In this document: positions 1 to 64,000 of the stretch, in pieces
How positions within the stretch are numbered: position 1 is the first letter of the stretch
How the letters are laid out: each line of letters opens with the position of its first letter
NCBI GenBank assembly: GCA_000467715.1
Contig: AJFK01000983.1
Coordinates: 1-64,000 of the forward strand
Direction: 5' to 3'
DNA length: 64,000 nucleotides
From: Hysterium pulicare CBS 123377
Lineage: Eukaryota > Ascomycota > Dothideomycetes > Hysteriales > Hysteriaceae
The notes under the pieces: generated by a model
Databases searched by the model: none
Seen by the model: the letters and a program-made list of their open reading frames with translations, nothing else
What the model was told of the DNA's origin: nothing
Position numbers and translations under genes: made by a program

Positions 1-459
1 AAGTTTAAATCTAGTCTATGCGCTACCTTCTGGTGCTACCTACCAAAATTAAAATCTACGGAACGTATAATTAATAAGATTACTCACGGTAGCAAACGCA
101 TAGACTTTACGAAATCACGGCATCACATGATTACTGAATTAGTGTCCTTTGAATTATACTGTTTTCCACGCAAGAGATGGATGCGTAAGAGTGCTTAAAA
201 GCAACAGATACAGCACAAGGGGAGCTGAGATATTGCGACGCATTAATCCCAACTCAAAATTATGGCAACAAGAAGGCCGCTGACTGCATGCCAGGTAGTG
301 CGCTCTATAACATTGCAAGATCGCATTGATTACCTGACCGCAATCTGTTTGAAAATGAAATGCTTGACTCACTACACCAGTGTATATCATCAGTTACAGC
401 AAATTCTCGCATCATTCATTCATAAAATAAAACGCCTAAACCATTTCTCAATCCCCTCC
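1..459. other. No gene seen (3' flank of the nuclease gene)
   Basis: AT-rich sequence downstream of the nuclease stop codon. Only short overlapping reading frames occur, on both strands, and none has domain-like composition. It probably contains the 3' UTR of the neighbouring minus-strand gene. Confidence 0.6.
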
Positions 460-1702
460 CTAATGACGATGCCCTTCAGGCCCGCAATTCCACCCATAAG
501 CCATCCTTGCGAGCTTCGCTGGGCTCAGTGGCGCATTCTCATCCCTGGGCATAATCCTTACAGGCTCGATGGCTGGAGCGTCTCGAGGCTTGCTAGCAAC
601 GGTTAGGCCAGTGCTTCCGGTGGCGATGAGGTTCAACCAAGCTGCTAGGCGGTATCCAGCTATACGAAGTTAGCACTCGGATGCTTGATTAAAGACATAT
701 TGGTGAAAGGGAGGGAAAGGATATCGAAGAAAAGCAAAAAGTACGTACCCTTGGCAATCTGCAGTTGAATGACAGGAACGGCGGTGGTGTAGTAACTGCC
801 GTCTAGCTCTTTATTGCTCACGGCACTGACGCCACCTTTGAGCACTGTGCTGCATACATACTTATTCGAGTCCGTAGCCCAACCCATGCTGGTTGTCACT
901 GGATCATTGATGTCGATGCCTGTGAGCCACGAAGACTTTTGAGATGAATAGGAGCCAGTCTTGATCATGGTTGTTAGGTTCGTGGCCCAGGCTTTAGCAT
1001 CGGCGAGAGAGTAGCCCCCAACCAGCTTTTCGGGCATGTCTACAATAAGTGTTAAACGAATAAACAATGAGAGTCTAGGAGTCGATGGAAGCATACTGGT
1101 ATCCCAAATGTGGTGGAGGTTCGTTGATGTTCCATCAAAGTCGACGTCAATGGTGTTTCCACCAACGTCCAAGGCCTCATCATGCAGGGGCTGGTGGATG
1201 TCACCAACAAAATGGATGATCCATTTTAGGGCCATCTGCACCTCCGTAGCTGGGAGCGTCGTGCTCTTGACTCTTGTCGTCTGCGAGTGGAGTTAGTAGG
1301 ACGCAAAGAACGCAGACATGCTTGTGTCAACGCTCGTAAGAAGTTCGAATGCGGACTTACATAGTTTTGAATGGCGCTGACGACGCACCCCTCTGATCCA
1401 CAGTCGCGGTTGTAATCAACACTGCACGACGATGGTGGATTGTCTTCGGCATCAATGAAATGGTACGGCGCAGAGAACTCGCCCGCTGTAGTGTAGCGGT
1501 AGGTATCCGCCCACGTAGCAACGTTTGCAAGATAGGAAGTAGATGTATCAGCCAAGATTTTCTGACAGAAAGTCTTGGTGGCCGAGGTGACAAAGTTCTG
1601 GGCAATGTAGGCTACAGTATCATGACCAAGAGTTCCCCAGGCTGCAGCGCCGGGTAGGGCCTGGAGGATGAATGGGGTAACGAGAAAGCTTGATTTGACC
1701 AT
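460..1702 (-). CDS. Secreted S1/P1-type nuclease
   Basis: Zinc-dependent single-strand nuclease/3'-nucleotidase of the fungal S1/P1 family, secreted, acting on single-stranded DNA and RNA. Proposed exons: 1702-1361, 1280-1097, 1039-749, 659-460, giving 338 residues with all phases consistent. The start is followed by a hydrophobic signal peptide ending in GAAA, then WGTLGH. In this family the Trp after signal cleavage is the mature N-terminus and a zinc ligand. Further family motifs are HFIDAEDNPP, HFVGDIHQPLH and, after it, GGNTIDVDF and NLHHIWD, which supply the His/Asp zinc ligands. The last exon encodes AGYRLAAWLNLI, the usual C-terminal helix. Introns are 57-89 nt with CTAAC-like branch sites. 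All visible active-site motifs are intact, so it should be functional. Its likely role is nutrient scavenging. Confidence 0.93.
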
Positions 1703-2209
1703 GGTGAGCGATCAAGATGAGATGAGTGGAGAACAGTGTTAGATTCTGGGCAGGACATGCCACCTAAATACCTACATCACCGGTACCTGATAACCATGCA
1801 CACCAATGTGGTGACCTCCGTTGACGATCTTCCCTGGTGTTCTTTGCAGCCAGGCCACGTTCAAGAATGAAGATGCAGCGGCTGCATGGGCCCCAATCTA
1901 CGAAGCGAAGACGCCTTCCCCAGATAGGAAGGCATTTGGCCACCTTGGAAGCCGCGGGCGGGAGAGCGACTGGATGAGGGGCGGTGTGCGCGCATCGATT
2001 GGTCGACAGCGCCTACAAGCCGATTCGAATATGGCAAGTGCTAGGGGCTGGCTGGATACGCAAGGGAATTGCGCATGTAAGGGAAAAACAAGGCTTCGAC
2101 CAATGCATTCTTTCGCTTGATGCACCTGCTATGTATTGATAGTACAGGCCTCTAGTGGCGCCGGGTATCTTTGTAAAATTCAAACGTCATGGCTAGTCTA
2201 TTGCTCCTC
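1703..2209. other. Intergenic, no gene seen
   Basis: Nuclease promoter side plus the 3' flank of the Derlin gene. A plus-strand frame at 1821-2120 exists, but its composition is not protein-like and I see no splice support. Confidence 0.55.
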
Positions 2210-3075
2210 CTATCTCGCTTCCGGCGGAGGCACCGCTGGCATATCTTGAGCCGTTGGCTGCACGTTTTCTTCCGGCCGATCCTCCTCTTGCGCAGGCCGA
2301 CCCTCAAAAATTCGTCTCCACCACGATGGAGGATCCAGCGGACTATGACCGTCATGGAGAGGTGGGTAGATGTCGTTGAAGTAGTACCATACTATTGGAC
2401 ACGTCAGCCTAGGTCCTGGAAGATGTCGAGAGAACGCTTACTATGACCGACCATAATACCAGCCAACTCGTCCTTTGGAACTGTTCCATGCACTATTAAT
2501 GAGAACATCAATAGCACCCATGGCAGATATGGCGCTCTGAACACTACCAATCCCAAGAAGCTCAGCATTGTGTCCGGATTCTTCCTACTCCAGATGTAGA
2601 TGAGTGTGCTCGACAGAGCGCTTCCGAGGAAGGCCATGGAAAACATCGGAGCAATGCAGAGAAGCAGGGTCGACGCAAATGTGAGAAGCCATGAGAAGTG
2701 CGCTGGCGATCGCCCGGAGGACTCTTCTAGAAGTCGAGAGTATCGTTGAAGGAAGAAGATATGGTAGAGGAGATCCAAACTTAACGGGCCAAAGTAGAAG
2801 AAGGTCGTTATTAATCGCCAATACTATGTGTTGCTTGTCAGCTAGCAATCTTCGTCGCCCAAAGTGAAGATCAAACGTACCTGGCCTCTATTAAAGACTG
2901 TCCGGACGCTGTAGAACAGTTGAAATGGAGTGATGATGTGACACTGCACCAGCACACTAGCACTGAGAGCCGCTGTCATCCACCAACGAGTGCACACTGG
3001 CATCTCATAGAACCATTGTTCCAAAGGAAACTGGCCCATGACGCCTTCACCACCGCCCAGCATGTTCGCCATCAC
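2210..3075 (-). CDS. Derlin family ER membrane protein (Der1/Dfm1-like)
   Basis: Rhomboid pseudoprotease of the Derlin family, which helps retrotranslocate misfolded proteins in ER-associated degradation. Exons 3075-2881, 2823-2442 and 2391-2210 give 252 residues, the usual Derlin size. The N-terminus carries the family signature (QFPLEQWFYEMPVCTRWWMT) followed by a first membrane helix and FQLFYSV. Exon 2 opens with YWRLITTFFYFGPLSLDLLY, which includes the conserved WR pair. It continues through several hydrophobic helices, including LPWVLLMFSLIVHG. A soluble tail (YYFNDIYPPLHDG and an acidic, proline-rich end) faces the cytosol. I see no clear p97-binding SHP box in the short tail, so Der1-like or Dfm1-like cannot be settled. 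The first two codons are both Met; I used the upstream one. Confidence 0.92.
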
Positions 3076-3717
3076 GACTGTTATCGATTATAGTTGTGGA
3101 TATAAAGGAAGAGAATCGGGGGCGATTGTACAAGAGTATAACAGTCGTAAGATGAGCGAGAGGACGCCTTTACTTAAAGGTTAGGGTGGTGAATTGCTCG
3201 TGCTGTGTCACAGTGAGAAACAATGATTCAAATGTTGCTACGTAGACAACTAGGTACATCGCAAGCGGTAATGCGGCTGAGTACGCCAAGACCCGATTAT
3301 CTATCGGATCAGTGATCGGGCCGAGAAGATCATGTGACCCGGACCCCTGCCGATATCCCAGCCACCGAGGAACGCGCCAGGACAACAATGGAGTCCGGGC
3401 AGCTTCAATGACTGCTTTCTCCGTCCCATTGCGCAACCACAACCACCATTTTATTCTTTATATACCTCTTTCAGCCCTTGTTCAGTCGAGAACTGAAGCC
3501 CCAACTCGTCAGTAAACTTGCGATCCTCTGTTGAGCCGCATATAAAGAACAACCGCATCCGGCGCAAACCAACCTCGCGTTCCCAGCCACCCTATTGCGA
3601 CTAGAAAACTACCCCCATTTCCTCACCTCCCCGAAAACCCGCATTGCGACACCCAATTCTCGTGCCGTCGACTTCTTCCAACTTCGCCCTACGCAACTTT
3701 CGTAAAATATACCGCAA
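3076..3717. other. Divergent promoter region between Derlin and CENP-A
   Basis: About 640 bp between two divergently transcribed genes. It contains only fragmentary reading frames and presumably holds both promoters and 5' UTRs. No specific element was recognised. Confidence 0.6.
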
Positions 3718-4349
3718 ATGCCACCAAGACAGAACACAGGGCGCCCCACACGAGGTGGAAAAGCTCCCGCGAGAGGGGTTGGCCGGCCGAGTGGAGCAGG
3801 GAGAGGGAGAGGCAGACGCAGTGTGGGGGGTGGCGGAGCAAGAAGGCCAGATATACAGCGTATGTATTCCTTCCGACACGTTGGATTATAATTCATTGGG
3901 TGTTTGACAACGGGCATACGACTAACGAAACGCTTTCAAGCTGGCGACCCAATCGCATACCCACCAAAGCGACGCTACAAGCCTGGTACACTCGCCCTAA
4001 GAGAAATACGACGGTACCAGAAGACAACAGACTTATTACTGCGCAAGCTACCATTCTCCCGACTTGTGAGTCTACTTTCGCAACCCCTCTGGTTTTGAAG
4101 GAACTTGATCGCTAATGGATCATCTTCAATTAGGTCCGCGAAGTCGCAATGGGTTTGGCCCCGTCCGGCGAAGTATTGCGCTGGCAATCACAAGCCATCA
4201 TGGCTCTCCAAGAAGCTACGGAAGCCTTTCTTGTCCACCTGTTCGAAGACACAAATCTGTGCGCAATCCACGCGAAACGAGTCACAATCATGCAGAAAGA
4301 CATCCAATTAGCGCGGAGAATTCGAGGGGCATGGGGTGGACTGGGTTGA
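3718..4349 (+). CDS. Centromeric histone H3 variant (CENP-A/CenH3)
   Basis: Histone H3 variant that replaces H3 in centromeric nucleosomes and marks the kinetochore site. Exons 3718-3859, 3941-4065 and 4134-4349 join in frame to give 160 residues. The first ~50 residues are a divergent Arg/Gly-rich tail beginning [15 protein letters not shown], with no canonical H3 ARTKQTARK tail. The histone fold follows: [36 protein letters not shown], a loop 1 ([10 protein letters not shown]) with an extra residue relative to H3 and no Phe-Gln core, then [20 protein letters not shown] and [20 protein letters not shown]. It ends in RGAWGGLG, not in ERA as in H3. Loop 1, the tail and this C-terminus separate CENP-A from canonical H3. 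Expression is expected to be cell-cycle regulated in this family, but I saw no clear element for it. Confidence 0.95.
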
Positions 4350-4939
4350 CGAGCTTTAGTCTCCGTCGAAAATCAAACGTTGAGGAAGATGGATCGTGCT
4401 TTTCTTTCAAGTTTATTAGGGGCAATTTTGTGGTAGTCACAATTGGTCGCCTGCCATTCCGTCTGGCGAAAACATCGTTGGTTGCTTTTCAGGCGTTACA
4501 ATTGGACCGGTGTCAGACGGTTGATACTCATGTTTTGTATTCATGGCTGGTGTTTTGACGGGGTGGAGGTATACCAAATGTTTTGCTAGTCTACCCAAGC
4601 ATTTCAATGTGAGTCAATGAAGACAATAATTCCGATTTTATCTGTTGACTACGACTCGCGTCGGGACTTCAGAAATCATACTGAAGCCCCAACGACCATC
4701 GTAAGAGAAAGATAGTAGTTTTGAGGAGGCCGAGACCGATATACGCTTGACATGCCACAACACACTGACATCCCAAGCCCTCCATCGGCACAATTCCAGC
4801 TCCCACCCTCAAATCTATCTCAGCATCACCAATACCCAAACCAGACCAAAGGCTCCAACTTCGTGAATCCCCTTCTCTCCCAACCCCATCCCAAACATCA
4901 AGAGAGAGCTAGGACTAGGACTAAGACCAGAACCCCCCC
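4350..4939. other. Convergent intergenic region, no gene seen
   Basis: 3' flanks of CENP-A (+) and the SANT-like gene (-). A plus-strand frame continuing past the CENP-A stop in another phase is a shadow. C-rich low-complexity sequence lies near 4,750-4,980. Confidence 0.55.
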
Positions 4940-5814
4940 TCAAACCCACTCCTCCCCCTCCTGCTCATCCTCCTGCACCGTCTCATGATAAGAACTAACC
5001 GCACTATCACTATCCCCATCCCCACGCCTATCCTCCCCCCAAAGCTCTTTCTCCCGCTCCAAATACGTCTGCACTCCCTTCGCTGCAGCGCGCGGGGTGC
5101 GGACGCGACCAACAACCGCCTTCACATTCTGCGTCTGCACCTTCGCTTTCGGACTCAGCTTAGCCTGCTTGCCGTTCGCACCACTAGCACCACGGAAGAC
5201 GACCTGGCGGGAAGATTCTTTGGCTCGGTTCGCGGGCGTGACGAGCACGGAGTCAAGAACAGCGCGGAATTGACGATCTACCTCTCTCTCTTCCTCATCC
5301 TCATCCTTGATGTGCGTCTCAGATAGGGAATTATATTCCACCGGCTCAACAGACGGAGTCGGCAGGGCGAAAGGAGGCGGAAAGACATTCATACGACGAG
5401 AAGGCACAGAGCCGACACGCTCATCGATGTCCAACAAGTCCGCAACCCCGTCGTCGACTCTCCGACGCTTAGACGGCGTGCTGGAGGCCGAAATAGGCGT
5501 CATAGCCTGCGTCGGGGTCGACACAGCGCGATTCGGGGCGGGAGTTGGAGTCGGAGGGCCGGCTGCCTGAGCGACTTTCTGCTTGATGACGGCGAAGCGG
5601 AGCTCGATTGCTTTCTTTGTGGGCGCGTTGCCTGTGTCTCGCGCTGGGATTGGAGTGAGATTGGGGATGGACTTCGATGGATGGGGGGAAAGGACTTACG
5701 CCAGGCGTCGGCTATTTTGTCGTATTTGATGGTGATTTTGTGCGTTTCGAGCAATTTGATTAGAAGGAGTTGGTCGTTTTCTGGTGTCCATTTCATCTTC
5801 TTTGGGGTTGCCAT
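4940..5814 (-). CDS. SANT/Myb-like small nuclear protein (hypothetical)
   Basis: Exons 5814-5700 and 5643-4940 are separated by a 56-nt intron and give 272 residues. The N-terminal ~60 residues resemble a single SANT/Myb-like helix bundle: MKWTPENDQLLLIKLLETHK, then KYDKIADAW, then a basic helix around KKAIELRFAVIKQK. The rest is low complexity and probably disordered. It includes a likely nuclear localisation signal (SKRRRVDD), many Ser/Pro and charged residues, and an acidic C-terminus. The layout of a Trp-rich start, short first exon and DNA-binding-like head is shared with the genes at 7139-7778 and 28302-29296. An in-frame Met at 5994 would lengthen the product by 60 residues; I prefer 5814 because the SANT-like head begins there. 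Precise function unknown. Confidence 0.8.
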
Positions 5815-7138
5815 CTTGAAGAGGATCTGGGAAGAGGATGAGAGGTGGGGAAGTAGATGGCTTGCGCTCGAGAGCGAAGGATAGTTTAGTGATGGTCGAT
5901 GAAATGGAAAAGGGATTGGGACGTAGGTGTGTAGAAGTGGGGCGCGGGAGGTATTTGCTGTTGCCCCGTTGACCGCTTTCACGGGTACTTGCATGAGGAA
6001 AGTGAATGATATCTGCGGGTGATCACGTGAGGGAAATGAGGAGATGGACCCATCGTTTCATTTCACTGGTCAGTACCCAAGAGGTCAGAATTCTAATTGA
6101 GTGGCTTTCATAACCCCCGGCAGAGATTCTGACAGCAAGTAACGATGACGAGTGTTCCTCCACGGTAGGTATGAGAAGACCTACTTCACGGAAGTAACAC
6201 GACAGATCCAGGCTTGAGGAAAACAAGAAATACTGATAGATGCAACGTAGAGGTAGATCCCAGCTCAAACGAAATGGAAACTTAGCTTTGGGATAAGCCA
6301 CCCAAAGCTAAAGGAACTACCTGTCCTGAAATTGAAAATCCAAGAAGTGAGAAAAGAGATTCTATGCCTTCTCCAACCCACCTAAATCATCTACACAAAA
6401 GAACAAGAAACCGTCATCAACACACCAAAGTTCTAAATCTTCCCTTGTCTTGACGTTCGCCTATCCCATGCGTAACCCGCATAAACTAGCGCGCGGCCCG
6501 CATCCCACAATTCCCCGGCCGTCCCCTGCACCACTTCCTTCAACGACACCTCCAAGAATCTGATATCTCACAACTCTATCTTTCGGCGTCTTTTCACGCC
6601 CAAAGCCTTTGCACGCCACAAAGTTATTGACTCATAAGCTGGCGTCTATAGAGGGGAGTTGACGTTAAGATCCACAGTTACACGGCTTTTGGGTTTGAGA
6701 CGGTTGCCTGTTGCCCCTGGTGATAGGGCAGGAGTTTTCGAGGTTAGACGGTGGAGGACGGGAGTTGCATGAGGAGATACGGTGGAGGTATTGGTGTTCG
6801 CTTTGGGCTTGTGCAAGAAGATATCAAGGGGCGACATGCTGCAGGAACATACGAGACGGAACCGAGATGTAAGGTTGTGAGAACTCAGATTGTCAACACG
6901 AGTGAAAACGAACAGTCACATCACATATTGAAGGTGCACGACTTCAGTCAGAAAGAGTTTTTTTCATTTCCCATCCCAATCATTTTGAATCCATTTGCGG
7001 CGTGCAAAACGCTCAAGGCGAAACTAAGGCCCCCGACCCTTTGCCATCGCGTACTCTCACAGCCCAAGACGGCAACCACGAGACCGAGTCCCTAGATCGT
7101 ACTTGTTATACTGTACGTGCCGTGCTCTGCGCTTGAGC
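5815..7138. other. Intergenic, no convincing gene
   Basis: About 1.3 kb between two minus-strand genes. A 63-residue minus frame at 6646-6837 (MSPLDIFLHKPK start) has protein-like composition, but no partner exon or domain was found. The rest looks non-coding. Confidence 0.5.
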
Positions 7139-7778
7139 TCAAATGTACTGATTCTCGTCCTCACCCTCCGCATCCGCCTCATTGCCGTTGGTGCTAGCCT
7201 GAGAAGATCCAAAGATATCATCGTCGAAGATCTCCTTCTTGATTGGCGACGTGTTCTTGAAAGATGACTTCGTAATACGGCCAGTTTTGACACCTAATCA
7301 CATACATCAGTCCAAGAATCCATCGCCAAAAGCCTCTCAGTCGAACACGAATCTCAAGACTATGGGAAGATTCACTCACCGTCCTTCTTCGGAGTGCTCG
7401 AGGGAGTGGAGGTAGCTTTGGGCTTGCGTGGAGTACGAGGCTTCGTCGGAGTCGCAGTCAATTCAGCAGGCGCTTCGGCGAGGAGTTCCTTCGCCATCTT
7501 CTTGGGTTTGCGGAGGAAGTTTTCAATGGAGTCGTATGTCGCTTCATTGCCGAATATGCGAGCGACTTCCTTGCAGTTGATCTGGGAAGAAGCGGAGTAT
7601 TAGTCGTTATGGGACGATTGAATGTGAAGAACGTGGGATGGGTCCGCGGAGGAGAGGGTTATGAATGGAGATGGATACGTTGAGAGGATTAGATTAGACT
7701 CACCGTGCCTCCAACACTCGCAATGACAGCGGCGAGGATGCGGTCTTTGGTGTCTGGGTCCTTCCAGTTGACGGGCAT
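7139..7778 (-). CDS. Small SANT/Myb-like protein (hypothetical)
   Basis: Exons 7778-7704, 7581-7380 and 7293-7139 give 143 residues in a consistent frame. The start MPVNWKDPDTKDRILAAVIA matches in style the start of the gene at 28302-29296 (MPMNWNAEADQK). It is followed by a short helical module (INCKEVARIFGN, then YDSIENFLRKPKKMAKELL) that looks like a winged or SANT-type DNA-binding fold. The C-terminal half is basic, Thr/Pro/Lys-rich (TPTKPRTPRKPKATSTP) and ends with an acidic tail. A nuclear role is inferred. I cannot assign a name. The first intron falls inside the putative DNA-binding module. Another CT-rich intron-like segment may lie in the 5' UTR near 7,790-7,860. Confidence 0.78.
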
Positions 7779-8652
7779 CTTGACCTGATTATGAACTGAC
7801 TACAATAGTCAGTAACAAGAAGATAAGGGTTTGAAATGGAGCCAAGGTTCTTACCTGTGAAAGTTTTCGTTGAGTTCTGTTTGAACCTGTGAGGGACTAA
7901 TGATTGAGGTCAGACTAAAGCAACGTGAGTGAAGGCACAAGACGGATGTTCAGAAGGAAACGGACTTGGATATTGACGTTAAGAAGTAAAATTCCGAAGT
8001 AAAAGATACCAAAGACCAAAAGACTTCGTGCCAACCCGTGAAGTCTCGTCCGTCAAAAGTTATGGTCGCGGAAGTGAAGCAGCCAAGTCGTGTGCTGAGT
8101 TTATGTCGAGCCGTTGCCAGATCAGCCAATCAGAACGCACGCCCCACACCCGTCTTTCACCGTAAGTAATCCCTGCGATTCCATGCTGTACCTGCCTTAA
8201 AGCGTGGTATGAGTCACGCTTCTATCTGATGATTTCGTGTCACCGTGGCTTTCAATCATCTCTGGCTAGTTTGGGGCATGCTGAATGAGTCAGTTAATTC
8301 TCTCCCAACGGTGCAAAGATATCGGCCTTGGAAGATTGTTCGTTGTGTTGTGAATGTGATTCTACGGGTATCTCAATGGTTTTACGCAATATACTAAACA
8401 ACCTACACGTGATATAACCCAAGATTGGAGATATCCTTAGTTTATACAATGAAAGTCGTGCAGAAGTTGAATGTCAGTGCTAGTAGATGTAATGAAGGAA
8501 TAATCATTGCATTAGAGGTAGTCCAGAGTGTGGATAGCCATGTATCATGGAAGCATTGTGGGATCGTTATCGCGTGCTTGACTACGAACGACTGCCTATT
8601 CTGCGCTGGTATTAGCTACTGCAGGACAATGGCGCATCCCAGAAGATGTGGC
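7779..8652. other. Intergenic, no gene seen
   Basis: Promoter of the small SANT-like gene and 3' flank of the F-box/zinc membrane gene. No reading frame with protein-like composition. The plus-strand frame beginning at 8425 mostly mirrors the neighbouring gene. Confidence 0.55.
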
Positions 8653-10387
8653 TTACATGTTACTCCACCGCTTCCACTCTTTCTTTTCTTTGATTTCCTT
8701 CCGCCTCCCTATCTCAAGATCAGGCTCTTTGGTCTTTCCAATCCAGGCTGGATGCACCTTATTACGACATTGTCCTTTACATTTACTGCATATCCACCAT
8801 CTGACGCCGTCCTTTAGCTCGTTCTTACATTTCGCACATTCCACCTTCTGCCCCGGTGGCAAACCAATCCCCCGAGCCATATCCCTCAGCTCCTGATGAT
8901 ACCGCTTATTGCGGGCATCTTGCATGGGCGCAACTAGAATTTCTGGACCACAAGTGCGGCAGAGGTGCTGATCTTGAAACGAGGAGTCTGCAAAGTGACA
9001 GCTGCAGACTTTCTTGAATCCATTCGGGTGTTTTGAGAAGCTCGTGAAATAGCACTTTGAGCAATAGGGCTGGCAGAAATGGGCGTGGCGTGCGCCGGAG
9101 AGACCGGGTAGAAAGCGAATTTCTCGACATTCCTGTTCAACCGAGTGTTAGAATTCGTTAGTTGGCCAAGTTGAGAGAAATAGTTATGGAATTGGAGGCA
9201 TAGTGAGGGATGTCATTCACCTGACAAATGTTTTTGTTGCAGTACAGGCATTTCGACTTCGTATCTTCATTGCAACTGTACTTCTTGAGCTTCGGTAATC
9301 GATACTCTATATCTCCGCCCGGAAAGACTACTTCCCGAACGCTTCTGGATGTGAGACTTAAGTTGATGACATCTTCATAATGAAGGTTGCTAACGATTGG
9401 GAGCAATACGTGCTCGATGGTCAAAGCCTCTTGAAGCTTAGGATTGCTGACTTGCATGCTGTCGTATCTAGGTGTGTACTTTGGATGTTGTGGGAAGTCA
9501 AGGTCCTCCAAGCCTCGAGCATGTCTGCATAGTTGCCATAAGTAATAATACGCGAAGCGAACCCTTGGTGTGATTGATTTGAAGATCCAGTAGGGTACAC
9601 CGAGGACGAGAACGATGAACCAGGCGAAAGGCCGATAAGGATTCAATATACTCTCTTCCCGAGCATCGCTGAAAATTCCGATGTAGGCTGTGACCCATTG
9701 AAATAGTCTGTAGAAAAAGTGAGTTCTGGTCCATTGCATCCACGAAGTAGCTTACATGACTGCAATTGTCAACGTCCACACGGTGACAAACTGTCGACAG
9801 CTATCTCCAGCATCCGCGTTCTTCTTAAATGTAGCTGCGACGTGGAAGAAGCTTGGATAGTCACCGTAGACTTGCCACGTCTCGGCATGGTTACATGCCA
9901 AGCGGGTGCCAGGAAGATAGTCTGCCTGCATGCCTGCTCCGATTGAAAGCATGAGAGCGAGTGTAAGATCAATAATTCCATACAGCAGAATCCACCAGCC
10001 TTGCAATAACATGATGGCGAAAAAGCCGACAAACATCCAGACAAAAGTAGTGAGACCCTGTTGTCCGTTAGTCCATATCAAGATAGTGGCATGAATCGCA
10101 AGGCTGATATAAGCTGAATATGATAATGGCTAGTAAAGAGGGAATAAAGAAATTAAAACAGCCTAGTATATACCTGCGAGGAGGTTTTCTGGACGTACCC
10201 CGAAATAGACTAATTTCTGCGATAATAAGACATTCTTGTTGTACAGAGGTGTCTGCAGCTCTGGATGATTCTTCACCAAATCATACGTCTCCTTCGCAGC
10301 AAATGTCAGAACTGCAGCTGATATTACCTCGCAAAAACGAAGGAAAAGGATACATCCCACGGTGCCTTTCTCATCAGCCTTGGGCAT
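8653..10387 (-). CDS. Multi-pass membrane protein with F-box-like segment and Cys-rich zinc-binding tail
   Basis: Exons 10387-10199, 10057-9756, 9707-9221 and 9132-8653 give 485 residues. The N-terminal ~230 residues contain about four hydrophobic helices (for example CILFLRFCEVISAAVLTFAA, FVWMFVGFFAIMLLQGWW and FAWFIVLVLGVPYWIF), an arrangement like MARVEL or related fungal four-TM proteins. Next comes an F-box-like stretch (EHVLLPIVSNLHYEDVINLS followed by LTSRSVREVVF). From about residue 310 on there are many Cys/His pairs (CLYCNKNIC, YCSKCYF, CRTCG, CAKCKNEL, ICSKCKGQC), typical of several zinc-binding modules. A membrane-tethered ubiquitin-ligase adaptor is a reasonable inference, but I know of no characterised family with this order. 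The first intron (141 nt) is longer than the others, so a missed micro-exon is possible. Confidence 0.8.
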
Positions 10388-11705
10388 CTTGGTGGGCCTG
10401 TACCTTCCGCATCCTAGCAAAAAGTTCATAGACGGCATCCTGCCAAGGTATGCTGTTAAAGAAGGATTTGGTAGCCGTAAAAGTAGATGATAGAAGATAT
10501 CCTGAAGGATGCGAGATGCAGCATGTACTTGTGGTTGCGTTGGTGTGGCTTGGTGGTAGGCTACCAAATACTTCTCTCTCTTGGCAGAAATACACCGGTA
10601 GATAGTGTTAGGCAATCGAATTCACCTTCTCGGACAAGGCTGTGTCGATGCCTCGTATTTGCGGCGATGCGGCATGCTCCCGTCCGTGTTTGCTGTCAGT
10701 GAATTGGAGGGACCGTGGTTACGTCAAGCTTTAAGTGAGCCCAAAGGCATATTCACGAATGGGAATGTTTTACTCGGATCAACTGGTAATCGAGGCTTAT
10801 CATGAAGAAGAGAAATGGATGACAACTTTCGTCGTGATCAGGCTGAAGTTTATCGCTTTGCAGCTGCGGCCTGCCCCGCTATATTGCACTAGCGAAGCCA
10901 CTGCGGCCACAATTGACTGCGCCTCATACCTCATCGCTTCGTGACACTTCAACTGGCTTAACTTGATAAACGCCGCAATACTAAACCTGCGACTCTGTTT
11001 CTTTGATGGTGCCGGCCGAGCACGCCAAATGAATCTCGACTAAGCGTTGGGCTTCTTCTCGGCACCAAGAAAGCGGGAGAGAACATGTCCGTGACTCGAC
11101 CTACAATGGTAGGTAGATATCGAACAAGATTTCGCTCGCTCTTGATGTCTAGCATAAATGCTTTCAAGGACGTTGTTAGTAGGGATTTGCTAGTCAAAGG
11201 AGGTAAAGCAAATGCCCCCTTTCCCTTTGCTCGCGACAATTGGCTCTGATATGGCGTATTGTCTCCATCTCCGACATTCAACATTTAGTCCGGCTGCGCT
11301 ATTCAATTATTCAGTCAGTGATACCGTTGGCCGGGAGGAGTAAGGCAAATAGAGTCCGTGATTGTGATATCCTCCTGCAACTCAACGAGTTTCGATTTCA
11401 AGTCTTCCTACTCTTCGATCACTACATCGTGTACCTTAGGTCCAATTACCATTTCCCAATCATGGATTCCACTGAGGCTGCAATCCCTAGTCGACTTATT
11501 GACTCTTCTCGTCGTCAACGGTGACGACAGCGGGTAAACCAAAACCAAAGAACGAAAACCAACGAGAACTCAACGCGGAATCGAAGAAACACCGTTGCAT
11601 CATTCAATGAAATTAACCATAAATGAGGACCTTAAATATACTCTCCGCTTACGCGTGGTTGAACTTTATCAAACTCTTCTTCTGTTGACGGACACGTGTT
11701 TTGAA
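10388..11705. other. Intergenic, no gene seen
   Basis: Upstream region of the membrane/F-box gene. Several 65-110 codon frames on both strands overlap one another and have no recognisable features or splice-supported continuity. Confidence 0.5.
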
Positions 11706-11939
11706 CTAATGGACCGAATTTGGATGCCGGGCGATACACAGCAGCCAATGTAGAGAAGGACTGGTGAAATCGATGGAGCGAAATCTGAAACCCGCCCGGG
11801 CGAAAGAATGTAATGTTTTGTCTCGCGAGGTACGGCAGGTGAGCCTCAGAGCACATACATCGTCGAAAGTTGCGATCTCTTCAAGTATTTGCTCAACAAT
11901 CTCTGTGGGGAGTTCCAGAAAAGGGAATGGTCTTAGCAT
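11706..11939 (-). pseudogene. F-box protein fragment (likely remnant)
   Basis: A 77-codon frame begins MLRPFPFLELPTEIVEQILE, then TFDDVCALRLTCRTSRDKTL and FARAGFRFRSIDFTSPSL. This is the start of the fungal F-box family: F-box followed by the usual SLRLTCR and 'FAR..F' linker. It stops within what is normally the beginning of a long LRR-like or hypothetical C-terminal region, so the usual several-hundred-residue remainder is absent. No splice signal nearby joins it to a longer frame. It could be a truncated gene remnant or a short F-box-only protein; I favour a remnant. The neighbouring region has no other F-box sequence in that orientation. Confidence 0.6.
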
Positions 11940-12533
11940 CTTGTTCTGTTGGCGATTCGAGCAAAAGAGTCGTTCTGGCGTTGTTCTGGAGTTGAGGCAT
12001 GGAGTGCTGTACTTTAAGCTTCCAAGTTTGATATCGAAGCGAAGAAGAGACTAACGTAGTTAAGGTTAGTCGTGCTGTACGCGTTAGCAAAGACCACCTG
12101 CATGAGTCTCATATCGCATCTCTCACGTAGTCAAGACCTCAAGATGCAAAGTTATTTTAATGTTTGAGTTGTTATTGTACACTTAGAACCCCACCAGCGA
12201 GGTATCACTCCTATACTATTAACACACAAAGGCCTCCACTCCACTTTTCCACCAACTCCACGAAGCGTAAGGTATTCCCCATCACCCAATCCACCGGTAT
12301 CCCATCCGACAAAGCCATGAGGCCCCAAAATCGTGATACGAGAAATTGGAATGGGGAACGGTATAACACCATCTAAGCCAACAAAGGAAACATGTAATAC
12401 ATAGGGAGAAGAAAGGGGTACTGAAACAAGAAATGATAACTCAAAAGACGCCACAAGACCAATACGTTGATCCTCCTTTCCATGCATTTTCGACAAAGGA
12501 AAACTCGTCCAATCAACATCCTTCTCCATATTT
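11940..12533. other. Intergenic, no gene seen
   Basis: 3' flank of the Snt1-like gene and 5' flank of the F-box fragment. An ACGCGT hexamer occurs at 12079-12084 with no obvious target. Otherwise featureless. Confidence 0.5.
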
Positions 12534-15500
12534 TCACTCATCATAGTCCTCTCGTCTCCTCCAGCCCCTAACACCCAACGTCCAATCTTTCGGCGCCTGA
12601 TCCTGCGGTCCCTGCTGCTGCTGATGTCCTTGTTGCGGCAACGGAGCAGGTGCACCTCTCTCCCGCTCCCTCCTTATCATATCGTCTCTGAATCGTGCAT
12701 CTCTGGCCAGGAAATCCTCATTCCGCATCCTAGCCTGGTGTGCGACTTGTTCTTCTCGGATCCGTTCCGCAAAGCGATCGGATTGCGGGTCGCGCGGCTG
12801 ACCCTCCCGCTGATAAGCTTCGCGTAGACGAGCTTGATGCGATTCCTCTTGTTGTTGGCGATATACATTGTCGAGAAGAACACTATGTGGATGCTGTAAG
12901 CTCGGGTGCTGAGAATGTTGTGGTGGAGGCTGGGAGTGTTCGTGTCGAGAGAGAGGAGTGTGTGAGCGACCTGGAGGGAGGTAGCCTCTGTCTGGTGGAG
13001 CTTGGGATGTGTATCGCAAGTCTTGAGTGGATTGGGGCGGGGGAGCGCCACCACGAGAGTGAGAGCCCGGCAGCATGGCTTCGCGTTCGCGCATTAGCAT
13101 ATCGACTCTTTGACCTAATTCTCTGCCGACATCACGTTCGCGGTTCCTTGCGTCAAATTCGATGTCTCGCGCTCGTAACTGTTCCGAGATACCCGATGCC
13201 CGGAGCTGCTGATGTTGATGCGGTGGCAGTCCTTCGCTTGGCGTTTGAGGATTTGAATAGGCCAGGTTGGTGTTGTGGTTTTGTGCGCGATCGTTTATAC
13301 TACGTGCTTGCATTTCTTGTTGCTGAACATGACTAGTGTGTAGGTGGGGACTTGGTCGCATACCCACAGGTCCTGAAGGCTGAGAACTAGTCCCTGGAGG
13401 ATCGACTTGGGCATATGGATTTGGTTGGAGAATCTGTGCTGTACCAGGTCCTTGCTGAGCATGCTGGATGGGATTAGGAGTGAGGTTATGTCGTGGTTGC
13501 TGAGAAGGGGCTTGTGTTAAGCTAGGCGTTCGCGAATGCATGTGAGGAGAATGTGCGAAAGAACCGTGAGGTGGCGGTGATGGATTGTGTCGAGGAGCAT
13601 TATGCTGTGCAAAGACAGAACGATGGGAGCCAAAAATACGAGACTCTGGCAGATTCGGTTGCGCAAGCGCAGGATGCGGCGAGCTTATTTGAGGACCTTG
13701 TTGAGACTGCGCTTGAGAAGGGTGGAAAGGCTGTCGAGGTGGCCAGCTTTCACGCGGTTGTTGTCGCGTGTTTGGTGGCCCTTGGTCACGGGTAAGATCC
13801 ACGACCTGGCGGCCTTGCGGAATCTGGGATTGGGACTGTTGCTGGGTATACATAGGACGGGAGTACGCAGATTGTGTGGTGGGTACTTCACCGTACACAT
13901 CTCGTCGAGGCAGTGATTGTGATATCGGAGGTGGTGCAATTGGAACTTGCTGTTGCGGCGTTGGAGTGTGCGATAAAATGCCCTGATCGCTCGGTCTCTT
14001 TCTTCTTGGCTCTTCCGGCTCGGCGTCATTTAGAAGAGACATAAGGTTTGATTTCCTGGGCGCCTCTGCAGGCTTGGAAGGAGCAGTTGTAGGCTGAGCT
14101 GCTGTAGGTGCAGGAGGCATTGAATACTGTCGCGGTTCTTCCTTGACTGGTGGTGTCTGAACAGTCTGTTGGGGAGCCCTCTGCGGTGTAGGCACCATAG
14201 CATTTGGAGCCTGTGTGGGAGCATCAACAAATTGCTGCACACTCGGCTGTTGTTGAGGCGGTTGCATAGATGGCTGCTGTAAAGGTAAGGCGCGAGTTTC
14301 TGGGGATCCGGCAGCAGATGAGATTGGACGAATCTGTGACATGATCTGGGCGGCACTGGGTGGATTCGTTTGATATTGACGTTGCTGTAAAATATCCTGC
14401 GAAAAGCGACGGGCGTGCTGCTGTTGATACCTAGCCTGGCTGTCACGATCTTGTATATGTTCTATTCTAGCCTGCATTTCACGCTCTTGTTGATTGAAAG
14501 GCTGACGGAATGTCGATTCTACCTGCTGCTGTGCATGAGTCTGTGGTTGGAGTTGATGATGAACGGCGCGCGTCAACTGTGGCATCATTGAAGACTGCGA
14601 GGTGGGTCGACCTTCAGCGCGTGGCAGGTCATCCGAGAAATATCCTGCACGAGGTCCTGGCAAGTTTGCCTTGTGTTGAGAATGAGAATGATGATGATGA
14701 GTGTGATGATGCTGAGTCCGTGAGGATTGAGATTGCGGTTGCGTCTGAGCAGGCTGTTGTTGCGGCACGGAAGAGCTTATTTGAGCAGGTGGCTCTGCGA
14801 CTGCCGGAGCCGAGGGTTGACTGGCAATGCTTGGTTTGGCTTGAGCAGACGTAGCTTGGGCGAGAGCGGGGAACCTCGTCGAAGAGAATTGAGGTGATGA
14901 CTGTGCTGGTACAGTTGTTTGCGGAGTTGGAGGGTTCGCTAAATCTGCAACATCGGGAATTGGAGCGAGAGCGCGAGGCGCAGCTGTTTGAGAGCTATCA
15001 TAACGTCTCTTAGCCATGGGCGTCGGAGTAGGAGGTGGACCCATGTCCTCTCCAGTTTGTCTTCGGGCATCCGCTTCTGCAGCTGCTTGCGCCAACTCCG
15101 GAGCAGCTCCGCTTTCTACCAGGCGTTGATATTGATTCTTAACCTGAAATAAGGGTTAGTAGAAAGGTACATAAATTGATGGAAATAATGCGCAGTGAAG
15201 AGACGGTAGAGCTGAGAGTAGAAATCATCGTTACCATCGTCTGTGTTTTGGTACCCATATGGTTTGCAATTGCGGCAAAATCGGTACCAAAATGCGCGAT
15301 ATTTCTCTTGAAATCAGTCTGTTCCATGACAGACCAGTAGCTTGAGGGTCCAGCTCTTTGCGGTGCATGGGTCTTCGGCCGTTCGGATATCAAAGTACCT
15401 AAACCTGCCTGACTAAGCAAGTCATCTTGGTACGCCATTTGCTCCTCTAATCCCTGGCCCGGGTGTCCAGTTGATAAAAATTGTGCCTCTTCCATCGCTC

Positions 15501-18500
15501 GCCTGCCCGCACCATCTTCTGATTTTAGCCCAAGTAGTTTTTCCTTTCGATCCATCTTCATTGGAGAGCCGGCTGGGGCAGCAGCAAGAGGCTGATTTTT
15601 TGGTCGCCTGCCGGGTTTTTCCTTCGCCAGCTTTCCACGTTTTCCGGTCCTCTCTGCTGCGCCATCCAAGTTATCTTGTTTTACCCCACGGAGTCGTGCT
15701 GGTGTTGGTGCTGGTGTCACAGCCTCGATTTCCGATTCCGCACCAAACGTTGGCGCCGCAGCGCGCCTCGGTCTTCCACTATCGGTCATAGCAAGGGGCA
15801 TTAGTCCATCGTCACCATAAAGTTCGGGCCTCTCAGCATTTGCAGCAGATCCGCGACCACGGCCTGCTGCTGCTCCTCCCCTCGTCTTTCTATATCTTCG
15901 TTTTACTTTACCTTTGTATTCTCTGCCCCATTTCGTCGCATAGTAATGGTTAATGCAATCCTTGTAGGTACGGTTGGTCCCCGCCTCTTTGTATAGCATC
16001 TCAGCCAGCTTGCCCCACTTCTTCGTATATTGATCTCTATAGTGTTTGACCATAATGATGTGCTCAGTCTCGGTAAAATCGTCCTCTGGAGGTTCGTAGT
16101 GATAAACAAACAAACCTTGGCCTGGTTCTCTTTCGAAGTTCGTATCAGTGAACTGTCGTCGTCGGGCTTCGTATTCAGTCATCTCATATGGTATTCGGGC
16201 CTCTCTCTCTGGGTCAGAGCTGGATTTCCTCGGTTCTCGATCCTTCTTACCCTTCTCTTCCTCAGCAGTCTTCATGGATTCTCTAATAACTTGCTCCAAG
16301 TCATATTCAGTCGCCCATCTCGTCGAGTGAGCACGACGACCTACTGGCTGCTCCAAAATGGGGCCCATGGCAGAAGCACTTGCAACATCAGGCGTAACGA
16401 CTTTTGGGCCGGGCTCGACGGACTGCTGTCTATTTTCTTGATCTTCCTGTTCTTTCTGCTCATCTAATATCTGAACATGAATTCTCCATCTCCGGTATGC
16501 TTCGGCGTACTCTCTGAGCAGCTCTTCGGGATCTTTCCGAGGAGCAACGCCGTCACGTATAGAACCCCGTATCGCTAATATCACGGATTCTGACGGTCCA
16601 GAGCGGTCTTGCTCGAGGTCTGAAAGTGGAGTTGGTGGCCCTTTTCCAAGATAGGGTAAAGTGCTGAGGTCAGGTGTTGATGCTCTGTCTATTGAGACGT
16701 CACGTTTTACGCGCTGTGGGCGTTGGGGTGGCAGCGTTGGCGACGCTTCATCCATGATGACATCATCAATGTCTTCAGCTTTCGGTGTGAGAAGGTCGGT
16801 GGCATTGCTTTCCAGGGGCAGTTGCGCAGAGCTTGGGGATACTATTTCTTCTTCGGGAGCACTCATCTCCTGACTAACAGAGAGATGGTCCGGTCTTATA
16901 TTGCTGAGAAGAATGATCTCTTGTAGGGGCGTATTGGCACGCATATTTGGCGCACTTAGATCAACGAGTCTGGATTCAAGAGTAGCCTTCTCCTTGTTGA
17001 ATTTTGCCTCGGATTCTGCAAAATCTGCCTCGTCCAGATCAAGGTCATCATCCGAATCCGAATCTTCTTCCATAAGTTCCGGTGCTGAGGACGTTGCTGA
17101 TATCGGTGGTTTCTCGACCTGAGGAGACGCTTCACCCATCGATACATCTGACAGACGCCTTGTATCAAGCTGTGCTACTTTTGGTGACACTTTCGAAGGC
17201 TGGAAAATAGATTCTTCTTCGGGCTTGGGTTCGTGGCCGTGTTTGGTTTGTCCAGGCAGTTGCAGCCCGGATATGGCTTGTTCCGAAGTCCGCGCTTCAA
17301 CGCTTGAACCAAGTGTCTCAATTCTTGGGGCTTTGGGTACATTGCCAAGTAAGCGGTCTTTGTCGTCACTTGCAAACTCGCGCTTAGTTGGTATAAGCGG
17401 GGGTCTTCCGTAGGGTGTGACACCGGGCCTTATCCACTGGTTGCTCTTTAAAGGTCCTCCGACCATCGGAGGTCTTGAAGCACCAAATGGCGGCCTGTCA
17501 GGTCCACCATACATCAGCGGCCGTGACCCTATTGGCGGCCCACGATCAGCTTTCGGCCCTGTCGGGATGTGTCCAGTCACATTTTTTGGCGACGTCGTGG
17601 CAATCCGCGGTCCAAGTGGTATTGCACCAGGAGAGACATCTCTAGCTTGAAAAGGGCCTTGAGGCGATCTTCCAAAAGGTTGCGATGGAAAAACATTAGG
17701 CTTTAAAGCAGCCTGTGGGCCTGTGGGAGGATATCGAGGTTTGGGGGCAAGTCCTAAAGGCGGTGAAGTAACCTGATGCCCGCTTTGGGATTTCGATTCG
17801 GATCTCTCCACTAATGGTGGACTGGAGAGTGTTGTCGCAGTAATGGTAGGGCGAGGAGTGGAGAGGTCATTATGGGGCGCTTCAATCACTGGCGGCTTTG
17901 GATCTTGCGATTGAGCGTCGCTGTGAGGCCGATCATGTGTTCGAGTAGCCTTTGGGCCTGTTGGAGGTAGATTTGATAAGCCTGCTGGTATATTTAGCTG
18001 AGCCTTGGGCGCAGTTGAAGGTGCAATGGAAGGAGCGGGTGCAGCGGGTGCAGCAGATGAAGCAGATGGAGCAGATGGAGCAGATGAAACAGATGGAGCA
18101 GGCGGAGCAGATGGAGCAGATATTGCATGGGGTACAGGTGGTGCAGGTGGTGCAGATGGTGCGGCTATGATGGGCTTGGATACAGGCGATTGTTGCACAG
18201 GGTTCCTCCAGACGTTGGAGACTTGGGCAGGAAATTGGGCAGGTTTCGGAAGAGACCCAAACGCAGGCACTTGAGGAGCTTGAGGTGGCGGTGAAGACGC
18301 ACGTTGACCATATCGGTCTCTTGATGCCTCCGCCCGACCAGCGATGAGTTCAGCCTTATCCGATTCTCGCCGTTCTTTAGCGCTCAATGGGTCTGTCGCG
18401 ACAGAGGATCGCCTCGAGAAAGTGTCGTCCCGAGACGAATCTGGAGGGCCCAATCGATCGTTCGCTGGTAGGTGTGATGATGCTCCTGAGTAAGGATGTG

Positions 18501-19314
18501 GGGTCGATGGTCCCGAAGTTCCGCCTGGTGGGATGTGCCGAGTGTCTAAACTCCTCGAGTTCAGGCTCGCAGGGCCTTTGTAACTATCGTAACCTCGCCT
18601 CTCATCGTCCCTCCGATCAAACCTCCGGTCATCGCGTCGATCAAGGTCGCGTTCATCCCGAATCGTATCTCGCCGCAGCGGTTCGCGCGATCTACTCCGC
18701 GGTCTATATGGGTCTCTTCGATCCCGATCGTCAAAGTGATGTCCGCGCCCACGCCCACGATATTCGCCCCAAGTGTCACGTCCTCTGCCTCGACTGAAAC
18801 CTCCGCCACGATAGGATTGCGCACTGCCAGGTGGAGGGTCTGAATAATTCGATCCTGCCGAGGGCGGGCCATCTCTTGAATTTCGCCTCGCACGGCTGAT
18901 GTCAAGATCTCTCGGCGGATAATCCCTTGAATCACGTGAGTCTCTCACCGGCGGCGACCTGCCACGAGGTGAAGGGCGTCTGTCACGTCGATCAAAATCA
19001 CGATCACGATCTGTTCCTCTCCAACGATCTCGAGGTTCCGATAATGGAGGCGCATCTCTCAATTCTCGCACTTCACCTCGGCCAGCGAAGCCTCCCGATC
19101 TTCCGCGGCTTTCACGAGGGCCTGAAGGGACACTCTGCGGCGCACCAGAACTAGGTCCTCGCGGAGGTTCGACTAGTGATTTTGGCCCACGCGGAACATC
19201 TCTTGATGAAGGAAACCCACCTCCGTAATTGGTAGATGCCCGTCTATCCCCATACCGAGGAGGCGACCGATCACGTGGAGGGTATCTGGTGTCAGAAAAT
19301 CTGTTCGAAGACAT
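12534..19314 (-). CDS. snt1: Snt1-like SANT-domain co-repressor (Set3 complex type)
   Basis: Exons 19314-15235 and 15143-12534 are joined across a 91-nt intron and give 2229 residues. The N-terminal ~350 residues are Arg/Ser/Asp/Gly-rich. A long Pro/Ala/Ser-rich disordered region follows, then acidic coiled-coil-like segments. The first SANT domain lies near residue 1080 (DDFTETEHIIMVKHYRDQYT, then KKWGKLAEML, RTYKDCINHYYATKW). The second lies near residue 1325 (SYWSVMEQTDFKRNIAHFG, DFAAIANHMGTKTQTMVKNQ, QYQRLVESG) and is split by the intron. Two SANT domains in a very large, otherwise disordered protein is the layout of yeast Snt1 and metazoan NCoR/SMRT, scaffolds of histone deacetylase complexes. 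The C-terminal 850 residues are Gln/Pro/His-rich with charged helices (MQARIEHIQDRDSQARYQQQ). The intron inside the second SANT domain matches the frame exactly. Assignment to Snt1 rests on domain layout, so it is family-level. Confidence 0.87.
18020..18165. repeat. GC-rich minisatellite inside the Snt1-like gene
   Basis: Imperfect 9-12 bp units based on gcagatgga/gcaggtggt. On the minus strand they encode an Ala/Pro/Ser tract (SAPSAPPAP-type). The unit length is a multiple of three, so copy-number change would keep the reading frame. Confidence 0.75.
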
Positions 19315-20869
19315 ATCGACGCTTCGGGTTGATGATGTGACTTAAAGATGTACCTAGATTCCACATGGGAGCTAATTCGAAGGTGGCTAGATGGCGTCGC
19401 TGATGGTCGTTGAACTCAATTTGAAGGTTGACAGGATGAGATGACGTCTGGAGGTCAACGGTGAATGCAGCGGTGGGGCCGTATCGAATGTCTCCACAGC
19501 TAGGCAACTGGATTGAAGTTAGCGCAAAAGAATGAAGATGCGGTCAACCAAGGTTCGGGGAGTTGTCGACTGTGGTAGAGATGGGGTGGAGTTGAAAGGA
19601 ATCAGGATGTTGACGATCGCCAAGGATATTCGTACAGGGCTAGTGCAATTCTTAAATTTAGCGGCGCCGGGGGGCGCACGAGCCACTGGTCAAAGTTGGA
19701 TTGTGCAGCCGCAATCAAAACCAAACCCGATCCGCTCGTGGTACCCAGCCGCCGGCCTTGCCAGCTGAGATTCACGATTTGCAGTCTGACACTGCCTTAC
19801 GACGCAACAAAGACAGCTTGCGACGCACCAGAGGCCCTCGCAAAGACCGCCCTCGCTCGCTGTCGCACCTCCAAAGGGACCTGACGCACGAGATCGGCGC
19901 GTTGCGTAAAGCCAGGCCCGTTCGAGTGTGCAGGCCTTGATCCACGCCCCCGTTGACGTGGCGCTGTTGTTCTTTGAAGAGACGGTACCACGTGAGACGT
20001 CCTGGAGAGACAGATGGACAGGCTTTGATGTGGAATCAATCGGGCTGCGAGCGTCGAGGGCCTAGCCGCACGTCGTCGTCGTTGTGGGTATCGTCACCGT
20101 TGTTGTCGAAGAGAAGAGAGAGGAGGACACGAGAACGGAGGGCTGTCATGATGGCCTCCAGTCGGCAAAGCACGCAAGGTCCGCCTCTCCACGCCCCTCA
20201 TGAGCCGGGAATTCCAGCAACGGTTACGTTGGCGCATCGACTTGGGTGGCTTGATCCTTGAGCCGCTGCATGCGGTTTAGAGCCGACCTGACATCTCGAA
20301 TGTCCATCCAATCACAGCCGGCGATGGATGACAATCTGCGGGAAATCTAGCTCCACTCGCACCAGGGGTCGAGGCCATGATCCGGAGTGGGACACGCAAA
20401 ACGTTTCAGCGCCAGCAAGTCGTCTCTCGTGCATCTGTGGAAGAACCATCGAAGGCGCCACCGCCCTATCTCATTTCATCTCAAGACTTCGCTGCGAGCG
20501 ATGCATCTCATCGCCGGAGGTTTATAATGAACCTTGCACCCGTCCTGACAGTCCCTACATTTGCATGGAGAGCACAAATCAATTCCAAACCGCCCACGCC
20601 AGATCGACAAGACGAGCCCAGCGCTGCAAGTTGCCTGGTGTGGCGCGCCTTAGCGTCTCGCTTGCTTTGCCCGACCTGACTCTAAAAATTTGATCCTCAC
20701 CAAGTCAAGCGCTCCAGGCAGCACACAAACAAAATGATCCATCCCCATCAGCCCTTTTCATTGCCCATCGGAAATAATCGAACGCCCCGAGTATATCGGA
20801 ACAGTCTTGCAGCTGCTGCAGGATAGAGAGCTGGGAGCTCTACGGGATTGCCGTGGTTCATCCGGAATC
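19315..20869. other. Long divergent intergenic region, no gene supported
   Basis: About 1.55 kb between the Snt1-like gene (-) and deoxyhypusine synthase (+). It is relatively GC-rich, so several 60-120 codon frames stay open by chance (for example 19953-20261 and 20328-20693 on +). They overlap in all frames, show no family motifs and lack consistent splice joins. It probably holds two promoters and long 5' UTRs. Confidence 0.55.
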
Positions 20870-22136
20870 ATGTCCGCTGTCAATCTCAAAAGCGATTCCA
20901 AGGCTCCCTCCGGCGCCACTGATGCTGTTTTAAAGCCTTCCGAGCCGATTCCGGACGGTGCCAGAAAAGTGCAAGGCATAGACTTTGATGATTATGCCGA
21001 TCGAAGTATTACGGTGGAGGAGCTAGTGGGCGGCATGACCGACATGGGGTTCCAGGCAACATCGATTGGAGAGGCTGTGCGCATTATCAACGACATGGTA
21101 CGTTCTTCTTCCTGCAGTCTCCCAAACACCCTTTATGGAGCACAGGGCTGTGCGGGACGTTCGGATGCGATTACCTACATCTTCAAACGCTGCATTCCGA
21201 AACTATTTAGCCGGAGCCTCACGTGCTGTTTCAAGAATGCCACCTTCGTTTTGTTTTTCGCCAATAATGTTCGCTAACTGTCCATAGCGAGCATGGAGAG
21301 ATCCCGACACATCAACAAAAACCACGATTTTCCTGGGATACACATCTAATTTGATTTCATCCGGCTTGCGGGAAACACTCCGCTACTTAGTGCAGCATCA
21401 CCATGTCTCAGCCATTGTCACTACCGCTGGGGGTGTCGAAGAGGATTTTATCAAATGCCTAGGCGACACTTATCTTGGTTCCTTCTCTACTCCCGGCGCA
21501 GCTCTTCGCGCAAAAGGCATGAATCGTATTGGCAATTTGGTTGTGCCGAACAGCAACTACTGCGCCTTTGAAGACTGGATCGTACCTATTCTGGACAAGC
21601 TGTTGGAAGAGCAGGAGGCTAGCAAAACGACTGACGAACCGATCCATTGGACACCAAGTAAAATGATCAATCGACTGGGAAAAGAAATCAATGACGAGCG
21701 ATCGGTTTATTACTGGGCATGGAAGAATGACATTCCAGTCTTCTGCCCAGCACTAACAGATGGGAGTCTAGGAGATATGCTATACTTCCACACATTCAAA
21801 TCATCGCCAGAACAGCTCCGGGTAGACATTGTGGAAGACATCCGGAAGATCAACACAATCGCGGTTCGGGCAAAGCGGACGGGCATGATCATCCTCGGCG
21901 GTGGACTAGTCAAGCACCATATCGCGAATGCGAATCTCATGAGGAATGGAGCGGAGAGCGCGGTTTACATCAACACGGCGCAGGAGTTTGACGGTAGCGA
22001 CGCTGGTGCGAGACCGGACGAAGCAGTCAGTTGGGGGAAAATAAAGGTCGATGGCGACAGCGTGAAGGTGTATGCGGAGGCTACCGTAGCATTTCCATTA
22101 ATTGTGGCAGCCACATTTGCGAAGCCGAATAGGTGA
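20870..22136 (+). CDS. Deoxyhypusine synthase
   Basis: NAD-dependent enzyme that transfers the aminobutyl group of spermidine to one lysine of eIF5A, the first step of hypusine formation, in the cytosol. Exons 20870-21097 and 21288-22136 give 358 residues, close to the family's ~360-370. Motifs in order: [52 protein letters not shown] (NAD site); [51 protein letters not shown]-type and [13 protein letters not shown]. Lys at about residue 285 in [11 protein letters not shown] corresponds to the catalytic lysine that forms the enzyme-imine intermediate in human DHPS. The intron is unusually long for this window (190 nt). I start at 20870, not at an in-frame upstream Met at 20807, because the family N-terminus begins near there. 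It looks intact and essential. Confidence 0.96.
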
Positions 22137-22889
22137 CGTCGATTCTGAGGTTGGCATGGGACGAGGAGTCAATCGGCGTGGAGTCATGCGGTACTTCTAC
22201 AAGGCTGTAGCCAATGAGATAGACGGAGCCGTAATTAGAATAGCATTACGAAGCATCGTGGCACCCTGCTCTTCTATCAGATGCAGGAAGCAGTCATCTC
22301 TTGATCGCAAGGCAGCCAAGACGAAATGAGTCAATGCAGGTTGATGGTGAGATGCCTGAGGCTACTCACCCCAACATGTTAACTCGTTGGAGTCTAGCCT
22401 TGACAGCCGGGTGAAGAGTAGTGCGGGGACTTACACGTAGCGTGCCCGACCGAGTCTAGTGCAATGGTGCCTTGACCAGCGTCTCCGAGAATGAGGCTGA
22501 TGAGCATTTGAACGTGGTGGAGCGGGATTAGGCCACAGCAACCTCCCCCAGCCAGAATATAACCCGCGCCACCTCCGGCATCAAAGTTTGGCCTGCATTG
22601 AATCCTCTGCCCATCTGCAACGCCGAATGCACCTTGTTGCGGTGCTGAATCGAGCTTCAACACACTCCATCAAGCTTCAAGCCATTCGAACTGAGCTCTA
22701 GCCGCATCCAGCTTCACGATAAGCCGCAGATTCCCGCCATTTGGCAGCCTCACTTCACAACTCACCGACACAACTTTTGTACCTTCACAAATTTTACCTC
22801 TCTGTGTTTCTGCATCTGCCTGCTTGCTACCACCTGTTATTGCGCCATATATGCCAGCATTCACCACATAGCCCATCCACCTAGTCACC
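22137..22889. other. Intergenic, no gene seen
   Basis: 3' flank of deoxyhypusine synthase and promoter of the large MATH/RING gene. Minus-strand frames at 22394-22663 and 22670-23074 are not protein-like; the second mirrors the start of the next gene. Confidence 0.55.
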
Positions 22890-25800
22890 ATGAGTGTCAC
22901 AGCCAGCTCCGCCAGCGTAGAGCCTCCTCCGCTGCTCTTCGGCCAACGTTCGCCATCGCCGCCTTCCTTTTCCTCTCCGCCACAATCCCCAAACCACATA
23001 CACCACACCCAGACTCCTATAGCCTCCCCACCCGCACATGTTATCGAAGACGTCGACATGAATACCTCTACCACACTACCGCCTCCAGCAGGACAAAATC
23101 ATGATCGGGAAGATGCTACAATGGAGGATAGCGATGGTCTACCGAACGGTCATATAGAGGTTGTGCAGAACTCCGCAAATCCCCCGGCTCCTCAGGTAGC
23201 CGTTGAAGTCGCTGCCGTCGATGACGACGTAATGGATACTACGCCCGATAGCGCCCACGCAGAGGTTGTAGCCAATGGCTCTGCTGATGCACTGGCACCT
23301 ACAGAGGTGACGCTTGGAGCTCCTACGCCCAACGGTGTGAGCCAAGATGCTCTGGCAAACAATGACCAGGCAGCAGCTCCAAGCAGTAACGAGCATGAAG
23401 TAGGCTTAATTCGAAAAAGCTCTATTCTGATGCTAATCATTCATAGCCACAACCAGAAACCATCCTGCCAGTGGAGCCACCTCCTCCCGTTGATCCCGAC
23501 TCGCAGCCTCCGACAACTGAACAACCCCCGCCGCCTCCTGCTGACACCTCGCGGACAGACTCTGATTCCTCAGATGAGGATGATGGTAGTCAGTCTTGGC
23601 AGCCCATCGTAGAAGATACATCCACACCCGATGAGTATGAGGTAAAGGAGATAGACGAAGCTGGCGAGGTCAGCGCGTTGGATCGTAAGTCGGATCTCGC
23701 TTTGTATAAGACATTGATGCTTACATTCGTTAGACAAGCATTGGGAAGACAGAGCTTTCCAGCCTCTCGAAGAACCCGAATATGTCGCTGGTGCAAGTGG
23801 CCGTATTGAATGGATCATCGATAACTACAATGGAACCAAAGAGAACCCAAACAAGGAGCTCGTCATGAAGTCACAAATTGCGAGCATCGGGGGCTACGAC
23901 TGGCAGATCAAATTCTATCCAAAAGGGAACGATTCCGATTATCTCAGTATCTACGTAGAGTGTCTCAGCGTCACAAACAAGGAAGAAAAGAAAGATGAGG
24001 AGACAGCGACCGATGATGCGCCAAAGCCAGAGGAGGTGGTCGAAACGAGAGATGCAATACCCACCGACCCGCAAGATAATGTCAAGTCTGATCCACAGCA
24101 TACCCCCCTTCCTCTTCTCGCTTCAGACCCGATTCTTAAACGCCGAAGTGTCGCCGCGCAAGTTTCAGTCGTCCTCTATAACCCTGACGAACCACGGGTA
24201 AATTACTCTCGGACCTGCTTACATCGTTTTTGTACCGGATCGCCAGATTGGGGGTGGACCCGTTTCCATGGACCGTATTACGAAATCCAACATCGCCATC
24301 GCGGTCAACGCCAAGCGCTTTTGAGGAATGATAAACTCGCTTTTACTGGATATGTGCGGATTGTTGAAGACGAGACCGCTTGCTTATGGGAACACCACAG
24401 TCGAGACAATCCTTGGGACAGTTTTGCAATGACTGGCCTCCAATCACTGGCGTTGGGTGAAGGGCAGAGCAGTCCTGGAGGAAATCTCATCTCGGCCATC
24501 GCTTGCTGGATGCTGTTCAAACCATTTAGAATATTCTTGTATCAATTCAAAGTGCCAGATTTCGAGGACGAACCATTGACACGTCCGAAACCACTCATCG
24601 CCGCCTTACAAAAGGTACTGTACATGCTAAGGACTCAAGTCAAGCCTGGAGCTGGGCCTGTAGGGCTTGAGGACGTCATCGATGCCCTTGAATGGTATGG
24701 AATCACACAGACTCTCGACAAGCATGATGTCATCGAAATTTGGGAGGTCTTACGGTGTAAGATTGAAGAGGAACTGCGAGACACTCCTTGCGCCCATGTT
24801 CTCGATGACCTTTTCGGAGTGAAGAAGGATTATGTGTCCGGAACGCCCAGCTATCGAGTACCCGTGAAAGGCATAAACAATATGCAGGAGGCCGTGAACA
24901 AAGCTGGCGACCTGCTACATCCTAACCAGGCTCTACCTCAGCTGTTGACTGTGGAACTCGAGAGACAAGACTTCAACACAACTTCACGAATGTGGCTGAA
25001 ATTGACGAAAAAGGTCGCTCTGGATGACCAAATCAATGTGAGAGATACAGACTACACGTTGTATGGATTCATAGTTCACAAGGATAATCTACAGTCTTAT
25101 CTCTACCATCCAGTGCTACGACCTGAGGGTCCTGGCACGAAATGGTACAATTATACCGACAGCAAGGATGAAAACATGGTCAAGTGTTTGACGAAACGTC
25201 AAGTCAATGCCTACGAAGGAAGCGGTGCGTCAGACAGCCAAGGGGGAAAGGAAGCTGTCGCATACATTGCTTTGTATGTGCGAAACGATGTCGCCAGCCG
25301 TGCCTTTCGTCATGAACCCGAAGCCGAGAAATGGGACATCCCTGAAGATCTAGCCACGTTGGTCGAGAAACAGTCCTCAAATGGAAACATTCCACCTCCA
25401 ATTCTTCCTGAGCCGGTAGCAGAAGATTCTAAGGAGGTTTCCGAAAAGGAAGATGAAGTCACCGCCGATGCCCCTCCGCCGAGAGCCCACAAGTTCCAGG
25501 TGATCGACTCCAGAGTATTTCTCGAGCATGAGGGCCCGGGAACATTCGATGCGTACGATCCAAAATGGCAACCAGAGAACTCGGAGTATGTCTACGCCGT
25601 TGAGCTGATTGCTACGGATGGCTGCAAGGAAGTCCAGGCAAAAGTTGCCTCCGTTATCAAAGGCATCCAAGATCCGCGCCAAGTCAAGTTCTGGTTTCTG
25701 GATGCACAGAGAGGCACTGTCAACCGACCAACCTTGGTCTCTACAGGACAGATCGAGTATTCCAGTGGAAGTGATCATGACATTGACGCATCGGATGATT

Positions 25801-27188
25801 GGTCTCTTGATAAGATCGAAGATGATTGGGGGTATTATCGTCTCTGGATCCATGTTGTTGACTTTGATAAACTCCCCGAACTACCAAAAGAAGTGCCACC
25901 GGAGTCGGAAGAGCCTCAACCGTCGTCAGAGAACCTCGAAACATCTTCGACCCCATCGCAGGCTCCTCCAGCGCCGGATGTGTCCCTGGCAGAGGTACCA
26001 GCCGTGGTACAACTCGAAATTGAAATTGCGCCGCCGTCCGAGAATCCTCGAGCATTTGAAGATACTCCAATGAGTGAAGCTGACGAAGAGGAACCGCAAC
26101 CAACTACCCAGACGCAAGAGGATAACCAGGCTCCAGCACCCGAAGCAAACTCAGAGCAGACCATGGAAGTCGAAGTATCGGTCGACGCACCTCTAATGAC
26201 AGATCCTCCCGCCGTTGACGTTGTCATTCCCATCCCTCCTCCAGCAGATGACACCGAAATGGGAGGAACACAAGACCTTCCGCCGCCTCCACCGGTAGCC
26301 GAACTTACAAATGCGCCGCCCCCACCGCCTCCAGCACCTGTCCACATCATTCCCAACCAAATCTATTTCTTCCTCAAATTCTTCGAGGCCGAGTCCCAAA
26401 CACTCACTTCCCGGGGCTCACACATAGCTCTCAAATCCGCTCGCATCGACACCACCGTCTTATCTATCCTCGAACTACCTCCCGACACAGCCATTGAGCT
26501 CCATGAAGAAGAAGATCTAACAACAACACACCCTCTCCGTCTTCGCCGCTCCTTCTCCCAAAACGACCTCCACAACACCTGCATCATAATCGTCACAGTC
26601 CCTCTCACGGAAGAACAACGCACCAGCCTAGCAGACCGTGCGGCATTCGCAGATCCCCAACCCTACCTCGCCTTCCGCGCCGAGGCGCGCAACTTCCCCA
26701 CTCGCATCGCCGGCCACTTCACATACAACTACTTCTCCTCAGAGTACTACAAAGGCGACATTCTCAACGGCCACCAACACGGCCAAGGCCACCGCATCTA
26801 CCACTCCGGCGCCACCTACATAGGGAACTTCCGCCTCTCGCGCCGCCATGGCCACGGTCTGTACACGTACCAAAACGGCGACACGTACGACGGCGACTTC
26901 GCCTCCGATCTCCACCACGGCATGGGCACTTTCGTCGAAGCCTCGACCGGAAACACGTACGTGGGCGGCTGGAAACAAGACAAGAAGTTCGGCGAGGGCG
27001 TCACGCATTGGAAGGTGGCGCAGGAGACAGAGCGGCTTTGTAGGATCTGTTGGGAGGAAGGCGCCGAGGCGGCTTTCTATGATTGTGGGCATGTGGTTGC
27101 TTGTTTGGGGTGTGCGCGGCGAGTGGACACTTGTCCGGTTTGTAGGAAGAGGGTGCTTAGTGCCATGAAGCTTTATTATGTGGCGTGA
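22890..27188 (+). CDS. MATH / USP7-like pseudo-deubiquitinase / MORN / RING-finger protein
   Basis: Exons 22890-23399, 23447-23684 and 23734-27188 give 1400 residues. Regions: 1-265 disordered and acidic; ~273-470 MATH/TRAF-like (GRIEWIIDNYNG, YDWQIKFYPKG, WTRFHGP, CLWEH); ~485-770 a USP fold aligning with USP7/Ubp15 (LISAIACWMLFKPFRIFLY, LIAALQKVLYMLRTQ, KHDVIEIWEVLRCKIEEEL, YRVPVKGINNMQEAV, YTLYGFIVH, then KWYNYTD and AVAYIALYVR); ~835-960 and ~1130-1240 USP7-type C-terminal ubiquitin-like segments (QIYFFLKFFEAESQTL, IELHEEEDL); ~1256-1340 about four MORN repeats (YKGDILNGHQHGQG, YIGNFRLSRRHGHG, YDGDFASDLHHGMG, YVGGWKQDKKFGEG); ~1352-1387 a C3HC4-type RING (CRICWEE, DCGHVVACLGC, CPVCRK). 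The expected catalytic Cys box (GATCYMNS in USP7) reads SPGGNLIS and the GGHY histidine box reads LQSYLY, so it should lack protease activity. The RING suggests E3 ligase function. Fungal relatives may exist under names such as 'MATH and UCH domain protein'. Confidence 0.9.
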
Positions 27189-28301
27189 GTTGAGTGGGGT
27201 GGAAGATGATGGGGACGGAGATGGAGTGGGAGCTGAGGGTAAAAGCAGATGGAGTTGAGACAAGATTGTTCATTTTCCAGGAGTTAAAATTGAGGAAACT
27301 GGGTTTACTGGATAGGGATTGGGCTGGGGTGTTTTCTTGTTTTTGGATGCTCCACTTTCCTTTTTTTTCTGCTCTCTCTCCCCAACATACCATACTCGTA
27401 GGTAGGATCTGCTGTTCTTTCTCTCCACTTTCATTTTCACCGGCGTCGATGCGGATGAGTAGCCAGCGCGCGCTCTCAGTCTCAGTCTCAGTCTCGGGCT
27501 CAGCACGGTGCTACAGGAGTCCAACAAAGTCCTTCCAGAAAGACCAGTAGTTTACTTTTTCTCTCTTTTTTTTTCGAAAAATGATTTAGGGTTAGGCAGA
27601 TTTTTTTTTTCTTTTGCTTATACGTTTCGATTCATGATTGTCCTTTTTTATAAGCATATATGAAACACGTTTGTTTCGGAATCCAACGTAGAATATAACT
27701 TCTTCTATATGGGCAATTTTGATGCAGGCATTCGTGTCGTGTCATGTTGTGCGTTTTGCTACGTTGCTTGTTCAATATCAATGGATTGAGATTTCAAATT
27801 GCACGGTTGAGTGAGGAAGTGGGTGAGTGAACTGCTTTTGATATTCCAGAAACACCCTGATTTGCGCCTATTGCGACTTCATAAGGCGGCGCGAACACTT
27901 TTGTTCAGCGCGGCGATGGTGGATCCTGGGTAGCGTAGCTGTCCGATCATGATGCAGGAAGAAAGAAAACAAGATAAGCCCGAGCTCGAATGATGTGATG
28001 ATGGGGATGGGATGTAGGGATGACAGAGTGAATGGGAAGAAATGGGAAAGGGGGGTTGTGAATGTGGGGATGGAATGCCCATGTCCTTGAAATGCGGAAG
28101 CCGTATCCAAGCCACAGAAAGAAGAAAGAAACAGAAATGGGAAGGGAAGGGACAAGAATCCGAAGAGCCATGATCCAGATGCACCCCGGTCAGGAAACCC
28201 AAACGAGGCCTTAGCGTCGCGTCTCATTGTATCCAGAAGTTGCGAACCAAATCAACTCCCGGCACTGATGTCGCCGCCAATGATACCACTGCCATGACCG
28301 C
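27189..28301. other. Convergent intergenic region with T-rich tracts
   Basis: About 1.1 kb between converging genes. T-runs near 27,560-27,650 are probably in 3' UTR/poly(A) signal surroundings. Frames at 27194-27550 (+) and 27868-28227 (-) have no family features. Confidence 0.6.
27475..27504. repeat. Short hexanucleotide repeat (ctcagt)n
   Basis: Three perfect and two imperfect copies of ctcagt in tandem, in non-coding sequence after the MATH/RING gene. Simple microsatellite. Confidence 0.8.
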
Positions 28302-29296
28302 TCAGATAGAATCATCCTCATCATCCTCATCATATCCACTCATCCCACCATCACCATAGAGTCCCATAGCCATAGCCATACTCATCCCACCATCCACCAA
28401 GTCATCGGCATCATCCAGTTCACCCTGGAAGTCATTCGACATGGAAGTCTCCTCACGCTTGATCCTCATTCTCTTAGCCTGGCTATTCTCCTGGACCTCG
28501 TTCTCTTCATCCGAGGCAGGGCGCTTGACTTGCGTAGCGCGTCCCTTCTTGGCTCCCGCGCCCGCTTTCTTGGCTGTTGGCGATGAGGCGTCCGAGTTGG
28601 GCTCGGAGTCGTCTTGGGGATTGTCGTCGCTGTTGACGCGGGACGTGGATTTGGCACCGGCACTGGCTTTGCCGCCACGACCACGGCCACGACCGCGTCC
28701 AGAGGCGCCGCCACGGGTTTTGGCGGCCGTGGTCTTTGCGGGGGCGGTTGGTGATGTGTTGGTGGTGTTGTCGCCGCTGGCTTGGGCGAGCTTTTTGATC
28801 TTGAGGAGGCGCTCGGAGATGGCCTTGGGGGTTACGCCTGTGGGGAACGTTAGGTGGTTTGAAGAGAGTGGGGGATAGGAGGAGAGAGGATGTGGGAGAT
28901 GGAGTAAATAGAGATCTGTGGCTTCTGAGGGAGAGGTGGGGGAGGGGAAAAGATTGGGGAGAGGTGGTCGACCGGCAGAAGAATAAGAGGAGAGTGGGAA
29001 GGCGGAAGATGACTTACCGGGACCCATGGCTTTGGCAACAGCTTCCTTTTGCTCGGCATTCATCTTGATGTCACAGATCGTCATGATCTGGAGAAAGAGC
29101 TGAAAGAATGTTAGCCTTGATACGCAGTAAAAACGATATGAATGATCAGATTAGGTGGTGTGATTTCGTGTCAAGATTTGAATTGTGGAGTGAAGAGTCA
29201 AAACCAGATAAATCGAACTTGACGATGAGATGAATGGAATAGTGGTATGGGAATACATACTTTCTGATCCGCCTCGGCGTTCCAGTTCATAGGCAT
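28302..29296 (-). CDS. Small SANT/Myb-like protein with RGRGRG (AT-hook-like) tract
   Basis: Exons 29296-29261 (36 nt), 29099-29018 and 28837-28302 give 217 residues. The N-terminus MPMNWNAEADQKLFLQIMTI continues as CDIKMNAEQKEAVAKAMG and VTPKAISERLLKIKKLA. This is a compact helical module of about 60 residues with a conserved Trp and a last basic helix, as in SANT/Myb-like folds. Next is a Thr/Ala-rich linker, then a GRGRGRGRGGK tract resembling an AT-hook, then Asp/Ser-rich segments, a basic KKGRATQVKRPASDE motif (possible nuclear signal) and an acidic Met/Gly-rich end (YDEDDEDDSI). Nuclear and DNA-associated by inference. It is the clearest relative of the gene at 7139-7778 (shared MPxNW start) and more distantly of 4940-5814. 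The tiny first exon is supported by consensus GTATGT and CAG sites. Confidence 0.82.
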
Positions 29297-30124
29297 CTTG
29301 ACGATTGTTGACGGTATTGACTAAGACTTTGTTAGAGCTTGCGTACCACTAAAATGTGAGGGAAGAAACAAGTGCAGTGCACAAGACAGAAAGAAGATGG
29401 AAACATTCAATTAAGTCCAAATCGAAGCAAGAACAATGGCCACAATGTAGAGATCAAAGTGCGAATAGAACGAACAGTGAAGCAGCAGGAAGAAGAACGG
29501 AGGCTCAAAGAACAGTTTGACTTACCTTGAACACTGAGCTCGAGTTGAAGTCAAGTAGAAGTCGTGAGAGAATACTGGGAGGTCTGACTTCACGATGGAT
29601 TAGCACTGAATGATATCCAAAAGCCAAAGGACTTGTTCGATAGGATTGAGCTGAGGAGAGTGTTGAAGAGGAAGAAGAGAGGAGGATTGAAGGCGAGGAA
29701 GAGATGAGTTGAAGTAGGCAGCAGTTTGGCGCTAAATTAGCGAGAAAGTGGAATGATGAAGTGAAGGAGAGTCAGAGATGGATATCGGCTGATACTTGTG
29801 GGTGACGTGGATGGGGCGATGGAGAGGTGAACGTGGGTTGCGTGAAGTGAATGCCGAGGACATTGCAACGATGCTATAAGCACCTTTCAATGACACAGAT
29901 CACATCGACAGCTAGTCTTCTAAGAGCTGTTCTTTGCTGCCAGTTGAGTTTGTCTTGGTTTTCAGTCAAGCGCCTATGCCGTAAAAGTTCATGATTAGAG
30001 AAGGGTATAATGCTAGGCCGCCTGTGGGCCTGACAGAACCTCCATAATGCTATTAAAGGTCACACGCAGAGACTTTTGTTATCCGTCACTTCTCACGTCG
30101 TTGCCCCATTGCCCAGTGACAAAT
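29297..30124. other. Intergenic, no gene seen
   Basis: Promoter of the small SANT-like gene and 3' flank of the following minus-strand gene. Purine-rich, with no frame of note. A 5' UTR intron is possible (GTAAGT-like signals near 29,520). Confidence 0.5.
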
Positions 30125-31043
30125 TTAGTCGTGACCTCCGTTAGACCAAGCAGCGTGCCCTGCCTCTCCCCCGCCGTTCATCAAGGGCAGAACATCGCTA
30201 TCTGACCTACCACTCTCCGATCTGCCGCGCATGACTGGCCTAGAGGTTGGAGAAAGCTCTTCCACACCCGAATCCGCGTTCTTGCCAACTCCCTTCATCT
30301 CACCAATGCACTTTTGAGACTCTCTAGCAGGGTGCTTCCTAGCATTCCAATCTCGCCACTTCTTCAAGACCTCCTCATCATGGATCTGCAAGTTGAACTT
30401 CAGTTCAGGTGGAATGGTTGGTGCTTCGATATCGATCCCATATGGATCAAGTTCCTGATCAGTGGCTTCACGAACGAAGTATTTGCACCAGCGAATTTCG
30501 TAGAGGAAGACGATCTCGCGGCGCCATGGTTTGCGCATGAGGGTCCCGCGCTCGGAATGTAAGGGCTGGCGGCGCTGTTCGGCGGCTAGCTCGTCTTCGA
30601 TGTCAGAACAGAGGTCGACCTCGCTGGCTTTACCATCGCTACGTAGCCAGCGTGTGCGAAGGAGATTGACGAGGCGTTCGTACGCGATCTGCATCTCGGG
30701 GCCGCAAGGGGGTAGTTCATCGTCGAAAAGCGGAGGCACTAAGCTTGTTAGTGACATGTGTTCAAACTGGCTTTCGCAGCTTCATACTTTTGCTCAGTAG
30801 CTTCGTCCATGCAGGTCCTCCGCTAGATTCTGTTGGAGATTGGGGGGAAAAGGACGAGCCGGCGGAGGTAGAGCAGTCAACCCAGCTTTCATCTTTGAAT
30901 AGTTAGTGGTGGATACTTTGTCCAAGTAGGAGGCCAATCTTACCGTTTTCTTGACTGTTCTCCATCGCACTCCCATTCCCATTCCCATTCCCACCGGTGA
31001 CGTTTGTTTGTTTGTTGAAGAGGTTTAGGAAAGTGGCCGCCAT
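30125..31043 (-). CDS. Hypothetical protein, ascomycete-type
   Basis: Exons 31043-30944, 30892-30788 and 30738-30125 give 272 residues with consistent phases. The first exon encodes a short Gly/Asn repeat (GGNGNGNGSAM). The central part, residues ~70-190, is the most protein-like: MPPLFDDELPPCGPEMQIAY, ERLVNLLRTRWLRSDGKA, then REIVFLYEIRWCKYFVREAT and EEVLKKWRDWNARKHP. It is rich in Trp and basic residues and probably helical. The C-terminus is Ser/Gly-rich and disordered. I see no signal peptide, membrane helix or known domain, so no function is proposed. The reading frame is intact. Confidence 0.75.
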
Positions 31044-31456
31044 TGTTGTTGTTTATGAGGAGGTAGCCGCACAAAGTTGCAGGTTATGTTGATAAAGGAG
31101 AAACGAAGGGGAGAACAAGTTTGCATTCAGGTGAAGTGATTACGTCGAAAGTACCAAGACAGCAGGTACGCGTGATCACGTGCATGACGTTCTCCTTCAC
31201 ACACCGCCTATTCCCTCAACCATTCCACAGCTCGCAGGTGACATACCCCAAGTGACAAACTCCCAACAACAGTACCCCAGGCAACTGGCACAGCCAATAC
31301 TGGCCATATCCAAATGCACATATTGCAATCCCACAAGGCATTTTGCCAACCTGTGCAAAGGCCAAAGCTGCGTTGTGCAATCCCATCAAAACAAAAAGGG
31401 CTGGTAAGGGCAGAAAGTGTAGAAGGTGCAAGAGTTTTGGGAGTTGTAGGAGTTTG
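31044..31456. other. Intergenic; possible alternative last exon of the next gene
   Basis: No independent gene. A splice donor (GTGAGT, minus strand, at 31470) and an acceptor before 31400 would open an in-frame 3' exon 31400-31216 for the gene at 31457-34684. See that entry and the findings. Confidence 0.45.
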
Positions 31457-34400
31457 CTAAGTAGACTCACCTTGATCTTTGCCCAACATCCCCTCGTTCT
31501 GCTGTTGATTGCCATGACCCTCATTGCCTTCATGCTCTTCGACGTCGTCAATCTTCGGAAGTTCGAAATCGTCCTCTCCGAAGTCATCGCCGTAGGTCTG
31601 ACCATCGACTATGACAGTCCTTCTCTTCCTCCTCGCTCGTCTCAGCTTCTCCTGTCTCGCCGCTTCTTCCCTCTGCCGCTCCTTCTCTTTCCACAAGGCA
31701 AAGTTCAACTGGTTCTCCCATATTTTGGCTCTGCTTTCTTCGGCCCATCGTTCCATCTGCATTTCTTCCTTCCGCGGCGTCATGTCGAATTTTTCGAGTT
31801 TCTCGTTCAGGCCCTGGAGCTCCTTGGTGGTGCCTTCGACAGTATGTATCCATTTGGTCAATGTATGGCCCGCTGGTACGGGGTCAATTGCGTCCTTCTT
31901 AGCACTATGGCGAGGATGCTTCTGTAAATCAGTGCCGCCGGTAGTCTTCTTTGCTTTCTCAGGCTTTTGTGTCTTCTCTCTTGTATATCGATAATGCTCC
32001 ACCGCAGACTCATGCAACCTCGTCGCCCAGGCCAGTTTGTATCCATAAGCAGGCACACGCAATGCATCAAGTCTTACCTTATTGATTTTATTCATCATAT
32101 GAGAGATGATTTTGGCATCAAATGCGCTGAGAAGCCCAGTTTTAATCTTCTCGACTTTCTCTGCCGCGCTCCTTAGAGGAAGGCCAGAGTTGACTTTCTC
32201 GCGGTCCTCTGCTGCCTTCTTTAGAAGAAGTTCTCTTGCCTTCCTTAGAACAAGCCATTCCTGAAACCTCAACCAAGGCGCGACTGTGAAGACAGTCTCT
32301 ATCTTGATGTCGAGGTAGTTATGGAAGGATGCGTAATGAATGTCACCAAATTGCTCGTGAGCTTCCCAAAAAACCGGTTTCGTGATCTGCCAAAGCTTGT
32401 AGTCTAATTTGTCGGTAGGCAGGACAGGTTTGAGGAGAGGTACCAGTTCTATTACTGATGAGTTTGGTGTGCCGTTGATTCTGAGACCATTGAGTGTTGA
32501 GGACAAGGACTTCGAACTAGCCATATGGGGCAGTGCATATATTGGATGCAAAGATAGATCGGGTGCACGATCTCCTTTGCGTTTAGGGCTGGAAGCTTCA
32601 GATGAGTTCGACGACGTCTCCGAAATGGACGATAGGATATCTCGCTTCTCCCAACAACCCTCGAGATGTTCACGAACTGCTTCGTAGGCAGCTTTACTCT
32701 TGTGCCCTTGTTTGAAAATCTTGAGGTTTGGGAATGGCGATGGCTTCGGTGGGTTCAGGAATTTCGGTACACTTCTGCCTAGCCCCGTCCAGAAGCCTGG
32801 ATCCGCAAACGCATTTCCCATCGGCGGCGCTAGGGGAGATTTAGAATATTTCACTGTTGCACAACTGTTAGCAATTATGTTCTATGCCATATTAACTTCC
32901 ACTGGGCTATCTTTGACATAGCTCTTGTGCACTCGAAGGAGATTGAGGAAATATACAGACCTGAAGAAGACATGGGCTTGCGTTGTGGCGTGTGACTATC
33001 CCAGAAGGTGGTCTGCCTAGATATAGCAGGAGTAACAGTAGAATCATTTTCAAACGGATTACCGCTTGTGAGAGCAAGGTACTGCTCAGCAATAGTAGGA
33101 CGACGGTGATAGGTGAGTCGAGGACGGATCCCACTGAAAGCAAGAGAAGCGTCAGATGGAGCATGTGTGGCTGTCTCTGGTGGCTCTTCTGTTCCGGTAG
33201 ATTGAGCTTCCTCGGTCAACCGAGGAGCAAAGTAGTCCCCAATAGTAGGACGGCAATGCATAGGACGAGGACGCACTCGATTTATCTTAAGCAACGGAGA
33301 ACTGCCGTAGGGGAATTCTGGCGATTGAGGCGACTCTGCACTAGTTGCAGCGGGAATCCGTTTGATACGAAGCTCACTCGGAAGGATGGGTTTACGTAGC
33401 GAAGCATAGCCAGAATGAACCTTTGGCAGTTGAGGTGACTCAACATTGGTTGCTGCGCGAACGCGGCTAATATATAGTTGACTTGGCCCACCTAGCGGAG
33501 AGCTATCAGATGGATCCGTCGGCGTTTGGGGCGACTGGGACAAGGTTGCAGCGCGAATCCGACCAAGCTTAAGTGGAGGAAAGTTCTCGCAGCAAGGAGT
33601 TGGTGGTTCCGGCAGGTCTGGATCCTCGACATCCTCCTCCTTCTGTACATCATTGTCCCTGATGACTGGATCATTATTATCGATTGGGAGATTGATGTCA
33701 AATATTGAAAGACGGCGGTTTGCTGGCGAGGTAGCAAGAGGTGAAGGAGGATGGGACAAGCCCTTGTTCTCCATTTGGTCTTCTTCCTCGAGATCGTGGT
33801 CTCGGTTGCGTGGATGATCATTGTCTGCCGGGCGTTTGACGCCAAATACCGAATTACGGCTCGGAAGGAAAGTGGGAGGTAAAGGGAAATCCTCCAACCA
33901 GGGAGTCAGAGGTTCAGAAATGTCTGAGTCTTCATCTTCGTCTTTTTCCTCTACATCCTGCTCTTGCACGCCTGCATGGTCATTTGCTGACGCGCGCAGG
34001 ATATCGGATGTCGATAGACGAGCCGCACAGCCAGAAGAAGTACGACGTTCAGGTGGAGACTCGACAAATTCAACAGCGGCAGGAGATATGCATTTCCTCT
34101 CACTAGCGATTCCAGTCATGCGACCGAGTCTAGACCGGGTCCAAAAGTTGGAGCCGGAGGCGTTTTCGCCCACAGGTTCACCTGGTTTGATGATGAACTG
34201 GGTTTCACTCTTGAACCCAGCATTGGGCATGAAGCTCCGTAGATAGTCACTGCGTATATCATCAGTATCATTTTGCATGCCACAATACCATATCACCCAC
34301 CTTGGGTCTTCTAAATCGTCTAGATCGTAGCTGCACAGCCATCAGTTCCAACTTTGCATGCCACAAAAAATACATTACCCACGTTGAATTTTCTAAATCC

Positions 34401-34684
34401 CAAGCATTATCGCGTAAATCGTCGATCTCCTCGTCTTCGCCTCCGTCGATAGTCGAAACTAACCACAGCTCCCTTGCAAGCCGCACCCTATGGGCTGGAT
34501 GGACTTCTAAGAGACGCTTCCTTACTCTCTTGGACAATCTCTCCTGGAGATCTATTGCATCAAAGGTTAGTGTTTATGTGGTGATCTTAGTGGGTGAAGC
34601 TGATGACTTACCTCGCAGCCTCTCCGCGGGCGTAGGCTGCGGAGGGGCCGGTTTCCCTCTCCCTCTCGGTTTCATTGTTGCCAT
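31457..34684 (-). CDS. Large repeat-containing hypothetical protein
   Basis: Exons 34684-34612, 34551-34383, 34330-34301, 34249-32961 and 32853-31457 give 985 residues. The N-terminus MKPRGRGKPAPPQP leads into a basic helix (LQERLSKRVRKRLLEVH) and an acidic stretch. Residues ~150-470 are disordered and repetitive. One repeat family is acidic, of ~50 residues, with D/E-rich cores ending in EPLTPW, SHPPSP or EPPTPC. A second has the pattern R-I/V-R-A-A-T ... E-S-P-Q-x-P, in at least three copies. A third motif (RPTIGDYFAPRL and RPTIAEQYLALT) occurs twice. The C-terminal 450 residues are helical and charged (WLRFQEWLVLRKARELLLKK; NQLNFALWKEKERQREEAAR), with a long basic coiled-coil-like end. No known domain recognised. 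The short exon 34330-34301 and its flanking introns look tandemly duplicated. An alternative 3' splice would replace the last five codons with a longer hydrophobic tail (total ~1042 residues). Splicing in the 34.2-34.7 kb region is the least certain part. Confidence 0.72.
34250..34420. repeat. ~81-bp tandem duplication spanning intron-exon-intron
   Basis: Two copies offset by about 81-82 bp. Each contains, on the minus strand, gatttagaa, a GTGGGT donor and tggcatgcaaa inside an intron. The copies differ by scattered substitutions. The duplication explains two adjacent look-alike introns and a 30-nt exon. Confidence 0.75.
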
Positions 34685-34993
34685 TGAAAAGACGGTAAGG
34701 ATGCAGAGAGAAAGAAAATGAGTGTTATGAAGTCTGTTATGGTGGGGTAGCCGGAGACATAGGTGAAGGAGGTTGATATGGCCTAATCCGGCAACGTCAT
34801 GGTGAAAAGTCCCACAACCAGATGTTCACGAGAGAAGTTTAACAGGTGAGAGCGGCACATGACAGCCCAAAATGTAAAATGAAATTTTAGAGAGCAGATG
34901 TCTAATATCACTAATGCAGATGCAATGCACCGCTCCATGCTGAAAGTCAATGCGTTTCTAGCCGTTCATCCAAACACCACTCATGCAACATGC
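34685..34993. other. Short intergenic region, no gene seen
   Basis: Promoter of the large hypothetical gene and 3' flank of aspartokinase. Featureless. Confidence 0.5.
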
Positions 34994-36770
34994 TCACTCA
35001 AGAAAAGTGAAAAGATTCGTATGCACAACATTGAGAGCGCGATCAGCCTCGCGCTCTTCAATGACACATGAGATGTTGATTTCGCTGGCACCTGTATAAA
35101 ATATGAGCATGAGTCGCATGTACGAGCGTTTGGGTTAAATTACCTTGCGAGATCATCTCAATATTGATATTGTTCTCTCCCAAGGTGGAGAAGAACTTTC
35201 CACTTATGCCCACCATATTCTTCAATTGACGTCCTATCAAGCTGACCACGGCCATATCTGGCACTATATCGATCGTACCAAGTTCGCCAAGCTCAGTAAT
35301 AGCCCCGTGAAGGTCTTCATCCTGGATCCTATACTCGTCTTCGCCTCCACCGCTCAACAAGGCGGACTCGGAATGCAGTGCCATTGACACATGGACTTCC
35401 GAAGATGAGATCAAATCAACTGACAAATGCCACTTGTCAAGGATGGAAAAGATACTCATCAAGAAGCCGTGGGCTCTCGTACGCTTATTGCTGTGCACGT
35501 TCAAAACAACGATGTTATGCTTGATCGTGACAGCTGTTGGGCGTTTCGGACGCTGGAGTTGAGCAATACCGCTGGAGGAGCGGGTACGGAAGAGTCGCAC
35601 GTCCTTGAGCGGCGCTCGAGGGTCAATTTCGTCCACAGCATCCGGGAAGATAACAGTCCCATTATTTCGCGGGTTCATTACGTTCTTGATTCGAATAGGA
35701 ATTCGAGCGCGAATCACCTGCTCCATAGTAAAGGGATGGATGACCTCAGATCCGTAAAACGTCAATTCTGCTGCCTCAGATGGACTGACGGAAGGCAAAA
35801 GTCTTGCGGTAGGGACTTTGCGTGGGTCTGCAGTGAAAATACCGTCAACCTCTTTCCAAACCTGAAGCTCCTGAGCCTTGATGCCAACAGCAACTAATGC
35901 GGCGCAAAGATCGGTATATCCACGTCCAATGGAGTTCAAGATGCCACCAGGAACGGCACCGAAGAATCCCGTGATGACCGGAACCTTGTTGCCGCAAGCC
36001 CGTACTTCCTCACCCAAAGTTCTTGCAAGTTCTGCATAAAATTTCTCGTTGATCCCTTTTGCAGCAACACTGGGTTTGATCACGTCTGAGAGATCGACAT
36101 ATTGTGCTTCGACCCCTCGATCCTGCAACAAGGCAGTCATGTACCGACAGCTCAATTTCTCGCCCTTGCTGACAATCTTGTCCTCAGCACGGTTTGTGAC
36201 CTCCTCTAAATGTTGAGCCGACTCGAGTATTTTGATGAGAGTGTCGCATTCTGCATTGACATCTTGGGTGAAGGCCGCAAGGATATCGGACGACTTGAGG
36301 GTGTCTTTGGCGGCTTGGATGTGATCGACCCGGATAGCCTCGACGACTTCGTCGTAATGTCTTGATCCTGCTTTCTCGGCGGCTCTAGCGGCACGGAGGA
36401 GTCTATAGAATTGAAGAACTTATGCATTAGCAATGTTCATTTCTCAATTGTCTCTTCTGTACTTTGCTCGGGTGACTCACCTGTTCGTAGTCCCCTCGAG
36501 TTTGGTGTTGTTGCTCCTCGCAGAACACACTATAGCGGTACGGTTCCCTTTAAGGCCTGTCCTAAGCGTATTCAGCATACAGGTGTCGCAATTCCCAGGC
36601 GGGATTGGGTTGGCGGCTTACTGCACGATACCCGCTATATTCTCTGCAAACTTGCCGACGCTCGTTCCTCCAAACTTGAGGACAACCCAGCCACCCGGTA
36701 GATGCTTCTCTTCTTGGTGAGCTATCCGCTCGGACTCATATGTGTGACCGTTGACGATTGAGGCAGCCAT
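34994..36770 (-). CDS. hom3: Aspartate kinase
   Basis: ATP-dependent phosphorylation of L-aspartate, the first step to threonine, methionine and (outside fungi) lysine. Exons 36770-36622, 36561-36481, 36402-35144 and 35091-34994 give 528 residues, almost the length of yeast Hom3 (527). Motifs: GGWVVLKFGGTSVGKF (kinase start); TAIVCSARS; VITGFFGAVPGGILNSIGRG, then GYTDLCAALVA; WKEVDGIFTADPRKVP; AELTFYGSEVIHPFTMEQ; IKNVMNPRNNGTVI. Two C-terminal ACT regulatory domains follow (LNVHSNKRTRAHGFLMSIFS and VSLIGRQLKNMVGISGKFF ... NNINIEMISQGASEINISCV). The ACT domains imply feedback inhibition by threonine, as in other fungal enzymes. The 5' flank carries a perfect TGAGTCA about 100 bp before the start. 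All motifs intact. Confidence 0.96.
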
Positions 36771-37337
36771 TGTGTTGTATATGCTCGAGCAATTGGGGTG
36801 GGGTGGGTATGTAGAAGAAAGATGAAATGCCGGTTGACTTGACTTGTTAGTGGGGAAAAATTGGTGGGGCTTGAGTCAGTCATTCCGCGATCGGTGGCGC
36901 GTCCAACGTCAGCAGGGTCTCTAGTAAGCGACACGCTCGCCTTCTTTGTTCCACCACCTCGCCTTCATATCGAGGTAGACTCTGTGTATCAGTGATTGTA
37001 AATGAGCGACATTTCAACTCTCCAACAACATCGTGCGGCCATGTGTCGACAAGTCCGAAAATGGAAAACCCCATGGTCATCAGATGCTTTGAGCATTGTG
37101 CAGGGTGCAAGAGAATTAAGGGTGGCAGGTACTATGGTGGGATATCCATAGAATTATGAATCGATGCTATCTGATACGCCTACAATGCTGCTTGCCTCAA
37201 CAGACATACTACCATACCTCCCATATCCCGCAATCGCCCGTCGTTGCGGGCTCGGTTGCTTGCAGAAACGCCATGCATACTCGATCCAGATATCATTTGC
37301 AAAACTCCAAGAACACGCCAAGTTATGCTCATCTTGC
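36771..37337. other. Aspartokinase promoter and Bur1 3' flank
   Basis: No gene. Contains the TGAGTCA element listed separately. Frames on both strands are fragments or shadows of the Bur1 C-terminus. Confidence 0.6.
36872..36878. promoter_or_regulatory. Gcn4/CPC1-type site TGAGTCA upstream of aspartokinase
   Basis: Perfect 7-bp palindromic bZIP site about 102 bp upstream of the aspartokinase start codon. In fungi Gcn4/CpcA/CPC1 binds TGASTCA to induce amino-acid biosynthetic genes on starvation, and HOM3 is a known target in yeast. Function here is inferred from sequence and position only. Confidence 0.7.
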
Positions 37338-39128
37338 CTAGCGCCGATAAATATTCTCTCTCTGATCTCTCTCCCTCGTGTTCCGATTATCTCTTCGTTC
37401 CGGACTGCGAGTTCTGCTTCGAGTGCCGCCTCTCCGATAATCCCGTCTCGTGTCTGCTCTATCCCGGTCCCTGTACTCTCGAACACGATCATCCCCGCTA
37501 TGTCCTGAGTCTCTTGATCCTCGTCTTCCATCTCGTGGTCTCTCGTCGGCTTCTCTTGATCTCCTATCTCCTCCTCCCCTCTGTCGTGCTCCCCCATCTG
37601 CATAGCTTGGGATGTAGGTATCCCTATCCCTCGCGCCACCTGCACGGTGAGAATCTCTATCCGCAGGAGGATTTCGATATTGATGTGGAGGTGGCGGCAG
37701 CGGGTGGCGTCCCTCTCCGGGTGGTGGAGGGAGATTGTTGTGGCGAGTAGCGGGTGGGCCGTCATAGGGCAAACCTTGGTTTCTATGAGATGGAGCTTCG
37801 TTTCCCCAATGTGGCTGATGGCGAGGTGGAGGAGGTGGTGGAGGTCGATGATCATATGGTCCTCCGCGTCTGTTGTCATATCCACCGGGACGTTGGCCTT
37901 GAGTCCCGGGTGGTCCTCTATCCTGCGGCCATCCGCCACGCGGTGGTCGATCGCCGTTCATGAATGGTCCACCGGTTGGAGGTGGTCCAGAACCTGTCCA
38001 TTCGCCATTCGGACCCATTCCAACGGTGCCGCCGGCAGGCGCAGGAGGTAGTGCTTGTTTGTGGCCGCGTGCATTGCGACGATCTAATTCGTGAGAGTCT
38101 TGGAAGGTGGGGATGTCCTCCTCGCGCATAGGTTTGGGATCTAATTTGAAGTAGGGATGCTCAATAGCATCAATAGCATTGATACGTTTTCTCCAGTCCA
38201 ATTTGAGAAGTTCGCTGAGCAGGGAGATGGCAGCAGGCCCCTGTTCTCTGAAAACTTGTGAGAGGCTCCCTGTCCGTTGTGGAAATGACTTGACGCCCTC
38301 GCAGCCTGGAAGAAGATTCCAACCGGGCATGTTCTCGTCGTTTGGTGATCCAACAAGGTTAAATATTATTTCAGCCTGGTTCAAGTCGCTTTGGCCTGCG
38401 AGGATAGGTTTGCGCTTGAACATTTCGCCGAAGACACAGCCCGCGCCCCACATGTCGATCGCAGGAGTATATCTTCTGAGTTGGAGAAGCAGTTCCGGAG
38501 GGCGGTACCAGCGGGTGACAACCAGGGTAGTATAATCCCGTCTGGCCTCTCCATTCCCCTTGCCAGCCAGGGGAACTGGTTCATCGTAATGGCGCGCCAA
38601 ACCAAAGTCTGCAATCTGAAGTCGACCTCGATTGTTGATGAGAAGGTTTGCGGCTTTCATATCTCGGTGTAGGATGTGGTTGTCGTGTAGGTATCTGAGG
38701 CCCTTGAGTAATTGGATCATATAGCATTTGATTTGCGGTTCGGAAAAGTGAACGTCGGGGTTATCCAGGAGACCAGAAAGATCATGATCCATATACGGAG
38801 TAACCATATAGAGTATTGCCCTTTTCCTTCCCTCGCCTTTAACCCTCTCTACAGCCATCTCATCTAGCTTCAAGACGTTGTCGTGACATAGCATCTTCAG
38901 CAGCTTAATCTCTCGGAGAGCTGTGATTGGAAAGCCATCCTTCTCATTATGCATCAGAATCTTCTTCAACGCGACGATTGCGCCGGTTCGTGTCTGTCGT
39001 GCCTTGTGAACTTCGCCGAATGTACCCTCGCCTAGCTTGCACATGAACTCGTACTCGCCGATTTTGGAGCAGCCTTGGAATTTGCGCGTGATGCCCTTGA
39101 CCGGAGCGGTCGTCGTAGTGGACGTCAT
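37338..39128 (-). CDS. bur1: Bur1/CDK9-type cyclin-dependent kinase
   Basis: Transcription-elongation kinase of the P-TEFb/BUR group that phosphorylates RNA polymerase II and Spt5 with a cyclin partner, in the nucleus. Single exon, 596 residues from the Met at 39128; an in-frame Met at 39170 would add 14. Kinase motifs in order: GLY loop [21 protein letters not shown] (catalytic Lys); [16 protein letters not shown], the PITALRE helix typical of CDK9; [12 protein letters not shown] (HRD-Asp); IADFGLAR (DFG); a T-loop ending [31 protein letters not shown]. The kinase domain covers roughly 20-345. The C-terminal 250 residues are Gly/Pro/Arg-rich with RD/RS-like repeats ([24 protein letters not shown]-like), as in other filamentous fungal Bur1 proteins. 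All catalytic residues present. Confidence 0.95.
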
Positions 39129-39593
39129 CCTGCAGGATGGAAATAGGGCACGTTGAGACGGAGTTGACACCGAAAATCGCCTGCGAATTGTCGATTAATG
39201 GTGGTGGACGAAGGAAGGTTCTAAGAAATTGCGCGGCTCAACATGTGAGGAGATGGAGAGTGTTCGTTCGAGGGTGTGGCGGGGAGCAGAGCTGCCATAA
39301 GTATTAGCAGCACAATAGGGATTTTCTATTCATAATGAGGGAGGACAATAGGAAGAGATTCACTGTTCACTTGGAAGAATGTCAAGGTTGATCCGGGGAA
39401 CGCGAATCGCCGAACATGCGCTAAACCGAAACGGATCTCTGCCAAGTTTCGGTTCACTTCAACGTCAATCGAACGACATACGACTGTCGCCGCCTACCAT
39501 TGAGTCAACCACATTCGTCTGGTATGTACTTTTCTTGGGGAAACACATTTTTTGGAGAGACTGATCAAGCTTAGAGCTCTAAATACATACGAA
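39129..39593. other. Divergent promoter region, Bur1 and NDUFB2-like gene
   Basis: No independent gene. A short plus frame at 39379-39564 (MSRLIRGTRI) looks like a presequence, but joining it to the next exon creates a stop, so it is treated as 5' UTR. The 39511-39570 stretch looks like a 5' UTR intron (GTATGT donor, CTTAG acceptor). Confidence 0.5.
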
Positions 39594-39834
39594 ATGGCTG
39601 GCCCAGGCCCTCACCCAAAGCTACACGGGAGCAGTCACCCGGTCGGCGTCCCCCATGTTCCACGTGTATACAGATACACGGCCACTGCATTGGGCGCTTC
39701 AATGTGGTTCTTTGTACGTATTTCACGCTACCCGGGGCCGTTGTCCAGCTGCTAATAGATCCTCCTAGTTGATGTACCGGGCAAAGAAGGACGGTCCGGC
39801 ACTCCTCGGCTGGAAACACCCATGGGATCATTGA
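39594..39834 (+). CDS. Small complex I accessory subunit, NDUFB2-like (probable)
   Basis: Exons 39594-39713 and 39769-39834 give 61 residues. Sequence features: a short Gly/Pro/His start (MAGPGPHPKLHGSSH), a single hydrophobic helix (YTATALGASMWFFLMYRAKK) and a C-terminus GPALLGWKHPWDH. This pattern, HPHxP then one membrane helix with MWFF or LMWFW and a terminal hydrophilic 'GHxPYPD/GWKHPWDH' end, resembles the AGGG/NDUFB2 family of respiratory complex I. That family is very small and lies in the inner mitochondrial membrane. Identification is by pattern only, because the protein is short. The intron sites (GTACGT, TCCTAG) and branch (GCTAATAG) are good. Alternative: another small single-pass mitochondrial protein. 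Confidence 0.65.
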
Positions 39835-40059
39835 AGAATGGAGAATTGGGGGAGCGTCGTGGATTTTGTACTGATAGCCTCATGGTCAAGGAGCCATTGT
39901 AAATATTGAGGAAGAGGCTTCGAGAGTGGGAATTGGAGGATGTGTTTACAGTCATATCGAGAATATGGCGAAGTTGCGACTCCTAGGACTCCAGCAGCAC
40001 CTAAATTCTGCGCCTACAAAACAAATCAATTTCACGCTCTGTCTGTGTTATGCCCACGT

Positions 40060-41204
40060 CTATTCGGGCTTCTCAAACAAGTAATGTGAAACACCCCACG
40101 TATCACCACCCCCGTATGCGAACAACTCCGCACAAGCCATATAGAAAATCTGCCACCTGTTATACCAGGTCGTCGTATTCTCCTTGCCATACGTCTCCTC
40201 CAGATGCGGCCATATATCAGCTTTACTTGCGACCATCTTCGATAACCAATCCTGCCTTCGTCAGCAATTATGTCTTCGTAAATTTCCCACAAGACTCACC
40301 TCGCAAGTCTTAGCATAGTGTTTCCCATTAACCCACCACTGTTCCTTCAAGCTCAAGTGCCTTTGGAAATAAAGTAGCAAATCCGCACTCGGCATCGTGC
40401 CACCGGTGAAAAAATGCTGCGTCATCCATCCGTCCTCAAAATCATATGGTGTGCTCCTATGAGCAAAGATATGCACAAAAAGCTTCCCACCCGGCTTCAA
40501 TGCTCTCGCCACCTTCTCCATCAGCAGTTCATAGTTCTTCATATGCTCGAAAAGCTCAATTGAAACTACGCGGTCGAAACTCTCAGGCTCAAAATCATAG
40601 TCCACCACATCTCCTGTAATGACTTTCAGGTTCTTTAGACCTTTTGCTGCAGCTTGAGTGTCTATATACCCCTTCTGAGTTCGTGAGTTCGAGAAGGCAG
40701 TGATTTTGGAGTTCGGGAGCGTCTCTGCGAAATACAGCGATGCTGAGCCCCAACCACACCTACATCCTGTCAGCAAAACTGCATTCGGGGAGAAATTGAA
40801 CGTACGGAGTCAGCTTACCCAAGATCCAGAATACTCATCCCATCCTTCAACTGCGCTCTCTCAAGATAAACTTTCAACATCTCCATCTCAGCCTGCGTAA
40901 GAGTCTCGCGCCCCTTGGGATACAGACAGCATGAATACTTCATTCGGGGTCCAAGGCACGCTTGAAGTACTCCGGTACCTACTTCGTAATGTTGCTCGTT
41001 CGCAGCTGCGGTTTCTACGGCGATCGGTCGCGTGCGGAGTGATTGGACGTATTTCATTTTCGATATGTAGGCTTCTTCAAGGGATGTGCTGGAGATGGAA
41101 TTCAGACGGTCTTGGAGTTGACGCCGGATGCCAATTCGAATAATAGGGTGCGGGATATAGCCATTATCTAGGAGGCCATCGAGGTAACTGCCGCTCCCAG
41201 ACAT
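40060..41204 (-). CDS. SAM-dependent methyltransferase, cyclopropane-fatty-acid-synthase family
   Basis: Exons 41204-40819, 40759-40300 and 40251-40060 give 345 residues. The N-terminal domain ([20 protein letters not shown]) and the Rossmann core match the CFA synthase/coclaurine N-methyltransferase-like group. Motif [21 protein letters not shown] binds S-adenosylmethionine and spans the first intron. Then [45 protein letters not shown] and [20 protein letters not shown]. The C-terminal part ([45 protein letters not shown]) is the family substrate side. Many fungal relatives are annotated as cyclopropane-fatty-acyl-phospholipid synthase, although some act on small amines, so the substrate is uncertain. 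All visible motifs intact. Confidence 0.9.
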
Positions 41205-42231
41205 TATGAAAGCTGTGATATGTTAGTTCACGCGTCTCAAATCTAGCAGTAATGAATGGTGTTGAAATACTGAGTATTGTGTTAAGTGACACAATAATAT
41301 GGAATAGTCCAGTTCAGATTCAGAGAATGATGAAGTCAAAGTGTTTCTCGCTCAGCGGAAGACTGATCACTAAAAATCTATCGTGAAGATTTGATGCTTG
41401 AGGTCGTTGGAAAGCAGTTTCGTAGTGCCAAATTTGGCATAGCGGGACCAATGGTGACGTCATCATTCATGCGCATTGGAATGTGGGTAGAGGAAAAGGT
41501 CGTCTCGTAGAACACATTCAGTATACTTTTTGCGAGAATAGGATGAATATGGGGACAGGAAGAAGAAGGATTTTGTGGTGGGATGAAGCAGGGGTTGGGT
41601 AACGCCCGGTGATTGGTGGTGATCTTCAGGGTTCCCGTAGCTTCTATTGGCCGAATGCTCAATCCAACAGCAACATCTGGACATGCTATAAGGCTTCAAA
41701 GTTAGACTTGGAATCTAAAGGTGCCAGCTAACAATCACATAAGTGCCACTTATCGACCTAGACCACCTTTGGATTTGGGTGTTTCCCCTGCGGCAGATAT
41801 TTTCGTGAATATCAACATCGATTTTTCTTATAATAGCGGGAACAGTGTCTGTTGCCTCACAGAATACATGATGGAAAGGACAGTCATACTTGAGTAGTTT
41901 GTTGATTGTACGGCTAGCAAGGGATCAAGTCGGCCTAGAATACATATATCCACAATCTCAATCTCGTATGAAGAGAGATTGGGCAAGAGCAGAAACGAAG
42001 AGACGGGTAATGAGGAATCGGGAAGAACAAGTGTGTGACAACAAGATAGAAACCGATGTCACCCCCAAAGGAAAGTAAAGCGAGCAAGCCATATGCTGGC
42101 CCCTCATGCCGATTTCAGATATCCAGCTCAACCTCAGGAGATATTAGCCGTACCTGGAATATTTGAAAGCCTGCTGTGATTGTCCAAAAGTACAAACCAC
42201 CAACACGCAAGAGACCCTACCAACGAACAAC
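41205..42231. other. Intergenic, no gene supported
   Basis: About 1.0 kb between two minus-strand genes. Frames at 41378-41662 and 41890-42078 have no family features. An ACGCGT hexamer at 41230-41235 lies just upstream of the methyltransferase start; its meaning is unclear. Confidence 0.55.
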
Positions 42232-43459
42232 TTAGTTGACGTCCCACTGGCTGCTGCAAGTGCAGCCAGGTCCAGGGAAGTGAACAACTTCGGTCTTGGT
42301 CGCTTCGAGCAACCACTCCGCCCATTCCAATTCATGGCAAACGTAGCGTGGGTCCTCTCCTGTTGCGACACGTCCCATTTTAATGGAGCCCAAAAACGCC
42401 ACCATCCTCTCCGCGTGTGTAGATAGATGCGGCGCCTGTATTCCATGCAGGGCGGCGTTGTTTGAGTCCACTTCCGCCGTATTCTCTAGTCGGACAATAA
42501 GGTCGCCAATAGTATCGTTCGAATACGGATACCTTAATAGACCTTGGGCAATATTCTTGAGACGAAGACTGTCTGCCAAGGTAGCAGTACAGAAAGGGCG
42601 CTGTGGCGTATCGATCTCTGGTGGGTCCGATCCAAAGTCCTTTACAGTATCGGTGTCAGAGTCAGAGTCAAAGAAGCCCGGATTCGAGGTGGCTTGAGAA
42701 GAGATAAAACGATCGGTGTCATCGTCGTCGCTGTCGGTGTTCGTATCGGAAGAGCACTCAGTGTTGACCTCTGTATCGCCCGCAATGGACTCTTCTCGTT
42801 GAGTTGCACCGGGAGTAGTACACACGAGCGAAGGTCTGTCCGCTGGCCATTCAACCGCATCGAAGTACTCACTCACGCGAGGGTCGCGAAAGAGAATAGT
42901 AGTTATCTCTTCTGCGGATAGAGGGACAGGGTGTGGATCCGCAACCTCCATTGCCTCCTTCGTCAAACCCGCATCTGGGGAGTGACCCAGATTCTTGACA
43001 GGGTGACCGACCCCATTCACAGATCGGAGGTGGGAATCGTGGATTCCCTTTGATGGTGTAGCCGGAGCAATCTCGTCCACAAAAGAGAAGCGGGCGCGAG
43101 GCTTACGGTGGACCTCTGGCTGGCTGAGCCGACCATTCTTCGCCTGCACATTTGGAGAAGAAGCAATCATTGTTTGTCGAAGCTTTGAGCGAAGGCGATC
43201 GCTAGGTTTTTGAGGTTGATGTGCCTGTCCGTCGCCCTAGAGGAGAGAACTGTTAGCTAAATTCTATACCCATCTCCTATAAATAAAACATACAAAGCCA
43301 GCGGTGTCATTCCCGAATACTTCCGGCTCAGACGAGAGCGAGGATCGAGGTTGCGAGCGGTACTTGGTGAACTTGGAGCCGTCCCAGTCGCCCTTGCGCT
43401 TCTGCGAAATCAGCGGCTGGGAGCCTGTGTGGAAGAAAAAGAAGACTTACTGCTGCCAT
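42232..43459 (-). CDS. Acidic hypothetical protein
   Basis: Exons 43459-43451 (9 nt: Met-Ala-Ala), 43401-43294 and 43236-42232 give 373 residues. The N-terminal part KRKGDWDGSKFTKYRSQPRS is basic. The middle is disordered, with an acidic Asp/Ser/Thr run (SSDTNTDSDDDDTDRF, DSDSDTDTVKDF). The C-terminal ~120 residues are more ordered: TATLADSLRLKNIAQGLLRY, then NDTIGDLIVRLENTAEVDSN, RMVAFLGSIKMGRVATG, YVCHELEWAEWLLEATKTE. No recognised domain, and no function proposed. The very short first exon is supported by a GTAAGT donor and a GCAG acceptor that keep the frame; a nearer CACACAG acceptor would hit a stop. Confidence 0.72.
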
Positions 43460-43812
43460 GGTGGACGGTAGTGGCGATTTGAGTGGGTGGTTTTTGCTGC
43501 GATGCTGTAGCTGGGATACGGGGAAATTAAAATAAAGGTAGAGTGGCTGGATTGTAGTGAAAGGCAAGACGCAAGCCAGACTATCCCGCGTCTTGAACAT
43601 GCAGGCCGACAGGCGGAGATCACCAAGACGCCCTAGAGAATGTTTGTAAGGGACAGCACAAAAAGAACTCACGAGCGATTATTGAACGGATGTGAGGGTG
43701 GAAATCGCGAACTCTTTACATGGCATCGAAAGAGCATATGCCATTTACCCTGCCGTCATCATATAACATGAAAAAATGGTCGAACGCCGCCCAATTATCA
43801 ACATGTATCCTC
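43460..43812. other. Intergenic, no gene seen
   Basis: Promoter of the acidic hypothetical gene and 3' end region of RFC3. The plus frame 43720-44052 is a shadow of RFC3. Confidence 0.55.
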
Positions 43813-45107
43813 TCACTTCTTACCCTTTCCCTGCAGCTCAACTCCAGTTCTCACAACGCCTATCGTAGCACCAGTCTGTATCGCCTCGTTACCACCGCCA
43901 CTCAACCTATACTCAATCTCCGCCAACCCTTCCATCCATTGTACAGTAGTTTGAGGAGGAACGTCAAGTTTCACAAGCTCTTCACTCAAAGCTGTCAATA
44001 TGTCAGCCAGTGCCAAGCCCTTCAATGTTTTTATATTATTGACAGTCCTTAAGCATTGCGTTACATCCGATGTTCTTAAGAGCATATCGAGGATCTGTCG
44101 GATATCTTGAGGATGTGGCGCGGCGATGCAGTCGTAGATGGTTGTTTGGTTGATTTGATCCCTCTCGATGGTTTTTGGATCTGGAGCAGGTTTACCAGGC
44201 GGTTGTAGTGGCGTGCTCGATGCGTGACACGCTTGAAGCACGTTCAATGCTCGTCGCATGTCGCCTTTGCTCAATGTGACTAATGAATCGACGGCGTCAG
44301 GTGTTATGTTTACGTTCTCTTCATCAATGACCTTGTCTACCAAACTGCGGATGTCGGCATCCTTGAGCGGCGAGAAACGAAAGCGAGTACAACGGGACAA
44401 GAGAGCAGGCGAGAGCTTGTGGGTATAATTTGCGATGATACAGAATCGTGTGTTGGCTGTGTATTTCTCCATGATTCTTCGCAATGCCATTTGTGCGGTG
44501 GAGGTCATGGCATCTGCTTCATCGAGTATAATAAGCTTGAAGGTTGCAAGGGAAACATGGTCGCCGGGTTTGGGTGCAGCAGAGAAGATCTGTTTCGTGC
44601 TACTGAATGTCTTGATCTGCTCTCTGACAACATCAATACCTCTGTCGTCAGAAGCATTTAGCTCCAACACCATCTGTCTCATGTTCTTGGTACCGTATAT
44701 TCGACGTGCGAGCGCAAGGACGGTGGAGGTTTTGCCAGTACCAGGAGGACCGTAGAGTAGGAGATGTGGTAATCTCTGCACCTTGTTTAGCGGATATCTT
44801 TCGCATCAACTCAGAGTACATACATTTGAGTCTATGAATTTGTTGATTGTCGCCAATATATCCTGGTGCCCAGCTACGTCGTCGAGGGAATGCGGTCGAT
44901 ACTTTTCCACCCTGCGTACTGATTAACTAGATATTCTTCAACAGAGGCTTGCGCGCTTTGGTACCATGGCAATGAGTCCTCAGCTTCGACCGGAAGATTG
45001 GCTGCACTCCTCTTCCCCTTCCCACTTGTATTGTCTGAACTGAATTTGATGTCATTATCCACCACCACAGGCGCATCCACATCCATCTCATCTTCGAAGT
45101 CGGACAT
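43813..45107 (-). CDS. rfc3: Replication factor C subunit 3 (clamp loader)
   Basis: AAA+ subunit of the RFC clamp loader, which opens PCNA and loads it at primer ends. Exons 45107-44965, 44911-44824 and 44775-43813 give 397 residues. The N-terminus is acidic (MSDFEDEMDVDAPVVV), followed by LPWVEKYRPHSLDDVAGHQD (RFC box), RLPHLLLYGPPGTGKTSTVL (Walker A), MVLELNASDDRGIDVVREQI, LIILDEADAMTSTAQMALRR (Walker B, DEAD), FCIIANYTHKLSPALLSRCT (arginine-finger SRC motif) and RFRFSPLKDADI. This order fits yeast Rfc3/human RFC5 better than Rfc2 or Rfc4. The C-terminal collar follows. It shares a 337-bp divergent promoter with ARPC3, containing an ACGCGT box. All ATPase motifs intact. Confidence 0.94.
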
Positions 45108-45444
45108 CTTGGGCTTTAATTACAAACAGGTATGAGAGTACAGTGCGTTTTTGATATGAGATGAAGTGTGGTTACAAAGTTGCTTTGTACGAAGCGGAAA
45201 ATGCCCCGAAGGTGAATGGCGTGAATAACTTGACGTTCAGAAGACGCGCCGCGGTGAAGCGACGCGTTGATTGAAAGATTCATAGATTACGCATCTTATC
45301 TCAATCTAACGACAGTTTTCAAACCTCCCACTTCAGCCCTACAAGCCCACCTCGTCAACCACAAGCTACGACATCTCATAAGTCAAAACTCCGCGCCTAC
45401 CTCCTCTTAACGAATCCTCCTCGCTGGCGCAAATCATTGACATA
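45108..45444. promoter_or_regulatory. Bidirectional promoter RFC3/ARPC3
   Basis: 337 bp between divergent start codons. It contains the ACGCGT element listed separately and a second CG-rich block (acgcgccgcgg) just beside it. No coding sequence. Confidence 0.6.
45262..45267. promoter_or_regulatory. MCB-like box ACGCGT upstream of RFC3
   Basis: Perfect MluI cell-cycle box about 155 bp upstream of the RFC3 start. In fungi MBF binds ACGCGT to drive G1/S expression of replication genes, and RFC subunits are typical targets. Inferred only from sequence and target. Confidence 0.6.
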
Positions 45445-46260
45445 ATGCCTGTACGTCTCCAAAACTTACAGTATCCTGCCATTAGGTTTGGTCCGCTAAA
45501 CCATTGAATTAGGCATACCACTCCGTCTTCCTCGAGGAGCCAAACCAACAAGTGATAGGTATATATCACTCTCAGCGCGCATCACTAGCCCCTTAAAGAC
45601 CTCTATGATTGCTAATCACTACATACTCACACCGTCCAGGCAACTTCGCCCTCCTCCCCCTCCGCACTCGCACCCGAGGACCCGCACAACAGCTTCCCCC
45701 GCTCCCACCCGACCTCACAGACCTGACCATCGATGCCTCTCACGAATCCTACGACCCGCTCGATGAAGTACTCTCCCTCTTCCGTGCCAACACATTCTTC
45801 CGCAATTTCGAGATCAAGGGCCCCGCAGACCGCGTACTGATTTACGGGATTCTGTACGTGAGCGATGTATTAGGAAAGATCAGGCCGGGGATGAATAGGA
45901 GGGAAGCTGAGAAGGTATGTTGTTTACAGTCTACCTTAAAAAACAGAGTTGCCATGACTTGAGTTGAGCCGGATTTGGTGGCATATAGAGAGTGGGAGCT
46001 AACCATTACAACAGTCCGTCATGAACGTAGCCCTAGACACCAACTTCGCCATCCCAGGCGACGCCGGATTCCCCCTCAATCAAGCCTTTGAGGCTCCAGC
46101 CGATCGCAACCAAGCAGAGCAGCTACGACAATATCTCAGGCAGATGCGGGAGGAGCTTGCTGTGAGGCTCCTCAATAGAGTTTATAGCGATGGAAGCAAC
46201 ACGCCGAGTAAATGGTGGTTGAGTTTTACGAAGAGGAAGTTTATGGGCAAGGCTTTGTAG
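45445..46260 (+). CDS. arc18: Arp2/3 complex subunit 3 (ARPC3, p21-Arc)
   Basis: Structural subunit of the Arp2/3 complex that nucleates branched actin at endocytic patches. Exons 45445-45450 (6 nt: Met-Pro), 45513-45558, 45640-45914 and 46015-46260 give 190 residues. The spliced start MPAYHSVFLEEPNQQVIGNF is the family N-terminus, so the 6-nt first exon is well supported. Family motifs: FALLPLRTRTRGPA, YDPLDEVLSLFRANTFFRNF, EIKGPADRVLIYGILYVSD, NRREAEK, PGDAGFPLNQAFEAPADRNQ, LRQMREELAVRLLNRVY and the end SKWWLSFTKRKFMGKAL. It has an insertion of about ten residues (QQLPPLPPDLTDLTID) relative to animal ARPC3. Divergent from RFC3. Confidence 0.95.
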
Positions 46261-46697
46261 GCTGCCATAAGTTCTGATTTGGCGTTGTGACGAGGGATGT
46301 TGGGCTATTGGACCTACTTCACGGATTTGAAAAAGATGGCCAGGGAGTGAAGGGCGCCTCTGGTCAGGTATAGCGTTGGGAGATTGGACTGCTTCTCATG
46401 CTGGGTGTGGTTCCTCGGCGCCAGTTGCAGTCTCAGCGTAGCTTTTAGAAATCTGGAGTGGGCATGCGGACATATGGTCCAAGATACAAAGTTTCGGTAG
46501 GGTATTAGACTTATTTAGTAGAGTCAAGAATCAAAACCACCAGGCTCCCTTAAAATAAAATGCAAATATGGCTAAGATTCTCCAGCCTCTCATTAACTTT
46601 CACATGCCTATCCTTTTCAAAGGTTCACCATCTTGTTGAGACCGCCAACAGCTATTCATCCAGTTTGGAGATATTACACCGTTCCCTCTCCTCGACA
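46261..46697. other. Convergent intergenic region, no gene seen
   Basis: 3' flanks of ARPC3 and Trm6. The plus-strand frames from 46560 on are shadows of the Trm6 C-terminus. Confidence 0.6.
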
Positions 46698-48756
46698 TCA
46701 CGTCTCCGCCGCCGTCCCCTCACCCATCTTCCTCTTCTTACCTCTGAACTTCCCCCTCGCCTCCACCTTGCCTTCTGCAGGCAGTACTCTTGTCGCCGTA
46801 AAAAGATATCCCTCCGCACCGCCTCGACTCGTCATCATCGGATGCGTGCGTCCCGGTAGAACCTGCCAATGCCTAGCTCTCGCAGTCTGCAGCATAGGCG
46901 CCAGGAGTAAGGTCGGATTAACCGGGAAATTTGAGTCAGTTTCATCTTCACTGACCGTCCCGTTGACATTTTGCTCGACCTTGCCATTGACCCCTTTCTC
47001 CTTCTTGACATTTTTCTCTTTCTTGATGTCTGTCTTGACCTCTTCCTGGTTTCCCTCAACGGCGGTGTTTAGATTCTGCTTTGCCACATACGCAGCTTTT
47101 CTCTCCTTGCTGTAGAAATCACACAGTTCGACAAGACTCTCTACGTCATGTCTGTAGACTACCACTTGGCCGCCTCCCCTCACAAGCGGAACCAACTCCT
47201 TCAATACACTAGCTGGCTCCATGACACTAGCGACAACCAGCCCATCATACCCTCCCGCTCTAGTCTCGTCTACAACCCTCTTCACCTTCTCCCATCGCCG
47301 CCTCTTCTTATAGTAGGCGCCACGTTTACTACTTTTCCAGGTCGAGAGGACGGAGTCGGGGATGATGGGAGGTTCGCTGTAGGATGGGTCGGAGGCGGGA
47401 TCGAGGAGTTGCAGCCAAGAGAGGGATTTGAGATGCGTGTGGAGGGGATGTGTGGGTGTGGGGTTAGAGGCGTCGAAGGAGAAATATTTTAGGAGGCCGA
47501 GGTTAGGTTGGTTGTTTGAGTGGAGGAGGGTTAGGGTGTTTGTTTCAGCGGACATTGCGGCAATGTGAGTGCGAGGTGACTTGCGGGGTTGTTGGGGTTC
47601 GCCATTGCAGGTGAGAGATTGGCCTGGTCCTGTGGAAGTTGCTGGAGCTGTGATGTCGGACTTTTCGTTTGTCAATATGCCACCATCTGGAAGAGTGGAT
47701 CCTACTATCGGCTGTATATCGCCTGAGGCATCGGCCATGACTGTGTCTGCTTCATGTTGATGCTGATCGCCGTTCCTTGGTGGTTCATTCTGGTCTGGCG
47801 TCTCTTGACTGTCTATGTCCTCGGCATGCTGTTGTTCGACTGCCTCGTCTTCTTCATCTGATTCTTCGTGTGGGTATAACGTGCCCATCTTCTCGGCGAG
47901 AGCAGCCACCACCAGGCCTCCGGTGTCATCGACTACCAACCACCTTCCGCCCCCGACAAAGTCGTTGCCGTTTTCGGAGGTAATGGCACGGCTCGAAGCT
48001 CCACAGTGAACATTTGCCCAGCTGATGATCAGTCCAAGCATTTCCTCCCTTAGCTCCATAATCTTATGCGATTCCCTCTCCGTGATGTACTCTGTGAGCA
48101 TACCCACGTCCAGAGGCAGGACAGTGAATCGGCGCAGGTATTTTTTCGACTTCCGTAAGGTATATTTCGCCAGGGAGAACGATGTCTTCTCATCGATTGC
48201 CATATGCGATGCCATTATCCTAGCTATTATGTCCTTTCCGGAGCCCGTTCCGGCTTTTTTGAGCTCTTCGATCTCTTCCATGGACAGAGTCTGCCGTGAT
48301 GGATCGTCGACAGTCATTCTGTTGCTTCGCATTATGACCTCGCCATCCTCTCCCACGATATCGAATTCCACCCCACCATCGCCATTGGTAGATTCCTCCC
48401 TCGATTCCGCGGGCGTGGCATGGTCGCCAGAATTGAGAGCTTCGGCATGTAATTCCGAGGCGGGCACGACTCTCAGCTCAGTTCGCTCTTTGCCTTCATC
48501 CTTATCCAGGAGCTCAAAGGTGAAGTAATATGGTCGTCCGAGCAACAAGTTGGCGGGAAATGATCCAAACTTCCCAATATTTACAGTTCTGCAGGCAGCC
48601 GTCAGAATTTCTCTGGTGCATCAATACGAGTTCGGTAACAGTGGATGCTCACTCCAACTAGTACACATACGTGTTTGGTTGTATTTCAAGGACCTTGAAA
48701 GTGCCCGAGGGTAGTCGGAGAACTATATGGGTGTTGGGCCGGATGTAGGAGTGCAT
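46698..48756 (-). CDS. trm6: tRNA (adenine58-N1)-methyltransferase non-catalytic subunit Trm6/Gcd10
   Basis: Partner of catalytic Trm61. The heterotetramer makes m1A58 in tRNA, including initiator tRNA-Met, in the nucleus. Exons 48756-48671 and 48588-46698 give 658 residues. The N-terminus MHSYIRPNTHIVLRLPSGTF, then NIGKFGSFPANLLLGRPYYF and TFELLDKDEGKE, matches the Trm6 N-domain. Middle motifs: RQTLSMEEIEELKKAGTGSG, AIDEKTSFSLAKYTLRKSKK and RRFTVLPLDVGMLTEY. The C-domain has a degenerate methyltransferase fold (WLVVDDTGGLVVAALAEKMG, then GYDGLVVASVMEPASVL and LVPLVRGGGQVVVY). A long acidic/Gln insertion near residues 240-330 and a Lys/Val/Glu-rich insertion late in the protein (KKEKNVKKEKGVNGK) are probably disordered. 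Divergent from the MINDY gene. Confidence 0.93.
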
Positions 48757-49326
48757 TGCGCGGCCTGAGTTCAAGTCCGAGGCGATGATGCGATGGCCCC
48801 ATCAGCCACTGTGCGTTGGGACGGGATTTGGCGGAGGAATGGTGATACGAGGAATGTGTTCTGTTTCCGGTGCGGAGGTCTACGCAAATGGTTCTGCTCT
48901 GAAACAAAAGCTGGGGCTGTGGTTGATGATACGAATGCATTCGTTGCACCCCTCGTAGTTTTGCGCTGTCAAAAATTTAGGAGCTGTGGCGGTGCAGTGG
49001 TGGCTGCCCTACTGCGGTTCGTCGTCATCGCCTCGCGACTACATGGCTATTTGGTTACCTTCTCACTGCACCCTGGCGCCCTCGATTGAGCTGATGGTCG
49101 AGCCGCGCAAGCTCTTCGCCCGCTTCACAGAGCAATTGTCTACCTCGACATTCACTCTCCGTCTTCTTTGACTGCCCCTACTGCGTCCCATAATAACAAA
49201 CAAGCTCCACCCGGTGTCCAACTGGGGGCCGGCGCTAGAGATTCCATCACTCCCGAGGTCCCATCACCTCTCTACAAGCTATCAAGCGCTGTTTTTGCAA
49301 CATCATTGATCTTCACAGCTTTCAAC
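48757..49326. other. Divergent promoter region Trm6/MINDY
   Basis: No separate gene. An in-frame upstream extension of the MINDY frame starts at 49168; I treat it as alternative N-terminus or 5' UTR. Confidence 0.5.
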
Positions 49327-52203
49327 ATGGTTCTCAGGAAACCGCTCCCGCAATCCAACCTCGTACCAGCTCCACTCTCCCAGGCTGCCAACAATCCGCC
49401 GTATCCTGTATCTCCAAGCTCCGAGCAGCCCCCACCGTTGCCAACCAGTTCCCCTCCACCGCCGCCGCATGAGGAGGTCTACTCCCCGAATCTACATGAG
49501 TCCCCTGCATTCCAGTTAAAACCACTCGAAGATGCCCGAAACGAGCATAAGGACGAAGATGGTGAATCCAACTACGACGATTCGGACTGGGACAAGACAG
49601 ATGAGGAGGACAACAATACCCCCGAGGATCTCCCTAACCCGTTGAAAATTGGAGGAGGAAAGCCCATTAAAGTTTCGCCTGGAAACGGGTTGCCTGATGC
49701 TCTGCGAGCAGGTCCGCCTGGTGGTTTGGTGACGAAATCTCAAGAGAAGTTGAGGCCGGAGCTCACAGGCGCGACCTCATCATCTTTAGGAGCAGCAAGC
49801 ACCAGTTCGAAAGAGTCTATACCTTTCCAAACCAACAATCCTTACCTGCGGATGCAAAACACAGGCCAGAGCAACTTCGGCGCGGAGAGTAGTGCTCAGG
49901 CTTGGGGAGACGCTCCTTCGACTGCTCAAAAATATGGGGAGCTTGCGGAGCTACCAACAATGAATACACCTGTCGATGCAATCTCAAAGATGTCCCTAAA
50001 CAGTCATATCCCTCAGCAGCAAGGCCCGCCCTCTCCAACCTCCAATCAGCCGCCACTAATCGCCGTGGAGACAGAGACACCTTCGTCCGCGCATCCAAGA
50101 CAAGAGTCAAACGCATCCAGCGTTTGGGATCCAGGCATGGATATATCGTCCTTGGATGCTTTTTCAAGGAGCTACGGATTGCCTTCGGAGACCATCCAAG
50201 AAGAATCTCCGCAAAGATCCTGGCAAGAACAACAAGCTTGGGAACAGAGCGAAAGAGAACGCAAACAGAAAGAGCTAGCCGCGGCACATGATGCTGCTGT
50301 AAGAGCAGAGCAGGAGCGTCGGCACGAGGAGGAATGGGAACGCGGCGAACAGGAAGCTAGAAGCAATGCTCAAGAGCCCTCACCTTTCCACGCCGATATT
50401 GCTCCGGAATTACCTCCTAGAAGCTCACAGGAACAAGGTGCTCCGCCGCCAAAACCCCCACGCCCTCATGTTGACGCAGGAGTAGGAGGTTCTTCAGGGC
50501 GTCCAGAGGTAGAAACACCAAACACAGCTGCGAAACGCCAAAGAAAAGAACACTATCAGATCAAACATATCCGTTGGTACGATGCGAAGAACCGCGGCAT
50601 TCGGGAGTCGCCAATTCTAGCACAGAACGCGAACGGACCTTGCCCATTGTTAGCATTGGTAAATGCCCTTGTATTGTCCACGCCAGCAGGAGAAGAGACA
50701 GCGCTTGTGGAAACATTAAGGACGAGAGAACAAGTCAGCCTTGGCTTACTTCTTGATGCAGTCTTCGATGAGCTCATGTCCGGTCGCCGAGGTGGAGCTG
50801 CACAGGAATTACCAGATGTTGGCGAGCTATATTCTTTCCTAGTCACTCTGCATACTGGGATGAACGTCAATCCCATGTTCGTTCATGATGCCAATTCTAC
50901 CGATGGCCCTTCGGCTCTCTTGCCCGAGTTTGCTGTCAAGCCCGGTGGTTTCGAGAACACTCGCGAAATGAAACTTTACAGCACGTTTAATATTCCCCTG
51001 ATACATGGTTGGCTTCCTCCGAGCGAGTCTAGGGCATATGCTGCATTTGAACGCGTAGCGAAGACGTATGAGGATTCACAGAATGTTCAGTTCGCGGAAG
51101 AAGAGCTTGAACATAAGTTGGGATCAGGTGGTTTGAATGCGGATGAGCAGAGGCTTTTCGAAGACGTTCATGCTATCAAAGAATTCTTGAATCGATGGCC
51201 AACTCAATTGACTGATTACGGACTCCAGACCATGGTTCAAAGCCTGCAACCCGGACAGATCGGTATCCTATTCCGCAATGACCACTTTTCGACTGTATAT
51301 AAAGAGCCCAGGACGGAGCGCATACTGACTCTTGTCACGGACGCCGGATACTCCACCCACGAAGAGATCGTTTGGGAATCTCTAGTCGATGTAAACGGTC
51401 AAGGAAGCGAGCTCTACTCGGGCGACTTCCGTCCAGTCGGGAACAACAATTCTGCCCCACCCTCGAATAGCAATCCCCAACAAGTCCAGAGCCTCCTTGA
51501 CGTCGGCGACAACCAGGGCTGGACATCTGTTCCCACCCGGCGTCGCAATCACCGACCCTCAGCGTCCGATTCCACCGTCCAAGCTCCTCAACAATCCGGC
51601 GTAACCTCATCCCAAACACCCCCAGATCCCAGCCGAACTGAACAAGAAGACCATGACCTAGCTCTCGCCTTGCAGCTTCAGGAAGAGGAAGAGGACCGAC
51701 ACCGCCGCTCGCTCGAAGAACGACGTCGTCGCGAAAACCATCTCTCTGAACAAGCCATCGCCGCCAACCAAAGCCGCGGCAATCGTCGCGCCAGTGGTAT
51801 CCGCAATGAGAATCCACCACTCATCCCACCACGAAGAAACAACAACCAAACAAACAGACCAGTAAACAGCAACGAACCCGCTCCCCCACCCACGTACGAA
51901 GAAGCGGCCTCTAGACCCGCGTACCATCCACCCCAGGGGCATCCGGCAAGTTCGCATGCCCCGCTTAGAAACCAGGGACCTCCTAGACCTCAGGGACCCC
52001 AGGCACAAGGGAGTGCATATCAGGCGAACAGTGCGCATTTGCCACCGCCGGGTGTCCCTCCGCAGACGGGTGGGAGACGTACGTCGAGACCTCCCGGCTT
52101 GATTGACCAGATTCCGAATAGACCGGGGCGGAGGCAGTCTGCGGGCATTGGGGGTGCGAATGGAGTTGGACCTGAGGAGAGGGATAAGTGCGTTGTTATG
52201 TAG
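49327..52203 (+). CDS. MINDY-family (FAM63) K48-specific deubiquitinase with CaaX end
   Basis: Cysteine protease that trims Lys48-linked ubiquitin chains. Single exon, 958 residues from the Met at 49327; a Met at 49168 in the same frame would add 53. Residues 1-390 are disordered, with Pro-rich and charged tracts. The catalytic MINDY domain (DUF544) runs ~400-690: EHYQIKHIRWYDAKNRGIRE, SPILAQNANGPCPLLALVNA with nucleophile Cys at ~439, LGLLLDAVFDELM, LPDVGELYSFLVTLHTGMNV, NIPLIHGWLPP, GLQTMVQSLQPGQIGILFRN, then NDHFSTVYK with His at ~653. The remaining ~300 residues are Gln/Pro/Arg-rich with a UIM-like helix (DHDLALALQLQEEEEDRHRR), which could bind ubiquitin. The protein ends in Cys-Val-Val-Met, a CaaX box suited to farnesylation, implying membrane anchoring. 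All catalytic residues are visible. Confidence 0.93.
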   Translation: MVLRKPLPQSNLVPAPLSQAANNPPYPVSPSSEQPPPLPTSSPPPPPHEEVYSPNLHESPAFQLKPLEDARNEHKDEDGESNYDDSDWDKTDEEDNNTPEDLPNPLKIGGGKPIKVSPGNGLPDALRAGPPGGLVTKSQEKLRPELTGATSSSLGAASTSSKESIPFQTNNPYLRMQNTGQSNFGAESSAQAWGDAPSTAQKYGELAELPTMNTPVDAISKMSLNSHIPQQQGPPSPTSNQPPLIAVETETPSSAHPRQESNASSVWDPGMDISSLDAFSRSYGLPSETIQEESPQRSWQEQQAWEQSERERKQKELAAAHDAAVRAEQERRHEEEWERGEQEARSNAQEPSPFHADIAPELPPRSSQEQGAPPPKPPRPHVDAGVGGSSGRPEVETPNTAAKRQRKEHYQIKHIRWYDAKNRGIRESPILAQNANGPCPLLALVNALVLSTPAGEETALVETLRTREQVSLGLLLDAVFDELMSGRRGGAAQELPDVGELYSFLVTLHTGMNVNPMFVHDANSTDGPSALLPEFAVKPGGFENTREMKLYSTFNIPLIHGWLPPSESRAYAAFERVAKTYEDSQNVQFAEEELEHKLGSGGLNADEQRLFEDVHAIKEFLNRWPTQLTDYGLQTMVQSLQPGQIGILFRNDHFSTVYKEPRTERILTLVTDAGYSTHEEIVWESLVDVNGQGSELYSGDFRPVGNNNSAPPSNSNPQQVQSLLDVGDNQGWTSVPTRRRNHRPSASDSTVQAPQQSGVTSSQTPPDPSRTEQEDHDLALALQLQEEEEDRHRRSLEERRRRENHLSEQAIAANQSRGNRRASGIRNENPPLIPPRRNNNQTNRPVNSNEPAPPPTYEEAASRPAYHPPQGHPASSHAPLRNQGPPRPQGPQAQGSAYQANSAHLPPPGVPPQTGGRRTSRPPGLIDQIPNRPGRRQSAGIGGANGVGPEERDKCVVM

Positions 52204-52914
52204 ATGAGAGCTTAATGAGTTGAGGAAGAGGATGATGGGGAATCGGAATTGGGTAGGCTTTTACCTACTATGGCGTCTCTTCGAATTTATGTAGGGCGCG
52301 TGGAATGATGCTGCACTCGCTCGGTATACCCATTTTGGTTCTTTTTGGGGATTTGTTTGTTTAGGGGTAGTGGAGGTGTTTAGTTCTATATGTAGAAGTT
52401 CAAATGGATTGAGTTGAACATGTTCAAGATTGAGAGCCATTGTGCATTGTATCATTAGCGCTAGTCCAATCTTTTTTTTCGTCCGAACCTGGTGAGTTTC
52501 CCCGTTGTTGAGTCAAATCGCATTTCATGTCCTTCTCATCTCTACCATTCCCCCTCCACTCTCAATCTATGTTTGGGCGCAGTAGAATGAAAGATGATAC
52601 TGTTCTGATTAGAAAATCTATTCAAAACCTGTCGCGAGGCTTACATGGTCTCGGTGTTTGGCGACTCAATCCGTATCGATAGGCATGCATGTTTTCGACA
52701 GCCAAGAGGTATGTCGTTCCTTCCGCTTCTGCTTATTATGGAGAAATAATAAGAGACTAGAGCACATCTATACGTATCTGCCAGGTTATCGTCGTGGACC
52801 AAGTAAAATCGAGTTTATCGCTGTTCGAAGGTCACGTGAGCTCTCAATCTATACGTTCTAATTATTGCTGTGCTCCGCAAGTTTTCGTAGACTCTCATGA
52901 GCCATTTCATTAGT

Positions 52915-53930
52915 CTGGTTATAGTCTGCGCCTCGTTCCGTAAACTCTCATGAGGCATTTAAATCCTGGTTATCATCCGTGCTCAACCTGTCCCGAAGAA
53001 ATCGTTATCTTGGTCGACTAAGAAGAGTGGGTCTGCGAGAAGAGGTATAAAAAGAGGATACCTCCGCAAGAAAATCCTACAACTTTTTATTACATTTTTT
53101 CTCCCTAGAAATCATAAGATAACAGCACTGCTCTAGAGTAGCTATGTATTACCTGTACCTCATCCGGTCCCAAGTTTACCTCCACCTGAAGGTCCCGCGA
53201 ATACCTACTCCGTAAGCTCTGGCTTCTGGTCCGTGTTCAGTGGCGAACGGTGCACTGTTCAGTCAGGCAAAAGGGTCTCCTTCCTGAAAGCTAAGAGATA
53301 ACACCACTGCAGCAGAATGGCTATCTATTGTCTGTGTGTCGGCCCGTATCAAGTTTGCCTCCGTCCGATAGTCCTCCGATTCTCTTTCTACGATTTCTGG
53401 TCCAGACTATGGGTCCAGTTGCTTAAGGTTCAGTCCGGTGAACTCTCAACCCCAGAGCGCCTCCGAATGGCGACATATCGTCTGTGCCTCAACCTCTCCC
53501 AAGTAAATCACCTCTGAACAGGCCTCAGGAGTCACACTCGATGACTCTTAGATACTGGGCGAGTACCTGTTGCCACTGGGCGAGTACCTGTTGCCACTGG
53601 GCGAATACCTGGGTCACTGGGCGAGTACCTTGTTACCACTCGGCGGGGCCTGCCCCTGGCGCAGATATCACACCATTGCTCCAGAGTGGATACATATTGT
53701 CTGTGCCTCAACCAGACCTTAGGAGACCGTTGTCGGCCAAGTAGAGTCAACCTCTGGAGAGAGCTGCAAGAGGAGTTTACCACCGTAAGAAGGCCCCGTA
53801 CATTTCTATTTCACTAGTCCCAGCGTTGGATACCTAGTCCAGTGGCTAAAGTTTCCACTCTGCAAGAAAGTCTCCCAGAATGCCGGATTATCGTCTGAGC
53901 CTCAACCAATCCTTGAGAAATCACGTCAGA
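52915..53930. repeat. Degenerate tandem array with a ~50-bp core
   Basis: About seven diverged copies of a core like 'ggctatatattgtctgtg' followed by 'cctcaacc', cc-aagt and cctcc. They start near 52,915, 52,966, 53,133, 53,313, 53,454, 53,681 and 53,874. Flanking pieces also recur, e.g. 'agataacaccactgctc' before the core and 'gaggataccNccgNaagaa' elsewhere. Spacing is irregular (about 50-230 bp). No open frame runs through it. Confidence 0.65.
53554..53648. repeat. Four-and-a-half-copy ~20-bp tandem repeat
   Basis: Units begin actgggcgagtacct and vary at the 3' end (tgttgcc, gggtc, tgttacc). Contained in the larger degenerate array. Not CRISPR-like, since there are no unique spacers. Confidence 0.8.
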
Positions 53931-54112
53931 AAATCCCTCAATCGGTTCCATGGAACCACCTCCGAGAACGGCGCAAGAGTCATAGATTGCACAGAGAAGT
54001 CCCTCAGCTAGCGCCCCTCGAAATACATAAATACCTGCGCCCACCCCACGATCTTCCTTCTCTTTTTCTCACCACACTCGACCGACTTCCAAACACTCTG
54101 CACACCCTACCT

Positions 54113-54263
54113 TTCGTGCTCGGCACTAGTCTCCTCGGTTGCATTAGATGGGTTAGATTTGGAGATTGGTGAAGTAGCTTCGGATGGTCATCTGCATCTA
54201 CCTCGCCCATCTCTAAGTCCACCCCGTCTAATGCAACCGAAGAGACCAGTACTGAGCACGAGA
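54113..54263. repeat. Imperfect inverted repeat, ~65-bp arms, ~20-bp loop
   Basis: Left arm 54113-54177 and right arm 54198-54263 are reverse complements at roughly four of five positions. Most mismatches are transitions. Similarity extends weakly outwards (to about 54,085 and 54,290). RNA from either strand would fold into a long hairpin. No coding frame spans it. Confidence 0.75.
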
Positions 54264-55219
54264 GATAGGGGGTCCAGGGAACCTTTCTGGGTGGTGGTGA
54301 GCTACTAGGCTCTGGGCAGATGAGGAAGAGGAGGAACCTCAGCGAAAGAGTTCGCACTTCTACGCAGTGCTGAGGACGAGTACCCTTTTTTGGGGAAACC
54401 AAGACGAACTCATTGTAGATAGTTTTGATTAAAGCCAATGAATTATCTATTCCTTCGCTTTTTCACTCTGCTTGATGTGACATGTGAACAGTGAGTAAAC
54501 ATCAGACCCGTGAAATTTGCATGCTGAGACTCATCCCCGTGAACTCCTTTGACGATACAAATCGTACTCCATATCCTATTTTCCGACTAGCCTTAAGCAT
54601 GGCAACTTGCTTTCACGCTATTCCCAGAGCCCAACTCGGCTGTGTGCGCTGCTGATAAAGCAGGTGGTAGGGGAAGACCCAACGCTCTCAAACGACGAAT
54701 TCTGACACCCCCTTGTGCTCGTCTACCACCTATAATAACACTTCAGGTTGTCTAAACGAATCTCACTGTTTTCCCTTTGACCCTGATTATACCCACCATG
54801 CGACAACTCGTTTGCTTATCACCCTCAGCCCTTAACCATGCCCAATGAACATTCCCTTCTCTTCGCAAGGCTGCCACCTTCGTATGCATGATAGGGCTAC
54901 GGGGGTAACAGGTGAGGGCTTCGTTGCCGCATCTCCCTTTCGTGGTCGTACGCTGTCTGAACTGTCCGCTGGTGCCAACTGAGTTGCTTTGGCAGCAGGG
55001 TGAAAAGTTGTTTGGTTGGCTCGTCGGTTGGATTTGGAGGACGTGGTTAAGGTGTCCACCGATTTGCTGTAATTGTAGTAGCAGTAGCAGCCAGTACTAA
55101 TCTAGAGGCATTCGGCGAAGTGGCAACTTCTATGGTATGGGGGGAGACAGCGACGGTCGACCTTCTGGCCTGGATGTCTGGGGTCGAGCTCAGCCGGGAG
55201 TACTTCATTCTCAGTCACT

Positions 55220-56255
55220 TTAAAAGGTATGCGCATTGCAGATGCCGCGGCAGAGAGGTGTTTGATCTGGAATGAGTTGGGATTGGAAACTTGGCAAGAG
55301 AGTTGGCATTGGCTCGAGCAGGGAAGGAGCTACCTTTAAAGCCAACAAGTAAGGAGCTTTGAGAATATATTTCAAACTCTTTTTTAACAAGGAAGGTGGA
55401 CTAGTGAAAACGGTAGAATCGATGAAATTTCGCGTTGGTGGGAATGTACCCAGCCCAGTCGGGGTATTGTAAGATTCAGGTTCTACGCTCGTGAGGGTTG
55501 ATGAACGTCTACCAAAAGGATACGGTTCTGTCCATCGAAAGTCTGTTTCACTCGGTATGATGGATGCTACTATCGGTTCTCCGAGCGTCAGTGGTGTTGA
55601 ATCAGGTGGACCTTCAACTTCCTCTGCGATAGTCTGAGGCGAGTTTGTCAAAGGTAATGTAATAGGAGTTGTCGAATTCCTTGGAGCAGTATTTAGGGGC
55701 AGCACATTTGAACTTTGAAGTAATGGAACTGGCTGACGACCTTCCAGTGTCTGAGTAAAGTCACTATCACGTCGTCGTAACGCCTCCTTTTGGGCAGCGC
55801 TAAGAAAAGGTCAACACCAGAATCACGAAAAGGCCTGGATGGTGTCCTCACTAGTTCAAAGAGCCAAACGCCAAGCTCAGCCTCATCTGAACCTCCTTTA
55901 GTTTTCCTTTCAGTTCAGTTGAGGTCTGATTGAAGCGATTATCTACAACCCATTTGATCTTTGCGCCCAAGTTTCCGTTGGCGACTTTCCGGTGCTTTGT
56001 AATAAAAGCGTGTAGCAGTTGAAGTACTGCATCATAGTCGCGACACACACCGGCGAGGGATTCTGGGGTGATATGGGCGTTCTTGGATGAACCATGAAAG
56101 GACTGGCGAATGTCCTGCAGATGACTATTCCCGAACTCAACGCCTTTAATAACCCACGTGAGATGTTCAGGGGCGCCCCTAACTTCCCTCACTATATCAG
56201 CAGTGAGCTTGATAGCTTTGATCAGTTCTGAGAGGGAAAACCCGGGGTTTGACAT
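55220..56255 (-). CDS. Protein with fungal NLR/ankyrin-type N-terminal domain only
   Basis: Exons 56255-55852 and 55799-55220 give 327 residues. The first ~130 residues (MSNPGFSLSELIKAIKLTAD, WVIKGVEFGNSHLQDIRQSF, RDYDAVLQLLHAFITKHRKV and ELKGKLKEVQMRLSLAFGSL) form a helical bundle. It resembles the N-terminal regions of fungal STAND/NLR and ankyrin proteins ('FSxGDIxxAIxLxxxI' style). No nucleotide-binding or repeat domain follows. The rest is a Thr/Pro/Ser-rich tail (TLEGRQPVPLLQSS, RWTEPYPFGRRSSTL, SLLKKSLKYILKAPYLLALK) with one amphipathic segment. It may be a stand-alone adaptor, a truncated NLR or an unrelated hypothetical. The domain link is pattern-based. Confidence 0.68.
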
Positions 56256-57258
56256 GTCGGGGCACTATGTAGGCGGTTTTAGCAGCGAAAGCCTCTCATG
56301 GCAATGGGGGTGGGGGCATCCTTAAGAATAGAACCATCTGTGTCCATGATGGAGAAAATTCGAGACGGCGTAGATATAAAAAGGAAGGATATAAGCTCGA
56401 TGGAATTACACTGCAAGCTGTTGGTTAGAAGCATGGAGACTCAAGGCAGCCAGACAGGATATGTGTCGAGGTCTTGGCTTGCGCACGTTGGGGAATGGAT
56501 GGTTCGGATGGTCTGGAAACACCGGCCCGAGTCCTTCTGTCCTCCCACACAAACTGCATGCAATCCAGCAGTTTAATCCCGATAACGCGGTAAGTATTGC
56601 TGGTTCGCATCGGCTCGCCACCTCGCCGCTAAATTTGGGTTCATTCCTCTGTCCCTCGCACGGGTATATGCATTGGACATGTCCTCTTCAAGCTGCTCTC
56701 GTAATCTGGAAACAGTCCAACCGCAATGTTTGAATTTCAAGCGAGTCACTTCTCTCCATGAGGTAATAAAATATAGTTACGACAAGGCGGACTCGCCTTA
56801 ATATTCAGTGCAGTCATGCATGCTGCAAGCCACGGGGCCTTTGAATGATAGCGGAGGGCGGAGTGCGCCCAATCGATTTTGACCTCTAAAGATTCCCAGT
56901 TTCGGTCGTTTTGGCAATCTTTGGTTCTCGACCTGGCGAGCTCGTCGTCGAGGAAGGTAGTAACCATCTCTCATATTGGATGCTATTCGCGGGCGGCTGA
57001 GAAATTAAAATATTCCCCCCAAACGGCTTAAAATGTCTGCCTGACGGATGAGCAATGCGGCGCGGTGAGTGAAATTCAGAAAATGCTGCCTTGCTCAGCC
57101 TTTCGAGGCTCATGATGTCGGGTGCCCTCGGCTTCGAATTTCTCCTGGTTCTCAAGAGGTGTGACATGCCTTGCGGATTCACTTGAGCTGATCGCAAATC
57201 CCACCGTAAAGAACAGCCTCCTTCGACTTCCCAACAATCGGACTTACAGACTCGAAGA
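56256..57258. other. Intergenic, no gene seen
   Basis: Divergent promoters of the NLR-like gene (-) and the decayed transporter (+). Frames at 56298-56576 (+) and 56886-57197 (-) have no family features. Confidence 0.55.
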
Positions 57259-59881
57259 ATGTCGGGACGTCGGCGTCGGCTTAGGATAAGACTTCCCCAA
57301 CCTTAGAAGAACCGCATCAAGTTTACCGAATACTTGCGCGATGTAAGTTAACCTCATTTTTCTAGGAACTCCTTACTGATAACATCGTAGGACTTTAAAC
57401 GTCAAACAGCACTTGCTTATAAGCGCATTGACAAAGATGGATTCAGTTATTGGACCGTTTTTACTGCGGGGGCAGGCTTCCTTACAGGGGCTTACGATGT
57501 TTGTTTTGGATTCCGCCCACGGTAGGGATCTTGCTGACAACTCTGTTCTTAGATATTTGCTGTTGACATAATCATACCAATGTTAGAAATTGTGTACTAG
57601 AAGGGCGATATGCCGCCAAAAACGAACCTGTCAATCAATCTAGCCACTCTAATCGGTGCCCTTATAGGACAGATCACTGTGGGTATACTAGGAGATAGAT
57701 ACGGACGTAAGAAGATGTATGGCGTACTGCTCATCGTCATGATAGTGTCGGCCATCGGACTCTCTCAGTGTTCCAGGGGAGCAGCCAACAGCATCAACAT
57801 TCTTGGATGGGTAATTTCGTGGAGGCTACTGATGGGAGCGGCAATTGGAGGAGACTACGAAGTAAGTGCGGTGATTACTTCCGAGTACGTTTGGAAGTAG
57901 TGATCAGAACTTCTGATTAGATCCGCTCGCTAACCACTCTCGAATAGGTTCGCTCCCAGAAAACATAGAGCCCGAATGCTCGCTGCGGTCTTCTATACTC
58001 AAGCAGTTGGTCAATTAGTTGCCGCAATTGTGGCCATTGTCGCGACTGCCTCATACCGCAATAGCATCTTGAACGGTGCGAGTCCTACAAAGTGCACTGG
58101 CAAATGTCTTCATGCTACAGACGAGATCTGGCGATGGATAGTGGGGTTTGGAGCCATTCCACCGGCCTTTGCAGTTGTGCTTCGGTTTTGTATTCCTGAA
58201 TCGCCTCGGTATCTACTCGAAGTGGACAACAACCCACTAGGTTTTGACGCGGCAGATTCTCTGAGAAATCGTTCGCGCCACGATTCGGTTGGTGAAAATG
58301 GCGGTGAGGCCAGCCACAATGATACAATTGAGGATGCTGCGCAAGAAGATACAGGATATGGGAGACCACAAGATAACGGTCTGCCGACTCGGGGACCATT
58401 CGAAGCCAAAAAACCGGTGGAAATGGAGATGCATTGAATTACATCTGCACCATCAGGTTTAAACACTCCGATTAATCTCTACCTTGGGACCAACGATGTA
58501 TCTCCTGGGGCATCAGCGCGTTCTGGATCGGTAAGATCAGCACCTTCAGGCGTGAAAACTGGGGGAGCCTCGCGGGAACCAGATGAGAATATAACATTTC
58601 GTCCTTCTGGGCAAACCTCCTGTGGATTCCACGAAATACAGAATGACATCTAACCCCAGCATCAGGCTATTGTACAGATCGATAATAACGAGGTGAATTC
58701 CAGCGCTCGTTCTATTTCGGAGACGAGCAATCCGCATGAATCCAACGTTGCTAATGAGGAACACCGCCGAAGTTCCATCCACAAGCCAGGAGAAGAGAGC
58801 TGGAGACACTTCTGGCGCGGGCTTCGAGTTTTCCTTTTTACCGATCAATCATGGACCTGGGGTCGAGTCTGGTCGTGCCTTCAATTTCGTGACCAGTACT
58901 TTTTTAAAGGTAACTGGACAGACCTTGCCGGAACAGCACTTAGTTTGTGTGCTCTGGATCTCTCTTATTATTTCCTCCTCATCGTAAGTATCCGAGAGGC
59001 GTTCATGAGTTTCCTCCGCGAGACTGACAATATTTAGAATAGCCCGAAACTTGTGTCTAAGCTCTGGAACCCACAAAGTCCTGGGTACGAGAATGTCTAT
59101 CCGATGCTCATGCAGTATTCATGGCGTACCCTGGTTTCTGTGTCGACCGGTGCTATGATTGGTGGGGCCATTTTCATCAGCATGGCGAAATTTCGATACC
59201 GAATCCAGCTTTACGGATTTCTGATACTGTCAGTTCTGCTTGTGACCGTCGGAATAACTTTCATGAAGCTATTGGACAGTACATACTTTGCTGCGATCAT
59301 TGTTTTCTATTGCTTTTGTAGCTTGTTCTTTGATTTTGGTAAGCTTGATCTTGTTTGTTCAACTCGGATACTGGCTTATTTAAGGGTGACCTTAGGCCCA
59401 AACACTTCAACTTACATCGTAAGCCACATCTTGTCCAGGGAAGCATTTAGCCCGACTCACGGATTAGATACCAGCAGAGGTCTTCCCAACTCGATATCGA
59501 TGTACCTGTCACGGCATATCCGCTGGAGCTGGAAAGCTTGGTAGCATCGTGGCCCAGATCTTCTTAGCGAAAGCGAAGTTTGGTAACCCTCCAATAGGAG
59601 TGAATGATCCACATTCGATTTGGTTGGGGTGGGCCTTAATCATGTGAATGGGGCGCTAAATTGAAGTATTGGAACAATGTTAACAGGTAACGTTGACCAG
59701 CAACGCGTTTTTCATGATCTTTGGCGCGTACATCACCAAGATATGGGTACCAAATCCGTGCGATATCTACGGACGTAGTCGGAGTTTAGAGGACCTTGGG
59801 CTAGGGAAAGAAGCCCGTAAAGCGATTGAAGATCAAGAGAAGGAAGAGAAACGAATGGCCGATGAGGAAAGGCGGTCTTGA
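57259..59881 (+). pseudogene. Decayed phosphate-type MFS transporter (PHS family)
   Basis: Remnant of a 12-helix H+-coupled transporter of the inorganic phosphate/glycerophosphodiester group. Recognisable blocks: YKRIDKDGFSYWTVFTAGAG, FLTGAYDIFAVDIIIPML (across an intron), INLATLIGALIGQITVGILG, DRYGRKKMYG, the family signature GGDYxxSAVITSEFAPRKHRAR, AAVFYTQAVGQLVAAIVAIV, GFGAIPPAFAVVLRFCIPES, a long hydrophilic loop, TWGRVWSCLQFRD, NSPKLVSKLWNPQSPGYENV, YWRTLVSVSTGAMIGG-like helix, YIIPAEVFPTRYRCTCHGIS, GKLGSIVAQIFLAKAKFGNP and a C-tail PCDIYGRSRSLEDLGLGKEA. At least four in-frame stops interrupt it: TAG at 57304 and 57598, TGA at 58435, TAA at 58651. The last intron near 59,642 no longer keeps frame. 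Several other intron sites remain good, so decay seems fairly recent. Confidence 0.82.
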
Positions 59882-60802
59882 TGAGGGGAGTTACCAATAG
59901 TCGAAGTCTTAATGATTGAGCTCAAAAACGAAATAAGAGCGTCATGAAGTGACGTGCTGAAGGCTGCTGCATTCAGTTGAGAGAAGACGTTTGGACGCTA
60001 GCCAATCGGTCAATATTTTTCCGCCCCCGAATGAACCGCGGTCCGAAGTTTATCCCTTCCCCAACTTTGCACCCTTTCGATCCCCTTTTCCCAGCTAGGC
60101 TTGTGTCCAGAGGTTTGTTGTCTCTCACGTTTCAACCCAGGACTTTACTTTCCGGGGTGTAGCTTAACTCCCGCCAAATAATATGTGGGTATCTGACGTG
60201 TTATTTGCACGCTAGACTTCTAGAATATCTACTCCCTTGAATAATTATCTTAAGAAATGGTTATGCGATTCCTACATTTCGGATGGAAAGAGTGCAGTTG
60301 AGCTCTCGCTGAATGTTCGTTAGTATTGGTCACGTAACTGTTCTTCATTTTTGATTCCTCCGTTGCTTCAATTGCAAATACCTGAAGAAATCCGTCGTTG
60401 CGTTAGGTTCCAGTCCTCCCAATTAGCTCTCTTAGAGTCTCACTCTGGACTTTTCTAGTCCCAAAATAGCGTCGCCACGCAAGGCGGCGTTCCCGATCTG
60501 GACTTAACTCAATACTCCTTTTGCATTTCTTCAGCCTCAAAAAGCCTCTTTTGCCTACCATCTCCCAACATAGTAATGGAAGGCTACGCTACCGCTCGAA
60601 CGGTACCTGATCTCCCTTCTCGAATCTCCACACATCAGTGGCGCCTTGAATCCCTCGGCGACTACGTACTCCTACGATTGTGGATTTCAAAGCTGTCATC
60701 GCCCTCTCATCCCCTCTACTGATTTTGCTTTCGGACTTCATCCGTGTCTCTCGTACCTTCCAGTCATTCTTTCGATTTTAATTTCGCGACCCATTGGCAG
60801 CC
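59882..60802. other. Intergenic, no gene seen
   Basis: Promoter of the chitin-binding gene. AT-rich near 60,170-60,260. A plus frame from 60646 overlaps the true start in another phase and is a shadow. Confidence 0.55.
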
Positions 60803-61887
60803 ATGCTTACACTTGTTTGGTTCTCGTATCTGTTGTTCTGTGTTGCGGGCGTGCATTCCAAGACGACTCCGGATGCAACGTGCGGAGGATTGAAGGGTTA
60901 TAGTTGCTTGAATTCGCAATGGGGTAACTGTTGTAGTCAGTATGGCTGGTGGTAAGAATCTCCTGGATGTAGCGCTGAGTATGTTGTGTTCGTCCACTGA
61001 CTAGTAATATCCAGCGGGAGTACGACTGCCTATTGCGGGACTGGCTGCCAGTCTGCGCATGGTAGCTGCAGCAAGGTTTCTTCCATTGTGGCATCGTCCT
61101 CCTCAACCTCATCTGCAGCGGCTCCAAGCTCGACTTTGAAGGTCTCGCAAGATGGGCATTGCGGCAACGGAAAGACGTGTTTGGGTTCAGTTTTCGGGAA
61201 TTGCTGCTCGCAGTACAGCTATTGGTGAGACGAATGGGTGGAACGTATTAAAGGGTAGTAATCTGACTTGTTTTTAGCGGATCTTCGAACGCGTACTGTG
61301 GAACGGGCTGTCAATCCAAGTTTGGTACATGCTCTGGCATTTTATCTTCATCGACAATTCCGTCGTCCACTCGTTCGACATCAACGTCGTCTTCCACATC
61401 CAAATCGGTATCCTCATCAATCCTGGCATCGTCATCCACTACCTCCGCGGTACCTTCGTCCACCATTCAATCTTCGTCCACCGTCCAATCTTCTTCCACG
61501 ATCCAATCTTCGTCCACCGTCCAATCTTCTTCCACGATCCAATCTTCGTCCACGATCCAATCTTCTCCCACGATCCAATCTTCTTCTACCGTCGTTTCAT
61601 CTTCCTCGACGCTCATCTCAACGACGAGTTCATTAATAGCATCATCCACCACATTTTCAGAGACGTCAAGCTCTTCATCTTCCACATTAGCGATCTCAAT
61701 CGTGTCAACGAGTACAGTTTCCTATACGCCCAGCGCAACCTCTTCATCTACCGCGTCACCGTCTGCGACTGCTGCGACATGTATTGCGAACAACGCCGTG
61801 CTTCCAGGTGGCTGCAGTGTCTATACCGTCGGGCAATGCTGTAGCGGGTGCTGCGAGAATGCAGGTAGTATCTGCTGCGATTTTTAA
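60803..61887 (+). CDS. Secreted protein with two CBM18 chitin-binding domains and Ser/Thr stalk
   Basis: Exons 60803-60951, 61015-61224 and 61278-61887 give 322 residues. Signal peptide MLTLVWFSYLLFCVAGVHS. CBM18 domain 1 (residues ~26-66): CGGLKGYSCLNSQWGNCCSQ, YGWCGSTTAYCGTGCQSAHG. CBM18 domain 2 (~91-133): CGNGKTCLGSVFGNCCSQ, YSYCGSSNAYCGTGCQSKFG. Both have the eight-Cys hevein-like pattern and the aromatic chitin contacts. Each domain is cut by an intron in the same codon (the Cys after YGW/YSY), phase 2, evidence of an exon-duplicating origin. A Ser/Thr-rich stalk of about 150 residues includes eight SSTIQS/SSTVQS-type six-residue repeats, a likely O-glycosylated wall spacer. The end is unusual: CIANNAVLPGGC, QCCSGCCENAGSICCDF, with no hydrophobic GPI signal. 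Possible role: binding own or foreign chitin at the wall or host interface. Confidence 0.92.
61447..61602 (+). repeat. 18-bp minisatellite in the CBM18 stalk
   Basis: About eight near-identical 18-bp units (tcttccacgatccaatct, tcgtccaccgtccaatct) encoding SSTIQS/SSTVQS. The unit length keeps frame, so length can vary between strains. Confidence 0.85.
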
Positions 61888-63191
61888 TAAGAGCCATATT
61901 CCGAGAAAGTGGCATGATAGGAAGTCGAGACACGAGAGATAGGTCTTGCGAATGAGAGGCAGTATGGGATGTGCTTGGTTTGAATTCAAATAGAATAATA
62001 GAAATTTTGGCACCTACCATTAATACACGCTTTCTCTTTAAACTATATATCTGCTTCATATTATCTTTCTAGTTTTGAAGCGTAACTGTAAAGGGTTGTT
62101 GTGTCTTAGACGCGTCGGACCGTATCCCTTTCCGCTCTGCACTTCGTAATATTGACTCCGGCGATCTGCAACTCTTAGTAACTTGGGAGGGGTCGCTGGG
62201 ATGGAGTGGTTTCTTGCTTCCTTGTGAGATTAAAAGAAAAAGAGTTCAGCATGGGGGGTTTAAACGGTGCCGCCGCAGCCTCGATCTTACAAGCACTCCG
62301 TTTGCTCATGTAAGAGTTTGAGATATGAGAGGCTTCCCGGGGACATTTACAAGGAATTCAACTATCTGCACCACTTTGTGCTGTTCCACGTCTGAACCAA
62401 GCTGTGCTTAGGTGTACGACATAAAGCTCTCTGAGCCTGATCCAAATTATTAGTTGAAGGGCCACAGCAACAAGACTGACTGCCCTCACGGTTTCACGAT
62501 ATTAAAGTATTAAGAATGAGCGGATGGCTCGCCGAGCCTGCCGAGCGAGCTGCAGCGAAGGGAGCGCTCGTGCCCCACTTCCCTGCGTGGCAGGCCTGAC
62601 AAGTGGGTCTCAGGGTCCCGTCCCGTAGGCCAGGAATTCGATCTCAACCTCCCAAATCCTCACCACCAACGTCCTTTTGCATGAGTATGGGACGCCTATC
62701 CACGAAACCTCAGAGATCGCAATTGTATCTTCGATCGGTTTCGCATGGGCTGTTTGCGGTGGAACAGATGCGATGATCATGACGCAACCCCGCCATCCTT
62801 CCGCTTGGCTTCCGCCCACACGCCTGGGCAAGACACCAAGCCTCATCGTCGATGATTGGCTCAGCGTCGTTCCCCGCGTGTCTCATGCTCCCACTTGAGC
62901 AGACCACAAGTCTTGGGCTTTCTTGTTGTCAGCCTTGGCTGTTGGAGTTGATTGTCTTATGCTGTTTTAGGCACTGATTTGCGGTGAAGGGCCCCAAGGC
63001 TTCACTGCGCGTGCAGAACAAAGAAGTGAATATCCGAAGCCGTTGACGACTGCCAAGAAAGCCAATGGGCACAGCATCTGGACAACAAGGCAGGTTGAGA
63101 GCTTAGTCTTGCCTTAAGTATCTACTCTGTCTTTCATTGGGATTTTATTTTCTGCATTCAACCTTACTTTTTTCAAATCTGGGCACCCACT
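61888..63191. other. Intergenic, no gene supported
   Basis: 1.3 kb between the chitin-binding and MFS genes. GC-rich block at about 62,520-62,620 with local self-complementarity (gctcgccgagcc / gccgagcgagc). Divergent frames at 62610-62907 are not protein-like. No tRNA-like cloverleaf was recognised. Confidence 0.5.
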
Positions 63192-64000
63192 ATGGAAGCA
63201 GTGCCAGAAACCGAAAGGGACCCCAACTTTGGCGAGGGACAAGAGATATCTCATGAGCAGTCTGATCGCGTAGTCAAAGGCGACAAGGTCGAGCTACAAG
63301 ACACCGACGCTTGGGATAAGCTTGGATATAGCTTTCCTACTTGGCGCAAATGGCAAATCTTATGCGTAGTATTCCTCATCCAAATCTCTATGAACCTTAA
63401 TGCGAGCATGTACGCCAATGCTGTCGACTCTATATCCGAGAACTTCGGCGTCAGCAAGCAAGCCGCCCGCGTACCCCAAATGACCTTCTTAGTCGCGTAT
63501 GCCTTTGGCTGCGAACTTTGGGCGCCATGGAGTGAGGAGTATGGCCGCTGGCCCATCCAACAGCTCAGTCTGTTCCTCGTCAATATTTGGCAGATCCCTT
63601 GCGCTCTGTCGAAGCACTACGGAACCTACGTTATTTGCCGGTTCCTCGGCGGTCTGTCTACTGCCGGTGGATCAGTCACCCTCGGTGTTCTTGCCGATAT
63701 GTGGGAACCGGATGAACAAGAATACGCTGTAGCATTTTTGGTCCTCTCATCCGTAGGAGGATCTGTCGTCGGAGCTATCATTGGTGGCTTTGTTCAACAG
63801 TACAAATCGCTGCCTTGGATCTTCTGGACTCAACTCTTAGTTGGTGGAGGAGTGCAGCTCGTTCATCTCATAGCAAACCCCGAAACTAGATCTACGATAC
63901 TTCTTGATCGAGAAGCTAAGAGGAGACGCAAAACTGGAGAAGATCCCAACATCTACGGACCTAACGAGATTAGAGGCAGGAAAATGACTTTTCGCGAGTT
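63192..64000 (+). CDS. MFS transporter (DHA1-like), truncated by window end
   Basis: Open frame of 269 codons with no stop before the end of the window. It starts MEAVPETERDPNFGEGQEIS. Hydrophilic N-terminal ~55 residues, then WQILCVVFLIQISMNLNASM, NFGVSKQAARVPQMTFLVAY, FGCELWAPWSEEYGRWPIQQ, CRFLGGLSTAGGSVTLGVLA, DMWEPDEQEYAVAFLVLSSV, GGSVVGAIIGGFVQQY and a loop beginning NPETRSTILLDREAKRRRKT. The GRxxI and GGxxxGGSVTLGVLADMW patterns are those of fungal DHA1-type (drug:H+ antiporter-1, polyamine/fluconazole-like) transporters. Only the first six helices are visible. Substrate cannot be given. No intron in the visible part. Confidence 0.88.
   Translation, partial: MEAVPETERDPNFGEGQEISHEQSDRVVKGDKVELQDTDAWDKLGYSFPTWRKWQILCVVFLIQISMNLNASMYANAVDSISENFGVSKQAARVPQMTFLVAYAFGCELWAPWSEEYGRWPIQQLSLFLVNIWQIPCALSKHYGTYVICRFLGGLSTAGGSVTLGVLADMWEPDEQEYAVAFLVLSSVGGSVVGAIIGGFVQQYKSLPWIFWTQLLVGGGVQLVHLIANPETRSTILLDREAKRRRKTGEDPNIYGPNEIRGRKMTFRE

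Follow-up and report, generated by a model that had tools for sequence, protein, structure and literature searches.

A diverged USP7 paralogue of Hysterium pulicare with altered catalytic positions and a MORN-RING C-terminus

A single gene at positions 22890-27188 (+ strand) of the window, by which we mean the whole stretch of 64,000 nucleotides analysed from Hysterium pulicare CBS 123377 (contig AJFK01000983.1), appears to join the front part of the deubiquitinase USP7 to a RING finger. The question raised by this locus is whether its product still removes ubiquitin, serves as a scaffold, or has turned to adding ubiquitin instead.

Gene model and domain order

The gene is composed of three exons separated by two short introns and encodes a product of 1400 amino acids; the coordinates and residue numbers (~496, ~702) of the initial annotation agree with this spliced model. 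Both introns are predicted, having been picked by their GT-AG borders and the reading frame, and for intron 1 an alternative AG at 23456 likewise preserves the frame. The N-terminal 249 residues are proline-rich and disordered-looking by composition, and exon 3 houses every recognised domain (MATH, pseudo-USP, Ubl2, MORN and RING). The features are:

22890..23399, + strand: exon 1, residues 1-170, P/S/A/D-rich disordered N-terminus (gene model, composition)
23400..23446, + strand: intron 1, 47 bases, GT-AG (frame and GT-AG enumeration)
23447..23684, + strand: exon 2, acidic/proline-rich disordered stretch (gene model)
23685..23733, + strand: intron 2, 49 bases, GTAAGT...TTAG (frame and GT-AG enumeration)
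23734..27188, + strand: exon 3, 1150 stop-free codons, then the stop codon
23808..24410, + strand: MATH (TRAF-like) domain, residues ~275-475 (MATH_2 E 8.4e-15 for the stretch alone; score against intact USP7 attained by 0 of 1000 shuffles)
24411..25301, + strand: pseudo-USP domain, residues ~476-772 (UCH E 1.5e-9 for the stretch alone; blastp against intact USP7 E 2e-20)
25491..25880, + strand: possible degenerate Ubl1, residues ~836-965, non-significant
25881..26351, + strand: proline/glutamate-rich linker, residues ~966-1122 (24% P, 14% E), disordered-looking by composition
26352..26675, + strand: Ubl2 of USP7 type, residues 1123-1230 (USP7_ICP0_bdg E 1.7e-10; blastp against intact USP7 E 2e-8)
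26745..27020, + strand: four MORN repeats, residues ~1254-1345 (Pfam on the stretch scanned alone; PDB matches)
27039..27143, + strand: RING finger, residues 1352-1386

Along the whole protein Pfam gives, in this order, MATH_2 (E 9.2e-13), UCH (E 3.2e-8), USP7_ICP0_bdg (E 1.7e-10), MORN (E 8.4e-10) and zf-C3HC4_3 (E 8.5e-12). All five families exceed their curated cut-offs, and the order MATH, USP, Ubl, MORN, RING proposed for this protein was therefore right. The MATH domain is interrupted by a low-complexity insert of 60 residues (~333-392), and the UCH profile is matched only from its position 22 onward, that is, behind the Cys box. A PDB search with the MATH-USP part alone returned weak matches to USP47 and Ubp6 only (best E 0.076), and structure models made without relatives are of low confidence, with a mean pLDDT of 36.5 for MATH-USP and 31.1 for Ubl2-MORN-RING.

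More than one C-terminal ubiquitin-like segment had been expected. Ubl2 (residues 1123-1230) is one such segment, and the candidate Ubl1 (~836-965) falls short of statistical support: its alignment score with intact USP7 was attained by 149 of 1000 shuffles, hmmsearch gave E 9.2 (in a set of 1000), and hhalign gave E 0.089 at a probability of 0.6%, with five other stretches of the protein at E 0.32-0.91. The same region matches the ubiquitin-like family ULD_3 at E 0.0082, under the cut-off of that family.

The upstream neighbour on the same strand (window 21351-22136) encodes a deoxyhypusine synthase (PF01916, E 5e-110). On the - strand are found a 1391-codon open reading frame with one C-terminal Myb-like domain (window 15139-19314, E 1.5e-8), and, at 37338-39170 and 46698-48548, a protein kinase and a Gcd10p-family protein. 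Nine open reading frames of 16 listed were scanned with Pfam, and for five of them nothing matched at E 0.001.

The intact USP7 of the same genome and the altered sites of its paralogue

The genome searched comprises 37.2 Mb in 596 contigs. It contains 25 exon-level matches to UCH, two MATH_2 loci and two USP7_ICP0_bdg loci, and both pairs consist of the window gene and a second gene on contig C25. The exons of the latter were joined into a model of 1092 residues, the first exon of which is perhaps incomplete. Its product matches human USP7 over nearly the full length (568.7 bits, E 2.5e-169) and carries MATH_2, UCH, USP7_ICP0_bdg and USP7_C2 (1.1e-60). With an intact USP7 present, the enzyme has been retained, and what the window holds is an additional copy that has diverged. 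By blastp, residues 298-772 of the window product align with residues 76-536 of the intact protein (21% identity, E 2e-20), and residues 1126-1227 with 712-816 (E 2e-8). For MATH, USP and Ubl2 alike the alignment score was attained by none of 1000 shuffles. When the 1150-residue product served as query in a tblastn-type search, the genome yielded only the gene itself, the MATH exon of the intact USP7 (E 5.6e-7) and a further RING (E 0.0069). Relatives were also sought in a collection of bacterial and archaeal contigs, where none of 23 pattern matches was a relative, a result uninformative on fungi. The protein has the MATH-then-USP order of the USP7/Ubp15 group, with MATH_2 and UCH over cut-off and, judged by these alignments, the window gene is an old USP7/Ubp15 duplicate, now a diverged paralogue.

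The proposal of a USP7-derived pseudo-USP with a MORN-RING end is thus borne out at the level of sequence, and the intact USP7 strengthens it. Of the suggestion that an enzyme had become a scaffold, the part concerning a diverged USP7 copy stands, while replacement of the enzyme does not, since intact USP7 persists elsewhere in the genome. The sites at which the copy was compared with USP7 are:

24246..24251, + strand: D421-W422, aligned with human USP7 D164-W165, substrate pocket pair kept
24471..24482, + strand: former Cys box, S496-G499, lacking Cys in both registers
24831..24923, + strand: shortened fingers, residues ~616-646, with two gaps (12 and 24 residues) relative to intact USP7
25101..25103, + strand: L706, where the catalytic His would stand (blastp alignment)
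25140..25181, + strand: former Asp box, residues 719-732, with T724 or D728 where the catalytic Asp would stand
26562..26582, + strand: N1193-C1199, at the place of the acidic loop 758-DELMDGD-764 of USP7 Ubl2 (loop role described in the accessible part of PMC4457826)

The catalytic Cys falls on G499 in the gapless register (score 10) and on S496 in the gapped one (score 13), which BLAST, MAFFT and global alignment share; the global score was attained by none of 2000 shuffles. The missing Cys noted in the initial annotation is thereby upheld, and the register given there, with SPGGNLIS at ~496-503, is ambiguous. Likewise His is absent as claimed, and its place, formerly sought by aligning the GGHY box with LQSYLY, is corrected to L706. 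For Asp, the gapless register leads to T724 (score 12) and a register with a 4-residue insertion, scoring better (35 minus 14), leads to D728. The loss of catalytic boxes therefore holds for Cys and His and is ambiguous for Asp, where D728 is possibly kept; loss of the entire triad was considered and rejected on this ground. The Cys-His-Asp triad typical of the USP7/Ubp15 group is not present as such (S496 or G499, L706, Asp ambiguous). USP homology with the catalytic residues gone, the mark of a pseudo-deubiquitinase, is seen at Cys and His, which makes the protein a putative member of this class. As the fingers that grip ubiquitin are short by 12 and 24 residues, about 36 in all, the usual ubiquitin grip is probably gone as well.

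USP7 targets bind either a MATH pocket (D164, W165) or a Ubl2 pocket (D762, D764), according to the accessible text of PMC6203733, PMC4457826 and PMC4624675, and D164/W165 are called essential for MATH-dependent binding in that of PMC6203733. The intact sister retains the equivalents of all four residues. In the window protein the acidic pocket of Ubl2 is lost, D762 being replaced by N1197 and D764 by C1199. Since the D-W pair is kept at 421-422 and the acidic pair is gone, the MATH domain is the likely substrate route; its targets may coincide with those of USP7 in part or not at all, and the idea that the protein shares all of them is weakened on these alignments. A Ubl2 still binding the Lys-motif partners of USP7 was considered and rejected.

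The MORN-RING end and the proposed function

After Ubl2, where USP7 has Ubl3-5 and USP7_C2, the window protein has four MORN repeats and a RING finger; USP7_C2 was not found in it by Pfam at E up to 1. On balance we favour a function as a RING E3 ubiquitin ligase that recognises substrates through a MATH domain of USP7 type and possibly opposes USP7. The MATH domain would grip the substrate in a pocket of the type found in USP7, and the dead, finger-shortened USP fold together with Ubl2 would act as a rigid body or partner platform with no enzymatic role. The MORN repeats would position or multimerise the molecule, and the C-terminal RING would engage a ubiquitin-loaded E2 and pass ubiquitin to the substrate held by MATH, in opposition to intact USP7 wherever targets overlap. 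That the protein is an active ligase, binds an E2 and shares substrates with USP7, and what MORN does in it, is what we infer from the domains. A bold and doubtful extension is that the USP7 duplicate became its own antagonist, reading the MATH-type degrons of the intact enzyme and ubiquitinating what USP7 protects; this opposition is drawn from the kept D-W pair and the shared descent, and from nothing else. Held just as tentatively is the evolutionary summary by which MATH recognition was retained, the active site lost and MORN-RING gained, giving a writer from an eraser.

Besides its Pfam match (zf-C3HC4_3, E 8.5e-12), which confirms the RING first noticed by eye, the RING finger has eight zinc ligands in C3HC4 spacing (C1352, C1355, C1367, H1369, C1373, C1376, C1383 and C1386). 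It ranks top of the 24 zf-C3HC4_3 matches in the genome, and its nearest PDB RING is that of XIAP (E 2.6e-10), with all eight ligands aligned. From so intact a RING the coupling to a ligase may fairly be inferred. Against the favoured reading stand the many RING-bearing proteins that lack proof as ligases, the low overall identity to USP7 (21%), the 60-residue insert in MATH, the Asp that may be kept and the loss of the Ubl2 pocket.

An unlikely but substantial alternative is a regulatory pseudoenzyme, which would bind intact USP7 or its targets and compete or organise, with the RING serving mainly for self-turnover or dimerisation. IAP-type RINGs do dimerise, and an intact USP7 is at hand in the same genome. 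Pseudo-deubiquitinases are moreover known as activators or scaffolds (PMC10919355, accessible part). The retention of all eight zinc ligands, however, goes beyond the needs of a mere scaffold.

The MORN repeats open a further possibility, to which we give rather less weight: a ligase tethered to membrane or cortex, for instance at septa or the tips of hyphae, in which MORN binds lipid or cytoskeletal partners and USP7-like substrates are unimportant. When the region was scanned alone with Pfam, four clear stretches were found, the number roughly estimated beforehand, and they match the MORN repeats of MORN1 (E 5.5e-26), FAP266 and RSPH1 chains in the PDB. The window locus is also the sole MORN locus found in the genome (one match out of four candidates), although a six-frame search may miss split repeats, a limit which also lessens this argument. 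Four repeats are few, and it is contested whether MORN repeats bind lipid, both of which count against tethering.

Returning to the USP fold, an atypical active deubiquitinase using other residues seems very improbable. C507, H708 and D728 do lie near the catalytic boxes, and USP39 and USP52, once filed as pseudo-deubiquitinases, have since been reconsidered (PMC10919355, in the text available). However, C507 is 8-11 residues beyond the aligned place and H708 two beyond, the fingers are short by ~36 residues and USP7_C2 was not found.

Composition changes close to the Ubl2-MORN junction. Expected GC3 was derived from the codon usage of the window gene and seven window open reading frames for the same amino acids. 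Over residues 1236-1345, covering the MORN repeats at window 26700-27020, GC3 is 0.836 against 0.479 expected and much higher than in the remainder of the gene; 0.836 is reached in none of 5000 simulations, by none of 539 windows in ten other open reading frames of the window, and by none of 1006 windows in 28 open reading frames elsewhere (some of these loci overlap), where the maximum is 0.76. It is raised already over residues 1181-1235 (0.673; 6 of 5000 simulations) and is not raised over the RING (0.564; 1211 of 5000). The high GC3 may reflect later acquisition of MORN, conversion or local selection. A 174-codon antisense open reading frame over the MORN-RING part (window 26739-27263, - strand) probably just follows from the high GC3.

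This break is what speaks for a pair of adjacent genes or a wrongly joined exon, with MATH-USP-Ubl and MORN-RING as separate products, which we regard as scarcely credible, since GC3 falls back over the RING, the whole lies in a single stop-free exon, and in-frame ATGs occur at residue 1092 (before Ubl2) and next at 1313 (in the third MORN repeat) with none between, so that a separate MORN-RING gene is unlikely and the proposed single chain is favoured.

If the ligase with a USP7-type receptor is correct, the recognition module of a ubiquitin eraser can persist while its chemistry is swapped to the opposite. The protein would then be a natural ligase derived from a deubiquitinase, comparable with engineered targeting chimaeras, and the competition of two paralogues for the same short motifs would become directly testable.

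Comparison with known systems

The closest known system is USP7/HAUSP and fungal Ubp15 (MATH-USP-Ubl1-5), with which the window protein shares MATH, the USP fold, Ubl2 in order and the D164/W165 pair. It differs in having no Cys or His at the catalytic places, short fingers, no acidic pocket in Ubl2 and no USP7_C2 found, and in the added MORN and RING. The partnering of USP7 with the RING ligase MDM2 is a parallel to the one-chain arrangement by analogy only.

In the pseudo-USPs USP52/PAN2 and USP39, as in the window protein, the usual catalytic residues are missing from a USP fold; these two are not known to derive from USP7 or to have MATH, MORN or RING. IAP-type RINGs (XIAP, cIAP, MYLIP) are C-terminal as here, XIAP being nearest in the PDB, but the window protein has none of the BIR, FERM or other partner domains of these proteins. 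TRIM37 and the TRAF proteins also combine a MATH binding module and a RING ligase module in one chain. In these, unlike the window protein, the RING comes first, B-box or TRAF zinc fingers are present, and neither USP fold nor MORN is known.

Entries called 'MATH and UCH domain protein' occur in gene lists of Aspergillus, and the family may thus have been annotated already, if not studied. Among the literature matches listed, from a search that took in few subscription papers, no study of a MATH-USP-Ubl2-MORN-RING architecture was found. A review of fungal deubiquitinases gives one UBP15 in Magnaporthe oryzae and, in its accessible part, makes no mention of MORN or of inactive members (PMC9599802). 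Pseudo-deubiquitinases themselves are a known kind (PMC10919355, accessible part), and A20/TNFAIP3 is a known case of one chain that carries both a deubiquitinase fold and a ligase module, as described in the available text of PMC9110840. There, unlike in the window protein, the deubiquitinase is of the OTU fold and reported active, and the ligase is an A20-type zinc finger (ZnF4) rather than a RING (PMC9110840).
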